A program made the translations under genes and the position numbers. A stretch of DNA of 32,654 nt from contig JAAYYY010000192.1 of NCBI GenBank assembly GCA_012515125.1, forward strand, positions 1-32,654, given 5' to 3'. The notes below the pieces were generated by a model. That model worked only from the letters and a program-made list of their open reading frames with translations. It ran no database searches and had not been told where the DNA came from. Below, one piece after another: positions 1 to 32,654 of the stretch. Position 1 is the stretch's first letter. Every line of letters starts with the position of its first letter. Source of the stretch: Chloroflexota bacterium. GTDB lineage: Bacteria > Chloroflexota > Anaerolineae > Promineifilales > Promineifilaceae.

Positions 1-22
1 GAGTCTACCGATCCGGCCGGAA

Positions 23-208
23 CTACGATTCGACGCCCGGCAGGACCTTAATGCCCTTGTAGGTCCCGCAGACTTCGCAGACGTAGTGCGGCCGCTTCAT
101 CTCACCGCACTCCTCGCACACAACCAGATGGGGCTGTGTCAGCGCATCATGCGCCCGGCGACGGTCGCGGCGAGCCTTGGAGATTCTTTTCTTCGGGACA
201 GCACCCAT
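23..208 (-). CDS. rpmF: 50S ribosomal protein L32
   Basis: Small basic protein of the large ribosomal subunit, 61 residues, the usual size for L32. The N-terminus MGAVPKKR and the following Arg-rich stretch are typical, and the C-terminal half is a zinc ribbon with Cys31-x2-Cys34 and Cys44-x2-Cys47, so this is the zinc-binding (C+) form. The ATG at 208 is preceded by GAGGTG about six bases upstream. In many bacteria rpmF follows a DUF177 (YceD) gene; here the gene upstream is an unrelated coiled-coil protein. A perfect-consensus promoter 83 bases or so upstream of the start gives it independent strong expression. Confidence 0.97.
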   Translation of the reverse strand: MGAVPKKRISKARRDRRRAHDALTQPHLVVCEECGEMKRPHYVCEVCGTYKGIKVLPGVES

Positions 209-297
209 AATAGCACCTCACCTTCACGATATCCCAGCGGCCGTGCGCCGGGCCGTTAGCTGACAAAAAACGAGCGGCACGTCGGCCGCGACCAGTA

Positions 298-325
298 ATT
301 ATAGCCCACTGCCCGCCCCTGTCAA
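298..325 (-). promoter_or_regulatory. Consensus sigma-70-type promoter for rpmF
   Basis: On the minus strand, TTGACA (325-320) and TATAAT (303-298) are separated by 16 bases; both hexamers match the consensus exactly. Transcription would start near 291, giving a leader of about 80 bases before the rpmF ATG. The rest of the 209-384 gap shows no gene. Confidence 0.85.
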
Positions 326-384
326 GCTGTGCAGGTGGGGCAGGCGATGCTAATTGAACACTGAGCAGGAGGCGAAACAGCCTG

Positions 385-864
385 CTAGGGCGCTTCCACT
401 TCGGTTTCTGCCGCTGCCGCCTGTTCGGCCTGCATCTTGCGCAGGCCGTTGCGCACGACGGAGAGCGAGCGCAGCAGATCTTCTTCCAGCTTGGCCAGCA
501 CGTCCAGCACGTAGATGTCGGATTCCTGCCGCAACGCCTCCGCGTCGCGGCGCGCACGCTCCACGATATTATCGGCGCGAATCTGGGCGGAATTGACGAT
601 AGCGTCGCGCCTTACCAGCTCCTCAGCCTCTTCCCGCGCCAGCTGGCGGATGCGCTCGGCCTCTTCCTTGGCCTGGGCCAGAATACGCTCTTTTTCCGCT
701 TCCATCCGGTTGGCCCGCTTCACCTCTTCCGGGATGGTCACGCGCAACTGGTCGACAATGTTAAAGATCTCTTCTTCGTCAACCAGCAGGGTCGTGGTAA
801 AGGGAATTCGCCGGCTGGCGCTCAGAACCTGCTCCAATCGATCTACCAGATGTTGAATGTCCAT
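385..864 (-). CDS. Coiled-coil protein of unknown function, between coaD and rpmF
   Basis: A 159-residue, highly charged protein. The centre (about residues 45-110) is a long Glu/Arg/Ala-rich helix predicted to form a coiled coil, resembling the stalk of ATP synthase subunit B/H or DivIVA-like proteins, and such proteins are often auto-annotated as ATP synthase subunits. There is no membrane segment, no ATPase gene nearby and no catalytic motif, so I do not accept that annotation. I chose the ATG at 864 because GGGGAAAG lies directly before it; a TTG at 876 would add four residues. It lies 79 bases after coaD on the same strand and has its own TATAAT promoter. A scaffolding or division-related role is possible but unsupported. 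Confidence 0.85.
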   Translation of the reverse strand: MDIQHLVDRLEQVLSASRRIPFTTTLLVDEEEIFNIVDQLRVTIPEEVKRANRMEAEKERILAQAKEEAERIRQLAREEAEELVRRDAIVNSAQIRADNIVERARRDAEALRQESDIYVLDVLAKLEEDLLRSLSVVRNGLRKMQAEQAAAAETEVEAP

Positions 865-925
865 CTCTTTCCCCAAAACTTGAACCGGAAATAGAGTTCA
901 GCGGCGGGCACACTACCTGGCGGCG

Positions 926-955
926 ATTATAGCGGTGTGCCGGTCAGTCACGCAA
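926..955 (-). promoter_or_regulatory. Promoter for the coiled-coil gene
   Basis: Minus-strand TATAAT (931-926) with TTGCGT (955-950) 18 bases upstream. The -35 box overlaps the last codons of coaD. The -10 is exact; the -35 matches only TTG. The predicted start lies about 55 bases before the chosen ATG. Confidence 0.6.
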
Positions 956-1471
956 AGAAACGGGCGGCTCGTAACTGGAATGCTCCTGGTTGAAGCGACG
1001 GTAAAGCGCACGCGCCACGTTGTCGGGCACCATACTGCTTACATCGCCGCCAAAGCTGGCGATCTCCCGCACGGTCGTGCCGCTCAGGAAGGTATGCTCT
1101 TCGCGGGTGATGAAGGTGACTACTTCGATCTCTGGGGCGAGACGCTGGTTAGCCAGGGCCATGCGGAACTCGAATTCGAAGTCGGAAAAGACGCGCAGGC
1201 CGCGGACGATGACCTTGGCGCCGATCTCCTGGGCAAAATCGACAGTCAGCCCGCCATAGGAACGCACGACGATGTTGCCCGGTCCGTTGAGCGACTCCTT
1301 GATCATCTGCACGCGCTCGTCGACGGAGAAGAGCAGCGACTTGGACGGCACGCCGTGGTCATAGACCGCGACGACCAGCTCTTCAAAGATGGACGCCGCA
1401 CGGGTCATCAGGTTCAGGTGCCCAAAGTGGACGGGGTCAAAGGTGCCGGGGTAGAGGGCACGCACGAACAT
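944..1471 (-). CDS. coaD: Phosphopantetheine adenylyltransferase
   Basis: Transfers AMP from ATP to 4'-phosphopantetheine to make dephospho-CoA, the fourth step of CoA synthesis, in the cytoplasm. The 175 residues include the nucleotidyltransferase signature near the N-terminus, YPGTFDPVHFGH, with the HxGH motif at His15-Phe-Gly-His18, and the C-terminal substrate-binding segment LSGTTVRE. It is slightly longer than the usual 160 residues. The ATG at 1471 is 15 bases after the recG stop, with GGAGG upstream, so the two are probably cotranscribed. In many bacteria rsmD lies between recG and coaD; it is absent here. Confidence 0.96.
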   Translation of the reverse strand: MFVRALYPGTFDPVHFGHLNLMTRAASIFEELVVAVYDHGVPSKSLLFSVDERVQMIKESLNGPGNIVVRSYGGLTVDFAQEIGAKVIVRGLRVFSDFEFEFRMALANQRLAPEIEVVTFITREEHTFLSGTTVREIASFGGDVSSMVPDNVARALYRRFNQEHSSYEPPVSLRD

Positions 1472-1486
1472 GTTAGTCGATCCTCC

Positions 1487-3967
1487 TCAGCTTACGTCTG
1501 CCGCGTCCTTCCAGAAATCCTGCACCTTCTCGTGCAGCAGCTCGTGTTCCGGCTGCGCCAACTCCGGGTCTTCGGCGAACAATGCCTGCGCCTCGCGCCG
1601 GGCCACTTCCAGCAGCTTCACGTCCAGCAGGGAGGCCAGACGCAGCTCCGGCATCCCGCTCTGGCGGCGACCAAAGAACTCGCCGGGGCCGCGTAGCTCC
1701 AGATCCTTTTCGGCCAATTGGAAGCCGTCGTTGGTCTGTTCCAGCGCCTCCAACCGCTCTTCGGCGTCCGGGCTGCCACTGTCGGAGATGAGCAGACAGT
1801 AGGACTGGTGCTCGCCGCGCCCGACGCGCCCGCGGAACTGGTGTAGCTGGGCAAGACCGAAGCGATTGGCTCCCTCGATAACCATGACGGTGCTGTTGGG
1901 CACGTCTACGCCCACTTCAATCACCGACGTGGAAACCAGGATATTGGTTTCCCCCTGATAGAAGGCGCGCATGACGCTTTCTTTTTCCGCGCCAGACATG
2001 CGCCCGTGTAACAGGCCAAGCTTCAGGTCCGGGAAGACCTCCTTCTGCAGGCGTGTGTGTTCCTCCACGGCTGCTTTGGCCTCGATCTTGTCCGACTCTT
2101 CGACCAGGGGGCAGATGAAGTAGGCCTGCCGGCCCTGCTGCACCTGACCGCGCACGAAGGCATAGGCCCGCTCGCGCTCGCTGGGGCGGATCCAGCGGGT
2201 GCGGATTTCCTGCCGGCCGGGCGGCATCTCGTCCAGTACCGACAGGTCGAGATCGCCATACATGGACAGCGCCAGGGAGCGCGGGATGGGCGTCGCGCTC
2301 ATCACCAGCAGGTGGGGATTGCGCGCCTCGCCCTGACCATTGTTAGCCGGGTTGCCCTTGTCGCGCAGCGCCGCGCGCTGGTCCACGCCAAAACGGTGCT
2401 GCTCGTCGATAACCGCCAGCGCCAGGCGGTGGAACTGCACGTTCTCCTGAATCAGAGCGTGAGTGCCGATGATGATGTCTACGCTGCCATCGGCCAGCCC
2501 GCCATAGATCTGCCCTCGCGCGGCCGCCGGCGTGCTGCCCGTGAGCAGGCTGACGCGGATGCCCAGAGGCGAGAGCAGGCGGTGCAGCCCCTGGTAGTGC
2601 TGCTCGGCGAGGATTTCCGTGGGGGCCATCATCGCTGCCTGCGTGCCGCCCGCCACGGCAATGACCATGGCGGCGGCAGCAACCACGGTTTTGCCCGCGC
2701 CGACGTCGCCCTGCAGCAGGCGGTTCATCGGCACCGGCCGGCCCATATCGGCGGCAATTTCACCCACCACCCGCTGCTGAGCGCCGGTCAGGGTGAAGGG
2801 CAGGCTGTCGAGAAACTGCTGTAGCTTTTCCTGGGCCGGCGGCAGTGGGATGGCCGGCTCGGCCTGCCAGGTGCGGCGCTGGCCCAACATGCCGAGCTGC
2901 AGCAGGAATAGCTCGTCGAAGGCCAGCCGGCGCCGCGCCGCGTGCAGCGCTTCGGCGCTATCGGGAAAATGGATCTGCAGCAGCGCCTCTGGCAGCCGCA
3001 GCAGCCGCTGCCGCGAGCGTACGCTCTCCGGCAGTGGGTCGGGCACGCGAGGCGCCCACTCTTCGACAGCCCGCTTCATCAAGTCGCGCATCTTGCCGGC
3101 GTTCAGCCCTTTCGTCAGCGGGTAGGCGGGAACGATGCGCCCGGTGTGCATCAGCTCTTCCGACAGCTCCTCCCACTCTGGCGAGTTGAAGACCTTGCGT
3201 CCCAGATAGTGGTCCACCGTCCCGCTGAGGACGATATGCGCGCCGGCCGGCAGCTTCTGAGCGAGCCACGGCTGGTTGAACCAGGTCGCCTGGATATTGC
3301 CCGTCCCGTCGCTGATGATCGACTGCACGATCGACTGGTTGTTGCGTGCGCGGCGCGCTCGGGTCTCCCAGACGGTGCCGATGACGGTGACCGTCTCGCC
3401 AACCTCCAGGCGGTTGATCGGCTTGAGCTGGCTGTAATCGTCATAACGGCGGGGGTAGAGATACAGCAGGTCCCAGATCGTCTCTACACCCATGCTGCCG
3501 AGACGTTCGGCCGTCGCCGCGCCCACGCCCCGGAGCGTGGTGACCGGGCGCGCCAGCCCCTCGGGGTCCGGCTCCTGGATCGTGATTGGCCTGAGTTCGG
3601 GCGCTGCCACTGTCGTTTCTGCGGCGGGTGCCGGGGCCGCTTCCTGCCGGGCTGCAGCTTCGGGCCGGGATGTGGGTCGTGCCACCTGCTTGCCGCCCAG
3701 TCGTGCTTCGCGCTCGCGCAGCTTCTCCTGCAAGTTTTGCAGCATGGCTGCGCGCGCTTCCGTACCCGACAGGCGGGCGTAGCTCTGCAGCTCCTCGGCA
3801 ATCTGTTCCACGAGCGCGCGATCGACCTCGTCCAGAGCCTCTTCCCGCGCCCGCGTGACCCAGAAGGCAGCGAACTGACGAATGCCGCCGACTACGGCCT
3901 TGTTCTTGTATCCCTGCTTCTCTTCCAGCGTCAGAACACGCTCAAGTTGTGTGAATGCTTTGACCAT
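1487..3967 (-). CDS. recG: ATP-dependent DNA helicase RecG
   Basis: Superfamily 2 helicase that remodels stalled replication forks and branch-migrates Holliday junctions. At 826 residues it is longer than E. coli RecG (about 690). The excess is an N-terminal domain of roughly 95 residues and an Ala/Pro-rich linker to about residue 140, then the helix-hairpin-helix-like TLRGVGAATAERL segment, the OB-fold wedge domain (about 170-300) and two helicase domains. Walker A is GDVGAGKT near residue 420, motif II is DEQH near 520, and SATPIPR and FRGRVGRG follow. The N-terminal extension is of a type seen in other deep-branching bacteria. The ATG at 3967 lacks a strong ribosome site. A separate promoter lies in the 121-base gap after degV. 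Confidence 0.96.
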   Translation of the reverse strand: MVKAFTQLERVLTLEEKQGYKNKAVVGGIRQFAAFWVTRAREEALDEVDRALVEQIAEELQSYARLSGTEARAAMLQNLQEKLREREARLGGKQVARPTSRPEAAARQEAAPAPAAETTVAAPELRPITIQEPDPEGLARPVTTLRGVGAATAERLGSMGVETIWDLLYLYPRRYDDYSQLKPINRLEVGETVTVIGTVWETRARRARNNQSIVQSIISDGTGNIQATWFNQPWLAQKLPAGAHIVLSGTVDHYLGRKVFNSPEWEELSEELMHTGRIVPAYPLTKGLNAGKMRDLMKRAVEEWAPRVPDPLPESVRSRQRLLRLPEALLQIHFPDSAEALHAARRRLAFDELFLLQLGMLGQRRTWQAEPAIPLPPAQEKLQQFLDSLPFTLTGAQQRVVGEIAADMGRPVPMNRLLQGDVGAGKTVVAAAAMVIAVAGGTQAAMMAPTEILAEQHYQGLHRLLSPLGIRVSLLTGSTPAAARGQIYGGLADGSVDIIIGTHALIQENVQFHRLALAVIDEQHRFGVDQRAALRDKGNPANNGQGEARNPHLLVMSATPIPRSLALSMYGDLDLSVLDEMPPGRQEIRTRWIRPSERERAYAFVRGQVQQGRQAYFICPLVEESDKIEAKAAVEEHTRLQKEVFPDLKLGLLHGRMSGAEKESVMRAFYQGETNILVSTSVIEVGVDVPNSTVMVIEGANRFGLAQLHQFRGRVGRGEHQSYCLLISDSGSPDAEERLEALEQTNDGFQLAEKDLELRGPGEFFGRRQSGMPELRLASLLDVKLLEVARREAQALFAEDPELAQPEHELLHEKVQDFWKDAADVS

Positions 3968-4051
3968 AAGCGTTTTCAGGGAAGCGAGCTGCCCGGCAAC
4001 CCGACTCCCGATACCTTATCTGAGGGCGATGAATGTTACGATCTACGGGCG

Positions 4052-4081
4052 ATTATACCAGCTACTCGACGCTGGCTGTAA
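4052..4081 (-). promoter_or_regulatory. Promoter for the recG operon
   Basis: Minus-strand TATAAT (4057-4052) preceded by TGG, an extended -10 (TGnTATAAT), with a weak TTACAG -35 box 18 bases upstream (4081-4076). It sits between degV and recG and predicts a leader of about 80 bases. Confidence 0.6.
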
Positions 4082-4088
4082 CGGGCGT

Positions 4089-4931
4089 CTACGCAGCCGC
4101 GATGCACGCGATACCCAGGCCGCCGGGACCGACGTGCGCGCCAATAGCGGGCGTGACCTCTACCGCGATTGGCTCCTTACCCGCGGGGAAGAGCGGGCGG
4201 ACCATCTCCCGCCACTCGGCCAGACCATCAAGGTCTTGTGTGTAAACCAGGGCCGCGTCCTGCAGAGGGCCAAGTGCGACCACGTGCTCCCGCAGCTGGG
4301 CCAGCGCACGCCGGCGCGTACGCACACGTTCCAACGACAGCACTTCTCCTTCATAGACGTGCAGCATGGGCTTGATCCGCAGCAGCGTGCCCAGGCTGAA
4401 CTCGGTCCGGCTTACGCGTCCGCTCCGCCGCAGATACTCCAGCGTATCCAGCGTCGCAAAGACGTGGGTCCGCGGAACCGCGTTTTCCAGGCTCTGCAGA
4501 ATCGCTTCAGCCGACTGCCCCTCGGCGGCGGCGCGCCCTGCCAGTAGGGCCAGCAACCCCAGGCCCATGCTTACTTGCCTGCTGTCGAAGACATGGACCG
4601 GAATCTCGCCGATCTCTTCCGCGCCCAGCCGCGCCATATTCCACATGGCGCTTAAGGTGCCCGCCACGTGGATGGAGATGATTGTCGTCGCCCCTTCATT
4701 GATAAGCCGGCGATAACATTCGGCGAAGACGCCGGCTGCCGGCGCCGCTGTCGTCGGCACTCGGGCATATGTCGGCAGCTTTTCGTAGAACTCCGCACGC
4801 GACAGATCGACGAGGTCAAGATAGCTATTCTCGCCAATATTGACGTAAGATGGAATGATGTGAAGGCCATATTCCGCTGCGAGGGCCGGCGGTACGTCGC
4901 TGGTGCTGTCTGTCACAATGCGGATGGTCAT
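4089..4931 (-). CDS. fakB: DegV family fatty-acid-binding protein (probable FakB)
   Basis: DegV-fold proteins bind a free fatty acid and present its carboxylate to the kinase FakA, giving acyl-phosphate for phospholipid synthesis. The 280-residue length is typical. The N-terminus has the DegV signature, an IVTDSTSD strand-loop, followed by a domain carrying ISIHVAGTLSA, which matches the fatty-acid carboxylate-binding region of the family (normally ISSxLSGT), and a C-terminal half with LEYLRRSGRVS. The ATG at 4931 is two bases after the fakA stop, with CGGAG upstream. Direct adjacency to fakA strongly supports the FakB role; chain-length preference cannot be read from sequence. Confidence 0.93.
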   Translation of the reverse strand: MTIRIVTDSTSDVPPALAAEYGLHIIPSYVNIGENSYLDLVDLSRAEFYEKLPTYARVPTTAAPAAGVFAECYRRLINEGATTIISIHVAGTLSAMWNMARLGAEEIGEIPVHVFDSRQVSMGLGLLALLAGRAAAEGQSAEAILQSLENAVPRTHVFATLDTLEYLRRSGRVSRTEFSLGTLLRIKPMLHVYEGEVLSLERVRTRRRALAQLREHVVALGPLQDAALVYTQDLDGLAEWREMVRPLFPAGKEPIAVEVTPAIGAHVGPGGLGIACIAAA

Positions 4932-4933
4932 TT

Positions 4934-6622
4934 TTACTCCGCGCCCAGGATATAGCGGTAATGCGGCTGCCCGCCGGCAAGCAGCTCGACTTCCAGGTCG
5001 GGATAGGCTTCGCTGATTGCTTCCGCCAGGGATTCAGCCTCTTCCCGGCTGACATCCTTGCCGTAATAGAGGCTGAGCAGCTCCCGGTCGCCGATTTCCA
5101 TCCGGCGCAGCGTCTCCTCCAGAACCACGGCCATGGATTCGTCGGCGACTATGAGCCGGCCATCGACCAGCCCAATGTACTGGCCCGCGCTGACGGCTAC
5201 ACCGTCGAGATGTACCGTGCGTGTGGCCACGGTAATCTCACCGCTAACAATCTCGCGACTGGCGGCGTGCATCGCCTCGCGGACGCTCTCCAGCTCGCCG
5301 TCCGGGTCCAGGGAGAGCAGCGCGCTGATCCCCTGGGGCGCGGTGCGTGTGGGCACCACGGCGACCTGTTTCTCGGTCAGGCTGCACGCTGCTTCGGCGG
5401 CAAGAATAATGTTCTTGTTATTCGGCAGGACAATGACCTTTTCGGCCGGCACGCTCTCTATCGCCTGGAAAATCTCTTCGGTACTGGGGTTGTTTGACTG
5501 CCCGCCGTTGACAATGCCGGCTGCCCCCAGGCTGCGGAAAATATCTCCCAGCCCAGGGCCGGCGGCGACGGCGACGACGGCGATCTGCCCCGGCTCCACG
5601 ACCGGCGGCGCCTCGGCAAAGGCAGCCAGGGGGCCAGATGGGGCCTGAGCGACGATCTCCTCCATCTGCAGTTGCATATTCTCGACGACGACGTCGGCCA
5701 GACGCCCGATGCTGGCGCCATAGCTCAGCGGCTCCCCCGGATTCTTGACGTGAACGTGTACTTTGATCGTGCGCTCGTCGCCGACGACGACCGTAGAGTC
5801 GCCCATCGCGTCGATAGTGTTGCGGACGCTCTCGACGTCGAGCTTCTCGCCCATCAGGATAAACTGCACATCGTATGGAAATTCCAGAACGCCGCTCTCC
5901 GGCACGGCCAGCGCCTGCGCGGGGACGTGCCCGCTCACCTCGGCCCTCGCCACAACGTCGCGCATTTCACCAGAGACATAACGCAACATCCCTTCAAAAA
6001 TGTAGACGAGGCCCTGGCCGCCCGAATCGACCACGCCGGCCTGTTTCAGTACGGGCAGTAGATCGGGCGTGCTCTCCAACGACTCGCGGGCCCGGCCCAG
6101 CACCCGCGCCAGCACAAAGCGCAGGTCGCGGCTCTTCTTTACGGCTTCCAGCGCTTCTTCGCTGCTTTCGCGGATGACGGTAAGGATCGTGCCCTCGACG
6201 GGGCGCATAACGCCTTTATAGGCCGTTTCCGAGGCGACACGGAACGCCTCGGCAATTTCCGTCGCCAGGGCGACTTCCTTGTGGGCCAGCGAGCGCGCCA
6301 ACCCCCGCCAGACCTGGCTGAGAATGACGCCAGAGTTGCCCCTCGCGCCCATCAGGGCGCCATGAGCCAGATCCTGGGCGACCCTGCCAATGTGGGGGTC
6401 GTCGCTATCCTTGATCTGGTTGTAGGCCGCGCGCATGGTGAGCATCATGTTGGTGCCGGTATCGCCATCAGGTACCGGAAAGACGTTGAGCTGGTTGACG
6501 TGTTCGTGATGCTGCTCCAGCCAGAGCAAGCTGGCCTTCATCAATTTCCGCAGTTGCCGCCCGTCACACTGCAGCCATTTCGCCGGTATCTCCGCCTGAT
6601 CCGCGGGGTACGCCTGTGTCAC
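4934..6622 (-). CDS. fakA: Fatty acid kinase catalytic subunit FakA (DhaL/DegV-like, YloV family)
   Basis: Phosphorylates FakB-bound fatty acids with ATP. The 562 residues match the three-part FakA plan: an N-terminal DhaL-type nucleotide-binding domain with NVFPVPDGDTGTN (residues 46-58, metal-binding Asp52 and Asp54) and ARGNSGVILSQ (93-103), a middle domain, and a C-terminal DegV-like domain beginning near residue 340. Start is GTG at 6622, with AAGG upstream. It sits 53 bases after the Asp23-like gene and two bases before fakB, an operon order well known in Gram-positive bacteria and evidently kept here. Confidence 0.95.
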   Translation of the reverse strand: MTQAYPADQAEIPAKWLQCDGRQLRKLMKASLLWLEQHHEHVNQLNVFPVPDGDTGTNMMLTMRAAYNQIKDSDDPHIGRVAQDLAHGALMGARGNSGVILSQVWRGLARSLAHKEVALATEIAEAFRVASETAYKGVMRPVEGTILTVIRESSEEALEAVKKSRDLRFVLARVLGRARESLESTPDLLPVLKQAGVVDSGGQGLVYIFEGMLRYVSGEMRDVVARAEVSGHVPAQALAVPESGVLEFPYDVQFILMGEKLDVESVRNTIDAMGDSTVVVGDERTIKVHVHVKNPGEPLSYGASIGRLADVVVENMQLQMEEIVAQAPSGPLAAFAEAPPVVEPGQIAVVAVAAGPGLGDIFRSLGAAGIVNGGQSNNPSTEEIFQAIESVPAEKVIVLPNNKNIILAAEAACSLTEKQVAVVPTRTAPQGISALLSLDPDGELESVREAMHAASREIVSGEITVATRTVHLDGVAVSAGQYIGLVDGRLIVADESMAVVLEETLRRMEIGDRELLSLYYGKDVSREEAESLAEAISEAYPDLEVELLAGGQPHYRYILGAE

Positions 6623-6675
6623 AATACCTTGACCTCCGATCTCTTCCTCTGTACGCCGGCGGGCATAACCTGACC

Positions 6676-7032
6676 CTACTGGTTGTCGCTGATCCGCAGC
6701 CCCTGAATGTAGACGTTGACCGCCTTTACCGGTGTGTCCAGCGCTTTCTCGACGTGGAATTTCACCGTGTTCTGGATGCTCTGGGCGACGACCTTCAACC
6801 GCGTGCCGTACTCCATGATCACGTAGACATCGATGATAATGCCGTCGTCATCGTAGCTGACCTCGATACCCCGCCGGGCGTCTCGCGTCAGTAAGTTGGC
6901 AATCCCATTGACGAGGTTCTTGCTCGACATGCCCACCACGCCGTAGCATTGGTGTACCGCACGAGTGGCTATCGTGGCTACTGTCGTGGGGGAAATATCG
7001 ATTTTACCCTTGGGGACGTTGCGAGTCGTCAT
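6676..7032 (-). CDS. Asp23/Gls24 family protein (YloU-like)
   Basis: A 118-residue protein of the Asp23/Gls24 (alkaline shock) family. The core starts with ISPTTVATIATRAV and ends with the VNVYIQGLRI strand, both family hallmarks. In Staphylococcus Asp23 attaches to the membrane through AmaP; no AmaP partner or membrane segment is visible here. Its place directly before fakA matches the yloU-yloV order of Bacillus, so it is likely tied to envelope or lipid homeostasis rather than general stress alone. The ATG at 7032 has GAGGAG eight bases upstream. The 155-base gap to rpmB must hold divergent promoters; I can only identify the rpmB one. Confidence 0.92.
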   Translation of the reverse strand: MTTRNVPKGKIDISPTTVATIATRAVHQCYGVVGMSSKNLVNGIANLLTRDARRGIEVSYDDDGIIIDVYVIMEYGTRLKVVAQSIQNTVKFHVEKALDTPVKAVNVYIQGLRISDNQ

Positions 7033-7100
7033 GCTTTTTGCTCCTCAGCAGGTATGTCCGGGTTGCCAGACGCGAGATCCTAATAATTGCCTTTGAGTGT

Positions 7101-7129
7101 TTGCGCGATCCGCCACGCACACCTATAAT
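7101..7129 (+). promoter_or_regulatory. Promoter for rpmB
   Basis: TATAAT at 7124-7129 with TTGCGC at 7101-7106, spacer 17. The -10 is exact; the -35 keeps only TTG. Transcription would start near 7136, about 50 bases before rpmB. Confidence 0.7.
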
Positions 7130-7187
7130 AATGCATTGCGACCGCGATGGTCGCTTTTAGTTTGCCAAGTAGCTCTGAGGTGTGATT

Positions 7188-7367
7188 ATGGCTAAATGTG
7201 AAGTTTGTGGCAAGGGGCCGCAATTTGGGCACAACGTCAGCTTTTCACAGAAGAAGACCAATCGCCAGTTCCGCCCGAACATCCAGCGTGTGACTCTTTA
7301 CGAAGATGGTCGCAAGGTGCGCAAGTACATTTGCACCCGTTGTTTGAAGGCAACAAGCAAGGTCTAA
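7188..7367 (+). CDS. rpmB: 50S ribosomal protein L28
   Basis: Large-subunit ribosomal protein, 59 residues from the ATG at 7188. It starts MAKCEVCGK and has the two zinc pairs Cys4-x2-Cys7 and Cys49-x2-Cys52, so like L32 it is the C+ form. The [17 protein letters not shown] segment is typical. A GTG at 7182 would add MI, but GAGG at 7177-7180 and family alignment favour 7188. It is monocistronic: own promoter upstream, intrinsic terminator downstream, and opposite strand to both neighbours. Confidence 0.97.
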
Positions 7368-7400
7368 TTCGCGGCGACGCACAAATTGATGGTTCGCAGG

Positions 7401-7430
7401 AAGCCAGCCGCCGGCTGGCTTTTTGTTTTA
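7401..7430 (+). terminator. Rho-independent terminator of rpmB
   Basis: Perfect 9-bp stem AAGCCAGCC / GGCTGGCTT (7401-7409 and 7413-7421) with a GCC loop, followed by TTTTTGTTTT. It starts 33 bases after the rpmB stop and lies at the 3' end of the convergent mevalonate kinase gene, whose stop it touches. The reverse strand has only a short T run after the stem, so activity in that direction is doubtful. Confidence 0.9.
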
Positions 7431-8375
7431 GGCCAGCACACTCGCCAGTATCTGGACTGCCCCGGCGGAGAGCAACGCCTGACGTACTTCTTCAATCTGC
7501 TCCGACTCGACCAGGGCGATCATATTACCCCCGCGCCCGGCGCCGCTCAGCTTGGCCCCCAGCGCCCCAGCATCTCGAGCGACAGCCACCAGCCGGTCGA
7601 GAGCCGGGTCGGAGACGGTCATCTCCTGCAACCGGCGATGGTTCTCGTCCATCAGGGTTCCCAGCCGCGCCAGATCTCCTGCTTCCAGCGCTGTGCGCGC
7701 TTCCTCGGCAATAGCGCCACAGGCAGCGAATAGTGGCGCAAAGCGCTCCGGCTCCTCCTGCCAACGGCGGCGCACGTCGCTCACGACCGCGTGCGTCGCG
7801 CTGCGCAGCCCCGTATCGCCTACCAGCAGATGCACCGGCCGGCCGACCACCAGCGGCTCGATGCGGTTCTCCGGGTGCCGGCGCACGAAGTAGACCGGCC
7901 GCTCGTAAGCGACAACCGTATTGTCGATGCCGCTCGGCGTGCCATGATGGATTCGCTCTACAAGATAGGTCAGGTCGCACACGGCAGCGTCGCTGCTTAG
8001 CTCCACCTGTTGAAGGTGCATCGCTAGCGCCCGAATGACGGCGGCGGCGCTCGCCGCGCCGCTGCCCAGCCCGCCGGCAATCGGAATCGTGCTCTCCAGG
8101 TGGATGACGAGCGGCGGTAGTTCCTCCAGCCCTGCCCGCTGCTGTACGAGCCTCACCGCCGCCGCCAGGGCGTCGTCTTCGCGCGCGTCCGCCACCCAGA
8201 CGTCGCGCCCCACGTCTGGCGCCAGCAGGCGCACGCCGGGCGTGTCGCCGTCACACACGGTAACCGTGGCCCGCACCTGGGTCACCGGGGCGGCAATCGC
8301 CGGGTAGCCATAGACGACGGCATGCTCGCCGTAGAGGATCACTTTGCCCGGCGCGCTGGCCGTCGTCCTGCCCAT
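7428..8375 (-). CDS. mvk: Mevalonate kinase (GHMP kinase)
   Basis: Phosphorylates mevalonate to 5-phosphomevalonate with ATP. The 315 residues carry the three GHMP motifs: N-terminal SAPGKVILYGEHAVVYGYP (substrate binding), the phosphate-binding Gly/Ala/Ser loop GGLGSGAASAA near residue 100, and the C-terminal KLSGAGRGGNM. HGTPSGIDN near residue 141 is characteristic of mevalonate kinases and separates this from galactokinase or homoserine kinase. The ATG at 8375 shares its A with the TGA of the upstream UbiA-type gene (TGATG), predicting translational coupling; a TTG at 8378 is less likely. It implies the mevalonate route to isoprenoids, as in some Chloroflexota, but other pathway genes are not in this window. 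Confidence 0.9.
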   Translation of the reverse strand: MGRTTASAPGKVILYGEHAVVYGYPAIAAPVTQVRATVTVCDGDTPGVRLLAPDVGRDVWVADAREDDALAAAVRLVQQRAGLEELPPLVIHLESTIPIAGGLGSGAASAAAVIRALAMHLQQVELSSDAAVCDLTYLVERIHHGTPSGIDNTVVAYERPVYFVRRHPENRIEPLVVGRPVHLLVGDTGLRSATHAVVSDVRRRWQEEPERFAPLFAACGAIAEEARTALEAGDLARLGTLMDENHRRLQEMTVSDPALDRLVAVARDAGALGAKLSGAGRGGNMIALVESEQIEEVRQALLSAGAVQILASVLA

Positions 8376-9271
8376 CAACCCGCTCCCGGTGCGATGTACA
8401 GCGCGACGAGGACCACCAGTCCCCAGAGGATCAGGGCAGCCTGTAGAGGCCGGTCGCGCAGGGCGATCTCCTCCGGCGCGCCGCCCTCGTGCCGCACGTG
8501 CACGAGATAGAGGTAGCGGAACAGCCCGTAGAGGACAAACGGGATGGTCAGCATCATCAGGTTGTTTGGCGGCAGCCCTTCGGCAAGGAAGGTGTACAGG
8601 CTGTAGGAGACGAGCGTGCTCGTCGTGACGATCCCGATCAGTTTGTCGAGCAGATCCAGGTTGTATTCCCTCAGGATTGCCCGGTGGTTGCCGGCCTCGG
8701 CGCCCAGCAGAACCAGCTCATGCCGACGCTTGCCCAGGGCCAGAAAGAGGGCGAGAAAGCCGCCGAAGACGTAGAGCCAGGGCGAAAAACGCTGCACCTG
8801 CTGTACCGGTTCCAGTACCGCCACGCCGGCCGCAATGCGCAGGATAAAGCCGGTTGCGACGATGAAGACGTCGATCAGCACCAGCCGCTTGAGCCAGAAG
8901 GTGTAGGCGATCTGCGTCAGCAAGTAGAGAAGGAGAATGAGGCCGAAGGTCGGGGAGAGCAACAGCCCGGCGACCAGGCTGCCGGCGGCGAGCAGCACCA
9001 CCGCGATCACCGCCACGCGCGTGCTCAGCCGGCCGGAGGGTAGCGGCCGGAACTGCTTGCGGGGGTGCTGGCGGTCGTTCTCGATGTCCCCAAGGTCGTT
9101 CATGATATAGACGGCGCCCGACATCAGGCAGAGCAGGACAAAGGCGGCAATCGCGTAGATAACACTGCGGGGCTCGTCCAGCTGCCGGTCGAAGAAGAGG
9201 GCAATAAAGACGAAGCCGTTCTTCAACCACTGGCGAGGACGCATCGTAACGAGAAGATCACGTACCAACAA
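8375..9271 (-). CDS. UbiA-family prenyl-phosphate phosphoribosyltransferase-like protein
   Basis: Integral membrane transferase, 298 residues with about eight or nine hydrophobic segments. The first Asp-rich loop has Asn58-Asp59 followed by Asp62 and Asp66, then HPRKQFRP; this exact style (NDxxDxxxDxxHPxKxFRP) is that of decaprenyl-phosphate 5-phosphoribose synthase (Rv3806c type) rather than quinone-forming UbiA. The second conserved region, WLKRLVLIDVFIVATGF, fits the same subfamily. It would transfer phosphoribose from PRPP to a polyprenyl phosphate, feeding an arabinofuranose-type or related glycan. Start is TTG at 9271 with AGGAG six bases upstream; an ATG at 9244 would cut off part of the family N-terminus. 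Coupled to mevalonate kinase, which makes prenyl precursors. Confidence 0.85.
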   Translation of the reverse strand: MLVRDLLVTMRPRQWLKNGFVFIALFFDRQLDEPRSVIYAIAAFVLLCLMSGAVYIMNDLGDIENDRQHPRKQFRPLPSGRLSTRVAVIAVVLLAAGSLVAGLLLSPTFGLILLLYLLTQIAYTFWLKRLVLIDVFIVATGFILRIAAGVAVLEPVQQVQRFSPWLYVFGGFLALFLALGKRRHELVLLGAEAGNHRAILREYNLDLLDKLIGIVTTSTLVSYSLYTFLAEGLPPNNLMMLTIPFVLYGLFRYLYLVHVRHEGGAPEEIALRDRPLQAALILWGLVVLVALYIAPGAG

Positions 9272-9285
9272 TCGCTCCTGAAATC

Positions 9286-9334
9286 TGATATGATTAACCC
9301 GTTCTTTCTATCACGTTCGCCCCCTCGGGGCGAA
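9286..9334 (+). promoter_or_regulatory. Candidate promoter and leader palindrome of the crotonase gene
   Basis: An extended -10, TGATATGAT, lies at 9286-9294 with no clear -35. Downstream, 9316-9334 is a perfect inverted repeat TTCGCCCC-CTC-GGGGCGAA, followed by TACTTTTG. It falls between the predicted start (near 9301) and the ribosome site AGGAGG (9349-9354). It could be an operator in this divergent region, a leader hairpin or a weak attenuator; the T run is short. Confidence 0.5.
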
Positions 9335-9358
9335 TACTTTTGACCCATAGGAGGAAAG

Positions 9359-10171
9359 GTGGACTACGCGGACTTCCAGCACATTCTCTTCGAGCGACGC
9401 GAGCACGGCGTCCTCTGGCTGACCCTGAACCGGCCGGAAGTACTTAACGCCGCGGACAGGCGGCTGCATACCGAGCTGGTCGAGGTCTGGCAGACCATCG
9501 ACCGCGATCCCGACGTGCGCGTCGCCGTGGTCACGGGGGCGGGGCGGGCTTTCTCTGCCGGCGGCGACCTGCAGATGGTCGAGGATGCCTACCGGGACTA
9601 CGACGAGATTGTGCGTATCCTGGAGGAAGCCCGCGACCTTGTGTACAACATTCTCCATTTTCGCAAGCCCCTCGTCTCGGCGATCAACGGCCCTGCGGTC
9701 GGCGCCGGTCTGGTCGTGGGCCTGCTCGCCGACGTCAGTATTGCCGGCGAGAGCGCCCGATTGGCCGACGGGCACCTGCGCATGGGCGTCGCTGCCGGCG
9801 ACCACGCAGCCATCGTCTGGCCTCTGCTCTGCGGCATGGCCCGCGCCAAGTATTACCTGCTGACCAGCGATTTCGTCGGCGGGCGTGAGGCGGAGCGGAT
9901 TGGCCTCGTCAGCCTCTGCGTGCCCGACGAGGAGCTGCTGTCTAAAGCTGCGGCCATTGCCGACGACCTGGCTACGGGACCGCGCCACGCCATCCAGTTC
10001 ACCAAGCGCGCTCTGAACCAGTGGCTGCTCAATGCCGGTCCGATTTTCGACCATTCCCTGGCGCTGGAGATGCTCGGCTTCTTCAGCCCAGACATGATGG
10101 CCGGCGTGGAAGGGCTGCGCCGCAAGGAAAAGCCACGCTTTCCCTCCGCAGGTGGCGAAAGTCAGGGTTGA
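9359..10171 (+). CDS. Enoyl-CoA hydratase/isomerase (crotonase) family protein
   Basis: A 270-residue crotonase-fold protein, cytoplasmic, acting on a CoA thioester. The oxyanion-hole segments are present: [10 protein letters not shown] (about residues 64-73) and [12 protein letters not shown] (110-121). By eye, the two catalytic glutamates of mitochondrial crotonase (Glu144 and Glu164) align with His139 and Tyr165, so ordinary hydratase chemistry is not assured; an isomerase, hydrolase or other crotonase reaction is possible. The segment [22 protein letters not shown] resembles a subgroup common in actinobacteria and Chloroflexota. Start GTG at 9359, with AGGAGG only four bases upstream. No beta-oxidation genes are adjacent. 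It converges on the next gene with a two-base gap. Confidence 0.88.
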
Positions 10172-10173
10172 GG

Positions 10174-10479
10174 TCAGGGCAGGGGGCCAATCTCGGCGTC
10201 GAGAATGGCCTTCGTCAGCCGCTCGATTGCCACGTCCTGCTCGCCGCCGGGATAGAAGCGCTGGGCTGTCAGCGGCGCCATTGTCTCCCAGGCACGTTCC
10301 AGCGCTTCCTCGTCCGTCAGGCGCCCCTCGCTGGCGTCGAGCAGCAGATTGCGCAGCATGACGATACATTGTCGCGTAATGGCCCGCGAGGGCGGGGGCC
10401 ATTGCCCGCCGGCGAGCTGCCAGCAGCGCGCCCATAGCCCCAATGCCCGGTCTCTTGCCGGAATGCGCGACTCGCTCAC
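10174..10479 (-). CDS. Small protein of unknown function coupled to birA
   Basis: 101 residues, mixed charged and hydrophobic, probably all-helical, with no membrane segment, signal peptide or metal motif. I do not recognise the family. The GTG at 10479 overlaps the birA TGA in a GTGA junction, and GAGGAGG lies just upstream within the birA coding end, so it is almost certainly translated with birA. Upstream-extended forms of the reading frame run inside birA and look like out-of-frame sequence (Arg-rich). It ends two bases from the convergent crotonase stop. A role in biotin transfer is only an inference from position. Confidence 0.75.
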   Translation of the reverse strand: MSESRIPARDRALGLWARCWQLAGGQWPPPSRAITRQCIVMLRNLLLDASEGRLTDEEALERAWETMAPLTAQRFYPGGEQDVAIERLTKAILDAEIGPLP

Positions 10480-11327
10480 TCGTCCTCCTCGCGCAGGGTG
10501 ACGTCCCCGGCGGCGACGGCGTGAATGGTTCCGCCGGCATCCTGTACGAGCAGGCGGCCCCACTCATCCGTCCCCGTGGCGATGCCCTCCAGCTCCAGCT
10601 CGTGACCGCGCACGCGCACCGGCCTGCCCCTGGTCACCAGCAGCGCGTCCCAGTCCGGCTGCGGCGAGCGGCCCACTACCGTGGCTTCGTAAGTTGCCTC
10701 CAGCCGGAGCAAGAGCGCAGCCAGCAGCGGCAGGCGCGCCACGGGCAGGCCGCCGGCAACCAGCAGGCTCGTCGCCGGGGTCGGCGCGTCCGGCAGCTCC
10801 CCCTGCTCGACGTTGACGTTCAGTCCGATGCCGAGAATGGCATGGCGGATGGTATCACCGTCCAGAGCCGTCTCCAGCAAGATGCCGCCCGCCTTGCGCC
10901 ACTTTCCCCCGACCTGCACCATCACGTCGTTGGGCCATTTCAGCGCGGCCCGGAGCCCCGTCTGGTCGCGGATGGCCTGCACGGCGGCAAGGCCGGCAAT
11001 CATCGTCAGCCAGGGCGCGCGGGCGGCCGGCCACGAGGGGCGAAAGAGCAGGGAGAAGAGAAGCGAGCTACCCGGCGGGGCGTCCCAACGCCGCCCCTGC
11101 CGCCCCCGGCCCGCGCTCTGGAACTCGGCTAGGACGAGCGTGCCCGCAGGGGCGCCCTCCGCCGCCAGCTCGGCCAGCACGCTGTTGGTCGAATCTGTTT
11201 CCTGCAGGCTGTAGCAGGGCCGGCCGAGCCAGCGCGTGCGCAGCGCCGCGCCGATCCGCTCTGCGCTCAGTTCGGCGTTCTCCGGATTCACGTTATGGGC
11301 CGGCCCCTCAGACGGGGTGTTTGACAT
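10476..11327 (-). CDS. birA: Biotin--[acetyl-CoA-carboxylase] ligase
   Basis: Activates biotin with ATP and attaches it to the lysine of biotin carboxyl carrier protein. The 283 residues contain the ligase core: ETDSTNSV (43-50), the biotinyl-AMP loop GRGRQGRRW (73-81), WPNDV, and KAGGILLE with the catalytic lysine, then ILGIGLNVN and a C-terminal SH3-like domain. There is no N-terminal helix-turn-helix, so it is the monofunctional form and not a biotin-operon repressor. The first 20 residues are poorly conserved. The start codon ATG at 11327 overlaps the -35 box of the divergent ftsK promoter. Confidence 0.95.
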   Translation of the reverse strand: MSNTPSEGPAHNVNPENAELSAERIGAALRTRWLGRPCYSLQETDSTNSVLAELAAEGAPAGTLVLAEFQSAGRGRQGRRWDAPPGSSLLFSLLFRPSWPAARAPWLTMIAGLAAVQAIRDQTGLRAALKWPNDVMVQVGGKWRKAGGILLETALDGDTIRHAILGIGLNVNVEQGELPDAPTPATSLLVAGGLPVARLPLLAALLLRLEATYEATVVGRSPQPDWDALLVTRGRPVRVRGHELELEGIATGTDEWGRLLVQDAGGTIHAVAAGDVTLREEDE

Positions 11328-11348
11328 GACCTGTCCGCTGCCTATAAT
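11321..11348 (+). promoter_or_regulatory. Perfect-consensus promoter for ftsK, overlapping the birA start
   Basis: TTGACA at 11321-11326 and TATAAT at 11343-11348, spacer 16, both exact. The -35 box covers the birA start codon (11325-11327 on the opposite strand). Transcription would start near 11355, leaving a leader of nearly 250 bases before ftsK. Confidence 0.8.
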
Positions 11349-11354
11349 CTATTC

Positions 11355-11602
11355 CCACGCTTGGCGATAGCCTTCTTACCCGGCGATCCAGCGGGCACAC
11401 CCATCATAACGCTCTTTTGCGCGGGAATAAAGGACATCGCCAGGGTTGAGGCCGGAGATCAGTCGGGACGAAACGGGAAGTGCGAGCGGTGCAGGCTCGC
11501 ATCTTCGCTGCCGGCGAATACCGGCTCCGGTGCGTGAACGGGGGAAGCGGGCGATGCCGGCGCGAACGCCGGCCGGAAGAGAACGGACGCCCTGGGAGAA
11601 AG
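11355..11602 (+). other. Long structured leader of ftsK
   Basis: Non-coding stretch between the ftsK promoter and its ATG. It has at least two strong hairpins: TGCGAGC/GCTCGCA (11481-11501, 7-base loop) and GCCGGCG-CGAA-CGCCGGC (11556-11573, tetraloop). A CCGG-rich segment at 11511-11530 may form a third. No known riboswitch consensus is recognised. No credible gene in any frame; the open frames here are extensions of shadows. Confidence 0.5.
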
Positions 11603-13765
11603 ATGGCGCGAACCAGCTCGCGGAGCAAGACCGGCCGCACAACAGAGCCGCCGGCAACCTGGGATGAAAAGCTCATCCAATACCTGCTGCCTCGCCGCGT
11701 CGAGCTTGGCGGCCTGCTTCTGATCGTCATCTCCATCCTGACCCTCATTGCCCTCATCGGCCTCGCACCAGGCACCTGGATCAACGTCTGGGCCCGCTAC
11801 TGGTGGCAGTTCGTCGGCTGGAGCGCCTACCCGCTCTGGCTGCTGCTGGGCGCCTGCGGTCTCTACCTGGTTTTTCGCCGCACGCTCTCCTTCCGCCTGC
11901 ATCCGGTGCAGCTGCTGGGCACGGAGCTGATCTTGCTGGCCCTGTTGCCGCTCAGCTATCTGGTCAGCGGGGGCACGCTGGAGCGCGCTGCGGGAGGGCG
12001 TTCGGGCGGGCTCGTCGCCTGGGCGCTCGTCACTCCTGTACAGGATTACCTCGGCGCGCTGCTGACCGGACTCCTTTATCTGGCGCTGCTGGGCTGGGGC
12101 GTCATTCTCGTATCGCGGCTGAGCTGGCACGACGCGATTACCGGAATGCGCCGGCTCTCGGCCCGCCTGCAACGCTGGGCGCAGCGGCTGGAGCCGCCGC
12201 TCCGCCCCGTTGCCCCACCGGAGCCGCCGGCCCGCTCGCTGCGCCCCGGACGCCAGGCGGAGCCTGACGCTGCGCCTATGGCGACGCTGATTGAGCGTGA
12301 CGCGCTGCTGCCGCCACTGGACCTGCTTGTCGAAGGCGCGACGGTGCATCTCAGCGACCGGGAGCTGGAATCCAAGAAGTCCGTGATCGAGCGTACACTG
12401 CGCGACTTTGGCCTGCGCGGCGAGGTGACGGAGATCCGGCGCGGCCCGGCCGTCACCCAGTTCGGCGTCACGCCGGGGTACCTCGATGTGACGGGCCCCG
12501 ATGGGACACCGAAGGCGCAGAAGGTGCGCATCAGCCAGATTGCTGCCCTGCGTAAAGACTTCGCCCTGGCTCTCGCCGTGCCCAGGCTGCGCATTGCCGC
12601 GCCGGTGCCGGGCCGGGGCACGGTCGGTATCGAAGTGCCCAATAGCGACATAGCGGCGGTCCGCCTGCGCACCGTGCTGGAATCCCCGAGCTTTTACCGT
12701 CTCGATTCGCCGCTGGCGCTGGCGCTTGGGCAGGGCGTCTCCGGCGCTCCCATCGCCCTCGACCTGGCGAAAATGCCCCACCTTCTCATCGCCGGGACGA
12801 CGGGCTCCGGGAAATCGGTCTGCCTCAACGCCTTCATCAGCTGCCTGGTCTTCAACAACACGCCGGAGCAGGTCAGGCTGGTGATGATTGACCCGAAGAA
12901 GGTAGAGCTGATTCGCTTCAATGGGCTGCCGCATCTGCTGGGCAAGGTCGAAACCGAGCACGAGCGCGTGACCGGCGTTCTGCGCTGGCTGATCACGGAG
13001 ATGGACCGTCGTTACGAGGCCTTCGCCCATCTTGGCGCCCGTCATCTCGAAGCCTACAACGAGAAGATTCGCCAGCGCGGTGGCGCCGAGCCGCTGCCCT
13101 ACATTGCCGTCTTTGTGGACGAGCTGGCCGACCTGATGGCTATCTATGGCGACGAAGTGGAGCGCGCCTTTGTCCGTCTGGCGCAGATGGCCCGCGCCAC
13201 GGGCATCCACCTCGTCCTGGCGACCCAGCGTCCCTCGACCGATGTGATCACCGGCCTGATCAAGGCTAACTTCCCGGCCCGTATCAGCTTCGCCGTGGCC
13301 TCGAACACCGATTCGCGCGTCATCCTCGATACCGTCGGCGCAGAGCAGCTTATGGGGCGCGGCGACATGCTCTTTCTCAGCCCCGAAGCGAGCGAGCCGG
13401 TCCGCGTGCAGGGCGTCCTGGTAGACGACAATGAGATCGACCGGATCGTCGCCTACTGGCAGAAGCGCTATCCGGGCGAGCGACCGGAAGCGCCGTGGGA
13501 GCGGCTGCTGGCGCGGCAGGGCATCATCGCGGAGACCGATGACCTGCTGGAGGAGGCGATTGCGCTGGCCAAAAAGGTCGATACCATCTCGACTTCGCTG
13601 ATCCAGCGGCGGCTGCGAGTCGGCTATCCGCGTGCGGCGCGGCTGATGGAAGCGCTGTACGAGCTGGATCTGGTCGAAGACCCGAAGGAGGGGGGCCGCA
13701 CCCGCCGCACTTTTGTCGGCGAGGACGACGATCCGCTGGACGACCTTTTCGAAGAACGGCTCTAG
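11603..13765 (+). CDS. ftsK: DNA translocase FtsK/SpoIIIE
   Basis: Septum-located motor that pumps chromosomal DNA during division. From the ATG at 11603 (GGGAG seven bases upstream) it has 720 residues: about four membrane segments between residues 33 and 200, a short Pro/Arg-rich linker (about 200-235), then the alpha-beta motor with Walker A GTTGSGKS (398-405, Lys404) and Walker B VFVDELAD (Asp506), and a C-terminal winged-helix gamma domain (IQRRLRVGYPRAARLME). The linker is much shorter than in E. coli FtsK, resembling SpoIIIE. An in-frame extension to 11480 exists but lies in the leader and is not supported. The stop is five bases from the convergent tgt stop. Confidence 0.96.
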   Translation: MARTSSRSKTGRTTEPPATWDEKLIQYLLPRRVELGGLLLIVISILTLIALIGLAPGTWINVWARYWWQFVGWSAYPLWLLLGACGLYLVFRRTLSFRLHPVQLLGTELILLALLPLSYLVSGGTLERAAGGRSGGLVAWALVTPVQDYLGALLTGLLYLALLGWGVILVSRLSWHDAITGMRRLSARLQRWAQRLEPPLRPVAPPEPPARSLRPGRQAEPDAAPMATLIERDALLPPLDLLVEGATVHLSDRELESKKSVIERTLRDFGLRGEVTEIRRGPAVTQFGVTPGYLDVTGPDGTPKAQKVRISQIAALRKDFALALAVPRLRIAAPVPGRGTVGIEVPNSDIAAVRLRTVLESPSFYRLDSPLALALGQGVSGAPIALDLAKMPHLLIAGTTGSGKSVCLNAFISCLVFNNTPEQVRLVMIDPKKVELIRFNGLPHLLGKVETEHERVTGVLRWLITEMDRRYEAFAHLGARHLEAYNEKIRQRGGAEPLPYIAVFVDELADLMAIYGDEVERAFVRLAQMARATGIHLVLATQRPSTDVITGLIKANFPARISFAVASNTDSRVILDTVGAEQLMGRGDMLFLSPEASEPVRVQGVLVDDNEIDRIVAYWQKRYPGERPEAPWERLLARQGIIAETDDLLEEAIALAKKVDTISTSLIQRRLRVGYPRAARLMEALYELDLVEDPKEGGRTRRTFVGEDDDPLDDLFEERL

Positions 13766-13770
13766 CCCGC

Positions 13771-15667
<1,897 letters not shown>

Positions 15668-15736
15668 GCGCCCATTCTAGTCACTGCGCTGCAACCGGGC
15701 CAGCGCCAGACCGTACTGTTCTGTGATTAAGGTTGG

Positions 15737-15764
15737 TTGCGTTCTGCACCTGACCGTTTACAAT
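15737..15764 (+). promoter_or_regulatory. Promoter of the phosphotransferase-like gene
   Basis: TACAAT at 15759-15764 and TTGCGT at 15737-15742, spacer 16. The expected transcription start is within a few bases of the ATG at 15774, and no Shine-Dalgarno sequence is visible, so the mRNA may be leaderless. Confidence 0.5.
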
Positions 15765-15773
15765 GTTTGCAGT

Positions 15774-16955
15774 ATGGATCGCTCAGATGTTCACGTCCGC
15801 GACCTCCGTCGCCTCGAGATAAGCGCCTGGGATGCCGTGCTCGCGCAGCATCGCGAGATGGACGGCATTGCCGTCACGGCCGTGGCTGAGGAGCCGCTGC
15901 CGGAACGGCGCCACACACGCTATCTGCTCTCCCTCGCCGGGCACAGCGACCCGGTGCCGCTCTGGGCGACCGAGACGACGCCCACGGAAGTCGCCTTCTA
16001 CCGCGACGTAGGGCCGTTCATTCCCCGGCTTCTGCCGCGCTGCTGGTGGCACGACGAAGTGGCGGGGCAGGGGTGGCTGCTGCTGGACGACGTGCCGGCC
16101 TACCGGCCGCCTACCGGCTGGGCCGCGGATGACGTGGAAAAGGTCATCGCCATGCTCGCCAGCCTGCACGGCGCGTTCTGGAATGAGAGCGAGCGGCTGG
16201 ACGAGATGGACTGGCTGCCCCGGCCCTGGCAGGCGCACCCGCAACAGCCGGTTCCCGGCACCCTGGAAGCATGGCAGTTCTGGGATCAGATGACGGGAGG
16301 CGGCGCGCCGCTTTCGCACCAGGCAGTGCGCTCGGCCGGCGGTCTGGCGCCGCTCTTTATCCGGGCCGCTGCCGGCCTGGAGGTGCTGCGCCGGCTGCGA
16401 GGCTGGCCCGGCGTCGTCGAGCGCGCCCATCTGGAGGCCCTGGGCGCATTGCTGGACGATCCCCTGCCGATGCTCTACCCGCTGCGCAACCTGCCCGCCA
16501 CCCTGCTGCATGGGAACCCGGCGCCGCACCACTGGCGGCTGACGCTCCTGGGCGAGCGCCGGCTGACTGATTGGCGGTCGGTGGCTGAGGGTCCCGGCAT
16601 ATGGGACCTGGTGCGCTTCCTGGAGGGAGCGGCCCGCCTTCCTGCCTGGCCCGTCGATGGGGAGACGATGGTCGATAGCTATCTGCTGCGCCTGCACGTC
16701 GGTCTGGCGTCTTTCAACGCGCGCGCCCACCGACAGGCTATCCCGGCGGCACTGTGCCTCTACGTGATCACGGCCTGGCTGCCGCGCCTGGGGTCGTGGT
16801 TCCAGCCCTACGTGCACAGCCCTCGGACGTGGGCCAGCCTGATGGCTGCAGGGCCGGAGGAGCTGATTGCCCGCGACTGCGCGCCAATGGTTGCCCATCG
16901 TGACTACCTGAGCGACCTTTTCACGCGCTTCGTCCGGGCCAGCCAGGCTCTCTAG
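15774..16955 (+). CDS. Phosphotransferase (aminoglycoside/choline kinase-like) family protein, active site altered
   Basis: A 393-residue protein of the aminoglycoside-phosphotransferase/ecdysteroid-kinase fold. The N-lobe precedes GWLLLDDVP, a hinge typical of the family, and MLASLHGAFW is the usual helix. The catalytic loop reads HGNPAPHHW (His246-Gly247-Asn248), where active members have HGDxxxxN; the metal-binding region reads TDWRSVAEGPGIWDL (Asp266), close to the usual IDWExxGxGxxxxDL. Loss of the catalytic Asp suggests either a pseudokinase or different chemistry. Start ATG at 15774 chosen because the promoter lies just before it; the longer frame to 15723 covers the promoter. Substrate unknown; resistance function should not be assumed. 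Confidence 0.8.
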   Translation: MDRSDVHVRDLRRLEISAWDAVLAQHREMDGIAVTAVAEEPLPERRHTRYLLSLAGHSDPVPLWATETTPTEVAFYRDVGPFIPRLLPRCWWHDEVAGQGWLLLDDVPAYRPPTGWAADDVEKVIAMLASLHGAFWNESERLDEMDWLPRPWQAHPQQPVPGTLEAWQFWDQMTGGGAPLSHQAVRSAGGLAPLFIRAAAGLEVLRRLRGWPGVVERAHLEALGALLDDPLPMLYPLRNLPATLLHGNPAPHHWRLTLLGERRLTDWRSVAEGPGIWDLVRFLEGAARLPAWPVDGETMVDSYLLRLHVGLASFNARAHRQAIPAALCLYVITAWLPRLGSWFQPYVHSPRTWASLMAAGPEELIARDCAPMVAHRDYLSDLFTRFVRASQAL

Positions 16956-16990
16956 CGAGTCGTCACGCGCCACCGGGAGGAGCCCACACG

Positions 16991-17515
16991 TTGAACATGC
17001 TTCTGCAGATCATCAGCTTCGGGATCGCCGTCCTCTTCATTCTAGTCGGGCTGGTCGGCGTCATCCTCCCCATTCTTCCGGGCACCCTGCTCGTCTGGCT
17101 GAGCGTCTTCTTTTACTATCTCGTCGAGCGGGCGCTGGGCTTCGCGGCGATCGACCCGATCACCTTTATCGTCGTGACCGCGCTGGCTCTCGTCGCGGGC
17201 ACGTCGGAGATCTGGCTGCCGTTACTTGGCGCGCGCCAGAGTGGATCGTCGAAGCGGACTATGGTCGCCGGTCTGCTCGGCGCCCTGATCGGCACCTTCG
17301 TCCTGCCCATTCCGCTGGTCGGTACCGTCGTCGGTTATGCGGCCGGGGTTCTTCTGGGCGAATATCAGAAGCATGGCGATTGGGACAAAGCTCTACGCGC
17401 CGGCGCCGGTGGGCTTGCGGGGTGGGGCCTTGCGACCGTTCTGCAGCTCGTCACCGGCTTCGTGATCCTGCTCATTTTCATCTGGCAGGTCGTCGCCTTC
17501 CATCAGGGAGGCTGA
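16991..17515 (+). CDS. DUF456 family membrane protein
   Basis: A 174-residue integral membrane protein with five or so hydrophobic segments. It shows the DUF456 pattern: a first helix ending GVILPILPGTLLVW, the small-residue loop near residue 75-85, and the Gly-rich GLLGALIGTFVLPIPLVGTVVGYAAG. Function unknown for the family. GGGAGGAG at 16975-16982 places the start at TTG 16991; ATG 16997 is the alternative. It is 13 bases before the next membrane-protein gene and probably cotranscribed. Confidence 0.88.
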   Translation: MNMLLQIISFGIAVLFILVGLVGVILPILPGTLLVWLSVFFYYLVERALGFAAIDPITFIVVTALALVAGTSEIWLPLLGARQSGSSKRTMVAGLLGALIGTFVLPIPLVGTVVGYAAGVLLGEYQKHGDWDKALRAGAGGLAGWGLATVLQLVTGFVILLIFIWQVVAFHQGG

Positions 17516-17528
17516 TTGGGAGACAAAG

Positions 17529-17960
17529 ATGTCTGATCTCTTCAGTCCCGAAACCTGGCGCACGCTGGGCATCATCCTGCTCGTCTGGATGGGCGTCAGC
17601 CTCACCCTCGCCCTCTTGCTTTTCGTTCTGGTCATTCGCAAGCTGGGCCGGTTGAACATCCCCCCGGACGCCGGCTTTGGTGAGACGCTGCACTACACCC
17701 CGTTTCTGGTCGTCGTCTTCATCGATCTGCTCGACTGGGGGCTGGACTTCTTCGCCGCGCCCATTTCCTGGGTCATTCTCGACCGCCTCGGGCTGCGAGC
17801 GCTGCGCAATGTCTCCGCGCTGGAGGCGCTGATCCCCTTCACCCAGCCTATTCCTACGCTCACGGCAGCCTGGTTATGGGTTCGTTTCTTTGGTCCGCAG
17901 GGGTTGCCCCCGTTGCCTCAAGAGCCGCCCTCTCCACCCGCTAAATCGCGCCGCCGCTAG
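17529..17960 (+). CDS. Hypothetical membrane protein
   Basis: 143 residues with an N-terminal transmembrane helix (about 13-35), a second hydrophobic region (about 58-80), a third weaker one (about 100-118), and a Pro/Lys/Arg-rich cytoplasmic-looking tail. I do not recognise a family. GGGAG lies six bases before the ATG. It follows the DUF456 gene by 13 bases, so the two are likely partners. It ends two bases from the convergent feoA stop. Confidence 0.8.
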   Translation: MSDLFSPETWRTLGIILLVWMGVSLTLALLLFVLVIRKLGRLNIPPDAGFGETLHYTPFLVVVFIDLLDWGLDFFAAPISWVILDRLGLRALRNVSALEALIPFTQPIPTLTAAWLWVRFFGPQGLPPLPQEPPSPPAKSRRR

Positions 17961-17962
17961 CC

Positions 17963-18190
17963 TTAGTTCGCGGGCGGCATCAGGATGATGTCCCGCGCGA
18001 CGGACCGCTCCAGCGACAGCATTGTCTCGCCTGCCCAGACGATGTAGACCGGCTTGCGCTGCTGCAGGCGCAGCAGGCTGCCCGGAAAAACGCCCAATGA
18101 GGCCAGCTTCATCAGCCGGGCGCCGTCCTCGCTTCTGATTTCGGCCACGCGGGCGATCTGTCCAGGCTGTAACTCGTCCAGGGTCATCAT
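17963..18190 (-). CDS. feoA: FeoA family ferrous iron transport protein
   Basis: A 75-residue SH3-like protein that binds FeoB's cytosolic part and is needed for Fe2+ uptake. The typical FeoA features are here: LDELQPGQIARV, a central MKLASLGVFPGS turn, and SLERSVARDIIL at the C-terminus. The ATG at 18190 is favoured by AAGGA seven bases upstream; the TTG at 18205 would overlap the previous gene. It is the last gene of the feo operon, after the Cys-rich protein. Confidence 0.93.
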   Translation of the reverse strand: MMTLDELQPGQIARVAEIRSEDGARLMKLASLGVFPGSLLRLQQRKPVYIVWAGETMLSLERSVARDIILMPPAN

Positions 18191-18194
18191 CCGT

Positions 18195-18395
18195 CTATCC
18201 TTCAACTGTCTGTGTCTTGCTTAAGGCCGCTTTGAGCTTCAGTAAAAGATTCACACTTCCCGAGCGTTTCTCGTCCACCGTCTGGTAGCCGCAGTTGGGG
18301 CAGCAGACGATATTGCAGCCGGCCGCCAGCGGGCAGCTACTATGGCAGCTAAGCGCCGTACTGTCGAATTCGTAGCCACATAAGGCGCATTTCAC
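18195..18395 (-). CDS. Small eight-cysteine protein of the feo operon
   Basis: A 66-residue protein whose first 36 residues hold eight cysteines (3, 6, 17, 21, 27, 31, 32, 35) and a His at 18, in CxxC and CCPNC groupings, followed by a Lys-rich helix. It looks like a metal- or Fe-S-binding domain and resembles small Cys-rich proteins seen beside feoB in some anaerobes. It is not FeoC, which is a winged helix. Start GTG at 18395, with AGGAG (overlapping the feoB stop TAG) nine bases upstream. Its position between feoB and feoA, four and 12 bases from each, indicates a Feo role: iron sensing, chaperoning or redox control (inference). Confidence 0.85.
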   Translation of the reverse strand: MKCALCGYEFDSTALSCHSSCPLAAGCNIVCCPNCGYQTVDEKRSGSVNLLLKLKAALSKTQTVEG

Positions 18396-18407
18396 GATCG
18401 ACTTCTC

Positions 18408-20372
18408 CTAGAACGATATGCCCAGCAGCCGGAAAATCAGGTTCAGCAGGCCGCCGATCCCAAACGCCAGCGGGAAGACAGTGCCGATAACGGCCAGCGC
18501 CGTGCGCCGGCCGTGCTCGCGAATAACCATCAGCAAGTTGGCGATGCAGGGAACAAAGAGCGTAATCACGACCAGGCTGATGACCAGCTGGTTAGCCGAA
18601 AGCATGCCGGTACGCGCCATATCGAAGAGGCCCGCGGCGCCAAAATCGCGGCGCAGGAAGCCAATGAGGAACACGCCTGCCGTCTCCTCAGGCAGACCCA
18701 GGAAGCCCGTAACCAGGGGCGCGAGCAGGCTCTGCAGAGCGACGAGCGCGCCCGTTCTGTCGAGTACGAAAAGGATGGTCGAGCCGAGGGCAAAGAGCGG
18801 CAGCACCTCTTTCATGTACCATTCGATGCGCGCCAGTGTCTTGACGACGATGTTACCAAGCTGCGGGACACGCACCGGCGGCAGCTCCAGGATGAAGTCG
18901 GAGCTCTTTCCCGGCAGCAGTCGCGCCGCCAGCCAGCCAACGGCAAAGAGTGTCGCCAGGACGACGCCCAGCCAGACCGCAATGGCCCGGCCGGTGAGGA
19001 TCGCCGCCATGCCCATGAGCACGCCGAGCTGCGCCGAACAGGGCACGCCCAGAACCAGCAGCAGCGTCACCTGCACCCGTTCTTTGCGCGTCTCCAGGAT
19101 GCGGGTCGTCAGCGTGGCCATCGTGTCGCAGCCCAGGCCGAGAACCATCGGCAGCACCGCCTTCCCGTTCAGCCCCATGGCCTGAAAAGCGCGGTTACTC
19201 ATCACAGCCAGCCGGGGCAAATAGCCGGAGTCCTCCAGGACGCTGAAGGCCACGAAGAAGGTGAAGACAATGGGCAGGACGATGGCTATGCCGTAGGTCA
19301 GCGCCATCGTCACCAGGCCATACTCGCCGACGAGGAAATCACGCAGCAGCTCCCACGGCAGGAAGGCGACCAGCCGGCTGACCGCGGGGTTGATCCATTC
19401 GCCAAAGAGCACGCTTTCCATCCAATCGACCATCGTGCCCGCGCCAAAAACGCCGACCACGTAATAGAGCCCGGCAAGCACGACCAGAAGGAATGGCCAG
19501 CCCCATAGCGGATCGACCATCAGGTAGCCGAGCCGTTCCCGGAAGCTAATATGGCGGACCTCCGGCACACGAGATACCTCGGCAGCCACGCAGTCGGCGC
19601 AGCGCATACGCTGCTGGGTAATGACATACCCCAACGGCTGGTCGTAGCGCGCCGCCGTTTCCGCGACGATGGCCTCAATGGCGGCGCGAGCATCGCTACC
19701 CACCTGACGCCTGCCGTAAGCCTCTCCATCGCCAGAGAGCAGGGCCAGCGCCAGCGCGCGCTTGCCGTGCCACTCCTCCGGCAGCAGGGCGACGATGTCC
19801 GCGACCGCCTGCTCGACGGTCCCGTCGTAGCGGATGCGATAGCTGATCGGCCGGGGGTTCAGGAGCCGTTGCTGCAGCGCGGGCACGCCTTCGCCGCGTG
19901 TCGCCGTGGTGGGCACCACCTCGCTGCCGAGGATCTGCGCCAGCCGCCGGGCGTCTACATCGATGCCTGCGGCGCTGGCTTCGTCGGTCATGTTGAGCGC
20001 CAGCACAAAGGGCAGCTCGTGTTCGGCAAGCTGGAAGGTGAGCTGCAGGGCGCGCCGCAGGTTCTTGCTGTCGGCCACCTGTAACACGGCCCACGGCGTC
20101 TCGTCGAGTAGCACGTCGCGCGCCACCCGCTCGTCGTCGGAGCGCGCTAACAGGCTCTGGATGCCCGGCGTGTCAATCAGGTCAACCTCGTGGCCATTCA
20201 GGCGGAACCGCCCTCGCGTGAGCTCGACGGTGGTGCCGGGATAGTTGGAGATGTCTACGTGCCGGCCGGTTAATGCCGAAAAGACGGCCGACTTGCCGAC
20301 GTTGGGATTGCCGATGAGCACGATGGGCCGTGTTCCGGGGGATAGCTCGAGCGCTGCTGAACGACAGGACAT
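18408..20372 (-). CDS. feoB: Ferrous iron transporter FeoB
   Basis: GTP-regulated Fe2+ importer of the inner membrane, 654 residues from the ATG at 20372. The N-terminal G domain has G1 GNPNVGKS (21-28), G2 NYPGTT, G3 DTPG and G4 NMTD, then a helical spacer and a membrane domain of about eight segments. The pore segment reads GLGCDTMAT and is followed by ILETRKERVQ and GVPCSAQLG; this is the CDTMA-type FeoB, not the E. coli GCNVPA type. An upstream in-frame extension to 20456 would run through the iron box and promoter and is rejected. First gene of a feoB-Cys-rich-feoA operon. Confidence 0.95.
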   Translation of the reverse strand: MSCRSAALELSPGTRPIVLIGNPNVGKSAVFSALTGRHVDISNYPGTTVELTRGRFRLNGHEVDLIDTPGIQSLLARSDDERVARDVLLDETPWAVLQVADSKNLRRALQLTFQLAEHELPFVLALNMTDEASAAGIDVDARRLAQILGSEVVPTTATRGEGVPALQQRLLNPRPISYRIRYDGTVEQAVADIVALLPEEWHGKRALALALLSGDGEAYGRRQVGSDARAAIEAIVAETAARYDQPLGYVITQQRMRCADCVAAEVSRVPEVRHISFRERLGYLMVDPLWGWPFLLVVLAGLYYVVGVFGAGTMVDWMESVLFGEWINPAVSRLVAFLPWELLRDFLVGEYGLVTMALTYGIAIVLPIVFTFFVAFSVLEDSGYLPRLAVMSNRAFQAMGLNGKAVLPMVLGLGCDTMATLTTRILETRKERVQVTLLLVLGVPCSAQLGVLMGMAAILTGRAIAVWLGVVLATLFAVGWLAARLLPGKSSDFILELPPVRVPQLGNIVVKTLARIEWYMKEVLPLFALGSTILFVLDRTGALVALQSLLAPLVTGFLGLPEETAGVFLIGFLRRDFGAAGLFDMARTGMLSANQLVISLVVITLFVPCIANLLMVIREHGRRTALAVIGTVFPLAFGIGGLLNLIFRLLGISF

Positions 20373-20392
20373 AACAGATTCCAAGAAAAGTT

Positions 20393-20406
20393 TAAGGTCA
20401 GCCTTA
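20393..20406 (-). promoter_or_regulatory. DtxR/IdeR-like iron box upstream of feoB
   Basis: The inverted repeat TAAGG-TCAG-CCTTA matches 13 of the first 14 positions of the IdeR consensus TWAGGTWAGSCTWACCTWA. It lies about 20 bases before the feoB ATG and overlaps a minus-strand TATAAG -10 candidate (20409-20404), the right place for iron-dependent repression. No DtxR-family gene is in the window. Confidence 0.6.
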
Positions 20407-20465
20407 TACCTGTATTTTAGGCAGTCCTTGAATTGTCTGATAGGGGATAGGATCACGTGGGGGCC

Positions 20466-20479
20466 GTGACAAATGTCAC
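20466..20479. promoter_or_regulatory. CRP-family operator-like palindrome between feoB and mug
   Basis: GTGACA-AA-TGTCAC fits the CRP/FNR-superfamily core GTGA-N6-TCAC exactly. Its centre is about 47 bases before the mug ATG and 100 before the feoB ATG, so either gene may be the target. It may allow redox or carbon control of iron uptake. Confidence 0.5.
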
Positions 20480-20519
20480 CACTTCGCGCGACCGCCGCGA
20501 GTGTGGTAGGGTTTCGCCT

Positions 20520-21101
20520 ATGAACGAGGAAAAGAGCCGCCGGCCGAACCGTTCGGAGCTGCAGGCTGCGGCCGGCAAGACGGTAAACGACGTCATCGCG
20601 CCGGGGCTAAAGGGCCTCTTTTGCGGCATCAACCCGGGCCTCTTCACCGCCTGGATGGGCCACCACTTCGCCCGGCCGGGGAATCGCTTCTGGCCTGCCA
20701 TCCACGCCGCCGGCATCACCCCGCGCCTGCTCCACCCGCCGGAGGAACAGGAGCTGCTGCGCTACGGTTATGGCATCACCAACGTTGTGCAGCGAGCCAC
20801 GGCGCGCGCCGACGAGCTATCCAGAGAGGAGTACGTGCAGGGAGGCGAGCGGCTGGTCGAGAAAGTGATGCGTTACCGGCCCGGCGTGCTGGCGATACTG
20901 GGACTTGGCGCTTACCGCACCGCCTTCGGCCGGCCCAATGCCAGCGTCGGCCTCCAGAGCAGGACGATTGACGGCGTGCCCATCTGGCTGTTGCCCAACC
21001 CCAGCGGACTCAACGCCCATTACCAGCTCGCGGACCTGGCTCGCCTGCTGCGCGAGCTGGACGACTTCGCCACGGCGCAGGCTGCCGCTACAAATCGATA
21101 G
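20520..21101 (+). CDS. mug: Mismatch-specific uracil/thymine DNA glycosylase
   Basis: Removes U or T mispaired with G, starting base-excision repair of deaminated cytosines. The 193 residues from ATG 20520 include the family-2 UDG motif GINPG (near residue 38) with the active-site Asn, and the second motif NPSGLN near the C-terminus; GNRFWPAI and GYGITNVV are family landmarks. A GTG at 20457 would add 21 residues and overlap the CRP-like palindrome, so I reject it. The last 14 bases overlap the end of the convergent M42 gene. Confidence 0.93.
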   Translation: MNEEKSRRPNRSELQAAAGKTVNDVIAPGLKGLFCGINPGLFTAWMGHHFARPGNRFWPAIHAAGITPRLLHPPEEQELLRYGYGITNVVQRATARADELSREEYVQGGERLVEKVMRYRPGVLAILGLGAYRTAFGRPNASVGLQSRTIDGVPIWLLPNPSGLNAHYQLADLARLLRELDDFATAQAAATNR

Positions 21102-22080
21102 GCCGGGAGAGCAATTCTACCAGGAGCCGGACGCTGTTTTCGACGTCGCCGGCATGGACGACCTCGCTCTGTGAATGCACGTAGCGGCAGGGAACGCTTA
21201 TCGCGCCGGCGGCGCTGCCCGCGCCCGCAATCTGGATCGACCGCGCATCCGTGCTGCCCGGCTCCAGCACTTCCATCTGGTAGGGAATGCCGGCCTCGCC
21301 TGCGCGTTGGCGCATGAGCTGCACCAGCCCGGCGTGGGCGATCATATCCCGGTCTTTCGCCTTGATCGCCGTGCCCTTGCCCAGCTCGACGGCCATCTCC
21401 GCTGCGCCGGGTGTGTCGCCCGTTCCCGTCACGTCGATAGCCAGACCAATCTCGGGCTCGATAGCATTTGCTGCTGCCTGCGCGCCGCGCGTGCCCACCT
21501 CTTCCTGCACGCTGAACACCACGTACAGGTCGTGAGGCGTCGCCTCGAGTCGCTGCAGCGCCGCAATGGCAATCGCGCAGCCAATGCGGTCGTCCAGGCT
21601 CTTGGCGATGTAAAGCTCCCCTTGTTGCTCGAACGGCCCGACGAACGCGGCGGCGGCGCCGACGGCCACAGGGACGTCTTCCCGGCTGGAAGCGCCCACG
21701 TCGATGTAATGTTTGCTCAGCGGATGGACCTTACTGCGATCTTCCAGTTTCTCGCCGTAGACGACGCCTGTCGTGCCGTCGGCAAACTGCACGCGGCTGC
21801 CCATGAGGTGATGCACGAAGACGCCGCCGATGTTGGTGAAGCGCAGGAAGCCCTCTCTGGTCACGTGGGTAACCATCACGCCGATCTCGTCCATGTGCGC
21901 CGCAACCATGACCCGGCGCCCGCTGCCGTCCCCCTGCTTGCGGACGATCAGGTTGCCCAGGGCATCGACACGAATCTCGTCGGCGTAAGCTTCCACTTCC
22001 GGCCGGATGATCTCGCGGACGGCGTCCTCAAAGCCGGATGGCCCATACGCGCTGACCAGTTTTTCGATTAGCTCTTTCAT
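21088..22080 (-). CDS. M42 family metallo-aminopeptidase (copy A)
   Basis: Dinuclear-metal aminopeptidase or endoglucanase-like enzyme of the M42 family; characterised members (TET, YsdC, FrvX) form dodecamers that trim short peptides in the cytoplasm. The 330 residues contain His62-x-Asp64 in AAHMDE, KSLDDR (Asp163), QEEVG (Glu193-Glu194), AIDV (Asp216) and CRYVHSQSE with the last metal His. All catalytic residues are present. ATG at 22080 has GGAG nine bases upstream. Third gene in the M42 trio, 27 bases after copy B. Confidence 0.93.
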   Translation of the reverse strand: MKELIEKLVSAYGPSGFEDAVREIIRPEVEAYADEIRVDALGNLIVRKQGDGSGRRVMVAAHMDEIGVMVTHVTREGFLRFTNIGGVFVHHLMGSRVQFADGTTGVVYGEKLEDRSKVHPLSKHYIDVGASSREDVPVAVGAAAAFVGPFEQQGELYIAKSLDDRIGCAIAIAALQRLEATPHDLYVVFSVQEEVGTRGAQAAANAIEPEIGLAIDVTGTGDTPGAAEMAVELGKGTAIKAKDRDMIAHAGLVQLMRQRAGEAGIPYQMEVLEPGSTDARSIQIAGAGSAAGAISVPCRYVHSQSEVVHAGDVENSVRLLVELLSRPIDL

Positions 22081-22107
22081 CGTTCTGCTCCGTGGTCTAC
22101 GACAGGT

Positions 22108-23142
22108 TTATCGCTGCAGTACAGCCGCGTCGAGGTTGCGTAGCGCCGCCTGCGCGAGCTGCACGACGTGGCCGAAATCGTCGAGGTTAATCATGCTTGT
22201 CGGCGCGTGGGCATAGCGGGTCGGCGTGGCAATCGTGGCTGCCGAAACGGCGCCTCCGGCCCGCTGGATCACGGCTGTGTTCGTGCCGCCCCCACCCGGC
22301 TGGCGGATCTGGTAAGGGATGTTGTTGTCGTCGGCGGTGCGCATGAGGTGGCTGACGAGCCGTGGGTCCTGGATTGTTCCGGCGTCCATCACGTACAGGG
22401 AGGCTCCCCGGCCCATGACGACGTTCGGGCTGACGTCCCGTTCGTTGGGCAGGTCGTAGGCCGGCGTCGACTCCAGCACGAGCGCGACGTCGGGCCGCAC
22501 GCCGAAGGCTGCTGCCTGCGCGCCGCGCAGCCCCACTTCTTCCTGTACCGAGAAGACGGCGTAGAGGTCGAACGGAAAGGGCTCGCCGCGCAGCAGCTCG
22601 ATCAGGGCCGCACAGCCTGCCCGGTTGTCGAACGCTTTTCCCAACGCCACACGCCCGCTTTCTTCGTACCTGGTCAGGAAGGTAGCCCGGTCGCCCGCGC
22701 TCACCTTACGCTCGGCCTCCTCTTTCTTCTTCGCGCCGATGTCGATGCGCATGTCGTCAATCTTGACGTTCCGGTTGCGCTGTCCGGCATCCAGCAGGTG
22801 GATGGGCCGGGCGCCGATCATGCCCGGAAGCTGCTTTGGTCCAACCTGGACTACCTTGCCGAGCAGGGCCGGAGGGCTGATACCGCCCACCGCCTCAAAA
22901 CGCAGCGTGCCGTCGCTGTCGGCGCCGGTAATCATCATACCCACTTCGTCCATGTGGGCATCCACCAGCACCCGTAGCCCACTCGCGCCGCTGCCTTTCT
23001 TGAGGGCGATGAGGTTGCCCAGGGCGTCGACGCGCCACTCGTCCACGTGCCCGTCGATCAGGTCGCGGATCAGCAAGCGCACCTGTTTTTCGTCGCCAGA
23101 AACGCCCACTGCTTCGGTCAGTTTTTGTAGGAGATCGTTCAT
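22108..23142 (-). CDS. M42 family metallo-aminopeptidase (copy B)
   Basis: 344-residue M42 peptidase. Metal site: His63-x-Asp65 in DAHMDE, KAFDNR, QEEVG, and TRYAHAPTS. The fifth ligand position reads LVLEST, with Glu where copies A and C have Asp (AIDV); Glu at this site is known to occur in some M42 enzymes. It has a longer dimerisation domain with a Lys/Glu-rich loop. Its start is one base after the copy C stop, so they are cotranslated. Only moderate similarity to copies A and C suggests old paralogues with distinct peptide preferences. Confidence 0.92.
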   Translation of the reverse strand: MNDLLQKLTEAVGVSGDEKQVRLLIRDLIDGHVDEWRVDALGNLIALKKGSGASGLRVLVDAHMDEVGMMITGADSDGTLRFEAVGGISPPALLGKVVQVGPKQLPGMIGARPIHLLDAGQRNRNVKIDDMRIDIGAKKKEEAERKVSAGDRATFLTRYEESGRVALGKAFDNRAGCAALIELLRGEPFPFDLYAVFSVQEEVGLRGAQAAAFGVRPDVALVLESTPAYDLPNERDVSPNVVMGRGASLYVMDAGTIQDPRLVSHLMRTADDNNIPYQIRQPGGGGTNTAVIQRAGGAVSAATIATPTRYAHAPTSMINLDDFGHVVQLAQAALRNLDAAVLQR

Positions 23143-23143
23143 G

Positions 23144-24253
23144 CTAATCCGCTTCCATCATCTTGCGCGCCGTCTTCTCCAGAAAGTCGGCGTCGAGCTG
23201 CGCGGCGAACTCGCCCAGCAGCCGGCCGGCCCGCCGCACGTCCCTCAGCGCAGCCGTCTCCACCATCGTGTGCATATAACGCAGCGGGATGCTGACCAGG
23301 CCCGTGGGGATGCCGGCGCGGGCAACCTGCAGGCCGAAGGCGTCGGTCCCGCTCGCCCGCGCGTGGGGCTCGACATGCACCGTCATTTCCAGCGTCTCGG
23401 CGGCGCTTTTCAGTGCTTCGTGGATGCCCGGATGGACGTTCGGCCCCAGGCCCAGCGTCGGTCCACCGTCCAGCTCAAAGAGATGGCTCTCTTTGGCGCC
23501 CGGCCCTTTGCCAAAGGTAACGTCAATAGCCACCGCCAGGTCAGGCTGCTCGGCGTAGCCGCTGGTGAAGGCGCCCAGCAGGCGCGTCTCCTCCTGAACA
23601 GTCGCCACGGCGATCACGTCCCAGCTATGCTCCCGCTTCTGCAGGTAATCGAGCGCGACCGTCACAGCGGCGACTGAGGCGCGGTTGTCCAGCGCCTTGC
23701 CGCTGACGCGGTTGTTGAGCAGGCGGCGCAGCGGCTGGCGAAAGGTGATGAAATCGCCAACCGACACCAGATTCCGCAGCTCGCCCAGCGGCAGGCCCAC
23801 GTCGGCTACCAACTCGTCGAGATCGTAGGGCTTATCGCCGCGGTCGGGCGGCAACATGTGTGTGGGCAGGGCGGCGATGACGCCGGGCAGGTTACGCTGC
23901 CCATGGACGACGATCTGCTGCCCATACAGGTGGCGCAGGTCGACGCCGCCCACGCGCGAGACGCGCAGGAAGCCGTGAGCCTGCTCGTCCTCGGCGCCCT
24001 CTTTTTCGGACGGGTAGGCGACGATCTGCCGGACCATCAGGGCAATTTCGTCCATGTGTGCGGCGAGAAGCAGCCGGGGGCGAGGCCCATCGCCTTTGCC
24101 GCGTTTCACCGCCACGATGTTGCCTATGCGGTCCTCGCGCACTTCGTCGGCCAGGGGGCGCCACATCTCCATGATGACCATGGCGATGCCGGCTTCCTGC
24201 CCCGAAGGACCGGGCGTCTCCGTTAAGGTCTGTAATGTCTTAAAAAGGTCCAT
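23144..24253 (-). CDS. M42 family metallo-aminopeptidase (copy C)
   Basis: 369-residue M42 peptidase, the longest of the three. His66-x-Asp68 in AAHMDE, KALDNR, QEETR, AIDV and RYMHTMVE give a complete metal site. In QEETR the family's usual Val-Gly after the two catalytic Glu residues is replaced. It has an insertion around residues 75-90 rich in Glu (SEKEGAEDEQ) and a long loop between 120 and 160, both in the domain that shapes TET-complex entrances. It starts nine bases after the stop of the Pro/Thr-rich gene, with little Shine-Dalgarno sequence, suggesting coupling. Confidence 0.92.
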   Translation of the reverse strand: MDLFKTLQTLTETPGPSGQEAGIAMVIMEMWRPLADEVREDRIGNIVAVKRGKGDGPRPRLLLAAHMDEIALMVRQIVAYPSEKEGAEDEQAHGFLRVSRVGGVDLRHLYGQQIVVHGQRNLPGVIAALPTHMLPPDRGDKPYDLDELVADVGLPLGELRNLVSVGDFITFRQPLRRLLNNRVSGKALDNRASVAAVTVALDYLQKREHSWDVIAVATVQEETRLLGAFTSGYAEQPDLAVAIDVTFGKGPGAKESHLFELDGGPTLGLGPNVHPGIHEALKSAAETLEMTVHVEPHARASGTDAFGLQVARAGIPTGLVSIPLRYMHTMVETAALRDVRRAGRLLGEFAAQLDADFLEKTARKMMEAD

Positions 24254-24262
24254 AACGTTTAC

Positions 24263-24766
24263 TCAATCTGTGCCTACCGTGTCGGTGACCGGAACCGTCG
24301 GCTCAATGGTGACCTCCAGCGTAGGTGTCTCGTTGGGCGACTCGCTCGTGGGCGTATCTTCCGGCGTGGCCGTCTCCGTCGGCGTGGGGGTCAGCGTTTC
24401 TGTCGGCGTCTCGGTGGGCGTTGCCGTATCGGTGGCGGTCGGTTCTGGGGTCTCGGTGGGCGTCTCGGTCGGCGTGGCCGTATCGGCCGGGGTGGCGCTG
24501 GGCTGCAGCGTCGCCGTGGCAAACTGGCCGGGGGTCGGTGGCAGGGTTGCCGTGGGCTCCCGCGTAATGCCCGGCTGCGACGTTGGGGTCGGTAGCTGTG
24601 TGGGCGGGCTGGTCGCCGAAGCTGTGGGCGTGACGAGGGGCGCCGGCAATGTAGGCATCTGACCCGGCGCCAGCGTATAGGCCGCGATGCCAAGGCAGTA
24701 GCAGGGAAGGGTCAGCAGGATGATACCGATGAGGATAGTGTACGTGCGGCGTGGCGAATTCATCAT
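24263..24766 (-). CDS. Membrane-anchored Pro/Thr-rich surface protein
   Basis: 167 residues. One hydrophobic helix (about residues 10-32, ILIGIILLTLPCYCLGIAAY) follows a short Arg-containing N-terminus, so this is a signal anchor with the rest outside, or possibly a lipoprotein-like signal. Everything after residue 38 is low complexity: Thr, Pro, Ala, Glu, in repeats such as ATPTETPTET. Such stalks are common in Chloroflexota surface proteins and may be glycosylated on Thr. There is no folded domain and no C-terminal sorting motif. Two Met codons (24766, 24763) can start it. It leads the M42 operon; no shared function is obvious. Confidence 0.8.
   Translation of the reverse strand: MMNSPRRTYTILIGIILLTLPCYCLGIAAYTLAPGQMPTLPAPLVTPTASATSPPTQLPTPTSQPGITREPTATLPPTPGQFATATLQPSATPADTATPTETPTETPEPTATDTATPTETPTETLTPTPTETATPEDTPTSESPNETPTLEVTIEPTVPVTDTVGTD
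24300..24500 (-). repeat. Coding low-complexity repeats in the surface protein
   Basis: Imperfect 12-base units (ACN GAR ACN CCN and relatives) encode Thr-Glu-Thr-Pro. Two longer near-copies share TCTCGGTGGGCGT and GCCGTATCGG (plus-strand reading). Likely grows and shrinks by slippage. Confidence 0.7.
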
Positions 24767-24813
24767 CAGGATTTGGGCGACGTTCGTTGCCGCAACTGGC
24801 GGAAACTGGTCAG

Positions 24814-24842
24814 ATCATAGAGGACAGCAGGCCAAAAGACAA
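24814..24842 (-). promoter_or_regulatory. Candidate promoter for the surface protein/M42 operon
   Basis: Minus-strand TTGTCT (24842-24837) and TATGAT (24819-24814), spacer 17. Transcription would start about 40 bases before the gene. No promoter stands out between the four genes of this operon. Confidence 0.45.
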
Positions 24843-24870
24843 ACCGCGATTGTGGCGGTAGACGAGATCA

Positions 24871-24899
24871 TTGCGCTTATATCTGGGCCGTGTTAATAT
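24871..24899 (+). promoter_or_regulatory. Candidate promoter for the sensor kinase
   Basis: TTGCGC at 24871-24876 and TAATAT at 24894-24899, spacer 17. The -35 is identical to that of rpmB. Start would be near 24906, leaving an 80-base leader that contains a strong hairpin. Confidence 0.35.
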
Positions 24900-24948
24900 T
24901 TCGTGAAAGGCGCCACGTTTCGGGGAAGTGGTTCCATTATTGCCAGGG

Positions 24949-24974
24949 CAGGAGCTGTCCGTTGGCAGCTCCTG
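24949..24974 (+). other. Leader hairpin just before the kinase ribosome site
   Basis: Perfect 9-bp stem CAGGAGCTG / CAGCTCCTG with an 8-base loop. The 3' arm ends two bases before GGGAGA, the ribosome site of the kinase. There is no T run, so it is not a terminator. The 5' arm itself contains AGGAG. Confidence 0.6.
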
Positions 24975-24987
24975 GCGGGAGACACCT

Positions 24988-27900
24988 ATGCCAGTTGAAC
25001 TATGGGGAGCAACTGAGACGCCACGCTTGGTCATGCCCGAGCGCCCCTTCCTTGCCTTGTCATTATTCCTGTTCTATCTGGTTTTGTTTGCCTGGTTTCT
25101 CTACCGGCAGCGGTCGTCGTTGCGCCGGCTGACCGGCCGGCAGCGCATGGGGTTGCTGCTGTTGGTGCTGGCGGGCTTCGCCGGCAGCCAGTTCCTGGCG
25201 ATGTCGGTCACACTGCCCGGCCTGCTGCCGCGCCCCGGCGTCGTCCAGAACCCGCAGACGGTTCTGGCGCTCCTGAGCGCGATCCCGCTGGTGCTCGCAG
25301 CGGCTTATTTTCCGCCGCCCGTGGCCGTCCTCGTCGGCTTCGCCACCGGGTTGAGCCGGATGTTCTGGCAGAGCCACCAGCTATTCGAGCCCCTCTATTT
25401 CGCTCTGGCGACGCTGCTCGTCGCCACTTTCCTGCAGCAGCGCTACCGTGGCTGGATGTACGACATCATCCGCCAGCCCATTGCCGCCGCCCCGCTCGGC
25501 CTCCTGCTGGGCTTTCCCCTGCTCGGTTGGGCTATGTTGAGCTATGCCACTACGGAGGTTGAGACCCTCGTCGCTCTGGATTGGGCGATCTCGACCACGT
25601 GGGCCCAGCTACTGCCGCTGGCTGTCGAGGCGCTCGTCGGCGGCTTCGTCCTGCGTGCCCTGTGGATCGCGCCGGAGTTGCGGCCCGATTATGGCCCGCT
25701 GGTTAGCTCGATTGCCGGGCGCACGCTGCGCAGCCGGCTTCTCGTCAACTTCGCGCTGCTCTCTATCATCGTGGCGACGCTTCTGCTGATGGTCGTCTTT
25801 CTCTCGGCGAAAAGTGTGGCCACCCGGCTGGCGATCAACGAGATGGCCCAGGATGCCAGCGCCGTCTCCGAAGAGATACCCGACTTCCGCAACCAGCTGC
25901 AAAACCTGCTGCGCCAGTATGGTCAGAACCAGACGCTGCTGGGAGTGGACGAAGAGGCCATCGGCGACGAACTGGCCCAGCTGGCCCGCAGCGGCGGCGC
26001 CTATTACCGTCGGGTTATTCTGGTAGACGGCGACGGACAGGTCCGCGCTTACTATCCTGACCGGGACGTACGCTCGGTGGAGCTGACGGCGCAGGAGGAG
26101 ACCGCCGTTGGTGATGCCGTGGCGCGCGGCCTCCCGTCGATCACGGCGGCCCAGGAAACGGCCGGCGGGCTGGAGGTGGTAAGCATCGTCGTGCCGGTCA
26201 TGAACGAGGAAGGCCAGGCCGAAGCCGCCCTGATTGGCCGCATCCCCGGCGTGGCCCTCGGCGGGCTGGTCGGCGGCATCCAGAACACAGTGGGCGCCGG
26301 CACCGGGTTCATCGTGGACGAAGAAAACCAGGTGATCGCGCACCCTGACGAGACGAGTCTGCTGACGACCTGGGTGCCGGCCGTCTCTGAGGATCAATAT
26401 CTCCGCGCCCGCCGGGACCTCCCGGGATTTGCCTATGAAGGGCGCTCCAGCGATACCAATGCCCGCGAGCTGGTCTATTTTGCCGAGGGGCCTGACCATC
26501 CCTGGACGGTCGTGGTCACGCTGCCCTATGCCGTCGTGCTCGGGCTGGCCCTGGAGATCAGCGCACCCCTGCTGCTGGCGCTGTTGCCCGTCATCGGTCT
26601 TGTCGCCGCGCAGCTCTACCTGCTCAGCGACTCGATCAGCAAGCCGCTGCGCCGGCTGGTTCAGGCGTCGCACCAGCTAACGTCCGGCAACTGGGAAGCG
26701 ACTGTGCCGCTTGACGACGAAGGAGAAATCGGCCAGCTTGCTCAGGCCTTCGAGCGCATGCGGCGCTCCTTACAGCAGCAGTTCAACGACAAGAGCCTGA
26801 TGCTGCAGGTCAGCCAGGACATTTCGACGAGCATCGACATCGAGCATGGTATCCCGACCATCCTGCGCGGTATCCTGCGCGGGACCGGCGCAGCAGGCGT
26901 GCGCGCCATCGTGCTGAACCCGATGAGCCGCCACCCGCTGGCTTTCGCCGACGGTCCGGTGGGGGACGTGATGGCCCCCTTCGACCGCCATATCGTCCAG
27001 TTGGCCCGCCAGCAGGAGGAGCTGATCCTCAATACCCCCGAACAGATTTGCCACGCCTTCAACCTGCCGGTCCAGGCCTCTCTCCCTGTGCAGGCCATGG
27101 TTTCCGTGACGCTCTACAGCAAGAGCAAATTCCAGGGTGTCCTCTACCTCGGCTATCGCCAGGCCCGCGTCATCGAAGAGTCTGAGCTGAATCTGTTGCG
27201 CACGCTGGCCGGTCAGGCCTCCGTCCTCGTGGAGAACGCCCACCTCTATGCCACCGCCGAGGGCCAGCGGCGCCGCCTGATCGCCGTGCTCGCCAGCACC
27301 TCCGATGCCTTCGTGGTTACCGACCAGACAAACCGTATCCTGTTCGTCAATCCGGCGATGGAGCGCCTCTTTAACATTAATGCCAGGGCCGTGACCCACC
27401 GGCAGGTTGCCGATGTCATACCGAGCCGGCCGCTCGTGGCAGCACTGACCGAACGTGAAGAGCGGGTGCGCAACCTGGAGATCCCCGGCGACGATGGGCG
27501 CACCTTTTATGCCGGCGTTTCGACGATTGTTCGCGGCGACGGGCAGGTTGTGGGTCGCGTCGCCGTTCTCCACGATATCACCCAGCTCAAGGAGCTCGAC
27601 GACCTCAAATCCGAGTTTGTGGCTACGGTTTCACATGACCTCCGCAGCCCGCTGACCTTCATGCGCGGCTATCTGGCCATGCTCCCCATCGCCGGAGAGA
27701 TCAATGAGCGGCAGCAGGGTTACGTGGAGAAAATCCAGAGTGGCGTTGAGCAGATTTCGCGCATAGTCGAGGGTCTGCTCCACCTGGGTCGCATTGAAGC
27801 CGGCGTAGAGCTGGTCATCAACGACATCGAGGTGCCGCAGCTGCTCACGGAGGTGGTGGCGGATCACGCCGACCAGGCCGCCGAAGCAGGGCTGGACCTG

Positions 27901-28296
27901 CAGGTCATAGCCCGGCCCGATCTGCCGATTATGAAGGCAGATGCCGCGCTTCTCAAGAGCGCAGTCACCAACCTGATCGGCAATGCGATCAAACATGCGC
28001 CTCACAGCGGCGTCGTGCTCGTGCGCGCGCAACATGATGGGGACGAGATTATCTTCAGCGTCCAGGACCGGGGGCCCGGCATCCCACACAAGGAGCAGAT
28101 CCGGCTATTCGAGAAGTTCTACCGCGTGCGGCAGAAAGATCAGGACGTTACGAAGGGATCGGGTCTGGGCCTGGCTATCGTGAAGAGCATCGTCCAGCGC
28201 CACGGCGGGCGTGTCTGGGTGCACAGCCAGGAAGGGAAGGGCAGTACCTTCTACTTCTCGCTACCGGTCAAGTATAGCGTTCAGGTCGAGGCATAA
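24988..28296 (+). CDS. Large multi-domain membrane sensor histidine kinase
   Basis: 1102 residues. Order: an N-terminal block of about six to eight membrane helices (about 15-235); another helix near 255-275; an extracellular sensor of about 230 residues (dCache-like, about 280-510); a membrane helix (about 520-545); HAMP (549-600); GAF (605-755); PAS (765-868); HisKA with phospho-acceptor His883 in SHDLRSPL; and HATPase (about 982-1098) with NLIGNAIKHAP, DRGPGIP and GSGLGLAIVKS. All catalytic boxes look intact. No receiver domain or response regulator is nearby, so it is an orphan kinase. GGGAGA five bases before ATG 24988 supports that start over a GTG at 24928. It is divergent from the M42 operon, a possible target. 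Ligand unknown. Confidence 0.93.
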   Translation: MPVELWGATETPRLVMPERPFLALSLFLFYLVLFAWFLYRQRSSLRRLTGRQRMGLLLLVLAGFAGSQFLAMSVTLPGLLPRPGVVQNPQTVLALLSAIPLVLAAAYFPPPVAVLVGFATGLSRMFWQSHQLFEPLYFALATLLVATFLQQRYRGWMYDIIRQPIAAAPLGLLLGFPLLGWAMLSYATTEVETLVALDWAISTTWAQLLPLAVEALVGGFVLRALWIAPELRPDYGPLVSSIAGRTLRSRLLVNFALLSIIVATLLLMVVFLSAKSVATRLAINEMAQDASAVSEEIPDFRNQLQNLLRQYGQNQTLLGVDEEAIGDELAQLARSGGAYYRRVILVDGDGQVRAYYPDRDVRSVELTAQEETAVGDAVARGLPSITAAQETAGGLEVVSIVVPVMNEEGQAEAALIGRIPGVALGGLVGGIQNTVGAGTGFIVDEENQVIAHPDETSLLTTWVPAVSEDQYLRARRDLPGFAYEGRSSDTNARELVYFAEGPDHPWTVVVTLPYAVVLGLALEISAPLLLALLPVIGLVAAQLYLLSDSISKPLRRLVQASHQLTSGNWEATVPLDDEGEIGQLAQAFERMRRSLQQQFNDKSLMLQVSQDISTSIDIEHGIPTILRGILRGTGAAGVRAIVLNPMSRHPLAFADGPVGDVMAPFDRHIVQLARQQEELILNTPEQICHAFNLPVQASLPVQAMVSVTLYSKSKFQGVLYLGYRQARVIEESELNLLRTLAGQASVLVENAHLYATAEGQRRRLIAVLASTSDAFVVTDQTNRILFVNPAMERLFNINARAVTHRQVADVIPSRPLVAALTEREERVRNLEIPGDDGRTFYAGVSTIVRGDGQVVGRVAVLHDITQLKELDDLKSEFVATVSHDLRSPLTFMRGYLAMLPIAGEINERQQGYVEKIQSGVEQISRIVEGLLHLGRIEAGVELVINDIEVPQLLTEVVADHADQAAEAGLDLQVIARPDLPIMKADAALLKSAVTNLIGNAIKHAPHSGVVLVRAQHDGDEIIFSVQDRGPGIPHKEQIRLFEKFYRVRQKDQDVTKGSGLGLAIVKSIVQRHGGRVWVHSQEGKGSTFYFSLPVKYSVQVEA

Positions 28297-28315
28297 AGCG
28301 GCCCGAACTCGGAAT

Positions 28316-28798
28316 CTACAACCCTTCCAGTACCGCCAGGATCTCCTCGATATCCGGCACAGTGCCCGGAGGATAATCCTTTCTCCAGGCCACAATTCCC
28401 TCTTCGTCCACGATGAAAGTGGCCCGCGTGCTGGCTCCCTGTTCCTCGTTCCAGACCCCATAGGCCCTTGCCACGGCGCCGTGCGGCCAGAAATCGGCGA
28501 GCAGCGGCGTTTTGCTCACGCCGATACTCTGCGCCCAGGCTTTCTTGGCCGGCACTGGATCAACGCTGATTCCCAGCGCCGTCGCTCCCGCCGCTTCCAT
28601 CCGGTCGCGGGCCAGCTCCAGGTCTACCATTTGCCTCGTGCAGATGCGGGTAAAGGCCAGCGGATGAAAGCCAAGCACGACTTTCTTGCCGCGCAGGTCG
28701 CTCAGGCGCACTTTCTCGCCTCCCTGCGCCATCAGGGTGAAGTCCGGCGCCTTTGAGCCTGCTGTGGGTATCTCCTGACGCACCATCTCCTGATCCAT
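28316..28798 (-). CDS. Peroxiredoxin (AhpC/TSA, Bcp-like), single-cysteine
   Basis: Thiol peroxidase of the cytosol, 160 residues. The peroxidatic motif reads HPLAFTRICTRQM, giving P-x3-T-x2-C with Cys53, and a conserved Arg follows in STRATFIVDEEG. Cys53 is the only cysteine in the protein, so it works as a 1-Cys enzyme needing an external thiol for recycling. The residue after CT is Arg where many Bcp proteins have Glu. ATG at 28798 with GGGAG six bases upstream. It lies 56 bases after rluD on the same strand, separated by a hairpin. Confidence 0.9.
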   Translation of the reverse strand: MDQEMVRQEIPTAGSKAPDFTLMAQGGEKVRLSDLRGKKVVLGFHPLAFTRICTRQMVDLELARDRMEAAGATALGISVDPVPAKKAWAQSIGVSKTPLLADFWPHGAVARAYGVWNEEQGASTRATFIVDEEGIVAWRKDYPPGTVPDIEEILAVLEGL

Positions 28799-28810
28799 CG
28801 TCTTCTCCCT

Positions 28811-28838
28811 GGGCAGTCATACGGGTGCATGGCTGCCC
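28811..28838 (-). other. Intergenic hairpin between rluD and the peroxiredoxin gene
   Basis: Ten-base-pair stem GGGCAGTCAT / ATGGCTGCCC (one T-G wobble) with an 8-base loop. On the minus strand it ends two bases before GGGAG, the peroxiredoxin ribosome site. No T run follows, so read-through is likely; it may be a processing or stability element. Confidence 0.6.
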
Positions 28839-28854
28839 CTCTTCAATACTCGCT

Positions 28855-29781
28855 CTAAACGTCCTGTTCCAGCTCGGCCAGCAGCGCCGCCAGATCCTCA
28901 GGCAGCGGCGCTTCGACCGTCATTTCGACGTCGTCGCCGGGGCGCCGGAAGGTGAGCGAGGCGGCGTGCAGGAAGTGGCGCTCCAGAGGTAGTGTTGGCT
29001 TCCTGCGCCCGTAAATGGTGTCGCCCACAATCGGGTAGCCGGCAAAAGCCAGGTGTACCCGGATCTGGTGAGTACGCCCGGTGCGCGGCTCGACCCGAAC
29101 CAGTGAGTGCTGGCGGTAGGCACGTTCCAGGCGATAAAAGGTCTGCGCCCGGCGGGAGCGCGCCGAAGAACCGGGCGGGATGACGGCCATTTTCTGCCGG
29201 TAGCGCGGGTCGCGGCCCAGCGGCGCGTCGATGATGGCTTGCTGCGGCTGGATAAGGCCATCGACCAGCGCCAGATAGACCTTCTGCACGGAGCGCCGTT
29301 TGAACTGCTTCTGCAGGTGGCGCAGTGCCCGGTCGTTCTTGGCGACGACGATGACGCCGGACGTATCTCGGTCCAGCCGGTGGACGATGCCCGGTCGCCG
29401 CTCGCCGCCAACCCCTTCGAGATCGGGACAGTAACCTAACACCGCGTTGACCAGCGTCCCCGTGCTATGTCCGGGCGCCGGATGAACGACCATGCCGGCC
29501 GGCTTATTGACTGCCAGCAGATCGGCGTCCTCGTAGAGTATGTCCAGTGGGATATCGTCGGCCACCAGCTCCGTTTCGGCGACCTCGGGCAGTGAGGCGA
29601 CGACCCGCTCGCCGCCGTCCAGACGCAGGCTGGCCCGCACCGGCGCACCGCCGACCATGACCAGCCCATCGCGGATCAGTTGCTGCCACTGCGAGCGAGA
29701 GATCTCCGGCATGGCCTGCGCCAGCGCTTTGTCCAGCCGCTCGCCCGGCGCGTCGAGAATCAGCTCAACCTGTCGTTTCAT
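28855..29781 (-). CDS. rluD: Ribosomal large subunit pseudouridine synthase, RluD type
   Basis: Converts uridines of 23S rRNA to pseudouridine. The 308 residues comprise an S4 RNA-binding domain (about 12-65, RLDKAL and SRSQWQQLIRDG) and the RluA-family catalytic domain with HRLDRDTSG (catalytic Asp137), QKVYLALVDG and TGRTHQIRVHL. The S4 domain favours RluD over RluA; exact target positions are an inference. ATG at 29781, chosen for its match to the family start, lies 17 bases inside the end of lspA, so the pair is coupled, the usual arrangement. Confidence 0.94.
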   Translation of the reverse strand: MKRQVELILDAPGERLDKALAQAMPEISRSQWQQLIRDGLVMVGGAPVRASLRLDGGERVVASLPEVAETELVADDIPLDILYEDADLLAVNKPAGMVVHPAPGHSTGTLVNAVLGYCPDLEGVGGERRPGIVHRLDRDTSGVIVVAKNDRALRHLQKQFKRRSVQKVYLALVDGLIQPQQAIIDAPLGRDPRYRQKMAVIPPGSSARSRRAQTFYRLERAYRQHSLVRVEPRTGRTHQIRVHLAFAGYPIVGDTIYGRRKPTLPLERHFLHAASLTFRRPGDDVEMTVEAPLPEDLAALLAELEQDV

Positions 29782-30367
29782 TCTCTGAGGGGCGCTGCAG
29801 CCCGCCAAGTGCGTGTGCGCCCGGTTCTGTGTGCGGCTCGCTCCCGGCCGCCTCTCGTTTCTGCCGCAGATTCTCGCGCTCCTCCAGCAGCGTAAGTAGG
29901 CCCAGCAGCAGGACGCCGCCGACGATAGACACGTCGGCCAGATTGAAGACAGGCCAGGGGCCGAAGTCCAGAAAATCGGTTACGTGGCCCAGACGCAGAC
30001 GATCGGCGAGGTTGCCCAGAGCGCCCCCAAGCTGCAGCCCCAGCGCCAGGCGCAGCAGCAGGTTGCCCGCCGGGAGCCGGAAGTTGTAGACGAAGATGAT
30101 CGTACCGACGACCAGGGCGACGACGGCGAAAAGCAGACTGCCGGTTGGGAACAGGCCAAACGCTGCCCCCGTATTGCTCACGTGAGTGAAGCGGAAAAAA
30201 GGAGCGATGCCTTCCAGAGGCGTCCAGGACGCGTTGAGGGGCAGGGCTCGCTCGACGGCGATCTTGGTAAGCTGGTCGGCTCCGATGGCGGCCAGAGCGA
30301 CGGCCAGCAAAAAAAGTCGGTGCCGCCAGGCAGGCCGCTGCAAGTTCATGCGCTCCGTTTCGGTCAC
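29765..30367 (-). CDS. lspA: Lipoprotein signal peptidase (signal peptidase II)
   Basis: Membrane aspartyl protease that cleaves lipoprotein signal peptides after lipidation. The 200-residue protein has four hydrophobic helices and the motifs NTGAAFG (65-71), GGALGNLADR (catalytic Asp122) and VFNLADV (catalytic Asp145). Start is GTG at 30367, supported by AAGGAG five bases upstream; ATG at 30391 has no such site and lies within 10 bases of the predicted transcription start. The C-terminus carries an unusual 30-residue charged tail. Confidence 0.94.
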   Translation of the reverse strand: MTETERMNLQRPAWRHRLFLLAVALAAIGADQLTKIAVERALPLNASWTPLEGIAPFFRFTHVSNTGAAFGLFPTGSLLFAVVALVVGTIIFVYNFRLPAGNLLLRLALGLQLGGALGNLADRLRLGHVTDFLDFGPWPVFNLADVSIVGGVLLLGLLTLLEERENLRQKREAAGSEPHTEPGAHALGGLQRPSENETTG

Positions 30368-30405
30368 GCTTTCTCCTTCGCTGAGTAACATAGCGCCAGA
30401 TACGC

Positions 30406-30435
30406 ATTGTACCAGTGGCGGCGAGCATTCATCAA
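30406..30435 (-). promoter_or_regulatory. Promoter for lspA-rluD
   Basis: Minus-strand TACAAT (30411-30406) preceded by TGG (extended -10), with TTGATG (30435-30430) 18 bases upstream. Predicted start near 30399, a leader of about 30 bases containing the ribosome site used by the GTG start. Confidence 0.55.
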
Positions 30436-30462
30436 ACCGGTTGCCGCCGGCGCCCAGCGTAG

Positions 30463-31155
30463 TCAGGATACGGGAGGTGTTACCCGGTCCGTTCCAGCGT
30501 CCTTGTGAGCGACGACGACGAGGACCTCGCTGCGCGCCAGAGCGACCGGCACGACTTCCAGGCGGAAGCCCTGCCGTTCCAGCAGCGCAACCCAGGCGCC
30601 AGCCGGAGAGGACTCTCGCTCCGAGGGCTTATCCCGCCGCTGTCCCGTAATCCAATAGAGCCAGTTGACGAAACGGCTCGCCGCCCCTTTGCCGGTCAGA
30701 TGCGCCTGGGGCACGACGACAAGCCGGCCGCCGGGCGCCAGCACCCGCCAGACCGATTGCAGCGTCTCGCCGGCCAGAATGAAGGGGGTTGGAAAGGAGC
30801 TGTAGACGGTGTCGAAGCTGTTGTCGGTAAAAGGCAGCGCCTCGCCGCGCCCGCGCACGAGGGCAGCGCGGCAGCCCGCACGGGCCAGCCGGCGCCGCGC
30901 CATGCGCCCCATCTGCGCCGACAAGTCCAGACCGGTGACGGTGTAACCCGCGCGGATCAGCGCCAGCAGCATGTGCCCCGGCCCGTGGGCCAGCTCCAGG
31001 ACGCGGTTGCCGCGCACGTAGGGTAAAGCCGCTGCCTGCCACGCTCGCCACTGCCCGAGGGAGGCCAGCCAGCTCACGGCGTCGTAGCTCCAGGCCATCT
31101 GATGGTAGAGAAGATTGAACCCCAGACGGACGAGCCGCCACCATGCGCTGCGCAT
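30463..31155 (-). CDS. SAM-dependent methyltransferase (class I, UbiE-like)
   Basis: 230 residues from ATG 31155. Class-I Rossmann fold with SAM motif I VLELAHGPGH (52-61), acidic strand 2 in TGLDLS, the motif-II region ALPFTDNSFDTVYSSFP, and LAPGGRLVVVPQ. The N-terminal helix region with YDAVSWL-x6-WRAW resembles phospholipid or quinone methyltransferases, so a lipid or quinone substrate is possible. An in-frame extension to 31266 overlaps the start region of the divergent gene and is not supported. The ribosome site is weak. It ends 95 bases before lspA. Confidence 0.85.
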   Translation of the reverse strand: MRSAWWRLVRLGFNLLYHQMAWSYDAVSWLASLGQWRAWQAAALPYVRGNRVLELAHGPGHMLLALIRAGYTVTGLDLSAQMGRMARRRLARAGCRAALVRGRGEALPFTDNSFDTVYSSFPTPFILAGETLQSVWRVLAPGGRLVVVPQAHLTGKGAASRFVNWLYWITGQRRDKPSERESSPAGAWVALLERQGFRLEVVPVALARSEVLVVVAHKDAGTDRVTPPVS

Positions 31156-31199
31156 GCCGTCAAAGTAACACGCGCCCGCTTGGCCTGCAACCGGCATGT

Positions 31200-31226
31200 G
31201 GGACAGTCCTGAAAATGCAGTATTAT
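31200..31226 (+). promoter_or_regulatory. Weak candidate promoter for the kinase-pfkA operon
   Basis: TATTAT at 31221-31226 with GGGACA at 31200-31205, spacer 15. Position is sensible (start about 20 bases before the gene) but both boxes are imperfect. Confidence 0.3.
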
Positions 31227-31254
31227 TGGCCGAAAGTAAGGACAGGAGCGTTTT

Positions 31255-31905
31255 TTGAAGGTGCAAGAGGTGCTGCGTTATGTCGGCGTCACCGGCCTGC
31301 CTGGAGCCGGGAAAGGGGCATTTATCGACGTGCTGCGATCTATGCTGGAAGAGCAGGGTATCGGCACACGCTATTACAGCCTCTCTGACGAATTACGAGA
31401 GGAGGCGAAGCGCCGCGAGATGGAAGTGTCGCGGCCCGTTCTGCGAGCCATTGCTAACCAGCTACGCCTGGAACACGGCAGCGGCGTTCTTTCGCTGCTG
31501 GTGGTCAACAAGCTGCGGCAGGATCTGAGCCTGCTGACGGACGATTTGCCCCTGGTCGTCATTGTCGACGCTATCCGCAATCCGGAGGAAGTCGCGTATC
31601 TTCAGCGGGAGCTGGCGCCGCGCTTCGATCTTGTCGCCGTAGACGCGCCGCTGGACGTGCTCGTAAGCCGGATCGCGGCCCGCGCCCGCTATGACGAGCC
31701 GGCCGAATTCGTGCGGCAGAAAGAAGCCGCCCGGCGCATGATCCTGGGGGAAGCGGGCAATGACGAGCCCGCACACGGCCACAACATCCGGCGCTGCATG
31801 GACATGGCCAACTGGACCATCGACAACTCGGCGTCGCTGGACTCGCTTGCCCAACAGGTCGAGGCCTTCATTGGGGCGCGCATCCGGCTGCCGGAAGATA
31901 GTTAA
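31255..31905 (+). CDS. P-loop nucleotide kinase-like protein (UPF0200/dephospho-CoA kinase-like)
   Basis: 216 residues with Walker A GLPGAGKG (14-21) and a layout like archaeal UPF0200 and NMP-kinase proteins: after the P-loop come LSDELREEAKRREM, then IVDAIRNPEEVAYLQ (the Walker B-like DGIRN/PEE motif), then VDAPLDVLVSRIAARAR and a variable lid with FVRQKEAARR. The substrate is unknown; a deoxynucleotide or cofactor kinase is likely. Start TTG at 31255 is supported by AGGAG (31244-31248) six bases upstream. It is 15 bases before pfkA, so the two are cotranscribed. Confidence 0.82.
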   Translation: MKVQEVLRYVGVTGLPGAGKGAFIDVLRSMLEEQGIGTRYYSLSDELREEAKRREMEVSRPVLRAIANQLRLEHGSGVLSLLVVNKLRQDLSLLTDDLPLVVIVDAIRNPEEVAYLQRELAPRFDLVAVDAPLDVLVSRIAARARYDEPAEFVRQKEAARRMILGEAGNDEPAHGHNIRRCMDMANWTIDNSASLDSLAQQVEAFIGARIRLPEDS

Positions 31906-31920
31906 CGCAAGGAGAGCCCG

Positions 31921-32654
31921 ATGACTATCCGGCGCATCGCCATCAGCACAGGCGGCGGGGACGCCCCGGGGCTGAACGCCGTTATCCGTGCAGTCACCCT
32001 CGCCGCGCTGCACCGCGGCTGGGAGTGTGTCGGTATCCGCGATGGCTACAACGGGTTGCTCGACCCGGATCGCTTCAAAGGGCAGGGCATCGTACCCCTG
32101 ACGCGCGAAAAGGTGCGCGGCATCACGCACCTGGGCGGCACTATACTTGGCACGACAAACAGAGGAAATCCGCTCAGCTATCCGGTGGTGGGGCCGGATG
32201 GCGAGATGATCGAGATCGACCGTACGGACGAGTTGCTGGCAGCCTTTGCCGCGCACGAGATCGACGCCCTCATTGCCGTCGGTGGCGACGGTTCGATGCA
32301 CATCGCCAGCGTGCTGGCCGAAAAGGGGTTGCGGATCGTCGGCGTGCCCAAGACGATCGACAACGATCTGGCGGGCACGATCGTCACCTTCGGCTTCAAT
32401 ACCGCCGCCAGCTTCGCCACCCAGGCCATCGACCGGCTGCACTCGACGGCCGAAGCTCACGGGCGGGTAATGGTCGTCGAGGTCATGGGCCGGTATGCCG
32501 GCTGGATAGCCCTTTATGCCGGCGTGTCCGCCACGGCCGACATCATCCTGATCCCGGAGATACCTTACGACATCGAAAAGGTGGCCCAGAAGGTGCGCGA
32601 GCGCAACGAAATGGGCTATGGTTTCTCCATCGCCGTCGTCGCCGAGGGGGCGAA
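31921..32654 (+). CDS. pfkA: 6-phosphofructokinase, 3' end cut by window
   Basis: Phosphorylates fructose 6-phosphate in glycolysis. The first 244 residues are present: TGGGDAPGLNAVIRA, GGDGS (121-125), PKTIDND (143-149, catalytic Asp147) and VVEVMGRYAGWIAL. At the two phosphoryl-donor positions it has Gly124 (E. coli Gly104) and Lys144 (E. coli Gly124). PPi enzymes have Asp/Lys, E. coli-type ATP enzymes Gly/Gly; the Gly/Lys pairing is known from actinobacterial ATP-dependent enzymes, so ATP use is more likely. AAGGAG precedes the ATG. Confidence 0.95.
   Translation, partial: MTIRRIAISTGGGDAPGLNAVIRAVTLAALHRGWECVGIRDGYNGLLDPDRFKGQGIVPLTREKVRGITHLGGTILGTTNRGNPLSYPVVGPDGEMIEIDRTDELLAAFAAHEIDALIAVGGDGSMHIASVLAEKGLRIVGVPKTIDNDLAGTIVTFGFNTAASFATQAIDRLHSTAEAHGRVMVVEVMGRYAGWIALYAGVSATADIILIPEIPYDIEKVAQKVRERNEMGYGFSIAVVAEGA

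Follow-up and report, generated by a model that had tools for sequence, protein, structure and literature searches.

The stretch of DNA analysed here (the window) is 32,654 nucleotides long and comes from a bacterium of the Chloroflexota. Its feo locus lies on the minus strand, in the order feoB, a small cysteine-rich gene, and feoA. A profile search places feoB at 18408..20456; it encodes 682 residues and has the gate sequence GCDTMAT, of the CxTMAT class. The small gene (18195..18395), read from the sequence and the list of open reading frames, has a GTG start and encodes 66 residues. It is followed by a stand-alone feoA (17963..18190), with a likely ATG start at 18190. The identity of the two neighbours is certain by profile: FeoB scores 392 bits with TIGR00437, where the cut-off is 316 (NCBIfam profiles), and FeoA scores 49.9 bits with PF04023, where it is 23 (Pfam profiles). 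A genome-wide profile search of the source genome, whose assembly completeness is listed as 94.5%, found a single FeoB match, which is that of the window, and whole-genome profile searches found neither FeoC nor PF12669 above cut-off. No DtxR follows feoA at this locus.

The junction between feoB and the small gene (18396..18410) was read directly. It consists of the feoB stop codon TAG (18410-18408), an AGGAG (18409-18405) that overlaps this stop, and a spacer. The GTG at 18395 is thus 12 nt past the feoB stop and 9 nt beyond the AGGAG. The small gene is likely to be translationally coupled to feoB, as the initial annotation had claimed. At its other end, 4 nt separate the stop codon (18197-18195) from the likely ATG of feoA, and GAAGGA lies directly ahead of that ATG. 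The longest feoA frame has a TTG start at 18205, and would overlap the small gene. A plus-strand ORF of 143 aa (17529-17960) is convergent with feoA, and a Pfam search up to E ≤ 1 gave no match for it. Elsewhere in the window, three successive minus-strand ORFs of 330, 344 and 369 aa (21088-24253) resemble, on visual inspection, a tandem of M42-type metallopeptidases.

The small protein has cysteines at positions 3, 6, 17, 21, 27, 31, 32 and 35, and a recount agrees exactly with the 66 residues and eight positions originally given. They form two CxxCG knuckles (C3/C6, CALCG, and C32/C35, CPNCG), between which there is a middle group, C17-x3-C21-P-x4-C27, plus C31; a tail follows. The knuckles occur in the contexts CxxCGYEFD and CPNCGY.

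The window protein matches nothing in Pfam above cut-off, its best score being 13.2 bits against 24.5, and nothing in NCBIfam comes near cut-off. Among 50 aligned members of the family described below, for which the 25 commonest families were listed by E-value only, the best value was 1.9e-6 (PF10571). These weak matches, in Pfam and NCBIfam alike, are mostly to zinc ribbons; PF21349, of rubredoxin-like type, appears at E ≤ 0.1 in 18 of the 50 and is below cut-off in L093, the sole member for which bits are available. The initial annotation stated that the protein is not FeoC, and this is upheld: PF09012 gives no match to the protein at E ≤ 1, nor to the locus at E ≤ 10 in the genome-wide search. 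PF12669 was likewise rejected, there being no profile match to the small gene and no membrane segment in 135 members (none has a 19-residue stretch above 1.6 on the Kyte-Doolittle scale). A ferredoxin of the CX2CX2C type was rejected as well, as neither the window protein nor the consensus of the alignment contains CxxCxxC.

Homologues of the small protein are widespread. With the window protein as sole query (E ≤ 1e-3), 20 copies were found in 19 of 301 genomes of the window's phylum. All 20 are directly downstream of a FeoB match, and 16 of them have a FeoA match just downstream. A pattern scan of a named species collection gave at least 118 stretches, of which at least 89 match the family profile. 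Among the matches listed in that scan, 68 of the 89 profile matches are directly downstream of FeoB, and the 21 that are not feoB-linked are mostly archaeal. Profile searches of four phylum samples found the small gene in 11/120 genomes (sample of a Methanoperedens), 17/199 (Geosporobacter), 29/148 (a deltaproteobacterium) and 1/200 (a gammaproteobacterium, the one genome being the seed itself). In these samples together, 57 of 59 profile-hit loci are directly downstream of FeoB, a figure obtained with a profile built from feoB-linked members (except L044, at a contig edge) and including five genomes that had themselves contributed rows to it. Since feoB-linked members were used to train the profile, the unbiased measures of linkage are the search with the window protein and the pattern scan.

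The initial annotation had suggested a survey of feo loci. Such a survey reduced 193 loci to 158 distinct cores, 135 of them feoB-linked and 23 not, some of the former being fused to FeoA. By their locus titles, the feoB-adjacent copies among the matches listed belong to Bacillota, Chloroflexi, Omnitrophota, Nitrospirota, Deltaproteobacteria, Armatimonadota, Calditrichota, Nitrospinae, Actinomycetota, Methanoperedens and Baldrarchaeota, and members are present in the named genera Anaerolinea, Fervidicola, Caloranaerobacter, Anaerosalibacter, Geosporobacter and Methanoperedens. As judged from conservation across these loci, the small gene is a real, conserved gene, whose members form a family that many bacteria and some archaea possess. 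A chance ORF or annotation artefact would fit its short length and the lack of any curated family above cut-off; the 135 distinct members with conserved cysteines and position, the ribosome-binding site and the fusions to FeoA rule this out for all practical purposes.

Seven of the cysteines are practically invariant across the 135 distinct feoB-linked members, and the eighth, C31, is variable. C6, C21, C32 and C35 are present in all 135, C3 and C27 in 134 each, and a cysteine at either 17 or 18 in 135, while C31 is found in 49 and missing in 86. The C17-C21 spacing of the window protein (CxxxC) is the rarer form, CxxC being commoner. C31 occurs in all 14 members that have only CxxxC, compared to 35 of the 120 that have only CxxC (Fisher p 2e-7, uncorrected for kinship), and the fact that it tracks the CxxxC spacing suggests that C31 completes the middle cysteine group. 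Of 80 loci listed at one stage, the 19 that lack a CxxC ahead of the motif were left out of the counts, among them the feoB-linked L045. This Methanoperedens copy, beside feoB near position 3097 on the reverse strand, has lost its first cysteine (RTRPLCGAG), possibly through decay of the first cysteine site.

The same cysteines also occur away from feo. Several archaeal loci (L022, L046, L069, L073, L076, L094-L096 and L100) encode proteins with the core cysteines that are shorter, lack the tail and lie outside feo, and two profile matches in the Methanoperedens phylum (L240, L241) are not beside FeoB. The cysteine core is therefore a reusable fold that is not specific to feo, the feo version being a specialised branch. 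The stand-alone mini-proteins of Bathyarchaeota and relatives (L022, 6241-6372; L094, 6244-6387; L096, 4419-4559; L100, 4515-4649; and others) have the seven-cysteine core and no basic tail; four Bathyarchaeota loci have similar neighbours, and these mini-proteins could constitute a second family that has a role of its own.

The initial annotation had further expected the protein to co-occur with feoB of the CDTMA type. This holds in one direction only. The gate of the linked FeoB (n=123) is CxTMAT in 114, VPA in 7 and unread in 2, so that 114 of 121 readable gates are CxTMAT; the seven with a VPA gate are mainly archaeal. In the window's phylum, 90 of 301 genomes have FeoB. The CxTMAT pattern occurs there at 18 places in 17 genomes, and every one of these is a FeoB adjoining the small gene. 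Among 25 FeoB loci that were parsed (5 of the 30 could not be, and L161 is cut off by the edge of its contig), 21 have CNVP/CSVP gates and no small gene, and 4 have CDTMA and the small gene. Two copies in the phylum, G015 and G019, are without CxTMAT; the first sits at the edge of a contig and the second beside a CNVPAV gate. Going by the gate sequences, then, bacterial copies of the small gene are nearly confined to CxTMAT FeoB.

The converse does not hold. In a phylum sample titled Nitrospirota (118 genomes), 40 of 42 CxTMAT FeoB are without the small gene, and of the two that have it, one is in the seed genome. An obligatory tie to CxTMAT FeoB is thereby refuted, and since so many FeoB of this class do without the protein, it is not required, and is an optional partner of the class. 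The CxTMAT loci of this sample are L187-L211 and L214-L229, of which L189 and L205 break off inside FeoB and L208 does not encode a FeoB; in most of the 18 that were read, a DtxR-like gene comes directly after the CxTMAT FeoB. A tree of FeoB (FastTree, 182 rows, local support only) shows a single change of gate class, against eight changes in the presence of the small gene. We found no cysteines special to the small-linked FeoB, the three well-filled cysteine columns being conserved in all groups. The CADC in the linker of the window FeoB (residue 286) was considered as a shared CxxC and discarded, because only one of 25 other FeoB has a CxxC, and that elsewhere.

The other recurrent neighbour is FeoA. 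In 13 of the 135 members the small protein and FeoA are in one ORF, 12 directly and one through a DtxR-like segment (L185). The fusions come from Chloroflexota, Bacillota, Omnitrophota, Nitrospinae, Acidimicrobiia and Thermoleophilia; the small part sits at the N-terminus of FeoA, and PF04023 is above cut-off in both of the fusions checked in Pfam. A fusion to FeoB was also looked for and rejected, as the two are in the same frame in none of the listed loci with an upstream FeoB match. A separate FeoA lies within 200 nt in 36 members. In 75 the FeoA domain is found 200-1000 nt further on, as expected of a DtxR-FeoA protein, and both such proteins checked in Pfam contain PF02742 and PF04023. 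No FeoA lies within 1 kb in 6 members, and in 5 the sequence is too short.

The many DtxR-FeoA neighbours, together with the fusion in L185, could be taken to mean that the small protein is a transcription co-regulator, acting as a redox- or iron-dependent partner of the neighbouring DtxR-FeoA protein. We regard this as very improbable, in view of the 36 members with a stand-alone FeoA next to them, the 12 fused to FeoA with no DtxR, and the window locus itself. FeoB is the constant neighbour, and the partners that recur throughout are thus FeoB and FeoA rather than DtxR. As a separate observation, the DtxR and FeoA parts of the neighbouring protein can be joined by a cysteine-rich hinge (such as CPHNRPIPSGKCC), as in L031 (ORF 2687-3367), L072 and L055. 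One regular expression for this hinge matches 61 of the 75 DtxR-FeoA ORFs beside the small gene, and the hinge might provide this operon with a second metal site.

Beyond the cysteines, the tail carries a net positive charge in 129 of the 135 members. Its helical moment has a median of 0.53 in the 124 tails that are long enough, compared to 0.38 when shuffled. The window's own tail, predicted to be helical over residues 46-60, is a weak example of the family with a low moment of 0.33. The window protein and a consensus-like member were modelled with AlphaFold, with mean pLDDT values of 75 and 78 and pTM of 0.47 and 0.50; in both models, the knuckles are the most confident part and the C-terminal helix is present. 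A fold search with these two models, which are of middling confidence, yielded neither a Foldseek match at E ≤ 0.001 nor a Z above 2.6. Rubredoxins are absent from the matches of either model, which is uninformative either way. Against PDB sequences, the top matches of the family profile are C2H2 zinc fingers, which we take to share only the CPxCG spacing.

On the basis of these observations, the best explanation overall is that the small protein would be a third subunit of the Feo system, an accessory one that is soluble and cytosolic, binding a metal or cluster and acting with FeoA on FeoB; we give this roughly one chance in two. That it is a dedicated cytosolic component of Feo, of whatever mechanism, is highly probable. 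We propose that C3, C6, C32 and C35 would make one tetrathiolate site, for zinc or iron, which keeps the fold together in the manner of rubredoxins and CPxCG zinc ribbons. A second, more labile site, for Fe2+ or an Fe-S cluster, would be formed by C17 (or 18), C21 and C27, with C31 in some members. With its basic C-terminal helix the protein could dock at the face of the membrane or on the cytosolic domain of FeoB, beside FeoA, and the GTPase activity or stability of FeoB would then be tuned by the second site, through its occupancy or its redox state. This sensing or regulatory mechanism is put forward tentatively. A more specific version, in which a rubredoxin-like iron site and the adjacent site of three or four cysteines form a redox- or iron-gated switch that opens or closes FeoB together with FeoA, and that marks the CxTMAT class of FeoB in bacteria and some archaea, is possible but doubtful.

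In a rival reading, the protein could be a structural zinc ribbon, permanently loaded with zinc, which helps FeoA and FeoB to assemble or shields FeoB from proteolysis and senses nothing. Two CPxCG-type knuckles are typical of zinc ribbons, the weak database matches are mostly of this type, and 9 of 14 CPxCG mini-proteins of Haloferax bound zinc, although related proteins of this kind can also bind another metal or none (PMC11241148). Four cysteines would however suffice for such a ribbon, and here seven are practically invariant, with the extra set co-varying with C31; we consider this reading rather unlikely. The extra cysteines would also suit an open exchange site, there being three that are invariant while C31 is missing in 86 of 135 members. 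The protein might then be a metallochaperone, whose second site takes Fe2+ at the cytosolic exit of FeoB and hands it on, to Fe-S assembly or to other clients, with a structural role left to the first site. The gene is placed for production in step with FeoB, and members are found in Anaerolinea, Fervidicola, Caloranaerobacter and Methanoperedens, which live anaerobically. Fusion to FeoA points rather to regulation of FeoB than to a free shuttle, and an unsystematic look at the loci read noticed no client genes beside the small gene; a role as iron acceptor is unlikely.

A literature search, in which subscription journals were poorly covered, found no description of the family, which appears to be without a name. 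The available text of a survey of Feo evolution (PMC8749426) covers FeoC, PF12669 and cysteine domains at the C-terminus of FeoB, and contains nothing like it. The same text treats the regulation of FeoB, and what replaces FeoC outside the Gammaproteobacteria, as open questions (PMC8749426). The accessory subunit proposed here is a concrete and testable candidate for both, in culturable genera (Anaerolinea, Fervidicola, Caloranaerobacter, Anaerosalibacter and Geosporobacter), and its assignment to Feo would place in a pathway many proteins that match no curated family.

Several known systems are comparable. The fold of FeoC is a winged helix. FeoC is likewise small, cysteine-bearing and the third gene of a feo operon, and both proteins probably act on FeoB from the cytosol; they differ in that the small protein has two CxxCG knuckles and a middle group, while FeoC has one C-terminal motif. 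In E. coli, FeoC is described as carrying a [4Fe-4S] cluster under anaerobic conditions, and its cysteines as needed for full function (PMC8749426). By analogy, the small protein would be FeoC-like in role but of independent make. PF12669 proteins, which are described as having no assigned function (PMC8749426, PMC8980893), resemble the small protein in being short, cysteine-rich and adjacent to feoB.

Rubredoxins, and the rubredoxin-like domain of rubrerythrin, share the CxxCGYE(Y/F)D knuckle followed by a second CPxCG knuckle. Two CxxCG knuckles are present in 134-135 of the 135 feoB-linked members, and rubredoxin-type domains are the best iron-protein matches of the family profile (E ~1e-4), although C2H2 zinc fingers score better. 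The small family differs in its three invariant loop cysteines and basic helix, and has no confident fold match. The C(P)XCG mini-proteins of Haloferax volcanii, like the small protein, are below 70 aa and have two C(P)XCG motifs (PMC11241148), and one of them, HVO_2753, is a weak sequence match; the small family is distinguished by its seven to eight cysteines and its fixed feo context. Mvol_0976 of Methanococcus voltae is a small ferredoxin-like protein between FeoB and FeoA that is reported as 69-fold up on pyrite and as unique to M. voltae (PMC9431491). It occupies the same slot, and, in a comparison made by description alone, the CX2CX2C listed for it is absent from the family, to which it may be analogous. 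M. acetivorans also has one gene between FeoB (AAM06843) and FeoA (AAM06845; accessions from PMC8351635), a candidate for membership. Cysteine-rich small accessory proteins are a known kind in Feo, and the feoB-feoA family described here appears to be an addition to it.

Follow-up and report, generated by a model that had tools for sequence, protein, structure and literature searches.

A putative peptide-catabolism operon of three M42 aminopeptidase genes with an adjoining predicted membrane protein gene in Anaerolineae

The locus and its putative transcription unit

The window, that is the whole stretch of 32,654 nucleotides that was analysed, carries on its minus strand three M42 aminopeptidase genes (A, B and C) preceded by the gene of a small proline- and threonine-rich protein (PT), the features being arranged as follows in the direction of reading:

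24814–24896, minus strand: two sigma-70-like promoter candidates from a consensus scan only, between PT and a divergent histidine kinase gene
24263–24766, minus strand: PT, open reading frame of 167 amino acids
23144–24253, minus strand: gene A, M42 aminopeptidase, open reading frame of 369 amino acids
22108–23142, minus strand: gene B, M42 aminopeptidase, open reading frame of 344 amino acids
21088–22080, minus strand: gene C, M42 aminopeptidase, open reading frame of 330 amino acids

The coordinates of the open reading frames give gaps of exactly 9, 1 and 27 bases, as the first-pass annotation had described, and its reading of the four genes as one co-directional unit also holds. Indeed, the consensus scan of positions 20400–25300 returned three sigma-70-like promoter sites where 0.5 would be expected, the third being located inside gene C (at 21143), and a sequence scan of the unit found no terminator-like site inside PT-A-B-C. 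With promoter-like sites ahead of PT and the genes not separated by any terminator-like site, the arrangement fits one transcript, and we infer that PT-A-B-C forms a single operon. Both the GC content and the third-position GC of the four genes match those of the neighbouring genes. Divergent from PT lies a large sensor histidine kinase gene (24928–28296, plus strand; dCache, HAMP, GAF, PAS, HisKA and HATPase domains), a relative of which is found in the equivalent position in 12 loci of the window's family, the window included. At the other end, gene C faces a convergent gene of the uracil-DNA-glycosylase family (20457–21101, plus strand), the two sharing 14 bases at the 3′ end of C.

Three M42 enzymes and their lineages

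Over their whole length A, B and C match PF05343 with E-values of 6e-66, 2e-82 and 5e-83, respectively, and with scores of 223–279 bits against a curated cut-off of 23.2, and NCBIfam returned for them no specificity assignment above a cut-off. The ligands of the dinuclear metal site and the catalytic glutamate are intact in the three window proteins: all site residues (H68, D182, E212, E213, D/E235 and H323 in PhTET2 numbering) are present, and they are near-universal in the 102 A, 96 B and 88 C sequences compared. The fifth metal ligand, which had been read as Asp in A, Glu in B and Asp in C, is confirmed as such in the window; among the relatives it is Asp in every A and C sequence examined and is divided in the B clade between Glu (66/96) and Asp (30/96). 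The top PDB sequence match of A is 1vho and that of B is 2fvg (TM1049), and C matches 1y0r (PhTET2) and 4p6y/3isx (TM1050). AlphaFold models of A (pLDDT 93.2) and B (pLDDT 91.9) have TET peptidases as top Foldseek matches, with TM-scores of about 0.8–0.95; for A the best of these are PhTET3, MJ0555 and PfTET3, and for B the matches are likewise TET folds. The models thus predict for both proteins the TET subunit fold, composed of a catalytic and a PDZ-like dimerisation domain, and the assignment of C to this fold is based on its 43% identity to TmPep1050 and PhTET2.

A tree of 69 M42 proteins, built with a quick method, resolves A, B and C as three distinct clades with SH-aLRT supports of 99, 100 and 100, so that together with the profile matches and the conserved ligands the earlier claim of three different M42 enzymes with intact sites is upheld. 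According to the tree and the PDB titles, each clade contains one Thermotoga structure: 1vho with A, 2fvg (TM1049) with B and 4p6y (TM1050) with C, the placement of 1vho with A being less sure because its branch is long in the quick tree. The PDB title of 1vho does not name the locus, and we take it to be TM1048. Pairwise identity among A, B and C is only 30–38%, compared to 52% between PhTET2 and PfTET3. Recent local duplication as the origin of the trio is ruled out by the three separate cross-phylum clades, which imply that the trio very likely either predates the split of the phyla or was transferred as a block. The archaeal TET2 and TET3 enzymes form a cluster of their own that includes none of A, B and C. 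The genome carries two further M42 genes in addition to the three of the trio, one (on contig C127) encoding a YsdC-type enzyme that clusters with Bacillus subtilis YsdC away from the trio, and the other (on contig C287) most resembling the deblocking aminopeptidase of Bacillus cereus (2gre).

A close counterpart of the trio is found in Thermotoga maritima, where TM1048, TM1049 and TM1050 (1vho; 2fvg; 3isx and 4p6y) likewise provide one member of each clade, at only 37–43% identity to the window proteins. These genes have consecutive locus numbers (PMC4517919), which by themselves suggest that the gene order is the same as in A-B-C.

Conservation of the gene order and distribution of PT

A survey of the trio's gene neighbourhood had been set beforehand as a refutation test, and the order proved to be conserved in Chloroflexota and Bacillota. 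In the window's family and class, 26 of the 29 loci having gene A contain A-B-C complete and on one strand, with gaps or overlaps mostly between −4 and about +100 bases, and in the remaining three C is missing because the contig ends or is misassembled. A profile of gene A, run against the species genomes of GTDB, yielded 80 named loci, which are best matches only and not a census; the complete order in the same direction is found in 68 of these best-matching loci, corresponding to 44/55 in Chloroflexota and 24/24 in Bacillota, and several of the incomplete loci end at contig breaks. The Bacillota holders comprise Desulfosporosinus, Alkaliphilus, Dethiobacter, Candidatus Frackibacter, Fermentithermobacillaceae and others. 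That relatives from two phyla agree in gene order and strand is far beyond chance. Bacterial M42 enzymes here present themselves as a set of three ancient lineages that has stayed together in more than one phylum. Several Anaerolineae trios (L083, L096, L105, L109, L118, L119 and L151) have a peptidase S51 gene between B and C, with PF03575 seen in the inserted gene of L109 and L151.

The N terminus of PT is short and positively charged and is followed by a single hydrophobic segment, which ends in P-C-Y-C-x-G, and by an acidic tail rich in threonine and proline. In the window protein an N-terminal RRTYTILIGIILLTLPCYCLG anchor is followed by a P/T/E-rich tail (T 32%, P 22%), which by its sequence characterises PT as a single-pass membrane protein. 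Reading this protein by eye, we found no standard lipobox, the cysteines following P and Y, and no LPXTG sortase motif; comparison of PT with Pfam and NCBIfam gave no match. The N-terminal motif of the family, RRRTYxxLIGIILLTxPCYCxG, is kept in many genomes, usually in one copy, and this rules out that PT is a chance low-complexity reading frame. At E≤2.7e-6, PT is detected in 67 of 150 Anaerolineae genomes, and the profile search indicates that it is essentially confined to this class, with hardly any occurrence in other classes of Chloroflexota.

The first-pass annotation had coupled a surface protein to the peptidases, and in this respect the result is divided: the adjacency is real in part of Anaerolineae, but PT also occurs without the trio. 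Indeed, PT lies directly upstream of A on the same strand in 29 of the 40 sampled genomes having both, representing 10 families of Anaerolineae and usually at a distance of 8–40 bases, and in at least one further genome with both genes (G011) PT and A each end at contig breaks. Among the best-matching loci, PT precedes A in 39 of the 51 named loci of Chloroflexota whose upstream sequence is available and in none of the 24 loci of Bacillota and Poribacteria. In addition, at the threshold used, A occurs in 47 sampled Anaerolineae genomes in which PT is not detected, and PT in 27 in which A is not; in one of these 27 (G157), M42 genes scoring below the threshold lie beside PT. Since the narrow (A2) and the broader (A3) profile of the N terminus retrieve nearly the same genome set, most families with A and without PT appear to lack it at this sensitivity, although short anchors that have diverged might escape detection. 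The idea that PT belongs invariably to the trio is rejected, as PT is missing from the Bacillota loci and present alone elsewhere; its association with the trio is an arrangement conserved in part of one class, and the occurrence of A without PT, of PT without A and of Bacillota trios without PT weighs against a functional tie. Outside the trio, PT adjoins varied genes, such as those of IleRS, a LytR-CpsA-Psr protein, an ABC transporter and an RNase H-like protein; relatives at L145, L170, L132, L150 and L140 are found beside IleRS/LytR-CpsA-Psr or ABC transporter genes. In one locus with gene A (L031, G033:C3) a CPBP-like intramembrane protease frame, identified by eye, replaces PT and ends just upstream of A.

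Proposed function and the question of mixed particles

We favour the reading that the locus is a cytosolic peptide-catabolism operon, in which three TET aminopeptidases of complementary specificities are co-transcribed with an envelope protein of Anaerolineae, and assign to it a probability of roughly 0.7. Its observed base is made up of intact active sites, three ancient orthologous lineages, a fixed gene order and tight spacing, in both Chloroflexota and Bacillota. No signal peptides were seen by eye on A, B and C, which places the enzymes presumably in the cytosol, where they would remove N-terminal residues from short peptides one at a time. Each enzyme would prefer different residues, and when co-expressed from one shared transcript the three together would strip peptides to free amino acids. 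PT is most likely an envelope protein sharing the transcript in Anaerolineae rather than a peptidase subunit; it would reside in the membrane with its positively charged N terminus in the cytosol and its P/T-rich tail outside.

A division of labour that may apply to A, B and C is supported by the literature on related enzymes. PhTET1, PhTET2 and PhTET3 of Pyrococcus horikoshii, which like the trio are several M42 TETs of one cell, have complementary specificities and were described as an integrated peptide-destruction system (PMC4220976), and TmPep1050 of T. maritima, the counterpart of gene C, prefers leucine and other aliphatic residues (PMC3511314). By analogy with TmPep1050, C may have a leucine/aliphatic preference, and the surroundings of its metal site resemble those of TmPep1050 and PhTET2. 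For A a basic preference is probable, as the surroundings of its metal site resemble those of lysyl TET3 enzymes (DVTF, RYMH and three residues missing before the NxxP segment); however, A is not grouped with PfTET3 in the tree, which counts against a TET3-like preference. These site residues of A and C are leads for specificity and not tests of it.

The catalytic chamber offers a further difference among the three enzymes. In PhTET2 a flexible loop of the chamber carries a conserved histidine that aids substrate binding and may sit near the active site of the neighbouring subunit (PMC8993905). This histidine is universal in the B clade (96/96), partial in the A clade (60/102, the window protein reading PTH and having it) and missing in the C clade (1/88, scored within four columns), and its absence from C is due to a loop about six residues shorter, as also in TmPep1050. 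Loop differences, which the first-pass annotation had placed at the openings of the particle, are real and are documented here for this chamber-lining loop (PhTET2 residues ~120–138).

The pattern, which looks as if the subunits were specialised, bears on the proposal that A, B and C co-assemble in a fixed arrangement into a dedicated hetero-oligomeric TET particle, the tandem gene order serving co-translational assembly. Precedents exist, as in vitro the dimers of PhTET2 and PhTET3 combine into defined heterododecamers, in which active sites of both kinds meet at every apex (PMC4220976), and the B. subtilis paralogues YtoP and YsdC, two bacterial M42 enzymes, were reported to be heteromeric in cells with the support of in-cell crosslinking (PMC10090944; PDB 9a5r); also, A/B and B/C are overlapping or close in most loci. 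Against this, A, B and C are less alike (30–38%) than PhTET2 and PfTET3 (52%), the PhTET heteromers were obtained in vitro, from dimers dissociated with a chelator, and TmPep1050, a member of the C clade that also lacks the loop histidine, is active and was crystallised by itself (PDB 4p6y). Moreover, co-transcription can be conserved with no physical complex behind it. We consider co-assembly plausible but tentative, and on balance unlikely. The stricter version, an obligate mixed particle to which the B subunits and some of the A subunits contribute the chamber-loop histidine absent from C, so that one chamber combines active sites of differing specificity with loops that complement each other, and which in Anaerolineae is tied to PT, appears very improbable.

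That PT itself is tied to the peptidases, either by holding the cytosolic particles to the membrane close to an importer of peptides or by reporting peptide supply, we regard as distinctly doubtful. Its position directly upstream of A on the same strand in 10 Anaerolineae families excludes random placement by a rough binomial estimate that ignores shared ancestry, but this adjacency can be explained by shared ancestry of one arrangement; moreover, the cytosolic part of the window protein amounts to only about 10 residues, leaving almost nothing to bind with, trio families without PT are common, and PT is found beside unrelated genes in genomes without the trio. A different activity altogether, that of cellulases or endoglucanases, would follow from the annotation of the Thermotoga relatives, as the PDB entries 1vho, 2fvg and 3isx bear the name endoglucanase; it has next to no chance of being correct, because TmPep1050 and CelM displayed aminopeptidase and no significant cellulase activity when assayed (PMC3511314) and every ligand of the dinuclear peptidase site is conserved in A, B and C.

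Returning to the peptide-catabolism operon, M42 peptidases and multiple M42 copies per genome are already known, and we found in the open-access literature no description of a conserved three-lineage trio or operon, or of PT. The trio provides defined partners for directly testing whether TET peptidases act as mixed machines, and PT constitutes a small, unannotated and class-specific family of membrane proteins, characterised by the motif PCYC, in a group, the Anaerolineae, that has seen few functional studies. By its description, a further similar case is Symbiobacterium thermophilum, which has several characterised M42 aminopeptidases, SthPep1079 and SthPep1080, with adjacent locus numbers, and a third M42 enzyme (PMC3511314).
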